From contig JAJEKV010000035.1 in NCBI GenBank assembly GCA_021234155.1, forward strand, positions 2,976,001 to 3,040,000: DNA of 64,000 nucleotides, in the 5' to 3' direction. The translations under genes and the position numbers were made by a program. Of the stretch, positions 1 to 64,000 are shown piece by piece. This stretch comes from Isoetes taiwanensis (Eukaryota; Streptophyta; Lycopodiopsida; Isoetales; Isoetaceae). The first letter of the stretch is position 1. Each line of letters begins with the position of its first letter. Below the pieces are notes generated by a model that saw nothing but the letters and a program-made list of their open reading frames with translations, was not told the DNA's origin and ran no database searches.

Positions 1-1380
1 GCCACTTGAAACTGCAGGTCGAATACGCCCAAAATTATGTTGTAACTCCATCGCACAGCTCAGTTTCCAGCCGGCAACAGTGGGCAAGCTCAACATAGGT
101 AATTTTTTTTTTTGGGCTCAATCTTGCATTCTGATTCTCATTTGCTTCAATACAGTTTTAGCAATCGAGTCTGAATCTGTTCTTCAACATCAAGAGTTGG
201 ACATGATTGATCCGGGCCTCTTTTAGAATAAGAACAGTGGCAAACATGCATGCCATATTTTTGCCATTGAAAGCATCTTCCTCCTCTTTTATATGCACGT
301 GATAAGCTCTTCTTGATAATCTCTGATAAGTTCTTCTTTCTTCAACCTCTCTTCTATAATGCAACTTGAAGAAAGAGGCATGTTCTCGGCTGATTATCTT
401 TACAATGGTGTCAATTCACTCTGCCCAGTGGTATGGTGAAAGGTCTGAGGTGGCTATATAATGTTGATGATCAGTCTGAACCCTTTGACATGTATAAGTT
501 GATTTTATCCAGATGGAATTATATGGATGTTAGCATTTGCTCTTTATATATTATATTGTCTATTCTCCATTTTAAAAATCTTTGCTTGTGTTGCAGATGG
601 ATTTGCAATTTCCAAATGGGCAGACAACAAGTGAAGGGACCGAAAGTGCATTTTCATCTGGATTTGATGGTCTTGGCTGATGGATTTGGTGATGTGCTTC
701 TTCCATCATTCGCTAATTCATAGTTGATAAGGCGTTTCCATCATTAGCTCAATATGGTAGTATAGAATCTTAATGGGAAACAACAATTACCAATCAATCC
801 AACTACCTGAGAAATCATTATCACTTTGTCTTAACCATTAGCTTGGTAAAGTGCAGGCCTAATGCCTAAGTTAAGGTAGAAGCCATGCCTGCTTAGGCAA
901 TCTAACCCAACTTCAATGGGTTTTCAGATTCCATCTAGGCTTCGCACTCTAAGTTTTACTGCATACATATCACATAAAGAAAGAAGTTTCTACTAGGAAG
1001 AAAGATTTATTCACTTCTGAAGCACGTAGTGATCATTCCAAAACCATCGATCTTGGCATATGAATTTGGTCCAGGTTATTTGGCTTGTCAATTTGCAGAA
1101 ACTTCAAATGAATTGTTGAAGGCACAGGGTTATTCTTGCTCTTAAAATTCCTGCTTCTTCAAATGAATTGTTGAAGGCACAGGCTTCAAATTGTTGGTCA
1201 TTATTATTGCTGATTTTGGTGCATGTTGTTGTTAAAAGACGTATGAATATTGGATCTAATGAAATTTTGTTCATCTTTTGGCATTCAGACATGGCAGATC
1301 AGGAGGCACAAGGGGATGGGGATGCTGAGATGGAGGAGCACGAGCTGGTGTTGGGCATGGTCTTGAGCACATGAGTGATA
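1..1380 (+). other. Intergenic; two exon-like snippets, no gene assignable
   Basis: No protein family is recognisable. A splice-acceptor-like tract (TGTTGCAG) ends at 596 and is followed by an open stretch whose translation begins MDLQFPNGQTTSEGTE and stops after about 27 codons. A second snippet at 1290-1374 begins MADQEAQGDGDAEMEE after a CATTCAG acceptor-like tract. Both could be terminal exons of unidentified or dead plant genes. A 31-bp direct repeat (core CTTCAAATGAATTGTTGAAG) occurs at 1102 and 1157, 55 bp apart. Confidence 0.2.
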
Positions 1381-1699
1381 ACTTAGATTTTATTTTTTAT
1401 TTTCATTCTTACATTTCTTTTTTCTTAGTACTACTGGAATAGTATCATATATAGAATTCTAGGTACGATTTTGTAGAGGTAATTATAGTTCAGTAAACAG
1501 TAGGTGTTAATGATAGGGAGATTGCCTCGTACTGGCGAGTTGATGTCCTTATCATCGTCATAGTAGATGTTGCTAGACGTAGGGTCCGTACGTAGCGTCG
1601 TTGGTGGTGCATGGCTCCTGTTCTTTTATTCTATTTTTTGATAGTATTCTTTTACTTTTTTCCTGAATCCTCAGTGTCTTTTTTGTGCTGTAATTTTAT

Positions 1700-2100
1700 A
1701 TCATACAAGAATTTAGCGCCGGCGGAGCCGGCGCCCTATGGACTCCTGGGAGCTGAACTAAAATACGATTATGACAAAATGTATTTTTTGAGACGTCAAC
1801 ATTGCAAACTACAAATTAGATGCATGACAAAATGCTCAAGTCAATAAGTCTCTCAAGAAAATTATAATTGTTTTATGAAAAAAGATCTAAAATTGTAGAT
1901 AGGCAGCATGTTGCCAAATTTGAGAGTGAGGACATGGAGTCAAAGAATGCAATTAGTTGCATTTTGAAAGCCTTATAAGCATGCCTTCTGAATAAAGTTG
2001 TATAACTTAGGAAGGTATTGTGTTGAAAAAACCATATTATGTATGTATGTTCTATTATAATTACAAGAAATTTATCGCGGCGGCCAAGGCCGCCGCGAAC
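1700..2100. repeat. Two GC-rich perfect hairpins in AT-rich DNA
   Basis: At 1714-1732 the sequence GCGCCGGC-gga-GCCGGCGC forms a perfect 8-bp stem. At 2076-2099 TCGCGGCGGCC-aa-GGCCGCCGCGA forms a perfect 11-bp stem. Both follow a similar leader (TACAAGAATTTA and TACAAGAAATTTA), which recalls the CACTACAAGAAA ends of CACTA transposons. A related GCCGCGAACATTTCT string recurs near 2531. They are probably parts of a miniature DNA transposon, but no complete element ends were found. Confidence 0.4.
1895..2065 (+). repeat. Dispersed repeat, copy A (partner at 12585-12725)
   Basis: The stretch containing AAATTTGAGAGTGAGGACAT, TTGCATT, AAAGCCTT and AAGCATGCCTTC is repeated with substitutions and small gaps at 12585-12725. 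In both places a GCGGCGG-type GC-rich string lies nearby. No coding capacity was seen, so it is a non-autonomous interspersed repeat of unknown class. Confidence 0.5.
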
Positions 2101-2599
2101 ATTTCTTTTGGTCGAGTGGATGCAAAAGCCACCTTATATAGAAGATACTTGGGAAAATGTCAAAATGTCATGGATGATGTCTGATATCGAAGGAAAAATA
2201 GTGATTGAAATTATCTTATGTCCTCAAAATTGTGTGGAAAAGATGTCTTGAATATGCATGGTGATCTAAATTCATTAAACAGCTTTGGCATCATCTTTTA
2301 ACACCTTCTTGATCCTAATCATTCTTGGCTTAAGCTTAAGAAACAGGTTCCATAGGAATTACGACTTCCCATGTTGGCATTTTAGTTATATGCAAAGCCT
2401 GCTCCTTTTTCTCTTGGGGATTAACAGCCTCCAATTGATCATTATTCATTTCTATATTAACATGGTGTTGTATCCCTACATCCTCTATTTTGCTCGTCTG
2501 TATGTCTCCAAAAGAAGAGGGTGCACATACCGCCGCGAACATTTCTCTAATTCCAACTCTATGAGTTGGACTTATGGAATTCCCTGCTATTTATGCTAA

Positions 2600-3480
2600 A
2601 TATTCTACTCTAGAAACATTTATAAGAAAGGCTAGGAAAACGAGTAATTCAAGGAAATCACTAGAGATTTTGCAGTAGCAAATGCACAAATTTAGAGGTT
2701 AAATTCTGGATTTAGGGTTGCCTACATGAACTTTTTTTTATTATGGATAATTATGGGAACCTACAAGCAAACTAGTAGATGAAGGAGTTGGAAAATGGTA
2801 GAATAAATCAAATCGTTAGTGCTAAAGACGAATTCCGGAGACTTTGTCAATCGGATTTTTGATCCCTGATGCCCGTAGTGGTTGTCTGAGATATTCGCCC
2901 TGTTCATCCTGATGCATTGTACCTGGCTGATATATAATAAATGCCATTCCCCCTATAATGCACTGTAGATGTCTGATATATAATAGATGCCAGTCGTTCC
3001 TTTTATGTCGATAATTTCACTTTTTATAAAAGAAGTTGATACCCCTTTCATAGTGTGGATTAATTAGTTTTTCTTTCTTTCTCTTTTCTTGCCCCCATAG
3101 CCACTTTTTTTAGCATCACCATCAAACATCCAAGACCTTCTCCAGGTCCATTGCTAACTTTTGCATGTTTGGATGCATGTAACCAAGACTTAATGCCTTA
3201 TAATTATTTATCTTGTTCCTTTTGATACTGGTTGAAGACTATGGGAGCTCATGTTGTGTACATGGAGTCTCCTAGATTATTCAAAATATTCTTCTAGATT
3301 TAACAAAGTGAATTGGGTGAGATCTTTCTTGTTCAAATGTTATTTTCGTTATGTTAAAGAATAGGAAATTTGTATCTGGATTTGACTCTACCAAATCTAC
3401 TAATATTGTCAAGCTATAGCTACAAGAGTATAACCATTTTTCATCACTTTAATATCACCTAAGATCTCAAAAAGTATTAA
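2600..3480. other. Intergenic, nothing recognised
   Basis: AT-rich sequence with no convincing reading frame, RNA gene or strong repeat structure. Confidence 0.5.
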
Positions 3481-3539
3481 GTGATATAAATGATGATATT
3501 CAAGGTACAGTGACACTACCAATGACAAGATTCTATCAT

Positions 3540-3835
3540 TTATAGCATCATCAACATCGTCATAAATTTGGTCAACAATTATATCAGTACTAATTAGTGA
3601 CAATACATGTGTTACTAATAGCGTCATGAATAATATCATATATTGTATCAACTTTACCATCATTTTTTACTCCAATGGTATTAATGGCAGTATACATGTT
3701 ATATCTTATGCCAATTACAGTATCACCCATAACTTCATCTATAGTATCACATATTGACAATATTATATCAGTGCTAGCATGTGATGCTATATGTGTCGAT
3801 AATAGCATCATGGATAATATCATTGTTGACCCTCA
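3540..3835. repeat. Imperfect tandem repeat, two units about 190 bp apart
   Basis: A block with ATTATATCAGT, ATGTGT, AATAGC and ATCATGGATAATATCAT near 3755-3825 repeats, with substitutions, a block at about 3560-3645. Short open frames across this region on both strands only reflect the repeat and are not called genes. Confidence 0.4.
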
Positions 3836-3849
3836 ACCTGACTTAAGAG

Positions 3850-6660
3850 TCAAACTCAAGAAGCCAACTCAAGCTTTAGGCTCAAGTTGGGGTTAGGACC
3901 TCCAGATCACCTTTTTTTTTTTTTTTTCAAGGTGGTTTTCTATTAATATAGAAAAGATTACAATATTGATCTCTAAAGATCAGATAGGAAGAATAAGCAT
4001 AGTGAAGCCCTGTTGGCCTGATACATAATATGCTCAAAAAGCTTTCTTACATCAGCATCTGACGAGAAAGTACAATTAACAGATAACGTATACTTTTCTC
4101 AAAAACATTTTGCAACCAGTTTTAAACCTGTAAGCAAAGGATAACAGAATGCAGGCTGAAGTATAACAGTACCCCAGCTGCCCTCAAGCTTAGTAGTACT
4201 TGACATTGACACAGGCATATCAGAACCTGGTCTAAAGTGCTGCAAGCATATCAGTACTTGAGCATATGATTGGATATCAGTATCCACATAAAAAATGTTC
4301 AAGCATAGCAGTACTTGAAACATTTTAAATCCCTAGCATGCACAAATTAGAAAACTTGATATCAAAGAGTCCCATACCTCCGAGTGTATCATGCGCGCTA
4401 ATCAATGCAGCATTGTCGGGATCACTTAAGGTGATCAGTCTTTTCAAGAAAAAATAGGCCACAACATGCAAAAGAATCAAATACTCATACCTTCCCAATT
4501 CTGGATCATTAGAGGAAAAATGAGATCACATTTTGTCCCATTAAGGGATGCTTAAAATGCCATGTCAGCTTTTTAAACTGTCCAATAAGAGAAGACCTCC
4601 AGTATATCTTATTCCAGTATTATGTGGCAGCCTGTAATTAATGCAGCTGCAACTAACTTCTGTGGTATCATTTTTTCATTATAACTTTTGATCCAGAACT
4701 CCGATTCAAAAACGTTTTGTAGCAATGGGTCAAGAACTATTGTGTTCCAGACCTTGTTTAGTAAACTTATGACAGTTCAAATTTCAATAGGCATTCTTGA
4801 ATTGATTGAACATATAGGATTTGAAACCATGTTGTTACTTCAAGTTTCCATGCCGGTAAGGTAGATGTGTATTGCATACTACTAGTTTGGATTGGTAGTT
4901 TTCTATTTGATGTGGATGCACCTCTAGATTGCATATATTTTACCATTTTTTTTTTGGCGTCCAGATGGATACTTCCTACTATTCTTGACCCAAAGCCGTG
5001 GGAAGTGTCACAATGGTCCTTGTTTGTTTATATTTGTTAAGTCAGAAAACATTTTGCTCTTAGCTTTATACTTGAGTTGAGCCGTATCTTCGAACCTTGC
5101 TTAATTCTCATCGGCATAAGCATGAGTTGCCAATTGCCAAGATTGAGAACGGCACCATACGAGAATATCAATGCTTTTCGACCTTCTCTTAGCGGCTGAC
5201 AGATAGTTGATAGTTCAATGGTGGGAACTCAAGAATCTTGATAGCCTAATTGCTTTTGTGCAGTTCTTCATATCTGTGCTTCATGATTGGGCTTTCAAGT
5301 GTAATCTTAAGTTCCACTTCTGCTTTATGATTGCTTCTGTAAAAAATGAAGCAGCGGCGATTGTTTCAAGTGTAAGGAAAATTAAAGCTAGCGGGACTCA
5401 AAGCTAGCAGCACTGTCGCAAGCAAAATGAAGCATCGGGGAAGATTTGGCAAAGGGTCGATCCATCGTGTTCATTTTAGGCAGAAACAATCTGACCTTCT
5501 AGATGACGGAAGCTTCCGGATGCAGGAATTTCCTATGCCGGAATTTCCTATGGCATGGCATGCATAACATGAAATAAAATGATATCCACCACTCTTTTGA
5601 CAAATCATCATTCAATAATTGCTGCCATAATCAGTGCCAGAGACTTCTGTTCATGAATAAGCCGTGAACAGAAGAGTGCTTGCAGTTGATTGACCAGTAA
5701 ATGTGGCGCACAAATAACAATGATGTTCTATATCCAACTGCTCCAACATCAAGAAAATCCGTGCCATATAAGGCCCATGTAACCAAAGTCCCAATGATGT
5801 TGCATCAAATCTGCCGTGGCATGATGATACCAGAAACAGCAGCCAAACTTTTCCAAAGGTATAAATTCCTGTAAAAACAGTGACGTAAGCACATTATAAC
5901 ATGTGTGAAAGACAATAAAGAGTGTATGGTGTTCTAGTTGACAAATTAGCAGAAGCTAAAGCACATATAATACAATAGAATCAGGTTCACATCACTGCGT
6001 ATGAATTTCACTTGAATGAGTACAGGCAAATGCAAAAGATTGTTTCAAAATATTTGTACAACATCTATCAATCATATCATATTACGACATGTATCAAGCA
6101 TATCTTGTATACTTAGCAGGATTTGGCAGGACGCCACATTGGCATTGATCACATTAGACTCACAACTGACGACCTGCACATAGTGTACATGAGGATTAAC
6201 GAATTTATCTCTTTAACACATTCATCTGACTATTAAACTGTCTTCAAAGGAAACAAAGTTATCACTAGGCCAACTTAGAAAAATGTGGATGAGTTGCATT
6301 TGCAAGTCTCTCCACTAAACACCAACGTGAATAACAGATTCTGTAACTTTGGTTGAAATCTTTGCAGACTGGGAGACTGATTCCAAGTACCATGAACCTT
6401 CCGAATTTTACTTTTCAGTATCCTTTCACTTGTAGACGAAAAAACTAAGACCAATAATTTCGTTCTTATATGGGTCTATCAACTGTTTAAATAGTTACAT
6501 TCTATGCATGTTAAGCGGAAGATAACTAGGTCACTTGGAATTCTCATTGCCTCAACACCATTTCATCACCTAATATTTGTCATCTATCAGATGCCTGCAA
6601 GAAGTGAAAAGCATGCATGTTCTTATCTGCTAGAATTACAATGGGCTAGAACAGCAAAAG
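3850..6660. other. Intergenic, nothing recognised
   Basis: AT-rich DNA with a poly(T) tract at 3910-3928. A short direct repeat (GGAATTTCCTATG) lies at 5525-5555. The GCTTCCGGATGC string near 5512 recurs at 9681 beside the 9.4-9.7 kb tandem duplication. No gene was found on either strand. Confidence 0.4.
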
Positions 6661-6669
6661 GACATATAG

Positions 6670-7066
6670 ATACTGCATCTTAAAGTAGTTGGTATCCGTT
6701 CAACAGTGCACTTATGAACCTGTGTGCACTAGCCATCTCTGCTGCTGCTATTACTGCTGTCTCAGATGCTCCTTCAACATTGCAGGTTCTTGTTGAACTA
6801 GACCAGTGTGTTTCCGAAGTGATCTCAGCTGCATTTGACATATATCAATACCATCTATCATCACCTTTCTAGATGCTGAACCGTAAAATCTAGCAATCAG
6901 GGAAATAATTTAATCCTGTGCCACTGGCTCCAACCAATGCATGGCTAGTGCCTGCCTTCACTTTAAAATTCAAATTATCAAATATGGTTAAGTCTGACCT
7001 AGAAGAGTAGCTGAATACCACATTTTGGAATACCATTGGAGTAACCCATACACCACAACTACTAAT
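6670..7066 (-). pseudogene. ABC transporter B (MDR/P-glycoprotein type) nucleotide-binding domain fragment
   Basis: Read on the minus strand, the segment first gives VVFSYSSRSDLTIFDNLNF and then ALVGASGTG, the start of an ABCB nucleotide-binding domain up to the Walker A loop. Downstream, in other frames, come LIARFYG, KVMIDGIDI, SLRKHTGLVQQEPAM (A-loop to Q-loop region) and EGASETAVIAAAEMASAHRF. These match ABCB exporters in order. The Walker A lysine and following Ser/Thr are lost at a frameshift (GASGTG is followed by LN), and the segment normally between QQEPA and EGAS is deleted. The signature motif and Walker B are absent. It is a dead fragment of an auxin/xenobiotic-exporter-type gene. 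No transmembrane domain was found nearby. Confidence 0.8.
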
Positions 7067-7079
7067 ACCACCTGCCAAA

Positions 7080-9390
7080 TGACACCAGGCCTAGGCCCCA
7101 GGAGCCACAATATAATAACTTACTAGTCTTAGAATTATTAAACTTAGATGTTATTATTCCATATTCATGAAGCTCAATCATTCACAACAAAGCAAAATCT
7201 TAAAGGAATTACTATGGTGTTACATGCCAAACCCCTGCCATCTAGTGATGCTCTGCATGACTTTGCGGCATTTCAATAACTATTTTAACTATTCCATGAT
7301 TCTCTATGTCTTTTTTTTGGTTTATTAATTACTCATCAAGATGTTAACTAAGAATAGAACAACATCAACAAAAGGACACAAACCGAGAATAGACAACGAA
7401 CCCAAAAAAAACCTACCCAAAACTTTGATTGGAGCATCGATTACCCTTTTAACAACCTGCACGTAGCTTAATCTAATATTGAAGACCAAAATCAGAGAGC
7501 TTACTGAAATAAGACGAATCTGTTTAGAAGCCCCTTGCCATAAACGATCTGAAGCAGCCCGATTTGAGAGTAGGAGCCGCTTGTGGACTCTTAAATATGC
7601 ATGCATTCAAGAACATATGGCAGAGCTGTCGTCAGGATGTGGCATAGCTGTCTCCAGGCGAATTCCGACAGTAAAAAACAACCACAAAGATCCGGCAATG
7701 TGGCAAGAAGAGCTTGAGCAAAAAACAGCCACAAAGATCCGACAATGTGGCAAGAAGAGCTTGAGCATGGCTGCCATAGCCCGATCAGATCAAGCTGGAG
7801 CGACCGCCATATGTTTGAAGGGATTGTCGAAAAGAACAAGGTGCTGCACACTGAGGGTTGCCATCCATGGCCGGAGGGTGAAGTGGCTTAAATCATAGTT
7901 CGAAGTCATGTTTTGACCAATTCAAATTTTTACTTCAAGACAATAGAATACTTGATAACATACGAAACAATGTATGAAGCCTGCGCAGATTCATGAATGC
8001 TATCACTCCACCATTGAGTTTTCCAAGAGGCCTTTAAATCCTCCATGGGTTTGAAACTGCATCGTACATAGCTTTGAGAGGATCTTATAACGGTTAATGT
8101 GATAGAAATGGTTTTGCAGAACGTCCATGGATTTCGCATTACCAAAGCTCTCAAATATTTTCTCTCATTTTCCAGAATGAGATGCAATAGATTGCTACCA
8201 ATCTTAGAGAAATTCCAAGCGACTAGAAGCTTGATCCTTGCCCTGCCAGTTACCTCCGTGGACTGCATATATTGCCTCCGTGGACTGCAATATTTTTGTA
8301 GCTTTCGCAACACCATTGTGATTATTATTTTGGTCGCCAATATAATATACTATTTGCATTGTTTTGGATATCTGAAATGGAAGACCATTGTGATTATTAT
8401 TTTAGTCACCAATATATTATATGCATTGTTTTTAATATCTGAAATGGATTGTTATGTCATTATCTCCAACCTAGGTTGTAACTCATGTTTTTAACTTCCA
8501 TGTCAAATGACAAAATTTTGAAAGAAAGATTTATTACAGTATTACCATTGATGCACATCTTTACACATGGTTTATCAACAAAATTTCCCACGTTAGCAAA
8601 GAAGAAAATCAAATGACTTAAGTGGATCTAGCCTTGGCATTCCTGTGTTGCATTGCCTGACAAAAACATGCATGTCAAGGGCAGTATTATAACCAGAATT
8701 TAATTATCATAGGCTAGTAAATTGTAACAATGAACACTACATTTCAATTCCCAGTGCAAGGGATTAAAAAACCAATGCTTTCCATTCATTACGTGCCCCG
8801 TGTAAGATTTATTCACATTTTTTTTCCTGGCCTTGCCATAGTCAATCCTTCAGGACATCTTTGTCCTGCTGGTTTAATTACACCCAACTTCTTTGATGGG
8901 ATGCAGACCAACATCAACAACAAAAGAATTGGAGACAACATACCCAACAACTTGCATAAACAGATTTTTAGGAAAGCCCCATACATTCTGTTAGCCAGAT
9001 CTAAGCTGCTCTGTTCTATTCTGTTCCAAATTTCTATATTGTTGGCAGAATAAGTGTCCAACTTACAAGTGTTCCTGTCTTGGAGCCTATGAAAAAGAAT
9101 GAAACAAACTAAAAATGATAAAAACAAAGGATCATTTTCTAGTACAGAAACGGAAAAGGTAGCACACCTTTGTTGCGCAAAGGCTAGGGAAGATATCCTT
9201 AACATCAACACGGGCAACATGATCGGTGACATATTCTTGACTTGATCTTTTAATATGGCAAGTTTCTTTGTGGATGTACTCAACATGATCACTGCGGTTG
9301 CCCTCCATGGGAGGGTGAAGTGGCTTAAATCATAATTCAAAGTCATGTTTAAAAATAAGACTCGCCATTTTAAGTACCTTTTCCCCGACA
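7080..9390. repeat. Intergenic with local tandem duplications
   Basis: A 47-bp tandem duplication (CCACAAAGATCC core) lies at 7682 and 7729. A 72-bp tandem duplication lies at 8312-8455 (units start ACCATTGTGATTATTATTTT). A short CTCCGTGGACTGCA repeat lies at 8252-8288. A string GGTGAAGTGGCTTAAATCAT is shared by 7877 and 9314. Long open frames cross this region on the minus strand (7930-8340, 8813-9484), but neither shows a recognisable domain and the second runs through repeat sequence. Confidence 0.45.
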
Positions 9391-9705
9391 AGCCTTGAAG
9401 AAAGATCAGCCCTAAGCTCATCTTCACTTTGTTGTGAGCCTGATTAACATGTTCCAAAAGTGCATTTGCCCTTTGTCTTTGCACTATCGTGAGTCGATGC
9501 TATAGCATCATGCTTACGGCAATAACTTCGGATGCTTCATCTTTTCAAAGAAGCCTTGAAGAAAGATCAGCCCTAAGCTCATCTTCACTTTGTTGTGAGG
9601 CCGATTAACATGTTCCAAAAGTGCATTTGCCCTTTGTCTTTGCACTATCGTGAGTCGATGCTATAGCATCATGCTTACGACGCTTCCGGATGCTTCATCT
9701 TTTGC
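9391..9705. repeat. 161-bp tandem duplication
   Basis: The unit beginning AGCCTTGAAGAAAGATCAGC at 9391 repeats almost perfectly at 9552, a period of 161 bp. The near identity implies a recent local duplication. Confidence 0.85.
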
Positions 9706-11850
9706 TAATTGTAATTTGTTCCCTTTGCCGATGCGGCATTGATTATTGCGGGGCACAATTGTAATCTGTCATGATGGGCGCACAAAGTTTTCGTCACACC
9801 ACCACGTAACTTGTAACTGTTGGTCCATAGCCTTTGTATATCTCCCTTTCCACTTTCGACTAAACTAGATCATTGCTTCCTCCAAGCTGTTTAAGAAGCT
9901 CAAAGACGTTGTTGCTCAAGAATGCTTATGTTCACTTCTAACATTGATTGCGGCGTGATGGACCGTTCGGATCTGATTTGAAGTCGGACATGACCAACTC
10001 ATATCTCTTCTTCCATTCAAATGTTTCCTTCAAAGCGGCGGTTTTACATTTGTAGACATATATTTGTGCTCTCTTCTAAGCGGTCAGACTTCAATTTGTG
10101 TTTACGCACATATTGCGAGTAGTTTTTTCATTTGCACGATAGAAGCGGCATCGCGTATGGGTCCATCTAGGGCTGCCAAAAGAGATAGATCAAGATATGG
10201 AGCAAGTAAACCATCACCTAAGCTACGCAATCATCAATATAAAGGTACCTTTGAAACTGGAATAAGACTTTATGAAACCATGTATACGCAGATGAATTAG
10301 ACAATAAGAGCTATGCGATGATGTGTAAGCCACGTTTTTGGAACATCAAAAAAAAAAATCATAGTCGTTATGTTTGAAACTCTTAATTTTTCAAAGTCTT
10401 GTTGTTCTAAAAACCGATCCTTTGTGCCTTTGCACCAAATCTCATTTTACATTTTTTGAGTCTCTATTATTATATAAGATTGCCTTCCATTGGATTCGTT
10501 TTTCCGGTGATCCCTTTCCCTCTCAAATAATATGGCTTCTTGTTCTTGAGTGTCTTTTCGTGACAATTTTCTTGGATACAGTTTCTCATTATCAGTTGTT
10601 GAAACGTGGTATCTTTGAAGAGGCACCGCACCCTTATGTTGTGATAATAGATTAAATATGGCTATCGGACAAAGGCACCCATTGAGAACCTCATATTACA
10701 CGGAGGTCAAATTTCAAATAGCTTTGGACTAAATTACGGAAGGTATTCAAGTAGTGGTTCCTATGATTCTTGTTTCAAGAAATTTTGGTTACCACAAGTC
10801 GGATAAAGCTGCTCCACATGATCTTTGATTCAAAGCTGTTACAACCTTGATAATAGTTAATGATCCGATTTCTTTGGAATGGTGAGGTGGGTTGATATTG
10901 AAAGCTTGATCGGACCCGGAGGACTATCAACACTCGAAGACCAACATTGGTCCAAAGACCCTTGTGATCAACTCTCAACGATCTAGACAATTACAATATA
11001 ATTTAGGAGATTGTTCACCTCTTTATCGAAAAGTCCATGAGCTCCCTCCACTTGCTAGGAGCAAAGCATGATTGCATATATTGGAGAAGCAAACAACTTT
11101 ATTTCTGCAAAATGGATCTTTAATCGGGTTTACAATAATGAAAGAAACCAAACATTAAAATCAAAATTGGCACTTTGCCAAGACGAGCAAACTTCCCAAA
11201 TTTGTCTTTATCAACTTGTTTAATGCTATGTTTATTATGTGTACAGATCTGCAATAGCGGGATCCATAATGTCATATACTTTCAAGATCATAGCCGGTAA
11301 AACTCAGTTAAGAGCCGTTCCAAGCCTCTAGGCCAGAAACATACGAGTACAGAAGGGGATTGGTAGAAACAAGGTGAAAGAAAAGAACTTCCAGACTTTG
11401 CACCAAACATTATAGAAACTTTAGTATCTCCGCAATATGTGAAACCATTATGCATGGCGAATTTGAAGACGGGAACTGTAGATTCCTTGCAGAACTAACC
11501 ATAAAGAATCTGAACATATTGGGCTTCTACACTGGGACTCCATCTCCTTTTGTTCCCAATTCCCCACTGTGTACATCCCGTATCAAGCTTGAAGGAATTG
11601 TCTTCATGTGTCCAGATCACAAGTCATAATAAAAGTTTTTCTCGATGGCAATCTTGACTCGGATAAAGCTAATACCAAATAATCTCACAAGCCTATTCTT
11701 CTTTATTACAATACAACAATTAAGAATAACCCACCTAATGACCAAAAGCTCTCATGAGTATATTCTTCATAACCAGTGCCATCTCAAAATGTAGTGCTTT
11801 ATGCAGACCAGATTGCATGGAGTGAAAGTAGACATGATAGTACACTTACA
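9705..11850. other. Intergenic, nothing recognised
   Basis: No protein family or RNA gene was recognised. An open stretch at 10158-10245 reads MGPSRAAKRDRSRYGASKPS and ends at a GTACC, so an exon remnant is possible but unsupported. Confidence 0.35.
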
Positions 11851-12092
11851 TCCCATATGTGATCATAATCTCCAATATCATTATGAGAGGCTTGCCTAAC
11901 TTTCATCTCCATGTCCCCAAGAATTTGAAGACAGTTATGTTCCTGCTCTACCTGGACCTTCTGTTTGTAAGCCTGACAAAAAGAAAACAAAGTTATCAAT
12001 CGAAGACCTTGCAGTGCATGCTCTGCGCTAGATTTAGTCCTCACAAATCTTGAAGTCCTGCTTGCCCACGACCGATTGCTACCACCATATGA
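11848..12092 (-). pseudogene. RBOH-like fragment fused to an unidentified exon-like stretch
   Basis: On the minus strand, 12092-11994 reads SNRSWASRTSRFVRTKSSAE followed by HALQGLRLIT. This resembles the short conserved block before the EF-hands of plant respiratory-burst oxidases (pattern R-x-x-RTKSxAxxALxGLxxI). The frame continues through TTTTTGTCAG into an exon-like segment (AYKQKVQVEQEHNCLQILGD) that ends at GTAAGT. That second part is not RBOH and was not identified. No FAD, NADPH or heme domains occur nearby, so this is a fragment, possibly chimeric. Confidence 0.4.
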
Positions 12093-12389
12093 AGACAGGC
12101 GAATACAGGCGACTGGATAATCCAACGGTATCTTCTGCACACTCCTCACATGACTGCATCACAGCTATATCTCCATTCCAAAGCTTTGCTTTTTAACCTC
12201 TTCGGATGGAACAATTTCTATCATCTAAGCTCCAGACTCCACAACATTTGCAAAACGGCATAGGAGTAGTCTGTTATCAAGCACGATTCATGCCCTGCCC
12301 TGCCCGTTACCCGGTTGCATGCAACATCCTCCATCCAGAACGCACGAGACCGCCAATTTACAGGGAGGATGGGGTTTTTAGCAGTCAGC

Positions 12390-12472
12390 AGCATATCCTA
12401 GGTATATTCTAACATATACCTAGGATATGCTACAAACCCACATAAACAAGGGTTTGCCCCCCTAGGGGCAAC
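12390..12472. repeat. Two adjacent hairpins
   Basis: 12390-12407 (AGCATATCCTAGGTATAT) and 12414-12431 are perfect 18-bp inverted repeats with a 6-nt loop. Next, GGGTTTGCCCC / GGGGCAACCC at 12450-12473 form a second stem with one unpaired base. The pair may be a fold-back mobile element or a small-RNA precursor. Confidence 0.55.
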
Positions 12473-12584
12473 CCAAAAACGTGGCAACAAAAGGGATAAC
12501 TAGGATTGCGGCGGAGAACCATGAAAATAAAAAAAAGAAAAAAGAAAAATTTCAAACACAATTACATATGTGTTGATAAGGAAC

Positions 12585-12725
12585 ATAGCAATGTTGCTAA
12601 ATTTGAGAGTGAGGATATGGAACTATTAATTGCATTCTAAAAGCCTTGTAAGCATGCCTTCAGGTAACTTAGCAAGGCTTTGTGCATTCAAGAACCAAAT
12701 TGTGTATGTTTCATTATAATTAAGG
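12585..12725 (+). repeat. Dispersed repeat, copy B (partner at 1895-2065)
   Basis: This matches the 1.9-2.07 kb segment (AAATTTGAGAGTGAGGA, AATTGCATT, AAGCATGCCTTCAG, TATAATTA) with scattered differences. Confidence 0.5.
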
Positions 12726-13057
12726 AGTGTTGCAATGTGTAATGATGGCAATGAAAATTATTGCTTGATCGAGTCAGCACCGCTACCCAGGAAAATCGAC
12801 ACAAACGGCACTGCTATTTTAGCATCGGCCTGGTGATTGAGCATGGTGCACCTTAGTATTTCGTAATTGATAAATAGCTCTAAAGCATTAGGGGCAATAA
12901 TACATTTTATACCATAGGTGAAAATATGTTCAAGACAATAAAACAATGCTTTATTTACACTATTGCTAGAAGGTGAGAACCCATAAATCGGATTCTGCAC
13001 CATCGAGTAACTCAGATAGGGGGAAGAAGAGGCCGATGGCATTTCTTCTGTATACAG

Positions 13058-13156
13058 GAATGTCCGTTTAGGGGACATTCCTGAGATGGAAACAGGGCAA
13101 CGCGCGGAGCGCGGAGCCCTGTTGACATCTCAGGAATGTCTCCTAAACGGACATTC
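13058..13156. repeat. Fold-back element with 31-bp arms and GC-rich loop
   Basis: The left arm is 13058-13088 and the right arm 13126-13156. They are reverse complements with one mismatch (core GTCCGTTTAGGGGACATTC). Inside, ACAGGGC at 13092 pairs with GCCCTGT at 13116, leaving a GCGCGGAGCGCGG core. The structure suits a miniature fold-back transposon or an inverted-repeat small-RNA locus. Confidence 0.7.
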
Positions 13157-13184
13157 TTGCAACGTGGAAAAGACTTAGGAGACA

Positions 13185-13266
13185 TTCTGATGCAAGTAAA
13201 AAGCTTAAGAATGCAGGTAAACACTTCGGAATGCATGGTAAACTCACCGGAATGAAGGTAAACGAG
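13185..13266 (+). repeat. Short tandem repeat, about 21-bp unit, 3-4 copies
   Basis: Units resembling GGAATGCATGGTAAACTCACC occur consecutively next to the fold-back element. Confidence 0.5.
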
Positions 13267-13269
13267 CAG

Positions 13270-16190
13270 TAGAAGCAGAGCAGCCGCCCGTAGAAGCTCT
13301 GGTCCGTGATCAAAATTTTTTTACTAGCATTCTTTGTTTGAAACAGTGCCACGTGGCACGGCGCTACTGGTGGACGCAGCAGAATGTCTCCTAAGTATTT
13401 TTTACGTTAGTTTCAAGTACGTAGCTAGGATAAGAGCTAACCGATTCTACACATGTTGAGCAAAAAATGATCAATTTCTGAGTTGTGTTTTGTCTGCAGC
13501 TTGCCAAAATAACTGTAAGTAATTCTATGCGGGCATAGCCCTGAATCTCCTCTGGCCATGCCATTAAGAGTGCGAACACAACACACAGAGACGCAGAACT
13601 CCGAACTGATACTTAAGAAGCGGAAGGGTTTGGGATTTTTCCTTATTATGAGATAAAGCCGAGATAATGCTGGGAATCAGCTCTATTCATTTCATGCTCG
13701 GAAGGAATGGAAGCCTGCATCCAGCTTCAGCCGCGAATAACCTCTCGTAGCAGCTTGATCTACCTCAGCAACTACCTCCGTTGTTTTTGCCCAGCCCCAC
13801 TTTCGGTGCTATAACTACTGCTCATTTTAGGCAAATTGACCGATGAGAGTTGTGAGCAAAATAATTAAGTTGAGACATGCCATGCCAGGATCCAAAAGCA
13901 CTGGAACAATAAAAATCCTCAGCTCTGATGTTTCATCAGCTCATCTTTCCTACTGCAATCAAAATCTTCCGTATGTAAGCTTCCTTGCCAATTTATGCAA
14001 ATTAATTCCAATGCAGGTATCACCACGTTAAATAAAATTGTGGCCTCTTCTCGGTAGTAGGCTGGAATGCCATCTCATAGTGCCCATGAAATATCTGTGA
14101 TAATTTGTTCTACCGCAGGCTCTGAACGGGCTTATATCATTTGTTAAAAGACGAAACTGGTAAAGGGTTGAGCCTTGCATACTGCAATTCTGCAGTGCAC
14201 AATAAATCTTCTATTACGCCATAGCCAAAGCTTAAAATGCCGTAACCAAAAGCTTTAAAAGAGAGTAAGAAATCTATGGGCTAGATCCGTCACCTCAACT
14301 ACCTTTGCATCTGCAAAAAAAGCAAAACACAGCCTACCTTGTAATGACGGCGGCCCTGGGGCTAGGTATCTTTAAGTGCCGAAATGACAAAATCATGACT
14401 CCGGAACGATTTTTGTCTCAAGAAAGTCACCTAGTACCTTATTAAACCAGCCTCTGCTAATAAATCTCAGTATCTCTGCCGGTGCCGTTTAACAACTAGC
14501 CGGTTCATGAATTTTGCTGTAGAACTACGGTGGGAGCATAGCCATGCCTTCAAACCTCGCCCACTTTATTGGCTCCCGAAATTGAGTCAACATGCCAAGC
14601 GGGTTCGCCTGAACCCGTAGATAATTCCAAAAAATAATTCCAAAAACTAATTTTACTCTGCATTTTTTACCGGCAAATAGATATAGATAATTCGAAATGA
14701 CCCTCTTTGGAGCCGGTTTTTTTTCTAATAATCTTATATATAGAAGGAATATATAGAAGGAATATAGAAGGATGAATACAAAAACTATCATTTCTATCAA
14801 AAAAAAAAAAAAAAAAAAAAAAAAAACTAGCAGAACTGCAGGGTTGGGGTGAAGGTTAGGGCAGGGATAGAGTAGTTACTTTGGCTAAGCTTATTTTTAA
14901 ATGCAACGTGGTACGGAGCAACGATTTAAGTTTTGTTGATTCTTTGTATTTATCTTTTCATGGACGGTCCTATAGAGGGTTGTATTGGACCTTTATAGCC
15001 ACCACAATAGTGTACCTTTGTTGACAAATCAGGTGTTGGTAGATAATAATTGGTTTCGTGTTGTAGATAGATAGATAGATAGTATAAGATCGGGGATGTG
15101 CAATTTTACTTGTAAAATATGCAATTGATGTCCCTTGTTTCCTTTGATATGTGCAATCATATCAACCTAGAAATAAATACCATCTCTTCAATCTAAAGTG
15201 TCGTGCTACTTTGCTTGATCAACTTACTCTGACGGTACTCATCATAAGATGAGGTATTTAGCGCAGGAAAAAGAAATGAACTTTTGCTTCTTAAGGACAT
15301 TAAAAACCGGATATCTTGTCTCTCAGCTTTAGCCATTTGTCACTCTCTGCGGTAATATTCTTATTGTTGTTTGGTTAACCGTTTCCAAGAGCACTTGCAT
15401 ACCATAAAGGTTTTCATCACTCAAAAGTTATAACATTGAATGGCGACTGTCATTCTCAAAGGACTTGCAGCAAAGAGCACCCTTTAATTCAGGCCTACAA
15501 ATAAAGATTTGTTACATGTAATATATTTACTTTTACAAGAAACTATGACAACCAGATATTGAAAATGAGCCAAATGTCTTGTAAATGTTATTAAAATGGC
15601 TTGCATTGCTCATGCTTCAGGGCATATCCAAATGGAGAAAGTCACATCCCCAGCGTACATTATTCAGTTACAAGCATAATAGAAAATCACATATGAATAT
15701 GATAAAATGAAGTCTCTAGATGTTTATGATTGTCATGCAAAATACTACTGTGCTGCCCTGTTATGAAAAAGAAACGACTATGTCGTGTGCTCCTTAGCAT
15801 TACCCAAGAAAGCTCAATAGTTTTTGTCACATTCTGGGATATGTTCAACTAGGCCAATTTTCAATAAGTAACTGTCAGAAGAGAGAAGTATTTCTGTTGT
15901 GCATACATAAATCCAACTTGGCCAGGTTTGACAACCTTTGTAACCATATTCCTCTTTAATTTGCTCTATGCCTGCAAACAAAATATCAATCCAAGCCGAG
16001 CTTGATTTCTTTATTTTTATTGGGTCTTCTTCTCAAGCTTGTGCTGCTTTTTTGCAAACCTAGTACAATATGTAGCAAAATAACAGGGGGTTCCAGGGGG
16101 ATTTGATATAGATATAATTCTTGAAACCATAGACCATATCCCTAAAACAATTCAATGGGTTATTATAAAAAAAAACATAGATTTAAGATA
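13270..16190. other. Intergenic, nothing recognised as a gene
   Basis: The region contains a run of about 28 A residues at 14798-14826, as at the 3' end of a retroposed copy. It is followed by CTAGCAGAACTGCAGGGTTG, which recurs near 23256. A (GATA)n microsatellite lies at 15064-15082. No open frame has family resemblance. Confidence 0.4.
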
Positions 16191-16202
16191 AAAAATAGTC
16201 AC

Positions 16203-16280
16203 ATTAGCTCACTGGTTAGATTGGTTAAAGTAGTCTTATTAGGACATTGAGTTATTTTGGTAGAGGTTCGAATCCCCGTA
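16203..16280 (+). repeat. tRNA-like sequence, possible SINE head
   Basis: TAGCTCACTGGTTAGA at 16205 resembles a pol III box A, and GGTTCGAATCC at 16265 is a good box B about 55-60 nt downstream. The D- and T-arm-like parts are present, but acceptor stem pairing is poor, so a functional tRNA is unlikely. A tRNA-derived SINE or decayed tRNA fits better. Confidence 0.4.
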
Positions 16281-16599
16281 TTTCATATTCAAAAAACTTA
16301 AGCAAAACCGTATAGAGACTCGATATACCATCAAAACCTTAGGCAAACTCGTATTCGACATCTTAAAATCATAGGCGTCCCCAATCATAATTGAGCATAA
16401 TCGAAACGAGAGGTGTCCAGAGGCTCCAACATATAGTCTGGGCCGTAGGATTGACAGATCCGACGACTGTGGTAGTCCAGGGTGCACCTCGTTTAGAATA
16501 TGACAAAGAAACTAAAAGTTATGATCTGGAAAGTAAACTTACCCAACAACAGTACGTGGTGTCAGGTGTATTATTTACCATGTATAGATCATGTTTCGG

Positions 16600-16752
16600 A
16601 AAATCTAACAAGGGCTGCAACAGGAATAGATTTGACAAACTTCTTTCATGTGCCTTCAAAGACCTATGGCCCTTGTCTTCAAATGCATCATAATCACCAT
16701 AAAATGAAGCCAATTGTTGGTTATATAGGGGCAGTATATCTGTAACCATCTG
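16600..16752 (-). pseudogene. Exon-like open stretch of unknown protein
   Basis: On the minus strand a TGTTGTTGCAG acceptor-like tract precedes a frame reading MVTDILPLYNQQLASFYGDY and continuing for about 48 codons with ordinary protein composition. No partner exon or family was recognised. It may be one exon of a real or dead gene; the call rests only on composition and the acceptor. Confidence 0.25.
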
Positions 16753-16799
16753 CAACAACATAGTTAACACCCAACCCAACTAACCATATCCAATATTAT

Positions 16800-18120
16800 A
16801 TTAGCAAATTATATTGTGTTTAGTTACCAATAGAGTCTAGAAATACATTCTACAAGACTAGATTTTGCTGTGGATTCAATCTTGTGACCATCAGGCTGCA
16901 CTATTGTAAGAGAACTTTGCATTTGAAGGTAACCCAAGTGAAGAAGCAATTCAACATAATGAAGTGTATACTGAACAGGTGGGAAGATGTATTAGGGACG
17001 GACATATGATTTTATGGATTCGTCTAAGTCATGCTGGAAAGTCTTGTTTCCTCAAAAGAATATGCATCACAAAAAGTAAGATGAGAATAGTCAATAATAG
17101 AAAATGATATACAAGAGGGAGCAGAAGAAGAGACAAGTCTTCACCCAATGAACTAAAATTGCTATTGAATGAGAAGACCTACAAAATTAGTGACCACTCT
17201 GCTCTTTAGAACTGGATCTTATATACAGTGAGCCATGCCAGATTATTAGTATCCTTCACCTCCAGCCTTCCAAATAAGCAAGGACCCAAAATGCATTGTA
17301 ATTCTCTAAGCCTAGGAAAGGAATAGACCTTATAAATCCATCACTCATCGGACATCTATATTCCATACTTTAGAACCACCATACAAGCTGGTAAGTCGTA
17401 TTTAATTAAAGTGGGACTCATTCCATTCCCACTTTTTTTGGGAAACCTGTTAATTTACACAAAAAGAAGCACCCCGACCCGAAAACTGGCCATAATTGGA
17501 TTTTTTGTCTATTAGTGTGCATCCAAGCTATTCTTCCAGTTTTCTTGGATAGCGTGTCGAGAACAAGAACAATGCAACGCAAACATAGGAATTTCATTAC
17601 AGCTTGAAACCAAAGTTCTAATTGAAAAAGATTCTTAGTTGAACATTTTGGCTCTATTTTCTTAGGTGGGTAGATAATAATCACAAATTCCAACAAAAAT
17701 TAAGCAAATTGTTTACTTAATTGCCCAAAAATACTAGTTTTGAGATACCTTATATTTATAAATGGGCTCATTACAATATATATTACAGTGGGTGAAGAGA
17801 CCATAGTGGTAGTATGGGCACAATGATTACACCCTCTTCACACATGAACCACCTAGTGCAAAGTGCGCGTGGAGCTCTCTCCTAGTCACGGAGCAACTTA
17901 CAGACGATAGAAATTTGTATGAGGAGTTCCTTTATGGGCCACGTGCTTGTATGTCCAACTGATGTCACCACCCTTTTCTCGGCACCTTTCTTCAATGAAT
18001 TGATCTTTTCATTGCTCCCAAGCATGTAATATCTGGTCGAGATAAGGACTGCAAGAGACAAAATCAAATTAGTCAAGTGATGCTACATGCAGAAAAAATA
18101 AAATAAAGCATAGTTCTTAG
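16800..18120. other. Intergenic; one further exon-like stretch
   Basis: Minus strand 17890-18045 shows a CTTGCAG acceptor-like tract followed by VLISTRYYMLGSNEKINSLK and about 30 more codons. No family was recognised. The rest shows nothing. Confidence 0.25.
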
Positions 18121-18179
18121 GGCCATTTTTGGAAAAATGAGGGCATGAGAAAGGCAAACTCGAGAGGGAAAAACACTGG

Positions 18180-18690
18180 TGAAGGCCTTTCGACTTCGCG
18201 AAGTCGAGAAAGGGTACCAAAGCTTAAAAACGCAAGTTCTAGGGGTTGAAGGCCTTTCGACTCATGAAGTCGAGAAAGGCGCCCAAGCGAAGAACGTAGG
18301 GTTTCGTGGATCAAAAGGCCTTTCGACCGCTGAGTCGAGAAAGGCGGTCAAGGCCGAAAACGCAGTTTTAGTCGGGAAGGCCTTTCTCGACTCATGAAGT
18401 CAAGAAAGGTACTCAAAACGAAAACGCAAGTTTTAGGGTTGGGAAAGGTTTTCTCGACTTCGCATGAGTCGAGAAAGGCAAACAAAAGTTTAAAAACGCA
18501 AGTTTTAGGGGTCGAGAGGCCTTTCTCGACTCGCGAAGTCGAGAAAGGCGCTCAAAGCCGTAAAACACGGGTTTTAGGGGTTGGAAGGCCTTTCTCGACT
18601 CGAAGTCGAGAAAGGCTCAAAAAAGTTCGAAAAATGCAAGTTTGAGGGCCTTTTCGACTCGCGAAGTCGAAAAAGGCGCTTCGAAAAAAA
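18180..18690. repeat. Tandem array of eight TCGAC/GTCGA hairpins, units of about 61-78 bp
   Basis: Eight units start near 18183, 18248, 18317, 18378, 18445, 18508, 18586 and 18649. Each has a stem of the form GGCCTTTCTCGACT / AGTCGAGAAAGGC around a 3-6 nt centre (often CGCGA). Stems are joined by spacers sharing ACGCAAGTTTTAGGG. Stem-changing substitutions are sometimes compensated. Reading frames through the array are repeat by-products. The array resembles in architecture, but not in sequence, the hairpin arrays at 51-58 kb. Confidence 0.9.
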
Positions 18691-18739
18691 AAAAGGCAAT
18701 TTCAAAGCTCAGAGTCCGAGAAGGTCGAAAATGAATAAC

Positions 18740-19680
18740 CTTCAAACATCCTATGTATTTTCTATGAAAAAATACCCTCCCCATAAATTTCCTACGTATT
18801 TTCCATGAAAAATAGACCCTCCCCATTTATTATCTAATGGACACATATCCAATGGACCCTCCCCCTTTCTAATGAACCATACCATATAGCTATATGAAGA
18901 GGGGACCATTGGGCTCATATTTAGCCATATAAAGAGTAATGCCTAATGCACATGTAAATAGCAACATATGCACCTATAATACACATTATAACCTATGAGA
19001 GCCTATTAGACCTATGCATTAAATCTATTAATATGCATTAGACCTACTAATATGTACTTGTCCCCATTTTGTGACTTGAACCTTCAAAATGGGTTAAACA
19101 AGGTGTAAATTATATCATGATCTTCGCAAAGTTAAATTTTTACCTTAGAATAAGAATATATGCCTAGAAAACGTGCACCATGGGAACATATTGTTTAACG
19201 TGTGAACATAATAGCACACACATAAAAAGAGGAAATTGGGGACACGTCAAAATATAATCCTATATTATTAGCATTTATTTTACACTTTCTTTTTCAATGT
19301 ATTTTTTTACCCTTTTTTTTCTAATACCCCGCCTTTTTTCCCGCCTATGCTTGAATTTTAAAATCATTTATTTTACACTTTCTTTTTCAACGTATTATTT
19401 TACCCCTTTTTTTTCTAATACCCCGTCTTTTTTTCCCGCCCATGCTTGAATTTTAAACTTTGGTACATACCTTTGAGACAGAAGTTCATTTGTACCGCTT
19501 GGAAGAAGCTCCCAACGCCATAGCCACCGGCTTTTACTCCACCTCCGATCCAAACTCAACCCCTTAAATCCTCTGCCTTGCATCTCCATAACCCATTTCT
19601 CTGTTTCCATTTTCATCTCCCATAGCTCCGGCATGAATCCGTCGTCTCATCCCTGTTATCTTCCCAGTTCCTCTATCCCG
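18740..19680. repeat. AT-rich intergenic with 93-bp tandem duplication
   Basis: A unit starting CATTTATTTTACACTTTC at 19272 repeats at 19365, a 93-bp period, ending with a TTGAATTTTAAA tail. A weaker 43-bp duplication lies at 18750-18830. No gene was seen. Confidence 0.7.
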
Positions 19681-19864
19681 GTCTTTGCCCCGGTCTTTGC
19701 CCCGGTCTTTGCCCCCATTTTTTCGTTTCAGCGCCTCCCTTTGCTGTGCAAGGGGCCCCGATTATGCTGTTGGAAGATCTCGGTCGGGATTTGAGAGCAA
19801 AATCGACGCAATGGAGCAGAACGCCCTTGAAATGACAAGAAATCCTGAAGAATTTGGAATGGCT

Positions 19865-20221
19865 CTAAAATAAGGTTCTAAAGCCGCTGAATCCTGAAGC
19901 CACTGAAACAAGGCTTGAAGATATGCCTATAAATTTATCACAGCAAGCAACGGCAAGTATGGCAGCAACGATGATGACAATGGTCCGCTTACGGCCATGG
20001 AGCTGCTGCATAAGCTGTCTGCGCCCCTGCTGCTGCAGCTGCACCCTTTTTTTCAAGTAATATCTAAGTTGCTCAGAGTCGGCAGATTGAGTCCGAGCAA
20101 TGGACATGGACGGAAGATCCTCTGCCCAAAAACACGACTTTGCCTGGCGTATTTGTGCCGGCATTCTTTGTGCGGGCATCATTTGGCGCTTTCTTCCTCT
20201 ATCGGGCATCCTTTGGCGCAT
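19865..20221 (-). CDS. Hypothetical basic protein with one membrane segment
   Basis: A 118-codon open frame starts MRQRMPDRGRKRQ. It has a glutamine/arginine-rich middle (KKRVQLQQQGRRQLMQQL) and one hydrophobic segment (TIVIIVAAILAVACC) near residues 80-95, and then ends. It lies in a locally GC-richer island. A second minus-strand frame lies 150 bp upstream (20625-20377). The plus-strand frames over the same DNA look like antisense artefacts. It is not recognised and may be non-coding. Confidence 0.2.
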   Translation of the reverse strand: MRQRMPDRGRKRQMMPAQRMPAQIRQAKSCFWAEDLPSMSIARTQSADSEQLRYYLKKRVQLQQQGRRQLMQQLHGRKRTIVIIVAAILAVACCDKFIGISSSLVSVASGFSGFRTLF

Positions 20222-20376
20222 TCTTCCTCTGTCAGATCCCCAACAGCGGCCTTCAGCATTGAGTCCTTCGGAAAGTAATTCTGGAAAGCAGATTGGTCCG
20301 GAAATAGAGGAGCAGATTGGAAATGGAAATCTGTAACCAATCTATTTCCAAGGCTTCCCCATTTTCTGCTTCTCCA

Positions 20377-20532
20377 TTAACCTAGGGCCGATTCCAAGGC
20401 TTCTCCATTTCCAATCTGTTTCTCCATCTCTTCTTGCGTTGGGCTCCATCTCGCAGAACAGAGCGGAGTGCATAATAGTAGAACCAAGGCTGCGATTGCT
20501 CCGAACATATAACAGCTCTTGGGTGTTACCAT
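20377..20532 (-). CDS. Hypothetical short protein with signal-peptide-like start
   Basis: From the internal ATG the frame reads MVTPKSCYMFGAIAALVLLL, then a C-T-P-L-C-S-A cleavage-like site and a short hydrophilic tail that stops after about 51 residues. The beginning is a textbook secretion signal. The mature part (RWSPTQEEMEKQIGNGEALE) matches no family known to me. Downstream on the same strand, around 20150-20270, other frames show EEECAKGCP-type cysteine motifs, so a longer cysteine-rich secreted protein broken by frameshifts is possible. Confidence 0.25.
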   Translation of the reverse strand: MVTPKSCYMFGAIAALVLLLCTPLCSARWSPTQEEMEKQIGNGEALESALG

Positions 20533-20904
20533 GGCCAGATCCTGCAAATTTTCCAGATTGTAGAATGCAATGATGCAGAATGCGTGTGAGGTCGGAAGCA
20601 GAGGGCTGCTAGATGAGCAGTGCAAGACCGCTCATGTAAGCGCCGAGAAGGCGCGTCGGCCGGCCAATGATGCGTGGGGCATGTCTGAAAAAGATTCCAA
20701 ATATCATGTGATAAATTTATAGGCTTTTATTTGATAAATTTGAAACAAGCCACCGAAATCCATGTTGTGCAAGATGAAGATATGCCAAAGAGATGTGCAA
20801 GGAGGATCCTGTTGCCATGCACTAGCCTAGAGTTTTGAGCGAAGATTTAATGAAGTTTTGAACCATGGTGGATTCAGTTTTTTGGCCGAAGCTTCAGAAA
20901 AGGA

Positions 20905-21035
20905 TGCTTCATTCTCGACTCGCGAGTCGAGAATGAAGCAAATCAAGCGCATGTTTAGAGAAGTATCAAAGGATGCTTAGGGTGAAAGCTTCATAAAAGG
21001 ATGCTTCATTCTCGACTACCGAGTCGAGAATGGAG
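20905..21035. repeat. Perfect 36-bp palindrome plus diverged copy
   Basis: 20905-20940 is perfectly self-complementary (half-site TGCTTCATTCTCGACTCG). About 95 bp downstream, 21008-21033 carries an imperfect copy (CATTCTCGACT / CGAGTCGAGAATG), with the flank AAGGATGCTTCATTCTCGAC repeated. The TCTCGACTCGCGA core links it to the 18.2-18.7 kb array. Confidence 0.9.
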
Positions 21036-21149
21036 GCAGTTGTATTGTATGTTTGGTGTTGTATTTAGTCATTAGATTAATTTAATTTATTATTTAATTA
21101 ATTATTTAGTTAGTTTAATTAATTATTAATTATACATTAATAATTAATA

Positions 21150-21425
21150 CTTTTGGGGGGGGGGGGGAACCTTGCCCCACTTTGCCCCTCCCTCTCCTCC
21201 TTTGCCCCTTTGCTCTTCTCTTTCCCCCGGCGCCCCCCTCCTTCCCCCCTCCTCCCTCCCCCCGCCCCTTCCCTTCCCCTTCTTCCAACTTATCCCTTGT
21301 CTCTCCTACCTCTCCCCTGCCTCCTCCCTCTCCCTTGCTCCTTTGCCTCCCTCCCTCAATCCCTCCCTTCCATCTCCCCTTCCTTCCTACCATTCTTTCT
21401 CCACCGTCTCCTCTTCTTTTCTCGG
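21150..21425 (+). repeat. Poly(G) run and long polypyrimidine tract
   Basis: A run of G at 21156-21168 precedes about 250 bp of nearly pure C/T on the plus strand. The open frames across it on both strands are compositional. Such a tract could form triplex (H-DNA). Confidence 0.9.
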
Positions 21426-21429
21426 ATTG

Positions 21430-22800
21430 TTCTTTGTAAATATTATTGTTGCTCTATTAAGAAAAAATACTATTCAAGCATTCATTTCAAAAAAAAAAAT
21501 TTAGTATGAGTCCCATTTTCAGTCCGAGTCCCAAATTTCGAGATTTGACCCACTTTAATTAAATGCGACTTTGGTGCACCCTCTTCCTGGACAGCTACTG
21601 CTAAATGTACTTTAATCTTTGCCAAAACAATATGAGACATGCCCATAAGGTAGGCACACACCCAAACAAATAGACATATTGAAAAATGGGACCTCTTGTC
21701 AAATGCTTTACTATATCCCACATATGTCTCTGTTCTTTTATCTTATCTTCATATGTACAGGTTATTTTCTAGTGAAAGGCTACAAAAACTTACCCGCAAT
21801 AAAAATGGAGTGTAATTCAAGTCTAAGTCTTCACACGCTTTTCTGTCTTCATCAGATAGGTCATTATTTGGTACAAATTATGCATTTACGTAAATAACAA
21901 AACATATTGATCGGAAAAGCCCACGAACAATGATGATGCACTCTCCAGAAGTAGTATCTCAGAGCCATCCTGTTCCACATAGGACAAAAAAAAGGTTTGA
22001 TCAATAATTGCATAGCAACGGGAAGAACCTTGATAACAAATCGTGAACTTGCAGCCATGTTGAATTTGCAAGTTTTACCGCATTACTTAAAATAAAAAGA
22101 GCTAACACTACAAGCTTAGAATTAGACCATCAAGCCTACATGATGAGCAAATTTTTTTAACAAAGTTTGAACATAAAGATCATAGCTATCCGGTTGCACG
22201 ATAAATAATTGCAAAATATTTCACAACATCCGTTAACTAGTGTGCATTATATGAAGGCAATAGAGGTCAACAACAACATGGAGGCTAGCTTCGGCCATAC
22301 ATCTTACAAGGACAATAATATCATTGATGCAAAAGTGTCCAAACATGCATGGTTTAGTCGAAATACATACCTTTAGGTTAGACTGTGATATGTTCCTTGT
22401 TGTGGTTTAAATCAAGACAAATATAATCATTGCATCCAAAGAAAGAGATGGCCAATGCGGGTTGAACCACTTCCATTTAATCTAGGAATAAACAGGCCCT
22501 TCATAACTTTTTATAGGATTTGGCTTAGGATATCCTAGCTCAACACGGAAGGAGGTGGCTATGATGAACACAAGACCTCCTATGATAAATAAAGTCTAGC
22601 TTTTGAACTTGCAGATCTATTGGTCATCGCGACCTATTAGAAATCAGAATCGGTGACCTTGATTGAAGCCACTCCATAAGCGAAAAGATCCCGATTCGGT
22701 CCGAATGAACGACTTTAGCACACGGCCCTAAGCGTAAGAAAGGAAGAAATGGAAATAAAAAACTTCGAAGGATTGGGTTTCAAATCTCGATCAAGAGCAA
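21430..22800. other. Intergenic, nothing recognised
   Basis: No gene, RNA or clear repeat was recognised beyond short A-runs. Confidence 0.4.
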
Positions 22801-23059
22801 GAAGCAAAAACATGAAAAATCTAGGTCAAAGGATGGCTATGGCGAGGCTATGGGTCGGATTGGAGCGAGAATGAACTCATTGGAGCGGATTGGGTTGGTG
22901 GAGCAGAATGAACTCAGTGGAGCGGATTATGGTTACATTCCTTCTTCAGTGGAGCGGATTGGGTTTCATGGCAGCAACTTCCAAAAAGGAACAGGCATCC
23001 GGAACACGGTCGCGAACAGGCAATTGCCCTAAACGGCAGGAAGAAAAGAAAGAAAAAAA

Positions 23060-23265
23060 GTTGGCTATGGCCACCACGAAAGCTTGGTAGATCTCCGCAG
23101 CAAATACTTGCTTTTCTAATTTCCACGACCCTACGATCGAGAAAATAAAGAATCGGACTGGCTAAAAAAGAAAAAAATGGACGTGGGGACACATTGGCAT
23201 AGCTCGTAACGCAGAAAGTGGGGGGGGGGGTTAGGCAACCCTGCTAAAAACTAGCAGAACTGAAC
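23060..23265. repeat. Dispersed repeat, copy 1 (partner at 28430-28745)
   Basis: GGCTATGGCCACCACGAAAG, ACTTGCTTTTC, CCTACGATC, AATAAAGAATCGGAC and GGTTAGGCAACC occur in the same order here and at 28430-28745. A tail CTAGCAGAACTG links it to 14826. On the minus strand both copies encode DLPSFRGGHSQ, and a coding origin is uncertain. Confidence 0.7.
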
Positions 23266-23631
23266 TACAAGGTTGGGAAGAAGGCTAGGCAGTTGGGTTT
23301 GTGTTGAAATTTTAATCGTAGTAATTTTAATTTTGGCGGCAACCTTCTTAAGGTTTTTTTTTTCTTATATCAGAGCGTACCAGTATGCTTGCAAAGGCTT
23401 GAATTCCATTGAAAAATAATATGGACATTAAAGAATTGCACGTTAACTTCCCATTATTGGTGTGATATCAGCCAATAATGCCTATGAAGATACATATCTC
23501 AGTGAATGGCTAAGAAGAAAAAGAATGATCATTAGAGGCCCTATAGTGCATGGAAAGAAACGTTAGCTCCATAAAGCATAAAAAGACATGAGATGGGACC
23601 TATAGACATAGGATGTACCATATGTCCATAC

Positions 23632-24478
23632 CTGTGTTGGAGGCTTAAGAACAAGCACATTCCCTGCAATAAGTGCATGGAAAATCTTAGGGACTGCAAA
23701 GTTGACAGGGTAATTGAAGGCACAATCCCTAGTGGAATTTACAAGATTCATGCCTGGAGTCTTTTCAACCGCTGTACAATAATAAATGTGGATTTTCAGT
23801 ACACAATTCTTGTAAATGCCTTGGAAGACGGGCACAATTTATTCCTGTCATTTCCTGGAAAGCTGTCCAACACAAGGAATTTACCCTCCAAAAGATTTCT
23901 CACATCCTCTTCAGTTGTATAAGAAATTATAACTCCAGAGCAGAGTAACTGCCACAAAGTTCAAGAATAAGTTCAATTCACCAACTTGATGAAAAACATT
24001 ACAGCATTTTTATTCTCAAAAGTGTAAGAACCTCTGAGACGGCATCTTTGGCGGGTTTAGCAACTTCCTTGACAAGGCGTTCTACAATTGGGTCTTTGTG
24101 GTCTTTAAGTAGAGCTGCAGCTTTATGCAAAAGCTCAGCTCGTTTTCACAATGGAAACTTAGCCCATGATTTCTGTGCAACCTTGGCACTCTAAATGACT
24201 CTGTTTACTTCCTCTTGTGTGCATGCGGAGGACAAAGTTTGATAACAAACAACATAAAACCTATACAACTCAGGGATGGTATCCAATAAAAATACTTAAC
24301 CATGCAAAGGACACTAGACATGTCAAAATTCAACACAGATTTGAATCCTAACCTTGAACCTTGTACTGAGTTTTCCTGGTTGCAGGATTATGATGTTTAC
24401 AGATTTGTCAAAAACATATGTCTTCCATTCACCATCAAAGTAATGTTTATACACATCTCTGTCTTTAATTTCCTCAAA
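23632..24478 (-). pseudogene. Non-phosphorylating NADP-GAPDH (GAPN, ALDH11) N-terminal half
   Basis: Minus-strand pieces follow GAPN order. First comes DVYKHYFDGEWKT with KSVNII (24478-24389). Next is QEEVNRVI-stop-SAKVAQKSWAKFPL-stop-KRAELLHKAAALLKDHKDPI with VERLVKEVAKPAKDAVSE (24230-24010). Then come LLEGKFLVLDSFPGNDRNK (about 23920-23845) and FNYPVNFAVPK plus ALIAGNVLVLKPPTQ (23718-23632), the start of the cofactor-binding Rossmann part. Pieces are separated by intron-like gaps. The stop in FPL-stop-KRAE sits where the family has Trp (TGG>TGA). Frames break between pieces and no catalytic cysteine half follows. The family oxidises glyceraldehyde-3-phosphate to 3-phosphoglycerate in the cytosol; this copy is dead. 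Retained gaps argue for DNA duplication rather than retroposition. Confidence 0.85.
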
Positions 24479-24529
24479 AACAATAGCATGGAAAGATAAA
24501 ATTGCTTGTGATCGAGTAGTAAGCAAGAG

Positions 24530-26590
24530 GAAAAAGAATGATCACAAGTTGGTAAGTATGTGGTTATTTCCATGGTCAAGGTAAAAATCGCCTACACTCC
24601 ATGCAGTTCTGGCTATATAGTAAGATAGATTACACACAAGAGACTTTTCTATTACCAAATACTTTATGGACTAAGAACAAACAATGTCAGACATCCCAAC
24701 CTAGAAAGAAAGAATGCTCAATATTGACTCATCAACATTGAGACACACAATCAGATCTGGAATTGGTAAACAAATCATTTCTGACAAATACTAGATGCCA
24801 CCTATTCCTTTCATTATGTCAGCAACAAAATAGACAAGACCTCAGAAAATTATTGAAAGGCATATCTTACCTTTGCAATATTATACAATGCCTCACAAGC
24901 ATAGTAATCGACGCCTTGATCATCCCGGTGTTTAAAAACTTGAGAACGAGTAACATAAAATAGCTAGCTTAAGATGGCACATCAAAAGTCAAATGAATGA
25001 CTTTTTTTAATTAAACCATTCAATAGGTGCGGGAATTGTAAGCAGAGAGACAATATGGAAGTGCAGTTTTTTAAAAATTTGGTTCCACTAAGTCTAGCCC
25101 AGAAAAAGAGCAAGGATCACTAACTTTTAGCGTTTCAAGCTTCCATATGCCGCTCCAGTCAAGATTTATGTCCGAACGCCTAGGTGCTGGTATCAAACTC
25201 ATCCCTGAAACCTAGCACAAAAGACAAATGTTGTCTGAATCGATAATAAGATTTGAGGATTTTACTCAGGTGGTTACAACAATGGTGTATTTTCAGGGTG
25301 TCCTGGGATGTGTGTCTCATAAGCAGATAGCAATGAGAGCAAGAGCGGGTCAGCCTCAAAATCTATCAATTGAACTTGCTTATCACCGTCTAATTTCAAG
25401 GTGAATAGATGACCACACTTGAGTGAGCAAAATCACTATTTTAAATACTTTCCTAAATGCTATGTACAATAATTTTGAAGGATTGTCTAATTGATATGCT
25501 TCTACTGTAGGTGATTTAGAGGATCGTCCATTCTGCTGCTTGTCAAGCTAAATGGTGGCTCAAAGATTTGTCATACTTGTCTTTCTTGCAGCACAATGAA
25601 AGAGCGTCGTGCGTTAGTGAAGTTGGAGAGCTGCGGCTCGCGTTTTGGGTTTGCATGTCTACCTGGGATTGCGAATTGGTAGTGCGCAGTGGTCGCTCCT
25701 CTCCATAGCTTAGGTTTGTTGCTTCTAGTCTCAGCAATGCAGGCTTGAGGAATTGGTTGGGCCGGTTGCAGAGTTGGCAAAACATTATTATGTTTGGCCC
25801 TATATATATTTTTGTTCGTTGGAATTATTTGATGAAGCTAGAGTGGGCAGGAGAAAGAGATTAAACATTTATTAGGATAAAAGGAAGAAGATTGTGTGTG
25901 TTGCATGCGAGTGCTTGTATTATGTGTTGAATAATTTACATCAACTCCATGGGAAAGCCCAGTTTGAAGCATGGCATCGATCTAGCTATCTTTTAGCCAT
26001 CAAACTTATGATTGCCCCATTGTCAAATTAAAATGAGTTAACGTACTTAACTATTTGATGTGGTGGTTGGCGCTTAGCTAATAATATCCACATATATGCA
26101 AGCAAGCACTCTACATGACGTACATGATAAGACCCTAAAGTCAAGTTCAAAGCAAGAAGTGAATTTATGATGGCAAGGGAATGTCCTCTTAAGGTCCAAA
26201 CTGATCAAGTGTGAACCATATCTATTTATTTGTTCAATTTGACAAAATTTATGAGTATTAAATATCAATTTAGATTTAGTGTATTTATTTGTTCAATTTG
26301 ACAAAATTTATGAGTATTAAATATCAATTTAGATTTAGTGTACGATAATTTGATGTGATCAATTCAGGTGCAAATCTTACTTATCTATAATTGAAACCAT
26401 CATTTTTGTCAACATTTTGCAATTGGCATGTCATTACCATTGGGACACAGATTTTTGAAAGTGCGCCCATCTGCCGCATCCTTGATGAAGAAGAGGAAGT
26501 TTCACATCTAGGGAATGAGATCTGAATGCAATCCGTTAGCCAGAAGAACAAAACGGCGAAGATCTCCATCATGTTGTTAAAGGGATCAAG
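24530..26590. other. Intergenic with 59-bp tandem duplication
   Basis: A perfect 59-bp tandem duplication lies at 26223-26281 and 26282-26340 (unit starts TATTTATTTGTTCAATTTG). An exon-like stretch at 25308-25400 (+) reads VSHKQIAMRARAGQPQNLSI and ends near a GTGAAT, without recognisable homology. Nothing else was identified. Confidence 0.5.
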
Positions 26591-26593
26591 TGG

Positions 26594-27068
<475 letters not shown>

Positions 27069-27069
27069 C

Positions 27070-28110
27070 AAGTATAGAAAATGGTTCTTCAATGAGAACT
27101 GCAACCTGAAACAGAAGCACATTTTAAGGGCGATCTCAAAAAATAAAAAATTGCAAGGCTGCATTGACGCACCTCTTCAATGCAAAGTAAGGCAGCAGAA
27201 CACAAAAATGTGGTAGGGACTGTCATCCAATGTAATTTATTCCATAAAGCAAATGGCAATGTAGCATGCCAAACTATCAATATTCGAGATGTAAGGCGGG
27301 TATACGACAGAGGTATAGGAGTTCTGAATATGCGTTCACATGTACCCAGATGGTCATAGAGCTGTGTTAGGTTCATGTTCTGAAAAAATTCCCAAGCTTA
27401 TATTTATTTCCCAAAAGGCACATTGCAAATCCTGCCCAAAGTAGCAGTAGTTTCTATTAGTTTTCAATTAAGGCAGTTGAGCCCTACCGTGAGAGAACGC
27501 TCACAATGCACCAAGTGACAGCTCTTAATGATTCCTGAAAGTATCTGCAGTATGTACATTGGACAATGAGGAGAGGCCAATATTGCTTTCACCTCTTTAC
27601 CGTCTAGTAGCCCTTCTAACTCCTGTTATACGACGTCTTCTATAACAAGATGATCTTTGAGGCAAAAGGAAAATGCTGCCTACAATAGTATAGCAAAAAT
27701 AACTCATTGTTACGTATTGCTTTGTATACATTAATTCAGGGTGCTGGTCTCTTAAAACCTACACGAACAAGCATATCTAGCAAGTACAAGCTTATCTTAA
27801 CTGGAATTAGAATTTTAAATTGCAGTGATGTTAGACAGAGTGCAAAAAAATCTCAAGTAAAGAAATATCACTAAAAGGGAAGCCATGTAAACTATAGCTA
27901 ACATCATGGACAACTCAAGCTAAGAAGGTGCCTGGTTGACTTGGATTGCAGCTCAGATTCAAGCTACATGTTTATCTGTGATTAAGCTATTGATCTGAGT
28001 TCCAGCATGATTCTAATACTCAAAGTCCTGAGGTATGACATATTCTGAATGAAAGCTTAATGCTTCAAATTAATAAAAAGCACTTAAGTTAAATAAGCAT
28101 AAAGAAAGAA
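27070..28110. other. Intergenic, nothing recognised
   Basis: No gene or clear repeat could be recognised on either strand. Confidence 0.4.
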
Positions 28111-28115
28111 CTTAC

Positions 28116-28425
28116 AATATAATGCAGAATAAGCTTTAGCTTATCTGCATCCTCTGGGTGTTGAATCCAGAAAAGAGCTTGCCTTGTCAAGTCCCTGCTC
28201 CTATTAGTTACTAATCCCCATGCTTTCCTTGCCTCATCAAATCTTGCATAGGATGAGTTTGTCCGAAAAACTAAGAGAAGTGCAAGGGCGATGGCAGTCA
28301 ACTGGTGAGTTAAAGGGTCCACATGCAGCACTGGGGAATTAGACAAAAATTCCAACCTCACTACATCCTCATTGTAGGCTACTGTAAAAACTGAAATTAG
28401 GGTAAGACTAAATACTGGCGACCTT
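28116..28425 (-). pseudogene. Bestrophin-like (VCCN1/UPF0187) channel exon
   Basis: The minus strand reads SLTLISVFTVAYNEDVV, then LTHQLTAIALALLLVFRTNS, SYARFDEARKAWGLVTNRSR and DLTRQALFWIQ, ending at a GTAAGT donor at 28115. The LLLVFRTNSSYxRxxEARKAW block is the hallmark of plant bestrophin-like thylakoid chloride channels. Only this exon is visible. Its upstream side abuts the dispersed repeat at 28430-28745, so the first exon with the transit peptide is missing or displaced. It could be part of a gene with distant exons, but none were found in the kilobase downstream. The exon itself is open. Confidence 0.75.
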
Positions 28426-28429
28426 AAAA

Positions 28430-28745
28430 GCTTGGCTATGGCCACCACGAAAGCTTGGTAGATCTCGAAAAGCTTGGCTTGGCTTGGCCATGGCGAAATA
28501 GAAGAGAACAGAGAAGGTGGAGATTAGAACGACAGTGAAATCCGAAAGGGCGAGATCGAAATAACGGAGAGGTCGAATACTCCGACAGGCAAAAACTTGC
28601 TTTTCAAATTTTCCTGACCCTACGATCAGAAAATAAAGAATCGGACGGCTAAAAAAGAAAACAGCTGACGTGGCATGACACGTGGCATAGCTCAGAACGC
28701 ATGAAAGTGGGCAGGGGGGGTTAGGCAACCTGCTAAAAACAACAA
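28430..28745. repeat. Dispersed repeat, copy 2 (partner at 23060-23265)
   Basis: This shares ordered blocks with 23060-23265, including AATAAAGAATCGGAC and GGTTAGGCAACC. It lies directly at the 5' edge of the bestrophin-like exon and may mark the breakpoint that truncated it. Confidence 0.7.
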
Positions 28746-28759
28746 CTTTAGCCAACTAT

Positions 28760-29390
28760 AATTTGGTGTTGAAAATTTAGTGCCCTTGAAATTTGCTATG
28801 GCTGGAAAGACTAGATAGCACTGAGCAATAAGACGTGGTATATAGTGCGACAGTAGATCAATATTCCTAATCATATTGTGTGAAGAATTATCTATAGAGT
28901 ATTCAATGTATTTGCAACTTCAACTATGCACAAGTAAAAAATTATCCATTCACTAGTTCAATACATAAATTCAATGCAACTTCAACTCTACCATTTTGTT
29001 GAACCTTTAGATTTGCTACAATAACAAAAACATTATTCAAAATGTATTGGCCAAGTTATTGTAGCTTCTTTCACTGGGGGCTAGGTATCTTTCTTCTTCT
29101 ATACCATTGCAAAAGAACCCATCCAAAACAATCCAAATTAGAAACAAAACCTCTAAGACAAACAAGCTGCTCAAACTGCCTCAAATATATGGTCTTGAAT
29201 ACAATACAATACAATACAAGAATCATAGTTCCAACCACTGCGAGAATACCCTCCGGAATACTAAACGAATTGTGCAAACTTAATACAAGCCTATGTTTAT
29301 ACGGTTGCTAGGATAATAATGCAAAAGAATTACATGTATCTAGGATGATGGTTATGGGATAATGTAGGCCGTTATCTCCAGCAAAAGAAG
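28760..29390. other. Upstream region of cpSRP54, nothing else recognised
   Basis: A pentanucleotide repeat (AATAC)4 lies at 29198-29218. No gene was found. The promoter of cpSRP54 should lie here, but no unambiguous TATA box was assigned. Confidence 0.4.
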
Positions 29391-29393
29391 GCC

Positions 29394-32300
29394 ATGGCTA
29401 TGGCACCTCTTCTTCGCATTCCATGTGCCTCTATTCACTCCGCTACTTTTCATACGGCCCTCAACCATAACGGAATTGCGCAGCTGCCTTCATCCCTCTG
29501 TGCTTCGCATTGTTTTCAACACAAATGCAGTGTTAGCTTCTTTGGGGAATCTGCCTTCAGGTTGTCATCTCAAGACCAGGTATGTTTCCTACTCTATTTT
29601 GTTCTGAAATGAACTCCGTTTACTAATAATTCCAGCCTAAAATTAAATTATACAAGCTGAATGTATTCGCAAGAAAATCTACAGCTCAGTGATAATATCG
29701 CTGGATGAATTAGGAACTAGGATTTACTTGCACAAAGCCGCGGCATTATCAAAAGGGAGGATCCTTGATTGCTCGCGCTGCAGTTTTTGATCAGCTTTCT
29801 ACAAGTCTTGAGCAAGCATGGATCAAACTCCGGAAAGAAGGTATATGTTACCAAGCTAACTCGATCAAGCTACTATTATATGAAGCTGCTGTTTGTTGTA
29901 ATCTTTTCTCCCTAAATGTTCGTCCTTAAATGTAACAATCGCATGTTTTACACAACTTGCACAAAATTGAATGCTGCCCAAGGTTTCCTTCAATAACTCT
30001 GGACTATTTGTATTTTGTCAGATGTTCTAACAAGAGAAAACATAAAGGAACCACTGCAAGACATTCGTCGAGCTCTTCTAGAAGCAGATGTATGGACTCT
30101 ATTCTTATAATACTTGCCAAGAGTGTTAACGTGATCTTCTGTGCCTCCTGATCATGTTTATATGCTTTAATCATGAAGGTAAGTTTGCCAGTGGCACGCC
30201 GATTTGTAAAGTCCATCTCAGAAAAGGCTATTGGCACAGGGGTCATCCGTGGTGTTAAGCCGGATCAACAACTAGTGAAAGTATGGGTTCTCTCTCTTGT
30301 AACGATGGGAGATTGTTTTATCATGCCTTTTAAGTCAACATTTTAATGCATGATCAGGTAGTCAATGATGAGCTGGTTAAACTTATGGGGGGTGAAACTT
30401 CTGGAATTGAGTTTGCAAAAGTTGGGCCCACTGTGATATTGATGGCAGGTCTCCAAGGAGTTGGAAAAACTACTGCTTGTGGCAAACTTGCACTTTATTT
30501 AAAAAAAAAGGTAAAATTTTTGAGTCAGTCAAATCAACCAATGAACCATCTCAAAGTCCTTGCAAGTCTTGGATGAAATAAGCCTAGGTGCATGTACCTT
30601 GTAGGTTAGATCAATATGGAAAGCCCTGCATTTCTTGATGAGAGGCAGGTTTAGGCTATGGCCACTTTCTTTTAATCTCCTAATATGCAGGTCCTGCTCC
30701 TCGTGCTTGCAAACTTCTGCTGACATTAGCTTTTAGACAGTGGTAGAGCAACTCATCTCACTATGGCTTCATGATGCAGGGTAAGAGCTGCATGATGGTA
30801 GCTACAGATGTGTACAGGCCAGCAGCTATTGATCAATTAATCACTTTAGGAAAGCAGGTCTGTATATTCACCCGTATTATTCATTACTTCTGAATGCTGC
30901 TCTGGAATTCTTGTTCAGATGTTATTTTGCTCCGCTTGTGCAATATCATGCATTAGCCCACTTTAGCTTCAATCAACATTCTCATCTAGCTAGTGTGCTC
31001 TATGTCTCAATAAATTGTCGCTCTGCAATATCAGGTGGATGTCCCTGTTTTCGAAGCAGGGAACCAATTGAGGCCTCCAGAAATAGCAAAGCGAGGATTG
31101 GCAGAAGCAAAGAAGAAAGGAGTAGATGTTGTCATAGTTGATACAGCAGGACGCCTTCAGGTTTGTAGGAGAACAACATATTTATTTCAATAAGAATGAG
31201 GTAACAATGTTCACATCTTATCATGGGCAGGTAGATAAAGGAATGATGGATGAACTGAAACAACTTAAGCAGGCTGTGAACCCTACAGAGGTTCTTCTAG
31301 TGGTTGATGCAATGACAGGCCAGGAAGCAGCAGGTTTCTTTCATGGCCTCTCTTGGTCAGAAAATATCCTATGGAATAGTAGTATTTATTAGATGTAATG
31401 TATTGAAGTTTGCCATGTTCATTGATTAACATAAATATTGTCAATGCAGCTTTGGTGGCATCTTTCAACCTAGAGGTTGGCATAACAGGTGCAATTTTGA
31501 CAAAGCTTGATGGTGACTCCCGTGGTGGAGCTGCATTGAGTGTCAAGGAGGTAGCTTATCACTTTGTTTCCCAGTAGTTTCTGCACGTGTTACGTTTTGT
31601 TTATAATGCCATATGCCAATTCAGGTTTCAGGTAAGCCTATTAAATTTGTAGGAGAAGGAGAAAGCATGACAGCATTAGAACCATTTTATCCTGATCGTA
31701 TGGCAAGCCGTATTCTTGGAATGGGGGATGTCCTTTCATTTGTGGAAAAGGCTCAAGAATCTGTAAGTTACATGGATCCCTGTGGCATTTACCTATGACT
31801 ATCTAATGCCATTAACCATTTGCTCAGATGTTGAAAGAGGAAGCCTTAGAAATTGAAAGGAAAATTATGGAAGCAAAATTTGATTTTAACGACTTCTTAA
31901 AACAAACACGCATGCTTGCCCGTATGGGCTCAATGAGTGGAGTGCTGAAACTAATTCCAGGCATGAATAAGGTTAGTTATTATAATGAATTTCATTATCT
32001 TATGTTATCTGCTTCGAGTGCTGTTACAATCTTACCATCAGTATAAAAGTGACAACTAATCAAAATGTCTCACCCATTTTGAGCAGGTTACCCCTCAGCA
32101 GATATATGAAGCAGAGAAAAGCCTTAAGATAATGGAATCAATGATCAACTCAATGACCCCAAGTATGTTCCTATTAAATTAGTCCTGAGGATCTAGTTTC
32201 TAAGATGATCTGCCTAAAAGGTGTTTTTAAGGATCCTTGATGAATGTTTGTCTAGATTTGTCTAAATGAAGTCTGATCCATACAACTTTATCAACATGGC

Positions 32301-32877
32301 AGAGGAACGGGCAGACCCTGAACTTCTTGCAAAATCACCATCGAGGAGGAGGAGAGTAGCTCGTGGTTCTGGGAGAACAGACTTGCAGGTGGGCTTCCAT
32401 TTGAAAACTAAAAAAAAAAAAAAAAAACTAAGAAGAAATTATACTTGGCTTGGGCAAAGTGTCCAGGTCATGAGGACAGATACAGAAGGATAAATGCAAA
32501 TTTCAGCTGAACTTTTTGACCTTCCCAGCTTCACACATGGTATCTTTACATTGCAGGTAAGCCAGCTTGTTTCACAACTATATCAGATGCGAGCCAGCAT
32601 GAAAAACCTGGCTACGTTAATGAAGGGAGGGAAGATTCCTGGACTTGATAATATTGACGAAGCATTAAACAAAGGATTGAAGGTCTGCCCTTAAAGAACT
32701 GAAAGTCTGTTAGCAATTTTCCATGCATTTTTTTTAATCTTTCAACTTCTCCATATCCCATAGGCACCTCCTGGAACAGCAAAAAGGAAGAGGAGCAAAT
32801 CAGATTTTCAAAAGCAGCTTGCATCATCATCTGCTTCAAAGAGTTTCGGATCGAAGGGTTTTGGAGCTAAAAAATAA
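29394..32877 (+). CDS. cpSRP54: Chloroplast signal recognition particle 54 kDa GTPase (cpSRP54)
   Basis: Fifteen exons with GT-AG introns join to about 567 codons: 29394-29579, 29738-29840, 30022-30089, 30179-30280, 30358-30510, 30780-30857, 31035-31160, 31231-31333, 31450-31550, 31625-31762, 31828-31971, 32087-32162, 32303-32388, 32557-32682, 32764-32877. Phases agree at every junction and no internal stop occurs. The first about 62 residues ([19 protein letters not shown]) are Ser/Ala-rich and acidic-poor, as in a stromal transit peptide. An N domain follows, then the GTPase with GLQGVGKTT (184-192), DTAGR (266-270) and TKLD (324-327), then the M domain ([24 protein letters not shown]) and a basic Ser/Lys tail. 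In the stroma the protein pairs with cpSRP43 to carry LHC proteins to thylakoids via cpFtsY/Alb3, and it also binds chloroplast ribosomes. Length is close to that usual for the family. The start is the first ATG; a second lies two codons on. Confidence 0.96.
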
Positions 32878-33228
32878 TTGTCAACCATGTCGTTTGTTTT
32901 GCAGCAAAAACAACATGCGCTGTTCCAGATAGCAAGATGGGTAAACTTCTATTTCCAAGTACCCTTGGCCATCGAAACAACAAGAGAAATATTAAGCATC
33001 AGATACACATGAGATATGAAAAATGCATTCCAGATGTGACTAAACTATAAAACTCCACCTCACCATGGTTGTTTAAAAACAACTGAAGTAAAATACATCA
33101 GTTGTCATGATGCTGATGCTATGACAAGTCAGAAACTTTGTTGAACAGAATACCTTTATTAGAAAAAGCATAACATACTCCAGGAGCAGCAATTTTCATA
33201 AAAATATTTGTTACTTTATAATAAAGAT
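32878..33228. other. Convergent intergenic region between cpSRP54 and the F-box gene
   Basis: This 350-bp spacer holds the 3' ends of both convergent genes. AT-rich with no other feature. AATAAAG at about 33220 is on the plus strand; no clear polyadenylation signal was assigned for either gene. Confidence 0.5.
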
Positions 33229-33229
33229 C

Positions 33230-34551
33230 TCAAACATCATTCAAGTCCAAAGTGGTATACACAGGGTTACACCTCTTCTTCCATTTGGAATTGCATGGTC
33301 CAGATCGCAAATTTTGCTCAAATGCAATGCTCTTATGTAAATCTGGGTTCCTGACTGGTGTTGGTACAGGTATATGTCCCCAGACCTGATCAACAACATT
33401 ATAACTTGCTGTGAAGCTTAAACCATCTATATATATGTTAGGACCTGCAAATAAAGGTTTCAGCCGGAGCGAAAAGGGCGCAGCATAGGCTTCCAATCCC
33501 TCAAGGCAGCGAGCCCATAATTTTGGAGGCATGGTAGCTACTTTTCTCCATATGGTGCCCTTGGTTAAATATATAAGTTCCCAAATTTGAATAGATTGGG
33601 GGCAAGGATCAGACCATCCCACTGTAAAAATCCGTGTCCCAGATTTTCCCAAGTTGGGATCCAAGTATATTTTAAATTCTGGATCCGTGCTTTCGCGCTT
33701 TCTTATAAGATTGCAAGGAAGTTGAATATCACAATTCCATTTGTTGATCAAGGAATTGTAGGTAACAACATGGATCTGGTCTGCAGAAGAATTACGGAGC
33801 CGTGCTGTGCAATATATAGTGTTGTCTATCACAAAGCGAAAATTTGTTATTCCTTGCCCTATCACAACACCACTCTTGATCCATGACTCTGATCTAGAAT
33901 CATATATCATAATACAAGAATTGTTTCGCGTGCTATTGATGGTAAGAAAAATCTTGAAACTGCCATCAGTTGAAGCTTGAATACAAGAACTGCCTTGTCT
34001 TATCATGCAGTTTTTCAGTTGTAAACCTACAATCTGATAAGACTTATTTAATAGGTTAAAATGGCCACACGAAACTCGTTAAAAGGACCCTCCAAAACCA
34101 TGTAGGGACGTCTGAATGCAGCACAGCAAACAAGCCCACCATCACTTTTAAAGTGGCGCATATGCTTACCGACTTTGGAGAGAAAAGGAAGCCGAAAATC
34201 TGCCCAAATTGGAGCTTTGCTTCCTGTAAGAGCATTTGTAACAGAGGGTCTATGAACTAGAACTTTAGTTTTAGACTTACAGAGAATGAGCCAGCTTCTG
34301 TCCGCGCAGTGCTGGCTATGGCGGTGCAGAAAATCGTCAGATAGTATTCGGGATCTCCATGAATTAGAGACAAGGCACATCCTGACAAGGGCACATGTGG
34401 GCAGCCGCTGCAGTATGAGCTCCACAATTTCATCTGGGTATGCTGATCCCAAACTGAACATTTGTTCTTCATGGATTAGCTGTTGTGCTTGCTTTTCTAT
34501 AGCAATGTTCTTCCTGCTGCGGAGTGAGAAGAATCCTTTTTTGCTGGACAT
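33230..34551 (-). CDS. F-box protein with kelch/FBA-like C-terminal domain; one frameshift
   Basis: This intronless gene lies in two frames. 34551-34048 holds a basic N-terminus and the F-box (YPDEIVELILQRLPTCALVR through MCLVSNSWRSRIL, about residues 38-70). After a break in a run of four A (34058-34061, plus strand), 34006-33230 continues the substrate-binding part with kelch-like strands such as SCIMIYDSRSESWIKSG, IQIWELIY and WARCLEGLEAYA. One extra base in the A run would join both halves to about 440 residues, the usual size of plant F-box/kelch proteins (SCF ubiquitin-ligase adaptors). The rest is intact, so either a recent mutation or a homopolymer base error is likely. Layout resembles the small LCR/At5g15710-type group, but the subfamily is not certain. 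Confidence 0.85.
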
Positions 34552-34559
34552 TTCGGAAG

Positions 34560-35600
34560 GCTAAGAATTTGATGCAGGCACAGCTTCTGCAGCTCGCTTA
34601 AGTATAAAACAGTCAAAAGGCCTAAAGGAAATGCCTAAAGGAGAAAGGTCTGAATACTCGGAATCCCACAATACTAAAATTAATTTGGTACATTCCAAAA
34701 TTAATTTGTTCCAGCCTTTATATTCTGCAATTGTAGAAGGGGGCAGATATAATTGGATATGGCGAGAAAAAGAGGTTTTATTCAGCAAAAACTAGGAAGG
34801 CTATGGCAAGCCAGGGCAGTCTCAGATTTATGCTTAGAGCTTCTGGCTGCGCCTCTCAAGCAAGCGATCCCAATCCATAGCAATTGGTGCATTTTTTTAT
34901 ATTTTAGCCTAATCGATTCCCGTTTATCAACCTGAAGCAGTGTTCTAAGTGTTATAATGTGGACAGCACTTGCCATCTCTCCAAATTAAATTCTAGTTGG
35001 CCGTGGTCTATCATTTTGTAGACTTGCAATGCCTTTGGTATAAATGATTTCTTAGATGATCAATGTGCTAGAAATCTGTATGTTTTCCATAACTATAGGA
35101 GATTTATGCTAAAAATTTTGGCCATGACGAGATTTTGATGCACTACATTTTCAGAAATCTCAATATTTTCATATTCATGCAAAAAGTTTCGGCCTTCTTA
35201 ACCTATGAAGAGATTTTGCTGCACTACATTTTCAAGAATTATTTCTTTTCATGTTTGTTTAGTGCCCGTTGTTTTGTCTAAATCATGCCAATTTAGCTCT
35301 CCTTTATGTGCTAAAATATTCAAGGACCTTTATAAGCCTTATGTTTTTCTTATCAAGGTAAGACATAAGATAGATAGATAGATAGTATTTTTACATCATG
35401 TCGCCTAACTTTAGGGAATTCAGTTGCCCCTTCATTCTATATAACGTGCATTCATGGAGAGCTGGTTATGGTGCCGGGCAACCTACAAAGCATATACTTG
35501 TTTACACTTGCTACTGCATGTAATCATTCTAAAAAAGGCAAAAAAATGGGATTGAAGCATTGCCAACCATGTGCTTGTCTTGGACATTATTCGTTATTAT
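34560..35600 (+). repeat. Segmental repeat copy 1 with conserved micro-ORF
   Basis: The unit opens with GGCCTAAAGGAAATGCCTAA and CAAAATTAATTTG, then TTCTGCAATTGTAGAAGGGG. Then comes a frame reading DMARKRGFIQQKLGRLWQAR followed by AVSDLCLELL (34751-34845), then noncoding AT-rich DNA and a (GATA)n tract at 35372. Other copies lie at about 37340, 39500 and 40960. The micro-ORF stays open in all four. Confidence 0.8.
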
Positions 35601-36530
35601 TCTTTCCTTATGGGTTTTTTTGCATCTTTCATTTGTAGCCATTGATGTAACGAATATTCTGTGTTTTATGCCACATCAAAGACCATTAAATTTTCGATGA
35701 AAAACCTCCCTGCCACTTCCAATGGTGCAAAACACACCAATGGTACGATACTTTAATAAAATACAAAAACTAGATGCCCACACATGTTGTGCTATCTGCT
35801 GTGTTACTCGGTTGAATCGGCTACAACCACATTGGAACAAACTCTAAACACAATCAATGCATTTTCAATTGGCAGAACTTTTGAATCGCCCGCCTGCATC
35901 TGTGCATCTCTTCATACTCATAGCAATCAGATTTTCAACTGCCACCTGCACCATTGGCAGTTTTTTATCGCCATAAGGATCATGAGCTACTGCCCTAACC
36001 AACCCTAAGTTGAATCCAACACTTCGAACTGTCTAAATGATCCTGGACCGGAATCAATCCTTTTCCTGGGTCAATCCTCTTCCTCGACACCAGGGCTGGA
36101 GGATTCGAACCTCTAGGCCATGTCGGCCTCACTAGAACCTTCTACTTTCATTTTAAGGACTATGGCAACTGCCATGACATGATTCATAAGTGGGCTTCAT
36201 CCGCCATAGGCGATGCCGGAACCCTGCCTCCAAGCCTGCCCCACTGGGATCCATTGCCGCCCCTGCTGAAAAAAGAAAGGAGCATGTATTCTTATCCTTA
36301 TATCCCTAAACCAAAAAAAAAAAAACACATGCCCGCGCCGTTTTTTGAATGCTACCTTCACCGGCCAACAAGCAGCTAAATCAGTTAAAAAATATAGTTT
36401 GAATACAATTTCCCATACCGTACAAGACTAAATCTTGGCCCAACCATGCCTGAAATACTGCCGGCAAATACCAAACAAAAATATTGCAAGTTATCAATGG
36501 CATCATGTAGAACCCATAACTAATTTAAGG
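35600..36530. other. Intergenic; tRNA-like box B on minus strand
   Basis: At 36086-36125 the minus strand reads CTAGAGGTTCGAATCCTCC, a T-arm/box B of Leu/Ser-tRNA type, without a confident box A. It could be a SINE or tRNA remnant. No gene was seen. Confidence 0.3.
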
Positions 36531-36539
36531 TTCAATACA

Positions 36540-38430
36540 CATGTAACAATTTTAAATCGAATTGCAAGGGCAGTCCAATGGCAGTCAAAAGGCCTAAAGG
36601 AAATGCCTAAAGGAGAAAGGTCTGCTACTAGTCAACGTCGGAATCCCACAATATCAAAATTAATTTGGGACATTCCAAAATTAATTTGTTCCGGCTTTTA
36701 TATTCTGCAATTGTATTAGGTTTCTCAATGACGATACGAGACGCCTTTGTTTAAATTTTTTTGGGGAAAACATGCTAGCCCTTGGATTGGTTTTTTTTCT
36801 TCAAAGGTTTTGTCTTTACGACTGAAGATCATCGCCTTTCTATTTTGGGATGCTGATAAGAGCACGTTTGGGTTCATTTCTTGTGCTTCAAGCTTGAATT
36901 CATGTATCATACATTGTGCTATGGAGGATGAAGCTGTGAAGCCCTGTTGGTAATTTCATGGTTTTACTTTGCCAAATCTAAGTTGGGGGTAGGATTTGTT
37001 GAAGGAGCGATTGTGGAAGCAAAGAAGCAAGGAATGCTTTAATCGTCTGGGTACGAATCCCAGGCTCTGGAATTAACAATTTGAAGCTTCTGTTCGATGT
37101 TTGTTTTCATGATTCGCTTTGGATCAGTGAAATATATTGAATAGATTTGGGATTTTGAAGTGGGTTCCCCCTATACTTCTCCATCGGAAATGGGTTCTCC
37201 CTATACTTCCCTTCTTCGCCCCTGCTTCATCTGTGTGCCACGCGTATGGCCACAGCTTTCTCCTTTGTTTTCAATTGAAGCAATGAACAGCTGTTGTCTT
37301 TGTGTTTTAAAAAAAAAACCCGATTAGAGTTGAGTAACCGATTAGAGTTAAGTTCTGCAATTGTAGAAGGGGACGGATATAACATGGCAGATGTCGATAT
37401 GGCGAGAAAAAGGGCTTTTATTCAGCAAAAGCTAGGACGGCTATGGCAAGCTAGGGCAGTCTCAGATTTATGCTTAGAGCTTCTTTCATTTACATGTCGC
37501 ATGCTTTTTTCAGCCTGGTTGTGCATTTTTTATAGGCTTTTAGCCTATTCGATTCCCCGTTTATCAACATGAAGCAGCATTCTAATGTGGCCAGCACTTG
37601 TTATCTCTTCAAATTAAATTCTAGTTGGTCGTGGTCTACCATTTTGTAGACTTGCAGATGGCTTTGGTATAAATGATTTCTTAGATGAAATATATGTGCT
37701 TTAGATATCAATGTGCGAGAAGTCTGTATGCTTTCCATAACTATAGGAGATTTTAGTGCACTACATTTTCAGAAATCTACATATTTTCCAGATTTATGCA
37801 AAAACTTTTGGCCTTTTTAACCTATGAAGAGATTTTGTTGCACTACATTTTCAGATTATTTCTTTTCATGTTTGTTTAGTTCCCGTTGTTTTGTCTAAAT
37901 CATGCCAAGGATCTTTATAAGCCTTATGTTTTTCTTATCAAGGTAAGACATAAGATAGATAGATAGTATTTTTACGTCATGCCGCATCCCTTCATTCTAT
38001 ATAATGTGCATTCATGGAGAGCTGGTTATGGTGCCAGGAAAGCTACAAAGCATATACTTGTTCATACTTGCATGTAATCATTCTGGAAAAGGCAAAAATT
38101 TGGATTTAATAATTGGCAACCATGTCAATGGCATCATGTAGAACCCATAACTAATTTAAGGTTCAACACACATGTAATAGTTTTAAATGGAATTGCAAGG
38201 GTATTCCAGTGGCTTCCAAATTGTAAATGGTATAAAAGAAACTAGTAACATTCCCAATGTGATGTGCCACAACAGAAGAAGAATTCTATCATAGAAATAA
38301 GGGAAGAAGTTTTTTATTATCAACAGATATAACTTAAAAAATAGCAAACGAGCATTGCTAGATGTAGAAATATTGCTGTCAGATAGTAACACGTCTGGTG
38401 TTGTCTTATAAATTGCCAAGGCTGCACGTG
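36540..38430 (+). repeat. Segmental repeat copy 2 with conserved micro-ORF
   Basis: The segment 36740-38430 matches 40385-42080 almost end to end, about 3.6 kb apart. Shared blocks are CTTCAAAGGTT, GAAGATCATC, GTGCTATGGAGGATGAAGC, CGAATCCCAGGCTCTGGAAT, the micro-ORF MADVDMARKRAFIQQKLGRL at 37384, (GATA)n and AACATTCCCAATGTGATG. At 38430 the match breaks at CTATA where a transposon remnant begins. Confidence 0.85.
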
Positions 38431-38432
38431 GC

Positions 38433-39450
38433 TATACTAGAGAAAGGTCAATTAGCAACATCTGTAGCGACGTCTGGGTCACGTCTATGCGACGTCTGGC
38501 CACGTGACAGAGACGTGACCTAGACGTCGCTAGAGACACGTCGCATGTGACACAGTACAGACGTCATATGCAACGTCTACAGACATGACTCAGACGTGAT
38601 TCAGACGTGACCCAGATGTCACACAGACATGACCATGCAAAGTTTCGTAGACGTTGCGTGCGACGTCTAACTCATGAATATATATAAATATATTTTATTA
38701 TTAATTAAAATCAGTAAATTAAATAAAATTAAAATAAAAAATACTAGACATCGCATGCGACGTCATGCAGGAAATTAGAAAAAAAAATTGAATAAATTGC
38801 TTAGATAATTACAATATTTTGTACAAGAGGCAAAAAGCATGTCACTTTTTTTTAAAAAAATTGAAAATCGTGTATTGTATTTATGTTTTTAAATAATCAC
38901 AAAAAGACCTGTATAGGGGAATATCCACCCTTTTAGCCTAGAGTATTTAAAATAGGCTTATAATCACGATCCTTGAAAGACACTAACAAAAAGACTCGTT
39001 AAGGGGAGTATCCACCCTTTTAGCCTAGAGGTAATCTCTCTCAGACTCGGTGGAGTCGTCATCCGTGTAAGTGGTTTGAGGACACCTCTCTTCCTCAACT
39101 TGGGTTCCATCATGTTGAGGTTCGCGATCGAATGACTCTCCAAAGTTCGACGCTCCCTCGCCGAACCCTCCCGTGTCCTCGGCTAAGGCTTGATTCATGT
39201 ATTCCACTGCTTCCTATAAAAATAGAAGAATATGGCATTAATGTAGTTCATAGAATTACAATAATTACATACACGTACATTGGCATTCCCGTGATCTGGG
39301 ATAGTTCCCTCTTCATATAATTGTTGATATAGATAAATAACTCCACGAGTAGTGGCTATATGTACGTGGTCCTTGCTAGGGGGAAACCCGTATAGCCAGT
39401 ACGATGTGACGAGTATTAGCTAATGACATTTAGAGTTCTCATTAAAATTA
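38433..39450 (-). mobile_element. Truncated DNA transposon (CACTA-like) with ACGT-rich subterminal repeats
   Basis: It begins ACTAGAGAAAGGTCAATTAG at the point where the surrounding segmental repeat is broken. 38467-38680 then holds about 20 GACGT/ACGTC motifs in both orientations, typical of subterminal transposase-binding repeats. On the minus strand, 39420-39265 encodes VTSYWLYGFPPSKDHVHIAT and QQLYEEGTIPDHGNANV. A GTATGT...TTTTATAG intron leads to EAVEYMNQALAEDTGGFGEG and an acidic tail ending at 39025. This looks like the C-terminal end of a transposase, with the rest missing beyond 39450. The superfamily is inferred from structure only. Confidence 0.5.
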
Positions 39451-40300
39451 ATGTGCTACTAGTCAACGTCGGAATACATTCCAAAATTAATTTGTTCCAA
39501 CCCTTATATTCTGCAATTGTAGAAGGGGGGCAGATATAAGATGGCGGATGTGGATATGGCGAGAAAAAGGGGTTTTATTCAGCAAAAGCTAGGAAGGCTA
39601 TGGCAAGCTAGGGCAATCTCAGATTTATGCTGGCAAGACTGGATATGGATCCTGCAAAGGCCTTACTCTGTAGGAATACTTTTTTGCATGCTTTAGGTAA
39701 ATTGGTGCATTTTTTATAGCCTTTTAGCCTAATCGTTTCCCATTTATCAACCTAAAACAGCGTTCTAAGTGTAACCTTATATTTGTTTTTTATTAATTGT
39801 CCATTGAAAAAAATAAAATACATGTCATTAAAACTATTGAAACACAACAGATACACAAAATCCATAAAATGACTATGTATCTGCAATGCATCCTGCCCAC
39901 AACAAACACCGGAAACCTCCTCCAGACCAGAGTCGGGATGCCCACAACAGCACCGAAACCTCTTGCCAGACTAGAGCTTCATACAATTGTATTTGTAAAC
40001 GTACGATTCAGGCCTGGTTCAAGCTTGGTTCTCCTGGTTCAAGCCTGGTTCGTTCAACCCTGCAAGCCCTAGCCACCGCTGCTCAGGAAAACCTGTTCAA
40101 GAAAGCCCTGTTCAAGCAACCCTCTTGTTCAAGCAAGCCAATGTTTCTTAAAAAAAAAAACATGTTCAAGCAAGCCACCATTGTTCAAAAAACCCTGTGC
40201 AGTTCGTGGTTGTGTGGATGCATCAATCGCAGCCCCTGAGGGCTGCGACCAGAAAAAGAAAAACTCTGCTTACTAAAATTAATCACGAACAAAAACAAAA
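39450..40300 (+). repeat. Partial segmental repeat copy 3, then TTCAAG-rich DNA
   Basis: 39450-39780 repeats the micro-ORF unit (ATGGCGGATGTGGATATGGC at 39540; the frame reads ARKRGFIQQKLGRLWQARAI before diverging). 40015-40190 has many TGTTCAAGCAAGCC-like repeats. A 9-bp hairpin TCGCAGCCC / GGGCTGCGA lies at 40217-40238. Confidence 0.6.
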
Positions 40301-40384
40301 AAAGCCAAATCCAAACCATTAAACCCTCACCCAATCGTTAAAAAAAACCATAGAAAGATCTTTTGCGAACTTTACGTGGCCATC

Positions 40385-42080
40385 ACTTGCCTTGGATTGG
40401 CTTTTTTTCTTCAAAGGTTCTGTCTTTGCGGCTGAAGATCATCCCCTTTCGATTTTGGGATGCCGATAAGAGCACGTCTGGTCCATTTCTTGTGCTTCAA
40501 GCTTGAATTCATGTATCATACATTGTGCTATGGAGGATGAAGCTGCAAAGCCCTGTTGGTAATTTCATGGTTTAGGGCTTTATGCGTGTTTTACTTTGCC
40601 AAATCTAAGTCGGGGGTAGGATTTGGCGGAGGAGCGATTGTGGAAGCAAAGAAGCAAGGAATGGTTTAATCATCTGGGTTCGAATCCCAGGCTCTGGAAT
40701 TAACAATTTGAAGCTTCTGTTCGATGTTTGTTTTCATGATTTGCTTTAGATCAGTGAAATATATTGAATAGATTTGGGGTTTTGAAGTGGATTTTCCCTA
40801 CACTTCTCTGTCAAAAATGGATTCTCCCTATACTTCGCTTCTTCGCCCCTGCTTCGTCTGTGTGCCACGCGTACGGCCACATCTTTTTCTTTTGTTTTCA
40901 AGTAAAGCAATGAACGGTTGTTGTCTTTTTGCTTTTTTAAATAAATCGATTATAGTTGAGTTCTGCAATTGTAGAAGGGGGCAGATATAACATGACGGAT
41001 GTGGATATGGCAAGAAAAAGGGGTTTTATTCAGCAAAAGCTAGGAAGGCTATGGCAAGCTAGGGCAGTCTCAGATTTATGCTTAGAGCTTCTTTCATTTA
41101 CATCTCGCATGCTTTTATCAGTCTGGCTGTGCATTTTTTATAGCCTTTTAGCCTAATCGATTCCCCGTTTATCAACATGAAGCAGCATTTTAATGTGGCC
41201 AGCACTTGCCATCTCTCCAAATTAACTTCTAGTTGGTCGTGGTCTACCATTTTGTAGACTTGCAGATGCCTTTGGTATAAATGATTTCTTAGATGAAATA
41301 TATGTGCTTTAGATTATATCAATGTGCGAAAAATCTGTATGTTTTCCATAACTATAGGAGATTTATGCTAACAATTTTGGCCATGACGAGATTTTGGTGC
41401 GCTACATTTTCAGAAATCTACATATTTTCCAGATTTATGCAAAACATTTTGGCCTTTTTAACCTATGAAGAGATTTTGCTGCACTAAATTTTCAGAAATT
41501 ATTTCTTTTCATGTTTATTTAGTGCCCGTTGTTTTGTCTAAATCATGCCAAGGATCTTTATAAGCCTTATGTTTTTCTTATCAAAGTAAGACATAAGATA
41601 GATAGATAGATAGTATTTTTACGTCATGCCGCATCCCTTCATTCTACATAATGTGCATTCAAGGAGAGCTGGTTATGGTGCCAGGCAACCTACAAAGCAT
41701 ATACTTGTTCACACTTGCATTGATTCTGAAAAAGGCCAAAATTGGGATTTAATAATTGTCAACCATATCAATGGCATCATGCCCATAACTAATTTAAGGT
41801 TCAACACACATGTAACAGTTTTAAATGGAATTGCAAGGGCAGTCCAATGGCTTCCAAATTGTAAATGGCATAAAAGAAACTAGTAACATTCCCAATGTGA
41901 TGTGCCACAACAGAAGAAGAATTCTATCATAGAAATAAGGGAAGAAGATTTTTATTATGCTGAACATTCTCAACGGATATATTGAAAATAGCAAACGAGC
42001 TTTGCTGGATGTAGAAATATTGCTGTCAGATAGTAACATATTTGGTCTTGTCTTAGAAATTGCCAAGGCTGCACGTGACT
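40385..42080 (+). repeat. Segmental repeat copy 4 with conserved micro-ORF
   Basis: This is the near-complete second copy of the 36.74-38.43 kb segment. It includes GGGTTCGAATCCCAGG at 40676 (pol III box B-like), the micro-ORF DMARKRGFIQQKLGRLWQAR at about 41005-41095, (GATA)n at 41596 and the AACATTCCCAATGTGATG end. It lacks the transposon insertion and continues through CTATATTGTTAG, giving the empty-site sequence for the insertion in copy 2. Confidence 0.85.
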
Positions 42081-42349
42081 ATATTGTTAGAACTAAGCAA
42101 CAATTGTTTATCCAAAGGACATAAAATTGCCCAATAATCTAATTTATTTGACAAGAATACCAGAGACAATCCCTCCTTGTTTTGCAGGCAAGGCAAGGCC
42201 GGATGCACGTGAGCTCGATGTTTGGCAGGCTGAGGGGTCGGTGGAGCAGTATCTTGGCTGAGGAAGTTTTGACAGGCTGAGGAAGTCGAGAAGGCTGAGG
42301 AAGTTCTTAGGATCTTGCACTTCGAGTCAGATAATTGATTCATATTTTC

Positions 42350-43196
42350 AGTCACCCGCAGGAGCTGCCACCTTCTTTGTTTCCAAGAAGGATGGTTCTT
42401 TGCGGCTGGTTGTGGATTATCGCGACCTCAACAAGATCACTGTGCGTAATCACTATCCTCTCCCTCAGATTCCAGAGTTACTTGAGAGGCTACAAGGTGC
42501 ACGATACTTCATGAAAATTGATCTTCAAGGTGCCTATAATCTTATCCGCATCAGGGAAGGTGATGAGTGAAAGACAGCCTTTCGAACTCGGTATGGTCAT
42601 TTTGAGTATACCGTCATGCCTTTCGGCCTTATCAATGCTCCAGCAGTCTTTCAGCACATGGCTAACGATGTTTTTTGGGAGTCTTTGGATCTTTTTGTTA
42701 TCGTCTATCTAGATGATATTCTGGTTTATTCGAAGACTTTGGAGGAGCATGAAGAACATGTCAGGAAGGTCCTTCAGAAGCTACGGGAACATGGACTTTA
42801 TGCCAAGCTGGAGAAGTGTCAGTTCGAGCAGGACAATGTCGTATTTCTGGGCTATCGCATCACGTCTCAGGCTGTTACCATGGATCTAGAGAAGGTCAGC
42901 ACAGTTCTTGATTGGGAAACACCTTCCTCGGTCAAAGATGTACAATGCTTCTTGGGGTTTGCTAATTTCTATCGCCGCTTCATCAAGGATTATTCGGAGA
43001 TCATCTTGCCTTTGACACGTCTCACCAGGAAAGATGTTCCTTTTAAGTGGACAATTGAAGCAGAATCAGTATTCATCACTGAAGCATGCTTTTATAGCAG
43101 CACCTGTTCTTGCACACCCAGATCATGCGCGTCCCTATATTCTCGAAGCTGATGCATCAGAGTTTGCTCTTGGCAGCATCTTGTCGCAAAGAGTAT
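42350..43196 (+). pseudogene. Ty3/gypsy reverse transcriptase-RNase H fragment
   Basis: The frame gives [55 protein letters not shown], the catalytic VYLDDILVYSK, FLGFANFYRRFIKDYS and, after a frameshift near 43075, the RNase H opening YILEADASEF. A TGA at 42568 replaces the Trp of the usual EGDEWKTAFRT. The start of pol and everything after early RNase H are missing. It breaks where the opposite-strand LTR begins (about 43197), so it was probably interrupted by the chromovirus. It is clearly different in sequence from that element. Confidence 0.9.
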
Positions 43197-43197
43197 G

Positions 43198-43813
43198 ACG
43201 CTCCCAGAACATATATGCCACTCGGACGTATACATACGGGGACTTTCCCTTCCCATGGCAACCAACTCGCCATGAGCAGGGCCCTCCGTCTAACTCGGAC
43301 CATCTATAGAAAGATGCCCGGATGAAGGACACAGAGGTGCCATTCGGCCCACGCCTTCAATGGGGCTCCTATGTCGCGGAAGCGTGCATACATGGTTAAC
43401 ATACAGCATAATCATATCATAAATAACCACCACGAAGAGTGGCACGTCCATCTTCAATCAACCTGGGCGCTCAGCAGCTCTTCCTCTTGGTTCGATTTGG
43501 GGTCCAAATGGGATAGGGATCCAATTTGATGCCCCAAGTTAGAATTCTCCTACTGGCCAATCGAATTTGGCCAGGTGTCACCTTCCTAATTAATCAATTA
43601 TCCTAACTTAATTAACTTAATTGAGTTAATTAGATAATTCTTCCTTAATTATAGGTAATTATCCTTTAATCAACCCCTTTGTTAATTTAGCATAGCTAAA
43701 TTAATCCCTTTTAGGTCAACCCCCTAGGTTAACATACCCCATGGTGGCGTATCCCTACTTCGTGACGTGTCAGTATATTTATACACATACCGTATAAATA
43801 CGTGGAACGTCAC
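43198..43813 (-). repeat. Candidate 3' LTR of the minus-strand chromovirus
   Basis: On the minus strand a purine tract CTAAGGGGGGGAGAA (43814-43828) is followed directly by TGTGACGTTCCACG, the expected polypurine-tract/LTR junction. TATA-like TATTTATAC lies about 15 nt inside. The proposed other end is at 43198, where the plus-strand RT fragment stops. No second copy was found upstream of gag, so the element lacks its 5' LTR in this window. Confidence 0.6.
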
Positions 43814-44326
43814 ATTCTCCCCCCCTTAGAAATAATGCTGCCCTCAGCATTGGGGTTAGTTAAAACAAATGATACACATTTTAATAAGTTATACGTACAA
43901 AAAGTGAAGTAATGCCTTATTCCGGAAGGTAATAGACATAGAATTTAAAAACCACATAAGTGTTCAAGCATCAAGGTGCATTTAACCTTATCAGGAGAAA
44001 AAGAAGTTTAAAGGACCAAAGTCCAATAGTAAACAACACACTATGAAGCTCAACTCATGTAGACAAGATGAAAACTGGATAAGTTGGGCCATCAGCAACC
44101 CTCTATGCATGGGCAGGTCACGTACCGCTCATTGGCCTGCACATGTCAGTACATCAGTATATATACACATTAATTAAGTATGTTGTGGTTGAAGGGACCA
44201 CCCCCTATAAGAAAATAAAAGAAAAGCTATCTACAAGGGAACCTATCATGCCTATGGTTCGCAATTCATTGCGGCATAAGGAATGGTCAAGCTCCCATTA
44301 TAGCCGAGATGAACGCGGCCTGTCAA
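43814..44326 (-). other. Spacer between chromovirus pol and 3' LTR
   Basis: About 510 bp of untranslated retrotransposon sequence upstream of the polypurine tract. No separate gene was seen. Confidence 0.5.
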
Positions 44327-46111
44327 CTACATGATTTCCAAGCAATCCGCGGTTATGCCAACATCGACAATACACCACGTCCTAGAGAACACGAAGGTGA
44401 TCTCATCATCGGTAACTACTGTTAACCACGATGCATCTACCCCTCCACTGCATGATTCTCGGTGAATCAAGCCTTCAAGCTTACCGCCGGGTGTGGGGTT
44501 GATAGCATCGTTGATGGTGCGGCCCTGAGATTCCCGCATGAAGTCCGGATAGTGCTTCTCAAGGTCTATCTTCATCACCCACGTAGCATCCTCAACTGGC
44601 AAGTGTTTCCACTTAACCAAGTATTGCAACATTTGAGTCCTTCTGGTCTGCTTATAGGCTCGATCAAGAAGAGCTTCAGGCACTATATCTAGATGCTCTT
44701 CTGTCATTTCAAGGAGGGTGGGTGTATCCAAGATCTCCTCTGGATCTGGGGTATGTTGCTTCAGAAGACTCACGTGAAAAACCTTGTGGATCTTCAAGCG
44801 GGGTGGCAAATCCAAACGATATGCCTGTTCTCCAACACGTTCAATAATCTTGAGCGGCCCAGCCCATCTGGGTGCCAGCTTCTTGCAGTTACTAATCTTA
44901 AGCTTGGCTTGTTTAACCTTAATCTTGAGCCAAACCGATTCGCCCACCTGGAAGACTCGTGGGGTTCTGTGCTTATCCGCAACACTTTTCTGACGACTGC
45001 GTGCAGCCAATAAGTAACCACGAATTTCTTCAACCAAAGCTTGCATTTCCAAGAGGAGTTGTTGAGAAACCTCCACTTTAGAAACGGGATTATGCCATGT
45101 GTCTGGAGTAAGGCATTGATAACCATAATTTATCATGAAGGGAGACATTCTGGAAGACTCCTGTTTCATGCTATTATAGGCAAATTCGACCAAATAGATA
45201 TAGTCAGCCCATTGTGATTGCTTACTCCACACATAACTTCGTAGCATATCCTCTATAATGCGATTGGTACGCTCTGTCTGACCATCCGTCTGAGGATGAT
45301 ATGCCGTACTCATAGCAAGCTTGGTCTGGATGGTGGCAAAGAAATCTTTCCAGAATGCACTGACAAACTTGGGATCCCTGTCGGATACTATAATTCGTGG
45401 CATTCCATGCAATCTAAAGATTTCCTTTGTAAATAGCAAAGCGGTATCCAAGGCTGTATCCGTGGTACGACATGGCAAGAAATGAGCCATTTTCGACAAT
45501 TTGTCGATCACTACCATCAAGGCATCATATCCACGAAGAGTACGTGCAAGGCCCACAATGAAATCCATGGGTATCACTTCCCATTTGGCATTGGGCACAT
45601 CCAGAGGTTGCAATTCTCCTGGAATTCTTAATTGCTCGGTCTTGGTTTGCTGGCACACCTGACACTGCTTAATGTACCTGGCAATGTCCTTCTTCATACA
45701 AGGCCAAAAATAACTGGAGCGGATATTAAAGTAGGTCTCCATGAACCCTGCATGTCCAGCTATAGGGCTGTTGTGTGTATCATGGAGAATAAGCTTACGG
45801 ACCCCTGAAGTTTCCGGTACACACAACTTATCTTTGTAATATAACAAATTGCCCTTTTTCTTATATGAACGGAAAGCTTCACGTTCCTTATCTGTCCGTG
45901 CCTCCTTAGCCAAACTGTCCCACACTTCACGGAACTCTGGATCCGTGGCCAAGGTTTGCTCTATCTGTTTTCCAAACTCACTGGTGAGCGTGGAAATTGC
46001 GTTACAATGGGTTCGGGTGGTCAAGGGATGACGTGACAATGCATCCGCCACCACATTGTGTTTGCCCGGCTTATACATAATCTCAAAATCACATTCCTCT
46101 AAAAACTCCAT
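44327..46111 (-). CDS. Chromovirus pol, RNase H end, integrase and chromodomain
   Basis: Opens with the RNase H tail (MEFLEECDFEIMYKPGKHNV, ADALSRHP). The zinc-binding HHCC domain follows (HDTHNSPIAGH, CQVCQQTK), then the integrase core with aspartates in PMDFIVGL and SDRDPKFVSAFW and the glutamate in TDGQTERTNRIIED. Next come a GPF/Y-like APRWAGPLKIIE and a chromodomain near residues 472-524 (YLVKWKHLPVEDATWV) before a short tail. The chromodomain defines the chromovirus branch of Ty3/gypsy, where it steers insertion to histone-marked chromatin. The 594-codon frame is intact. A TAG at 46121-46123 (plus-strand CTA) lies just upstream, in place of the Gln of LRQRRW. Confidence 0.95.
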   Translation of the reverse strand: MEFLEECDFEIMYKPGKHNVVADALSRHPLTTRTHCNAISTLTSEFGKQIEQTLATDPEFREVWDSLAKEARTDKEREAFRSYKKKGNLLYYKDKLCVPETSGVRKLILHDTHNSPIAGHAGFMETYFNIRSSYFWPCMKKDIARYIKQCQVCQQTKTEQLRIPGELQPLDVPNAKWEVIPMDFIVGLARTLRGYDALMVVIDKLSKMAHFLPCRTTDTALDTALLFTKEIFRLHGMPRIIVSDRDPKFVSAFWKDFFATIQTKLAMSTAYHPQTDGQTERTNRIIEDMLRSYVWSKQSQWADYIYLVEFAYNSMKQESSRMSPFMINYGYQCLTPDTWHNPVSKVEVSQQLLLEMQALVEEIRGYLLAARSRQKSVADKHRTPRVFQVGESVWLKIKVKQAKLKISNCKKLAPRWAGPLKIIERVGEQAYRLDLPPRLKIHKVFHVSLLKQHTPDPEEILDTPTLLEMTEEHLDIVPEALLDRAYKQTRRTQMLQYLVKWKHLPVEDATWVMKIDLEKHYPDFMRESQGRTINDAINPTPGGKLEGLIHRESCSGGVDASWLTVVTDDEITFVFSRTWCIVDVGITADCLEIM

Positions 46112-46480
46112 CCATCTTCTCTAACGGAGGTTGAGATTCGGCTGGGTTGATAGATAACGGAGACTCTGATGATCCGTATCAAGCTGAAATCTTCTACCAA
46201 GAAGGTAGTGTCTCCATATACGCAGAGCGCGGACAACGGCCAACAACTCCTGATCATGGGTAGGGTAGCGCTGTTCAGTCTCATTCATCTCTTTGAGTCA
46301 TAGGCAATAACCCTCCCTTCCTGCATTAGGACTCCACCAGTAGCAATCTTACTGGCATCTGTTGCTACTAACTTATCCTTCTCTGGGTCTGGCAATGTGA
46401 GGACTGGTGCTGATGTCAAAGCATCCTTAAGCTTCTGAAAACTTCCTTGGACCTTTGCTTTCCAGTGTTCCATCCAATCC
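46112..46480 (-). pseudogene. Chromovirus RNase H, broken by frameshifts and a stop
   Basis: 46473-46285 reads [47 protein letters not shown] and then stops at a frameshift. The following part (ALRIWRHYLL, FQLDTDHQSL type) is recoverable only in another frame and ends with R-stop-RRWMEF. These breaks separate RT from integrase, so no full pol is made. Confidence 0.85.
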
Positions 46481-48287
46481 TTGACTGATCGGTGAGAGGC
46501 GCTGCAATCTTGGCAAAATCTTTAACAAACTTCCGGTAATATTCTGCCAATCCCAAGAAGCTTCTGACCTCTGAAACATTGCCTGGAATGGGCCAATCCT
46601 TCACTGCCTCTATCTTTGCTGGATCTGTAGCAATTTCCTCTGCTGAAATGACATGTCCCAAATAATCCACCTTCGGTGTGGCAAACTTGCACTTAAAGAA
46701 CTTTGCAAAGAGCTGGTGACGTCTTAGCAAGGCCATCCTAAGGTGCTTCTCATGCTCCTCAAGGGTCTTACTATAGATGAGAATGTCGTCAAAGAATATA
46801 ACAACAAAATCATCCAAGTACTCCCGGAAGATATCATTCATCAACCGCATAAAAGTTGCAGGGGCATTAGTTAAACAAAAAGGCATAACTGTAAATTCAT
46901 AATGCCCGTATCTAGTGCGAAAAGCGGATTTATGGATATCCTCCTCTTTAATTTGTATCTGATGATACCTAGAACGTAAATCAATCTTTGAAAAGTACCT
47001 GGCCCCTTGCAATTGGTCCATAAGATCATTTGCTCTAGGTAAAGCATAACGATTTTTTATCGTATGCTTGTTGAGCTGCCGATAGTCAATGCACATCCTC
47101 AGGGAGCCATCCTTTTTCTTAACGAAGAGAATAGGGGCGCCAAAAGGTGAAACACTAGGCCGAATGAAGCCTAGGTTCAATAGCTCCTGGAGTTGCTTCT
47201 TAAGCTCCGCCAACTCAGGAGGACTCATACGGTACGGGGCCTTACTGGTAGGTTTAGTACCGGGTTCCAAAACTATCTCACATTCCACCCCTCTGAAAGG
47301 AGGAAGCTTCTGGATCTCATCTGGGAAGAGATCACTAAATTCCCTGAGAAGGTTAGCAATATTCTCTGGCAATGCATCGACTACTTGCTTCTGTTTGGCA
47401 TCCGACTCAATGGAGGCAAGTCTGATGATGCAAAGTAACTTATTCTTGCGTACAGCCTTATCGAACTGCCTGATGGACATAGACTGCATAATGGGGTTTA
47501 GTGGATCACCTTTTATAGTTACCTGGGCTCCATTAGCTGCGTTGAAGGTCACCTCCCATTTCTCGCAGTCTAGATTGGCTTTTGCAGATGCCAAGAATTC
47601 CATGCCAACAATCAGATCATATTTGCCAATATCCATTAACTCGGCACCCAATGCAACTGTTGCACCTGGCAGCTGCATTTTGAGGTTAATGCGACGGTCG
47701 TTTGTATGTCTGATCTTTCCACTGGCTAAGGTCACAGGTTTCGGTCGGGATCTCAAAGTCTCAAGTTGCAAGACCTGGGCCATTCTAGGAGAAGCAAAAT
47801 TATGTGTACTTCCCGTATCCATAAGAATTATGAAAGGCTTACTGTCTACTTGACCTATAGTGGAAATAATGGCAGGCTGACTTTCAGCATTGCCGGTTTC
47901 AATGGCTGCAAAGATATGGGACGCACCGTGAATGTACTCGGGAGCCTCCTCGTCGACAGGTGGTGTAGCCTCGAGATCATCCCAATCGAGGTCGGCCATG
48001 GCCAGCTGGGCAGTCTGTGTGACATAAGGGCAATTCTGCATGAAGTGCCCAGGCCGCATACACCTGTAACATGCCTTCTCTTTGCGGAGCTGTTCTCGGG
48101 CCTCTTTGGGAATAGACTGTAAGAGGTCCCGAAATGAGTTACCCGGTGACTTTCTTTTCCTGGCGGCCGTAAGAGTTCTGGTGAGAGGGCCCAGGACTTG
48201 GTGAACGGGGCTTGTAGGGTGTGTACGGGCGCGGCTGGGAGTAAGAGGCGGGGCGTTGGTACTGGTTTCTTGGCGTGTCTTCTTCAA
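46416..48287 (-). CDS. Chromovirus gag zinc knuckle, protease and reverse transcriptase
   Basis: The 623-codon frame contains the CCHC knuckle [14 protein letters not shown], the protease [14 protein letters not shown] (catalytic DTG) and the RT from [19 protein letters not shown] through [12 protein letters not shown]-type motif [16 protein letters not shown], the active site [11 protein letters not shown] and [16 protein letters not shown]. The active site is FFDD rather than YxDD. The frame overlaps gag by 149 bp in a different phase, and the true junction needs a frameshift near 48150. It is a Ty3/gypsy element transcribed on the minus strand. Confidence 0.95.
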
Positions 48288-49158
48288 GGCTCAATGCCTT
48301 AGCCTCAGCCTCTGCAACTGACTTCGGGTCTATGGCCTTAACCATTCGTTTAATCGAGGGGGCCAACCCTTCAATATAGCCCTCCACCACCCTCTTTTCG
48401 TTCATACCTGGGACATACAGCCTCAAGCGCACGAATTCATCTGTGTAGGCTTGAACTGACATACCCTTCTGCTCCAACCTGTAAAAAGTCTGTATCTGTT
48501 GGCACTTGTGCCCACGTGGCACATAATGCGACTTAAAAGCCTTGGCAAACTTTTTAAATTTGCATCTGCTTCTGTCTAGATGCTTGGCTCTAGCGTAGCC
48601 CTTCCACCAAATGCGAGCGGCCCCTGTCAGGTTTGTAGTGGCAACTTTTCTTGTATCTTTCTCCGTCATCCCATAGGATTTCCCAAACTCCTTCATCTCG
48701 TCCAACCAAGATTCGGCATTCAAGCCTCCCCTGGATTTTCCATCAAACTGAGCCAATTTTCTGTTTTTCCATATACTGGTAATGGCTGTGTCGACCGTCT
48801 TGCGGTACTCTTTGTCCCGAGCCTTAGCATGGTCACCAAATGATATGGATGACTCCGACGACACAGAAGTGGCTGATTGTGAAGATGTGGCACTATCCGT
48901 AGATGAGCTTCGACAACGTTTGGAACGGTGCTTCTTTTGTGCGGGTACAGGTGCCGGTGCGGGTGGCTGCTCGGTTGGTGGACTTGACGGCGGCAGCAGT
49001 AACTCGGGTCCATATTGCGGAGGGTTGGTGTTCAGCACATATGTCTGCAGTTCTACCAACTGTCTCTTTATCAACAAAAGTTCTTGCTCGGGTGTCAATC
49101 TGCCAGCATCCGAGGGGGTATGCCACGAAGCATTACGTACACCGTCTATATGGATCAT
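48139..49158 (-). CDS. Chromovirus gag
   Basis: The 339-codon frame starts [20 protein letters not shown]. It has a Pro-rich and Ser-rich N-terminal part and the retrotransposon gag domain ([69 protein letters not shown]). It ends KKVTG-stop just before the knuckle, which lies in the next frame. Shifting one base there restores a GNSFRDLL continuation. This may be programmed or a mutation. Confidence 0.93.
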
Positions 49159-49660
49159 AAGAAGGTATAAGCGGAAGTAATGTTATACAGAGTGTCACAG
49201 TAAAGATCATTTTCAACAGTACCACGAAACAATAATAAGGACAATGAAAGAGAATTAGGGAAAGTAGCTTTATTATGAAGCCAAAGTAACAGTTACATTG
49301 AAGGAGTGTTTTAACAAAATTTGAGACTGTACAATACAAACTAACGATTATACATTGGGCAATTTTAACGAACACACACTTAGCCATGAAAAAGGCTGAA
49401 GAGATCAGGCCTAGGCCTGCGCGAAAGGGTACAGGATGGAGTAACGGATGCTTTCCCGTACTGCCCTGACTACCTTGTAACGAGCCCATGCCTGGACGAT
49501 AACATACTGGTAATCTAACGTAGGACTAATGATGAGCAAATTAAAAAGGTCTCTCAGTGCGTAGAAGATCTGCCATAGATGATCATTTGCGTCGGCAAAA
49601 GCTTCGTACTTCGTCATATCCATTAGAGTTTTTTTGAGGTCAAATAAGGGCCCTTACCGA
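49159..49660 (-). other. Chromovirus leader with a 70-codon ORF (49623-49411)
   Basis: The DNA upstream of gag should hold the primer-binding site and 5' LTR, but neither a Met-tRNA-complementary site nor a match to the 43.2-43.8 kb LTR is visible. A minus-strand frame at 49623-49411 starts MDMTKYEAFADANDHLWQIF and has balanced composition (YRVVR-type basic end, 70 residues) without recognised homology. It could be an extra retrotransposon ORF or belong to the next region. Confidence 0.35.
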
Positions 49661-49990
49661 TCGCGGCGTCAAAAGCTCATGCCAATGGGGAGCCGAAGCT
49701 TATACGTAACTTTTTTACGAACCTTGGTTTTCGCCTTTCCGGTGTCAATCGCCGCGTAACCGGTAATATCCGTGCACAGCAAGCGGGTGTCGAGATTACA
49801 CCGCGGCAATTATGACCGTTAGCTCCTGCCCTCAATTCCCGCTCGGTGTTTTCCTCGGCCGAGTTTGCGCCGAAGATCGATTGCCGCGCCAAGGAGCTCC
49901 GGTTTACTCGGGGAACTGCCCGACTGCGCCAAAGGGAGTTTCGACCCGCAGAAAAACCGATCAAGGTAAAATCGCGTAGCCTTTCCTATC
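49660..49990. other. GC- and CpG-rich island of uncertain content
   Basis: About 330 bp rich in CG dinucleotides lies between AT-rich neighbours. On the plus strand a frame reads FSSAEFAPKIDCRAKELRFT and TARLRQREFRPAEKPI. On the minus strand a 95-codon frame is also open. Neither is recognised. The base composition change marks a boundary between the retrotransposon and the hairpin-array gene cluster. Confidence 0.4.
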
Positions 49991-50308
49991 CACATTCTGA
50001 TTTGAATTCTGTGATTAGATGGCTATAAGCTCTATCGCGATCGGAAATGAGTTTAAAAGCTTCGTGGTGTCGGCCAGGGAGCTTTGTTACACTCAACCCG
50101 CAATGCGAGGTGAATGGCGAGTCAAAAGATGCGGGGAGAAATGATGTTTCGCACATTGGAAGGCTTTGGTGGTCGGATTTCGATCGGGCAAAGAGATATT
50201 TGTACAAGTAAAGCATGTATACACTCCAACAGATATGGCAAAAAAAAAAATAAGCAAGTTTAATTTAACTTTCCCACGGTTAGAAGCAAATTGTGAGTAT
50301 GCACTTCT

Positions 50309-51232
50309 ATGCAATCCATATTCAAATTAGTTCAGTTACTTATCCAGTTTATTCCTATTCTCTCAGGTTTGTGTATATCTGATGTGGAGAACACTGTCCC
50401 TTCACACTCGATAAGTAGTGTATTCCATTGCTTTCACCAAGATATGGGCTACTTGTTGTTCGAAGGTAGCACACCAGTACAGCTCAGAGAAAGGGGTATA
50501 TGGTTCTGGAGGTATGAATACTCTCCTCGAAGATCCAAGCTAACTGAGCTTCCATTGCCCAGCCTGTCCGATTTATACTGCAGGCCTCTGGATGCCACTT
50601 CTATCTTATTAGCACGAAGTAAGTTGTCGTAGGAAATGTTCACGGCATTGAAGGAGAAGGGAGGAGTCTGCGGGCATGTGAAGATAAATTTAGAAATTGA
50701 TCTGTTCATTGCCATATTCAAGAGCGCCGACAATGTAAAGAAGACCTTGAAGATGTTTACAGTTCAACAGTCGGTGGATAGTTTTTTAGATAGTGTATTT
50801 CTTGAAGGTTGGAGTGCTCGACTTCACGATGGAGCTGAATGTACTGAATGCAGGATAAGTCGAGACACGGTTCGGTTCAGATATTGCATTCGGAAGCAAA
50901 CTCTGTATGTCACTTTTAAGTATAGGAGATGGCGAAATGTCCGTGAAGGAAGAAAGTACGTATGGATTCCTGTCGAACAAGATGACAATGATGGCACTCA
51001 TTCCGTTGTCATAGACTTGAACATTCATAAGGATAATCAGCTGTTCAAAAGTCTGAGAGCGGAGAGCGAGTGGTCTCTATTCGATGTTCGGCGGCAATTA
51101 GAGTTTGAGATAGACTTAAATTTCTTCCATTTCATGATAGATTGCCAGAAGGTGGGAAAGCGCAGAGAAGAATGCTATAAATTGGGGTCATGCATGCCAC
51201 CCAAAGTTATATCTGTATATGAATCTATCTAA
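50309..51232 (+). pseudogene. Unknown 308-codon gene A of the hairpin-array cluster, one in-frame TAG
   Basis: Two same-frame stretches, 50309-50632 (107 codons) and 50636-51232 (198 codons), are split by a single TAG at 50630. Composition is ordinary and soluble, with readable blocks such as LLFEGSTPVQLRERGIWFWR, CGHVKINLEIDLFIAIF, TLYVTFKYRRWRNVREGRKY and HSVVIDLNIHKDNQLFKSL. No signal peptide, membrane segment or known motif was seen. A hairpin array begins about 70-125 bp after the stop. The lone TAG implies a recent C>T change or readthrough. No family was recognised, and origin from a large DNA virus is inferred from context only. Confidence 0.6.
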
Positions 51233-51298
51233 TATAAATATAAGTGATTGTTAATTGGAGATCTATTGTATATTAATTGCAAACATTTGCTTTCATTG

Positions 51299-51605
51299 GA
51301 ATATAAGACTTAAAGTAGCCATGTTGCGAAATTATGTACAACTCTGATTGTGGATGTGTTTTCACACCGTACTTACGGTGCGAAATTGTGGCTCTCATAA
51401 AACATGGAAGGGCCATTTTTGCACCGTAGCCACGGTGCGAAAATGTGCATAGCATAAAAAATGAAAGGGGGATTTTATGCAGCCGCAGTGCGAAATTATT
51501 CGCGCCACAATAAGATATTGAAGAGGTTGTTTTTGCGCCTGTAGCCACGATTTTTAAATGTAAATGGAAGGTATTTTACGCTTGCAAGTATGCAGTGCGA
51601 AATTA
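51299..51605. repeat. Hairpin array 1, about 57-bp units
   Basis: Five to six diverged units occur here. The best one is 51417-51442 (TTTGCACCGTAGCC / ACGGTGCGAAAA type) with spacer AATGAAAGGGGGA. Unit starts near 51359, 51416, 51473 and 51530 give periods of 56-57 bp. The GGAAGGGCC spacer element before each T-rich arm is shared with array 4. It lies downstream of gene A. Confidence 0.9.
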
Positions 51606-51793
51606 TAAATAGAATAGGTACTCCGAGAGTCTTGTTTTACTTTTCCTGCTTGCAGTCGCGGATTTGTCTATAACATAAATTGAAAGAAGTGTTCCTTTTA
51701 CAGCATACGTTGCCCGTTGTTAGTCTCCCTTGCAAATCGGTATACAAAGAAACTCACATTTTAAATTAATAATCGCCGTCGAGAAGCATTTGC

Positions 51794-52129
51794 TCACGAG
51801 AATGGCAAATAGCCCAGGTCAGATAAGGCATGGGAGCTATTTAAGCATGGTATGACAAAATAGTGGAGAAAGAAGCGGGATTTTAAAATTGAAGGCGCAT
51901 CACGAAGAAGTTGAGGAGAATAGAAGGGCGATGGATGCAACCAGCGTATATATAATATTTTACTTTTGAGCATAGACATTATGGCGAGTGTAGAGTTCTG
52001 CGATGCATATGGGCGGCATCCTTCATATGCTTCATAGGCATTTGGGCTGGTCACGGCGATAGAAACAATATCACAATAGTAGTTTGCCTTCACTAAGCAT
52101 ACAAACTTTCTTAAGATGTTCCGAAACAC
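51794..52129 (-). CDS. Hypothetical 111-residue ORF
   Basis: The frame starts MFRNILRKFVCLVKANYYCD and reads SIAVTSPNAYEAYEGCRPYA and STLAIMSMLKSKILYIRWL with plausible composition. No family was recognised. Opposite in strand to most of the cluster; it may be antisense noise. Confidence 0.25.
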   Translation of the reverse strand: MFRNILRKFVCLVKANYYCDIVSIAVTSPNAYEAYEGCRPYASQNSTLAIMSMLKSKILYIRWLHPSPFYSPQLLRDAPSILKSRFFLHYFVIPCLNSSHALSDLGYLPFS

Positions 52130-52260
52130 TGATCAAGGCCAGATGAAAGGTTCTTGAAGAAACTACTCTTGAGCTATGTCGAGCCGAAGAGAGACAAGGA
52201 AAGTTTTTACGGCCTAGATATCGTATTGACACATACATGATTTACACTAAATAAACAAAG

Positions 52261-52676
52261 ATGCAGTTCTTCTTCAAGTGCAACACACTTGAGATGCAGC
52301 TCAAATGAGCATACTGCCTCACGATGGGAAACTGATAGATCTTGAGGAAAGCTACGTCTTGGAAAGAAAATGAGAGAAGCGAGTTGTGGAAGAGGAGGTC
52401 TCAGAAAAAATTGTCTACTTGGGGCTATCGGAAGCATATCCCATCCATGTAGGTGGGAAACTATACTTGTTGTTGCCGGACATATCCAAGTGACGGGGTT
52501 GAGAGAAGGCAGATATTGGGCCATATATATGCGCATGTTGTAGGCCTGGGAGGACTTATAGACTTTGAGACTGATGTCCCCAGACAAATGATGGACCTCC
52601 AGAGGATGCATTTGAAATTGTCATGCGCAAAAGGGAAGCAGTGGTATGAAGCAATTGAAAGATGTCAAATTTGAAG
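52261..52676 (+). pseudogene. Degraded unknown gene B of the cluster
   Basis: Coding-like pieces lie in successive plus-strand frames: MQFFFKCNTLEMQLK at 52261, then DGKLIDLEESYVLERK, EEEVSEKIVYLGLSEAYPIH and GGKLYLLLPDISK up to 52492, then RQILGHIYAHVVGLGGLIDF and LQRMHLKLSCAKGKQWYEAI to the stop at 52674. At least three frameshifts or stops separate them. The opposite strand is open for 134 codons (52611-52207) but has the His/Pro/Ser-rich look of an antisense frame, so the plus-strand reading is preferred. Confidence 0.35.
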
Positions 52677-52913
52677 TCGCTAGCTCTTCAAACACCGATC
52701 CGTGTTCATAGAACGTGAGCCGTCAAGTCCTCTTTCAAAATAACAAACCCAATTTGTTGTCGTAGGGACAAGAGAGAGGTATTTATCTGGTTTCATTTTT
52801 TATTTCTTCTTGAATCGATGTTTCTTTTTATGCGGGGAGTTATTTATTGATGACTTCATTGCAAGGCATCGAGAGAGTCACCCTAGGTCGGGACGCCAAG
52901 ATGTGCACATTAT

Positions 52914-53300
52914 ATGGGCTACCTTCACAAGGAGGAAATTATTGTGTTTCACAATAAATATAGTCCATCTGGAGTACAGGAGGTCCTCAAGCTTAAAGCT
53001 CTGTCATTAGCTGGCAACCACGTGCCCCTAGCCGCAAACTATGATCGAGTGGTAGCAGTAGATAGGGCTATCACAATGTATGTCTTCGGGGGCTTCAAAA
53101 TGTACTCTGTCCTTGCAAATAAAGCAGCTCTAGGCTTGAGTGGAGCGGACAAGGAAACACGACGCTTGTCCTGTGCACAGAAGGACCCTGACATATTGTA
53201 TCTGTTAGATGCAATTGGGGCTGAAGTAAAGGAAGAGGACTTAGAAGAATTTGATTCGAGTACTCCAGGCCCTGATGCCAAGAAAAGGAAATGTACTTAA
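52914..53300 (+). CDS. Gene C of the cluster, weakly histone H2A-like
   Basis: 128 codons from ATG 52914. After an N-terminal part (KEEIIVFHNKYSPSGVQEVL), residues from NYDRVVAVDRAIT through SVLANKAA, DKETRRLSCAQKDPDILYLL can be laid on histone H2A. NY-x-RV, the AGNAA helix end, the KxTR strand and the AxRNDEEL-like helix have nearly matching spacing, but overall identity is low. The tail is acidic (EVKEEDLEEFDSS) and then basic (KKRKCT, nuclear-signal-like). AATAAA lies about 15 bp after the stop, and array 2 begins 160 bp after it. A frame at 52810 may hold an upstream piece shifted by one base. The H2A assignment is tentative. Confidence 0.4.
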   Translation: MGYLHKEEIIVFHNKYSPSGVQEVLKLKALSLAGNHVPLAANYDRVVAVDRAITMYVFGGFKMYSVLANKAALGLSGADKETRRLSCAQKDPDILYLLDAIGAEVKEEDLEEFDSSTPGPDAKKRKCT

Positions 53301-53457
53301 AAAACTTTTGTATTAATAAAATGTCTTTTCTATAATGTATCAATTATTTTCATATGACGAAATTGCTTTTGTATGAATGTTCATCTATGATATTCATTAA
53401 TTGTTAGAATTCAATGTCAGCAATAAATCATTGTTAGATGTATATGTTAGGTATTCT

Positions 53458-53650
53458 TTAATGGTGGCTACGGTGCGAAAACGGGATGTCGGCAGTTTTT
53501 GGACTGCCCGACAAGAATCGCGTGGCTACGGTGCGAAAAACGGCTGTCGGCGATTTTTGACTGCGCCTCGACCAAGAGGGCTACTGGTGGCGAAAACGGA
53601 TGCCGGCGGCGATTTTAGATCGCCCGATTTCGCACCGTGGCTACTATAAA
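53458..53650. repeat. Hairpin array 2, about 57-bp units
   Basis: Units GGCTACGGTGCGAAAACGG start at 53466, 53524 and about 53580, with a reverse-oriented TTTCGCACCGTGGCTAC at 53628. Spacers carry a second inverted repeat (TGTCGGCAG / CTGCCCGAC). It lies downstream of gene C and upstream of gene D. Confidence 0.9.
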
Positions 53651-53732
53651 CATTTTTTTAGTCTAGGGGTTTATGAGATCGGTACAGACAATATTGCTTA
53701 TTTGAATTTCTTTCCCTTGCTAAAATCCGCTC

Positions 53733-54125
53733 ATGTCCATGGAAGGCGCTAGCTCTGAAATCCCACAAAATGAGGCGCTTGACCAGCGCCAGAATGTTGA
53801 GAAGGTCGTTACTAGCAGCGCCGAGACTGCTATTACCATCACAGAAACCGAGATAGTTATTTCTATCACAAGCCAGCAGATGGACGTAGAGAATGTCCTT
53901 CCAGAAGGGTTCGGGCAAAGTCTTGGAAATGTCGTCCACACTATTAATAATAGTGTGGATGAATATTTCCAAAACCCGAACGTGATTCCTACTCGGGTCT
54001 CCTTGCTGAGCGCCGGTAATGTTGTTGGGGAAGGAGTTTTCCCGTGGAGGCCTTTATGCGCCACAATATTCTCGTTCCGCACGCATCGTATTGTGGTATC
54101 GGTGGACACGACTCCGATCCAATAG
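53733..54125 (+). pseudogene. Gene D, N-terminal part of the H3-like gene or a separate unknown gene
   Basis: 130 codons in one frame start MSMEGASSEIPQNEALDQRQ and end at TAG 54123. The same frame continues readably after it (RPSHPPSGDKRGSRFGSS, ARPFQFLCNEIDYMSKTTG, AFYTWRVFVARL) to stops at 54330 and 54354. It then runs on to a Gln/Asp-rich stretch (QGQHQIMEVQHDQH-stop) that shifts frame near 54510 into the histone-like part. So genes D and E may once have been one gene of about 460 codons, now broken by four stops and a frameshift, unless introns remove some of them. No family was recognised for this N-terminal region. Confidence 0.45.
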
Positions 54126-54487
54126 CCGATCCGCCCTTCCCACCCACCGAGCGGAGACAAGAGAGGAAGCCGCTTCGGGTCATCGTTGTTTGGTCGGGTT
54201 GATGACATCCATGTCCCGAGCGCGGAGGCACGGCCATTCCAGTTCTTGTGTAACGAGATCGATTACATGTCGAAAACCACGGGGGCCTTCTACACATGGC
54301 GTGTCTTTGTGGCAAGGTTGACCAGGCCATAGTGCCCGGTGGTCGCTGAATCGTAACCCCCGTCTATGACGTTGGGACCACCACTGCATTCCGAAATATT
54401 TGGCAGTGGTGAGGGGGAGGAACAAGTGCAAGGGCAGCACCAGATTATGGAAGTGCAGCATGACCAGCATTAGCTGGTCCAGCATGA

Positions 54488-55126
54488 TCAGCAGGATCAG
54501 CCGGACCAGGGGACCAGCATGCTCAGCAGGATCAGGTTGATCACGGGCAGGCCAGTTCCAGTGGAACAGGTACTAGGAAGCCCATTCCCCGGCGTAAGCT
54601 GAAATCCACGCCGAAGAAATCTGAGCTGGCAAAACCTCCTAAGCTTGTTCCTAGTTGGAGACAAGCTGAGAGAGATGCAGCCAAGGAGACAGATAAGCTT
54701 GAGAATAAGCGGAAGCCCAAGGAAGGGGAGCCTAGTATTAGATATGGTGGCCCTGAGAAGATAAAGGGTGCTCCTCCTGGCACTCAGGCTTTGAGGGAGA
54801 TTAGGTACTGGCAGGCACGCACCCAGCCTCTGATTCCCAAGCTTGCCTTTGCTAGAATGGTCAGGTACGAGATGCAGGCCATTATTGACAGGAGGAAGGA
54901 ATCAAGGAGGAAGAGGAGGGACAGAGCACCAGACTTCGTCCCCATGGTGGAGGAGGAGGTGAATAGAATCCAAGCAGAGGCCTTGGACATACTGCAAGAG
55001 GCAGCAGAGGCTCATCTAATTGGCCTCTCTGAGGACAGTGTCCGCTATTGTGTGCACATAGGACGTGTTACTGTGCAGAGCAGGGACTATGCCTTAGCTA
55101 GATACTTCCGTGGATGCCTCCCTTAG
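54488..55126 (+). pseudogene. Gene E, divergent histone H3-like protein
   Basis: The open frame has no upstream ATG and enters from a frameshifted Gln/Asp-rich region. A basic tail (TRKPIPRRKLKSTPKKSEL) leads to the H3 fold at 54773-55117. PPGTQALREIR corresponds to the PGTVALREIR of H3, PLIPKLAFARMVR to the LLIRKLPFQRLVR helix 1, EALDILQEAAEAHLIGLSED to helix 2, GRVTV to loop 2 and DYALARYFRG to helix 3. Between helices 1 and 2 lies an insertion of about 23 residues, mostly charged (RRKESRRKRRDRAPDF). The N-terminal K4/K9/K27 tail of canonical H3 is absent. An enlarged loop 1 occurs in CENH3, but this is far more divergent. Virus-encoded histones are known in Marseilleviridae and medusaviruses. 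Array 3 follows 130 bp after the stop. Confidence 0.8.
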
Positions 55127-55254
55127 CATCCTTTTGTAACCCTTTTTTGGTTGTTAATATATGAGTGTTTTAATATTTATCGTTATGAGTGTTTTATATT
55201 TATCTGTAATTATTTGCTATTCTATTTATTGCGGCTGTGTATTTATCTACTAGT

Positions 55255-55440
55255 GTTGACCGTGGCCACGGTGCGAAAATGACCATTCCACATTCTGTGG
55301 GAAGGTCTATTTCGCCACCGCCGCCACAAAGGCGTAAAAATAGTAGTTCCAAAGTTTTTGAGGGCGCAATTTGCGACTGCGTGACTTCTGATGCTAAAAT
55401 GCAGTATTCCACACACTGCGAAGAGAATGCTTATCTGAAT
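55255..55440. repeat. Hairpin array 3, about 57-bp units
   Basis: ACCGTGGCCACGGTGCGAAAA at 55259 is followed by GGGAAGGTCTATTTCGCCACC at 55300-55320 and a third diverged unit (CAATTTGCGACTGCG) near 55368. The spacer element GGAAGGYC is shared with arrays 1 and 4. It lies downstream of gene E. Confidence 0.85.
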
Positions 55441-55499
55441 TTAGAATCTACATGTAAGGAAAATGGCCAAGAGCTTTCCAAATTGAAAATGTGCGGTAA

Positions 55500-56410
55500 A
55501 TAGATGGATCACATGTATCACTTAGGGTTACATACTTATAACTAGCTAATGTCTGAAATGTATGGTGTAGATTAAGGAATAAGGGGTGAATATGCCTATC
55601 CAACAGCTCTCGTTGCCTGGAGTCACCCCCCGTGTGAATATGCACCCAAACCAAAGGGGGTTTAAGGGGGATTTTAATTTAAATGTGTTAGACCCAATGG
55701 TTGTGTTAATTAATGTCAATGTTTGTTAATTAATGTGTTGGTTGTTAATGTCAATGGTTGTTATGTGTTGGTTGTTGAGCCTTAGGGACGTCAACCCCCC
55801 AGGTGTGTGACACAAGTTTTAGAATTCAAATCAGTCATTTGAGGCTTTCATCTTTGAGGCTTTCATCACCTGTAGCTTTTGAATTTCATCACAATCAAAC
55901 AAATAGAACATAAGTAAAAGTTACCATAAAGATAGAGCAGATTGATCCCATTATTCTGAAAGTCATAAAGTTTGCAACACCCATACACAAACATTTTTCA
56001 ATTCGAATTTAACAGCAGCCTTTGGCCTCCATGGATTCTTGTGGTGAGAAACCAAAGTGGGAAACTTTTCTGCTTGTTAGCACAAGGATCCAGAAGCCTC
56101 AAAATCTAAAAATGCATGGTAATTTTTTGCAAGCTTCATTCAGAATGAGCCATAAAACAATATCCAATAGCGCAATCCTGTATTAATCAGCTGGTAGGAT
56201 GTGAAAGCCTACCAAACCCGGCCGAAAACTTGCTGTTTTAGCATAGATAACTTAAACCAAACATATCCATATCATAGATTATCAAAAAGATCTCGGAGAG
56301 AGCTTTCCAACGCAATAAAAATCATCTCAAACAGAGCTCTGGATCAAAAGTTATGATAAGAAATGTGTTGCCGGCGGGGAAACTGCACTACATGCGCCCT
56401 TCAAGCCCTT
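55500..56410. other. Intergenic, nothing recognised
   Basis: AT-rich, with TTGTTAATTAATGT and GGTTGTTAATGT repeats around 55700-55770. No coding signal was seen. Confidence 0.4.
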
Positions 56411-56417
56411 CATGTGC

Positions 56418-56534
56418 CCATTATGCACCACACACACAAAAAGAGGGCTTTTGTTGTGAGCCATTGGTTGTTGACCATTATGCACCACACGCACAAAAAA
56501 AAGACTTTTGTTGTGAGCCATTGGTTGTTGACCA
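56418..56534 (+). repeat. 57-bp tandem duplication
   Basis: CCATTATGCACCACAC starts at 56418 and 56475, and the copies continue through TTTTGTTGTGAGCCATTGG. The sequence is unrelated to the hairpin arrays but has the same 57-bp period. Confidence 0.85.
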
Positions 56535-56705
56535 TTGGAAAAAAAAAAGGCTAAAATCAATGGCTCAGAAATGGTGCACTCTAGATGTACGCATTAGTAC
56601 ATCCATTTGAATACATCACGAAATCATAGGAAAACCTTAGTGAAAAGCGTACAAAAACACAAAGAAAACCTCCTGTTATTATGCTACATATTGTAGTAAC
56701 AGAAT

Positions 56706-57035
56706 TTAGAACTCATATAAGAGGCATAGCATACATGAATGCAGAAGTTCATTCGCGATCGGGATCATCATGAGCAGGCAGTTGAGTGATGCGCGATTAA
56801 TCTCATAGACGCGACGCTCTGGAACCCTCCAAAGGTGGATAGCAACACGATAAAACCCGTTGGAAGAACGATTTCGACCCTCTGCTACTCCTTCCAGCCA
56901 GGGATCAAGGGGGATACCCCTCTGAGAACATCTATAAAGATCATTATATGTCATAGTGCAAGTAATGGAGTCCATATCTTCGGGACGAGGAGGCAAGGTA
57001 GACTCCCTGTAATAAGAATAACCAGGCTGAGACAT
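56706..57035 (-). CDS. Gene F, unknown 109-residue protein, divergent from gene G
   Basis: From ATG at 57035 the frame reads MSQPGYSYYRESTLPPRPED, YNDLYRCSQRGIPLDPWLEG, GFYRVAIHLWRVPERRVYEI and ends in a more hydrophobic stretch. Composition is protein-like and the frame is open for 150 codons. It is transcribed away from gene G, with about 300 bp between starts. No family was recognised. It shares the setting of the array cluster but has no hairpin array at its 3' side. Confidence 0.45.
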   Translation of the reverse strand: MSQPGYSYYRESTLPPRPEDMDSITCTMTYNDLYRCSQRGIPLDPWLEGVAEGRNRSSNGFYRVAIHLWRVPERRVYEINRASLNCLLMMIPIANELLHSCMLCLLYEF

Positions 57036-57334
57036 AGCAAATGGATGCCTTCTGCATTGAATGGAGCTGTACTTATATCGAACAAAATTATTGACATGCA
57101 CTGTAGCAGCATTATTGATTATATATACGAGCATAATGTACAAAATACACATGTACACATGTAAATAGCATATATACCTGGTTTCTCTTTAAATAGGCAT
57201 CTATGCCTTCATTGTCTTTGTCTGTTTCTTGTTTGCATGCTCCTTGCCTCCCTGTCTGCTCCTTTCTTGCATGCTCCTTGCCTCCCTGTCTGCTCCACTA
57301 GTTGTTCCTTGTCTGCTCCACTAGTTTCTTGCAA

Positions 57335-57865
57335 ATGGTAACTTTGCAAGAACATCCTCACTGGGCTGATCTGGAATACCTGCAAGCATGCGACAGAATT
57401 AATACGTGCACTTTTGATGATTTTTTTAGCAATTTTTGGGAGCATCGATGGCGTCACGGTCCAACCACAGAGCTTGCAAGGCAGCTGATCAACTTCATTA
57501 TCGATCGCGATACTCGTCATCTCGCTCCACTGCAGGAGATCAGTTCGAGTCATGCAAGGATCACTCTAAGTGCTTTGGGACTTCTTGAACCCCCCTCAGA
57601 TTTAGAAGATAGGCTAGAACAGTTGAAGGACATGCTTTTCCATGGTTTCATGGCCTACTCTCTGGATCACTATGCACCTCTGGTCATTCCTACTAGTGAA
57701 AAGAATAGGATTTATATCCTCATTGAACTTTACAACTTCCATTACAAATCTTTTGTGGATATTCCCTTGACTTCAACATCCTGTGGTTACTGTCTAAATT
57801 CCCCGACTGGGATAGAATTCCTTGGGATACACGTGACCTATGGTTACGTAGCACACAGCACATAA
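57335..57865 (+). CDS. Gene G, unknown 176-residue protein, paralogue of gene H
   Basis: ATG 57335 follows a pyrimidine-rich leader with repeated TGCTCCTTGCCTCCCTGTCT and the string TTGCAA directly before ATG. Blocks such as WEHRWRHGPTTELARQLINF, LSALGLLEPPSDLEDRLEQL and FMAYSLDHYAPL align with gene H (58.8-59.3 kb). The frame is intact. The predicted protein is soluble and helical without signal or membrane segments. Array 4 begins about 225 bp after the stop. Its family is unknown; being duplicated side by side suggests a multigene family as is common in large DNA viruses. Confidence 0.6.
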   Translation: MVTLQEHPHWADLEYLQACDRINTCTFDDFFSNFWEHRWRHGPTTELARQLINFIIDRDTRHLAPLQEISSSHARITLSALGLLEPPSDLEDRLEQLKDMLFHGFMAYSLDHYAPLVIPTSEKNRIYILIELYNFHYKSFVDIPLTSTSCGYCLNSPTGIEFLGIHVTYGYVAHST

Positions 57866-58087
57866 TACGTACATATCATAGGTAAAGATACTCCATTGGA
57901 ATATGTGTATAAACTGGTATAAAGATTTTCATAGAAATTAAGTATATAAGTAAGTGATTTCCGTGTAATTAAGTAACATCCTTATATTATCATGTATTAT
58001 CTTGGCAATCTTACACTTTTAGTGTAATGGAATGATTTCTTCTACCATTTTCCTTGTATTTTCTCATGTGAATGTTCTATTTGCGGT

Positions 58088-58275
58088 CATATTCGACACC
58101 GTGGCCACGGTGCGAAATCGCCTCAGTTACAAATTATTGAAGGGCCTATTTCGCACCGTGGCTACAGTGCGAAATACGTGTATCCAGTTTAGTTACAGGC
58201 CCATCTTTCGCACCGTAGCCACGGTGCGAAATTGACTCAGTTACAAATGATTGAAGGGCCTATTTCGCCACCACC
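58088..58275. repeat. Hairpin array 4, the best-preserved, exact 57-bp period
   Basis: Units lie at 58092-58117, 58149-58174, 58206-58231 and (truncated) 58263. Each is 26 nt with near-perfect arms TTTCGCACCGT and ACGGTGCGAAA and centre GGCC, GGCT or AGCC. Spacers share CTCAGTTACAAATTATTGAA and GGGCCTA. Period is 57 bp throughout. It lies downstream of gene G. Confidence 0.95.
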
Positions 58276-58489
58276 AAAGGGTATAATACTTCAGCATTAT
58301 TGGTATTATTCTTCAACTTTCTTGGTATTATACTTCAACAGTATTAGTATTATACTTCAACATTATTGGATTCGTAGCTATAAATTCTTTCACCTTGTTT
58401 TCACTTCTCACCTTTGGTCCATGTTTTCACCTTGCTTTCACTTTTCGTGTTCTCACCTTGCTTTCACTTCTCACCTTGTGTTCCGTGTT

Positions 58490-58800
58490 CTTTGCTAATT
58501 GATCTTGATCCTTGCTTCTTGCTCCTTCATCTTCGTGCTACTTCATGCTACTTGGTCTTGTTCCTTGCTCTTGATCTTGCTACTCGATCTTGTTCCTTGC
58601 TTCCTTGCTCCATGATCTTCCTTGTTCCTTGATCTTCTTGCTCCTTGATCTTCTTGTTCCTTGCTTCTTGCTACTTGATCTTGATCCTTGTTCCTTGCTA
58701 CTTTATCTTCCTGCTCCTTGCTACTTGGTCTTCTTCCTTGCTTCTTGCTCCTTGTTCCTTGCTCTGCTCCTTGTTCCTTGCTCCGTCGGTGATCCTTGCT
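58490..58800 (+). repeat. Pyrimidine-rich CTTGCTCCTTGATCTT repeat leader of gene H
   Basis: About 300 bp of degenerate CTTGCTCCTTGATCTTGTTC-type repeats end at TTTGCAAATG, the same junction as at the start of gene G. It may be a promoter or leader tract. Open frames on either strand are compositional. Confidence 0.7.
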
Positions 58801-58811
58801 TGCTTTTGCAA

Positions 58812-59316
58812 ATGATTGGACCCAATCCTCCCGGGCTCTGATGAGAAGGCCTCGCAAGCATGCCCCGGACATTCTGTGTGGCCTGAAACTGATGAGCTAT
58901 TTGACCATTTCTTGGAGTGGAGGTTGCACCACAGTCCCACCAAGGAGCTTGCAATAGAGTTGATCAACTTCATTCTGGAGCGATTTGATTGTGGTTATGA
59001 GCCACTAATGGAAATTAATCCATCTGAATGTTATAGGAGACTTGCAATGAGGGGAATTCTTGAACCCCCTCCTTATCTGGACGAGATGCTACAGTAGTTG
59101 AGGCCTCTTCTTCGTGCTGGTTATTTAGCACACTCTCTGGATCAATACATATCAGAGTTCATTCATGAAATTTGTAAGGGACAGATGTATGGCCTTATTA
59201 GGACGTACTACAACGAGTACAACAACTTTGTGGAGTTGGGTCCGCTCTTCTTCCGTGAGTATCATCATGTGGAATTACTTTTTCTAATGACTAGGTACCC
59301 CATATGCATGGAATAA
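58812..59316 (+). pseudogene. Gene H, broken paralogue of gene G
   Basis: From about 58816 one frame reads DELFDHFLEWRLHHSPTKEL, AIELINFILERFD and RRLAMRGILEPPPYLDEMLQ. It meets TAG at 59095 and continues in frame with LRPLLRAGYLAHSLDQYISE to a stop at 59314. Aligned with gene G, the TAG stands at a Gln (EQLKDML versus Q-stop-LRPLL), so CAG>TAG explains it. The ATG at 58812, matched to that of gene G, is out of frame with the rest, so a frameshift near the start has also occurred. Otherwise well preserved. No array is seen 3' of it before the LINE begins. Confidence 0.6.
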
Positions 59317-59319
59317 AAT

Positions 59320-60158
59320 AACGGCTAAGGTTAGCCAAATGGCTATTTTGTAGCAGTTTTGCCAAGAAAAACGGCTAAAGTAAATGGAAAAAATGCCCAA
59401 AAAAAAGAAAATTTTAGCCCAATTTTTTTGCCGCCCAAGTGAGTTTTTAGGTTGAATAACCAAACTTTTACCTCGAGACATATCCCTTAGGACATCGATT
59501 AGCTAAACCTAAGATAGAGTGGGCTTGGAAAAATGGATAGATTAGCCCGAAATTCAACACCAATGTATGTACTATCTTTAAGAAATTTCAAATAGGGTTT
59601 ATATTTTTCTTTTTTTTTTCCACTTTATTTCTTGTTCCAAGTACGAAGTTGAAGCATTAGAGGAAAGGAATGAGAATGAGAATGATTTTTTATCGTGGTC
59701 CCTTTTTTTTAGGTTTTTGAACATGTTCATGTATGTTTATGACTTGATTTAGTATGTTGGCACTTGGATGGCGGTGGGCGCAATTTTTTTCCCCGAAGGG
59801 TGCACATGGTGCGCCATGGTAAGGGTATTCGCACGGAACAAGGGGCTCGGCATTCATGTGGATGGCTTCAAGGAGAACCAAATGAACTATGGAATTCATC
59901 TGGTTATGTGCCAGCTTCTTCCCAGATCATTTGTTTACCTACATTTTTTCGCATAATCTCGAAGAGCCTGTCCTTGCAGAGGAATCTTGGTTAGGAGAAT
60001 TTGTGGGGGATAGAAATGCTACTGCCACTAGTGTTTTTTGGGTTTTTTGTGATTGGCAAAATGAAAAAATCTCAGTCAGAATTTATTCATAAAAAAACAA
60101 AAAGCTGAACACGCAATTGTTGGTTAAAAGTAGTTGTAGTTTGGTTAGTTTGCATGCA
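59320..60158 (+). other. 5' flank/leader of the LINE with a broken short ORF
   Basis: 59768-59956 reads MAVGAIFFPEGCTWCAMVRV and GLGIHVDGFKENQMNYGIHL. It seems to continue after a frameshift as LEEPVLAEESWLGEFVGDRN to 60092. No family was recognised. It may be part of the LINE 5' region. The rest is AT-rich. Confidence 0.3.
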
Positions 60159-61909
60159 ATGGAAAACAAAAAAAATATTTCGGACAATGGGATGGTATGT
60201 CAGGTTTCAGATTCTGAACAGAATGATCTAACAATGATTGCCAAAAGGATGTCTGTCATGTCAGACATTGAAAAGAAGAAATTGGCACAAATATTAATGG
60301 ATTTGGGCTCTGTTAAAAGTCAGAATTTAGCGGGCAGTCATTATGGTGCTAAAGAATTGGGAAAGGAAAAGGAAGTCGAAGGAATTCGACCTTCCGTAAC
60401 CTTCGGAGATTTCTTTACCTATCTAACGGAACCAGAATTGGAGTCGGAGAAGACGAACGGAAACATGGTAGCGACGAGGCAACAGTTGGGGATGGGAGCG
60501 GTCCAAAGGCAGCAGAATATTGTGAAGCCAATTCTGGAACATTTGAACCATTTGCAAGAGGAAGAAGCTGGAATTGTAGAGCAAAAGACTAAGCATGTTT
60601 TCCACGGTAAAATCCTGAAAAACCCATTTGTGGAAGCTAGACTAAAACAAATGGCCAATCGAGCAGTAATCGGCTGTGTAAGGCATGAGGGAGTGAAAAT
60701 CCCAATGATAAGAGCCGAACTCGAAAAGCTAGTTGACAGCATTTCAATTTCCAAAATCTACTGGCTTGATTTTCCTTTTTTTATTGTGGAATGTGGAAAC
60801 GAAATTTCTGTCAAAATGCTGCTCAAACAGGGCACGATTACGAAGGCAAACACTCAAATTTTCTTCCAAAAATGGTATCCGGCCTTTGATCCTCGAGATA
60901 TTAAGCAGCTTTTCCATCCTGCATGCACTTCGGTTCAAGGCCTTAGCCCAATTTACTGGAGTGAGGAGATTCTAAAAAGCTTGTTTCAGGAATTAGGTGA
61001 CTTCATTGGTATGGAAACAATGCCGGATCAGCCCCCAAGGGTCTGGGTCCAATTGGATCTTCTCAAACCAATTCCTGAAAGAATTGACTATTGTGATTAT
61101 TTTGGGTTGAAGAAATGCCTCCCCCTGCAGTGGCGGGGAATCCCCACCCCCTGCAGTGCATGTGGTATCAGATTGCACGGAGGTGGTGTTTGCAAAGGTT
61201 TTGTAGAGAGGAAAATAAATGTTGAGCCCTCTAATCAGTGGGTCACTCCTTATAAAAAGCCTTCTTCGGCCCTTAAGAAACAAAATGTAAATGGTAGTGT
61301 GAAAAGGAAGGCTCGCAAACAGAGAATTAGGGAGGAGCGGGAAAAGGCAGAGCAGACATTGTTGGCCCAAAAAAAAGGGAAAATGACTTGGATCAGAAAA
61401 TCTGGTGAAGGGAGTGTCAAGGTTCTGAACAAAGGAATTACAATTAGGGAACCTTCATCACAGAAAAGCTCTCCTAATTCCTCAAATTCTCCTAATTCCC
61501 CCTTTACTCGGGAAAAAGGGGAATGTTCCCACAGAATGTCTGAATTCCCTGTTCAGAATCTTTTCTCAGGTCGGGTTGAGCCTCAGATGCAAGGAACTGG
61601 TGAGCTTTTTAAGCAACAGCCAGTACCTTAAGCCAAGAGGAAAATGAGGATTCTGGTGAGCTTCTCAAGCAACAGCCTGGATCCCCTGGACCTTCTAGCA
61701 TTATTATGGATGAACATCATGACATAAAGATGATTGAGAGTGACTCCAATGAAGAAATTCTTCCTACTAATGACCTTGTCATGTCAACTCCTTTACAACC
61801 TGGTGTTGAAGAGTTTTTTACTCCACAGACAACCAGGAAAAGGAACAAAAAAATGGTCCTCTTTAACTTAGATGGGCCTGCTTCTAATACTAGAAACAAA
61901 TCTTTATGA
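60159..61909 (+). pseudogene. L1-like LINE ORF1 (DUF4283-like, CCHC knuckle), one frameshift
   Basis: ATG 60159 opens about 490 codons to TAA 61629. It includes a DUF4283-type RNA-binding region (RLKQMANRAVIGCVRHEGVK to FFIVECGNEISVKMLLKQGT, KWYPAFDP) and a zinc knuckle CSACGIRLHGGGVC (C-x2-C-x4-H-x4-C). A basic tail follows. A frameshift near 61620 moves the continuation (QEENEDSGELLKQQPGSPGP) to another frame that runs to TGA 61907-61909. GELFKQQP/GELLKQQP is a short duplicated motif. ORF1 products coat LINE RNA in the RNP. The stop overlaps the ORF2 start. Confidence 0.9.
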
Positions 61910-64000
61910 AGATTGTGTGCTGGAATCTAAGAGGAATCAAGGGTCCTTTAAAAAGAAAAAGGGCTCTCATAGCAATTCAGGAAATGAAGGCAGATCTCAT
62001 TTTACTACAGGAACACAGACTCCCCCCTTTTGAATCTTCAAAATTGGGTGATTGTATATGCCCAGGCAGTGGCTCTACATGGGCTGCAGCCAATGGCACC
62101 AAGGGTGGAATTTGTACAATCTGGAAAGGATTTTCTTCTTCTGGTTCATATGTGTCCCCTTTGGGTAGATGGTCTGTTAGCTTTCTCAATATCAAAGGTC
62201 ATTTATTTGGAATAATAAATGTCTATGCTTCCACAGAACCTCATGAAAGAGAAATGCAATGGAGGGAAATGAATTTCTGGATAGATCAACAAAGCCATGT
62301 TCATAATTGGCTGCTAGCAGGAGATTTTAATAATACTCCCCTGTGGGATCAAAAGCTTGGAAAAAAGATCAATATGACCAAGAATGAGAGAAGTGAATGG
62401 GATAAATTGGTTGGCAAATTTGTCTACCATCCCCCCTCCTCATCAGCCACATATTCTTGGAGTAATAAGAGAAAGGGTCCAGAAAGAACATTTTGTTTGT
62501 TAGATAGATTTTACACTCTCTCAGTTGACCTGGATTTGTGGGATCAGATTGTCATTAAGTCAGACTGTAGTAATTCTATTTCTGACCATTTTCCTCAAGT
62601 TATGGAGACTCTTGCCCTTTCTTCCCGAGCTACACAGGTAAGTACTCCCTTCAAATTCAATGTTCAATTGCTGCAGGTTCAGCAATTTTGCTCACAACTG
62701 AGGGAGTATTATATATCTCTCCCCAAGATTGGAAATAGCAGATCTATGATTGGGTTTGTGCAGAAATTAAAAACCTTGAAACATTGGATTAAAAAATGGG
62801 GGAAAGATTGGGCAGAAAAGAAGAGGAAACAAAAGAATGAAATTTATATTGAAATGAAAAAGGTAAGATAATCTCTGTTTTTGGATAAAGATAATCAGAC
62901 CTTGCAGGATCTAGAAAGTCAACTGGAGATCAAAGTCAAACATGTGGAGGAAATGGAAGCTCAGTCTTTGGCAATCAGAAGTAAGTGTCAGTATATCAAT
63001 TGTATGGATAAGAGTAGTTCCTCCTTCTTTTTCAGGGCTTCTAAGAGTCGGATCATCAATAATGGCATCATCTCAGTTCAAGATGATCAAGGGGAAACTA
63101 TCCAAGGGCAACTTGAAATTCAAAGATTTTTTGCTCATAGATATCAGGAACTATTTGATAAGCAGCCAACATCTCAAACAGATATTGAGCAATTCTTTAG
63201 CATGGTTGACTTGGATTCTGACTCCTCAATTGTTAATAATGAAGCCCTTATGGCTATTCCACAGAAGGAGGAGATTCTCCGTATCTTGAATTCGATGGCT
63301 TCCTCGAAAAGTCCGGCCTCGATGGCTTTTCCCCGTAATTCTTTAGAGAATTTTGGGATATAATGCAGGATGATTTTACAACTTTTGTGCAAGGAGCCTG
63401 GGTGGCAGATAGTTTACATCCTGCAATCAATGCTGGTCTAATTGCACTGGTCCCAAAGGTGGACCAACCTATGTCCTTTTCTGATTGGAGGCCAATCTCT
63501 TTGACCAACACCATTTATAAAGTTCTTGCAAAAATTCTAGCAAACAGGGTTAAGCCTACCCTGGAAAGCCTCATTAGTCCCCTACAGACTGCTTTCCTCC
63601 CTGGAAGAAGTATCCTTGGCAACTTCATTGGAGCTTATGAAGGATTACATTGGAGTAATCTAACCAAGCAGAATTGCATGCTCCCTGAAACCGGATTTTA
63701 AAAGGGCATTTGATACTATTAATTGAACAGTGATCAATGGGTCCTTGCCTTCAACAAGGAGGAGATCTGCAGATCTTGATTAATGGCTGCCCCTCCTCTT
63801 TTTTCCCCTGCAAAAGAGGAGTGAGGCAAGGGTGTCCTTTGGCTCCTTACCTCTTTTTAATAGTTGCTGAGATGGTGACCAAGGTTACTCTCAAACTTCA
63901 ACAGAATGGACAAATCAAAGGCCTCCAGATGCCAAATGAAGGTATGCCTCTTTCTTTGATGCAATATGCTGATGATACTTTCATTTTTCTGGAGGATGAT
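61906..64000 (+). pseudogene. L1-like LINE ORF2, endonuclease and reverse transcriptase, truncated by window
   Basis: ATG 61906 overlaps the ORF1 stop (ATGA). The APE-type endonuclease shows WNLRGI, LQEHR, GDFNNTP and SDHFP (residues about 5-225). A TAA at 62869 interrupts, and the same frame resumes to 63363. After a frameshift near 63300 the RT follows in another frame: DWRPISLTNTIYKVLAKILA, QTAFLPGRSI, then DFKRAFDTIN with TGA at 63724 for Trp, RQGCPLAPYLF and the catalytic YADD at about 63968. The window ends inside RT. The family nicks DNA and primes reverse transcription at the nick. With three breaks this copy is inactive. Confidence 0.95.

Follow-up and report, generated by a model that had tools for sequence, protein, structure and literature searches.

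Genes and hairpin arrays at the locus

The window analysed here, a 64,000-nucleotide stretch of Isoetes taiwanensis DNA, contains one copy of a large multi-gene DNA transposon bounded by terminal inverted repeats (TIRs). The left end of this copy is a TIR at 49621-49652 (plus strand) that starts CATTAGAG and matches, in inverted orientation, the right end of another copy at 32/32 bp. Homology between copies begins at this TIR in the four copies that have the end in view, and a fifth (L022) diverges slightly inside it. The first gene, A (50297-51232, plus strand), has one in-frame stop that separates open pieces at 50297-50632 and 50633-51232, and matched no Pfam family above cut-off. Gene C (52402-53300, plus strand, extent by tblastn) is broken in this copy, with its last open frame at 52887-53300. 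The function of both is unassigned. Downstream lies D (53724-54338, plus strand), located by tblastn with the D sequence of another copy (L016), whose frame is also broken; it precedes the histone domain and is probably the N-terminal part of the histone-domain gene. That domain, ORF E (54488-55126, plus strand), is H3-like. The H3 histone fold was recognised by the Pfam Histone profile in the H3-like ORFs at 7.1e-16 (ORF E), 3.4e-18 and 2.9e-14, and ORF E matched H3 proteins in PDB with a best E of 2.5e-15. The first methionine of ORF E falls within the fold, and the canonical H3 N-terminal tail was not found, a different sequence being present ahead of the fold together with an extra loop.

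An unrelated insert of ~1.13 kb (55558-56689, no strand) follows in this copy and is absent at that place from L018; L017 is also without it. Gene X (56709-57188) is on the minus strand and divergent from gene G (57302-57865, plus strand), with no array between them. Neither has an assigned function, and a protein database search found no relative of G. The last gene, G' (58654-59313, plus strand), is a tandem relative of G with one in-frame stop (open pieces 58816-59094 and 59098-59313). We regard A, C, D/H3, X, G and G' as the accessory genes of the element.

The element occurs in two diverged families, and constraint between them differs from gene to gene. It is clearest in A (pS 0.78-0.89 vs pN 0.24-0.40) and, from other copies, in C (0.77-0.84 vs 0.35-0.40), weaker in the H3-like gene (0.63-0.76 and 0.49-0.60) and slight in G and G' (ratios 0.50-0.80). 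Within families dN/dS is mostly 0.4-0.85, and many copies are decaying. Pairs of sequences of K, a further gene of the element, that aligned non-overlapping pieces were left out of this comparison.

Four hairpin arrays, none assigned a strand, lie among these genes. Array 1 (51315-51610) is 3' of A and has an RNA fold z of -5.8 over 51340-51500. Array 2 (53455-53653), 3' of C, is decayed and has a second, different hairpin within the spacer of each unit. Array 3 (55253-55440) is 3' of the H3-like gene and also 3' of X, and array 4 (58092-58275), 3' of G, is the best preserved of the window (z -8.0). The four had been reported in the first-pass annotation, and we recovered them all, at ~51.31-51.61, 53.46-53.65, 55.25-55.44 and 58.09-58.28 kb. 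In a search of both strands of the window allowing up to 3 mismatches, the 18-bp core of the palindrome had 10 matches, all between 51421 and 58227, and none in 100 shuffles. Decay is evident in the window arrays: with as many as 7 mismatches allowed, array 2 retains two palindromes and array 3 one.

The arrays are built on a repeated 26-bp palindrome. Over the window and 20 fetched stretches, 137 unit spacings were exactly 57 bp, the next most frequent being 56 bp (n=8) and 58 bp (n=5), so the period first read from the window holds. The spacer motif GGAAGGGCC, initially taken as part of the shared unit, is not general, since each junction has its own spacer and it is the palindrome that is common to all arrays. 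Changes in the palindrome arms among units are one-sided, and compensatory pairs are not above expectation; there is therefore no sign of selection for pairing as such. In the spacers a mean of 6.65 of 15 pairs were self-complementary vs 3.95 after shuffling (133 spacers; highest of 500 shuffles 4.33), and consensus spacers reached p<0.01 in only 2 of 18 clusters, so that spacer self-complementarity across the arrays is suggestive only. AATAAA preceded the arrays in sense orientation 15 times and in antisense 22 times among 92 stretches.

Arrays lie at gene 3' ends

Of the 75 gene junctions with a 3' end in the copies counted, 68 have a detected array; the 18 divergent junctions and the 11 outer-end stretches of the element have none. 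All eight kinds of 3'-end junction carry arrays, and do so in both families; the rule is kept in the family in which the H3-like gene has been relocated and inverted. The 3' placement proposed from the window alone is thus strongly supported across many copies and two rearranged families. No mapped gene in the copies counted has an array inside it, as had also been claimed. The idea that arrays follow plus-strand ORFs stands as regards 3' placement; since the minus-strand gene X lies inside the cluster, the arrays are not simply placed between plus-strand genes. In the window G' has no array, and homology to other copies ends at ~59306, ahead of a LINE (ORF1 start ~60.1 kb); in other copies an array follows G'.

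These counts are to be read with the sampling in mind, in that the junction loci were picked for holding palindromes and the copies share ancestry. Two loci, L013 and L014, were excluded because they are rearranged; in both, arrays lie between gene 3' ends. In L013 ~50 bp of the match to A fall within the first array. The X/G gap measures 300-440 bp in 9 of the 18 copies; in the other 9 it is, by hit extents, 71 bp or less, or the genes overlap. There is little room for an array where this gap is short, but the outer ends do have room. The absence of arrays from X/G and from the outer ends could still reflect no more than an intolerance of repeats close to promoters or TIRs.

The arrays belong to a transposon

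A search of the genome with the palindrome gave 850 matches, scattered genome-wide. Among the 100 of these that were listed, a hand count found 37 clusters, 30 of which could be linked to a gene or TIR of the element and 7 of which could not (C90:253k, C246, C412, C425, C446, C512 and C907:28.95M); the links rest on the gene matches listed and on those listed for the TIR of the first family. All 20 fetched stretches (19 clusters) carry element genes. Insofar as this was tested, the arrays are not scattered without relation to these ORFs, which had been raised as the finding that would undo the original reading. An ordinary satellite or MITE was considered and rejected; the palindrome is genome-wide, yet it occurs together with the genes of the element. 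The H3-like domain has at least 151 matches in the plant genome and gene G at least 154; copies of the element number well over a hundred.

The complete unit is ~12-13 kb long, with seven genes packed in ~12 kb. Its ends were studied in 10 of the 13 convergent TIR pairs less than 40 kb apart among the matches listed, with gene maps for 3 of the 10. All ten have the termini CATTAGAG...CTCTAATG, that is 5'-CA..TG-3', by which pattern the pairs were found; independently of it, homology between copies ends at those termini. No target-site duplication of 2 bp or more was present in any of the ten, two of which had one matching base.

Gene K is likely to be the transposase, and would be what moves the element. 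Its predicted model folds like the catalytic core of RAG1/Transib (VIA-align). A CxxC lies 20-21 residues beyond the second D in 8 of 9 sequences, and an H-x4-H with an E 20 residues past the last H was present in 4 of 4. Among the K sequences analysed, P0048 is the only one to combine the second D, CxxC, HxxxxH and E, and in no sequence is the first D present alongside all the other motifs.

Modules have been exchanged between the two families, with breakpoints that lie in arrays or close to them. The X-G-array-G' module is ~80-98% identical between them, compared with 64-83%, in shorter pieces, elsewhere. Identity changes in or near arrays; with the palindrome common to every array, the exact point inside an array at which the module starts is blurred, and on the right side the change point falls before the array and not inside it. 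The H3-like gene was moved and inverted between the families, and L013 and L014 contain A-array-A and A-array-K joints.

Discussion

We propose, with a probability of about 0.55, that the arrays serve as two-way 3'-end punctuation, acting as terminators or insulators, and in addition as joints for the swapping of gene cassettes. With an array just past a gene 3' end, or shared by two convergent genes whose 3' ends flank it, the 26-bp palindrome, as DNA or as nascent RNA, would stop or process transcripts or insulate neighbours, so that the seven genes would not run into one another. Since one palindrome is common to all arrays, they may also offer short homologies for the exchange and movement of cassettes, and recombination at the arrays may have caused the exchanges between the families.

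It is possible, though unlikely, that the arrays are primarily recombination joints, supplying palindromic homology for cassette exchange, inversion and gain, with their 3' position secondary. The highly similar X-G-array-G' module with its change points in or near arrays, the moved H3-like gene and the joints in L013 and L014 would fit this. However, arrays might then be expected at X/G and at the ends, where none was found (0/18 and 0/11), and the right change point lies before the array. Slightly less favoured is that the arrays are binding or chromatin sites, bound perhaps by the H3 variant that the element encodes or by another of its accessory proteins, or else sources of silencing or regulatory hairpin small RNAs. 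The strict period, constant palindrome and junction-specific spacers would suit a bound dimer, the hairpins are strong and the H3-like gene travels together with the arrays across copies, but 3'-only placement is not predicted by this explanation itself. That the arrays are passive repeats, functionless tandem palindromes expanded where harmless and kept by ancestry, appears improbable. The placement may mean tolerance only, the copies have common ancestry, there is little space at X/G and the arms decay without compensation; against this, all 8 of 8 kinds of 3'-end junction carry arrays in two diverged families, with none in mapped genes, divergent junctions or outer ends.

The first-pass annotation had favoured an endogenised large DNA virus or a comparable selfish element, and it is the latter that was borne out, as a TIR DNA transposon. 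Some giant viruses do have a histone gene, and baculovirus-type homologous regions are tandem palindromes. No Nucleocytoviricota hallmark family of Pfam was found in the ORFs scanned, a subset of frames; A and K had no close relative in viral contigs (one of these searches was run with a single query sequence), and the palindrome had no exact match in viral contigs or prokaryote genomes. An endogenised virus obeying a mimivirus-like hairpin rule might be suggested by the element's histone gene and by its palindromes past gene 3' ends, a placement shared with Marseilleviridae and Mimivirus (PMC5413956). It is very unlikely in view of the TIR-bounded unit, the predicted RAG1 fold of K and these viral-contig negatives.

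If punctuation by arrays is correct, a general 3'-end or insulator element has arisen in a DNA transposon and been spread to its genes. To our knowledge, such an element distributed to its carrier's own genes is known only from viruses and bacteria. It would also provide a natural test bed, in many copies, for the ways in which eukaryotes halt transcription between convergent genes. More tentatively, and with some doubt, we suggest a lineage of RAG1-fold, multi-gene plant transposons that makes no target duplication, has its own H3 variant and uses the arrays as both uniform two-way stop and cassette joint. Its genome would be modular, its gene order reshuffled without loss of transcript ends. 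A RAG1-fold transposase in a plant, beside a histone variant and with no target-site duplication seen, would bear on the diversification of RAG/CACTA-type transposases and on why mobile DNA carries its own chromatin protein.

In the chiefly open-access literature, as far as its accessible parts extend, we recognised no description of this element or of any transposon with tandem hairpin arrays behind each of its genes. The palindromes of Mimivirus and Marseilleviridae likewise come after stop codons, irrespective of how the next gene is oriented (PMC5413956); those are 3' hairpins of viral mRNAs, whereas the element is a transposon with tandem 57-bp arrays. Bacterial REP/BIME sequences are also regularly spaced short intergenic palindromes with proposed roles that include termination (PMC2817692, PMC3733652), but they are genome-wide in bacteria and the arrays lie within one eukaryotic element. 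A fungal hAT transposon has similarly carried histone H3 to high copy number (PMC6710886); it captured a housekeeping H3, whereas the element has a divergent variant with an N-terminal extension in both families. Transib and RAGL share with the element the RAG1 catalytic core fold and convergent genes between TIRs, but make 5-bp duplications (PMC7204232), of which none was seen in the 10 TIR pairs; the element has no recognised RAG2-like gene, and its TIR begins CATTAGAG. The CMCT clade is also close, having a DDE transposase with C(2)C and H(3-4)H, which K has between the second D and the last E, a RAG1-like fold, 5'-CA..TG-3' ends in most cases and, in some members, accessory genes such as TET/JBP. 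The element differs from that clade in the absence of a 2-5 bp target-site duplication from 10/10 TIR pairs examined, in its seven genes including a histone H3 variant, and in its hairpin arrays at gene 3' ends.

Hairpin arrays and their genomic distribution

The first-pass annotation had placed arrays of a 57-bp hairpin unit in the window, and their positions were borne out: the palindrome core has 10 matches within the 64 kb, all in 51421-58227, against 0 in 100 shuffles. The unit, TTTCGCACCGT-GGCY-ACGGTGCGAAA, recurs each 57 bp, and the window arrays are partly decayed. The palindrome is the same across junctions, its decay being mostly one-sided and frequently by C-to-T or G-to-A changes (n=274 units), and each junction has its own spacer type. 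Folded as RNA, two window arrays are much more stable than shuffled sequence (z -8.0 and -5.8), and neighbouring units are able to pair mutually. Other tandem repeats, at 18227-18616 and 19272-19457 (69-bp and 93-bp units), lack the palindrome. The window copy also contains ~1.13 kb of unrelated DNA (55558-56689) with a different tandem repeat at 56418-56536, whose period, again 57, is probably a coincidence.

In the host assembly (1.66 Gb, 1110 contigs), a 22-bp palindrome pattern gave 395 + 455 exact matches, a perfect palindrome being scored on both strands, and a control pattern gave none. Matches were clustered, frequently as multiple arrays at one locus, and all 20 stretches fetched, drawn from 19 clusters, held genes from the one element set with intervening arrays. 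Counting pieces, the H3-like gene has at least 151 matches in the genome and gene G at least 154. Single palindromes at G000 C90:292453, C101:514232, C120:118433 and C907:29231732 lie 1.28-1.36 kb inside a TIR, closer than the 1.7 kb of the window and the 1.8 kb of C243, both mapped copies of family 1, and may represent a shortened non-autonomous form.

Arrays follow gene 3' ends

Junctions were counted in 19 sources (the window and fetched stretches L009-L012 and L015-L028), L013 and L014 being omitted as rearranged. With > and < giving gene direction, an array was present at A>C> in 11/11, C>H3> in 9/10, G>G'> in 13/15, H3<K< in 5/6, C><X in 6/7, G'><H3 in 7/8, G><K in 7/7 and H3><X in 10/11, and at the divergent junction X<>G in 0/18. 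No units lay inside the mapped genes of these sources, and 100 kb of Markov sequence contained 0 array sites. Arrays mostly start 80-300 bp beyond the gene end (375-510 bp beyond K, the likely transposase), with four outliers at >1 kb. The outer stretches, seven of 0.5-1.1 kb from the left TIR side to A and four of 0.9-1.1 kb from K to the right TIR, had no array.

Fisher's test of this placement gave p 7e-14, computed over copies that are related. By junction kind, arrays occur in the 8 kinds with a 3' end and are absent from the divergent and outer kinds, for which chance was reckoned at 1 in 165 (p 0.0045 if 9 kinds are set against 3). The strength of the rule is weakened by the short X/G gap: of 18 copies, 9 have 300-440 bp there and the rest, by match extents, <=71 bp.

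Genes, families and module exchange

The H3-like ORF (54488-55126; Pfam histone H3, 7.1e-16) resembles PDB H3s, its closest database relatives being 45% identical across about half its length; a different sequence replaces the H3 tail and an additional loop is present. Pfam also recognised a family-2 frame (3.4e-18) and a second family-1 frame (2.9e-14), and gave no family above cut-off for A, C, X or G. Between families, pS and pN were 0.78-0.89 and 0.24-0.40 for A, 0.77-0.84 and 0.35-0.40 for C, and 0.78-0.82 and 0.20-0.26 for K (two overlapping pairs); judged by these substitutions, A, C and K are under protein constraint, which is weaker for H3, G and G'. Within-family ratios are mostly 0.4-0.85, like decaying copies. 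Relatives of K (L043; P0044-P0064) occur on other contigs, one of 298 kb, and the K family looks wider than the Isoetes taiwanensis genome.

The two families share 64-83% nucleotide likeness outside a common module. Family 1, including the window, has the order A> C> D/H3> <X G> G'> <K, and family 2 A> C> <X G> G'> <H3 <K. The module, X-G-array-G', is about 80-98% identical between them. In 24 comparisons (3 family-1 x 8 family-2 copies), near-identity started on the left within the X-side array in 20 and 22 bp to ~300 bp beyond it in 4, and ended on the right ~20-185 bp ahead of the G' array. These limits place the exchange boundaries in or near arrays, the exact left one being blurred since the palindrome is common to all arrays. 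Because the X-side spacer is identical in both families despite different neighbour genes, the X-side array belongs with X.

L013 and L014 (C222:132000-149999) are a near-identical pair (98% over 2.8 kb) with exceptionally long arrays, A-array-A and A-array-K joints, and a gene A unlike that of both other families; they would represent a rearranged or third element family.

Element termini and surroundings

Copies share a left start at CATTAGAGTTT (window 49621, L028, L015, L023), and its inverse forms the right end (L020, L027, L024). A search of the assembly for the family-1 TIR pattern yielded 191 + 209 matches (control 0). Convergent pairs give element sizes of 12.3, 13.0 and 13.0 kb (C243, C930, C937), further 14.7 kb (C907) and 9.3 kb (C1001); of other pairs, some are 18-38 kb apart and one 4.5 kb. 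Both ends were inspected for 10 of the 13 convergent pairs <40 kb among the matches listed: all had the 32-bp TIR, perfect in 9 and with one mismatch in C1001, and direct repeats of >=2 bp flanked none of them.

In the window, a Ty3-type retrotransposon, recognised by eye, occupies 44.3-49.2 kb (minus strand), and a LINE with a match to DUF4283, a plant domain, runs from ~60.1 kb; this content points to a probable plant origin of the DNA. An F-box ORF at 34051-34551 (minus strand; Pfam 3e-9) is probably a host gene.

Discussion

We propose, at a probability of roughly 0.55, that the main role of the arrays would be to punctuate 3' ends in both directions, their symmetry working from either side. 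This reading is favoured because 3'-only placement, two-sided symmetry and dense packing all fit it. A merely frozen gene order is best countered by the second family, which keeps the rule with H3 moved and inverted. The same picture could be expected if the arrays were bound by a protein, or if they were merely tolerated at gene 3' ends. Among 92 stretches, AATAAA precedes arrays 15 times in sense vs 22 in antisense, counts that give no guidance here. Beside punctuation, a recombination role may be a consequence of the homology common to the arrays.

The element itself is very probably a TIR transposon with a transposase of predicted RAG1 fold. Our literature search found no report of its combination of features, nor of arrays after transposon genes. 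Amplification of H3 by a DNA transposon has been described in fungi (PMC6710886), and hairpins at the ends of viral mRNAs have been described too (PMC5413956). In its workings the element resembles DNA transposons of the CMCT type. The pairs inspected nevertheless lack both the 2-5 bp target duplication given for that clade and the 5 bp duplication of RAG-like elements (PMC7204232), and we therefore do not class it as a member.
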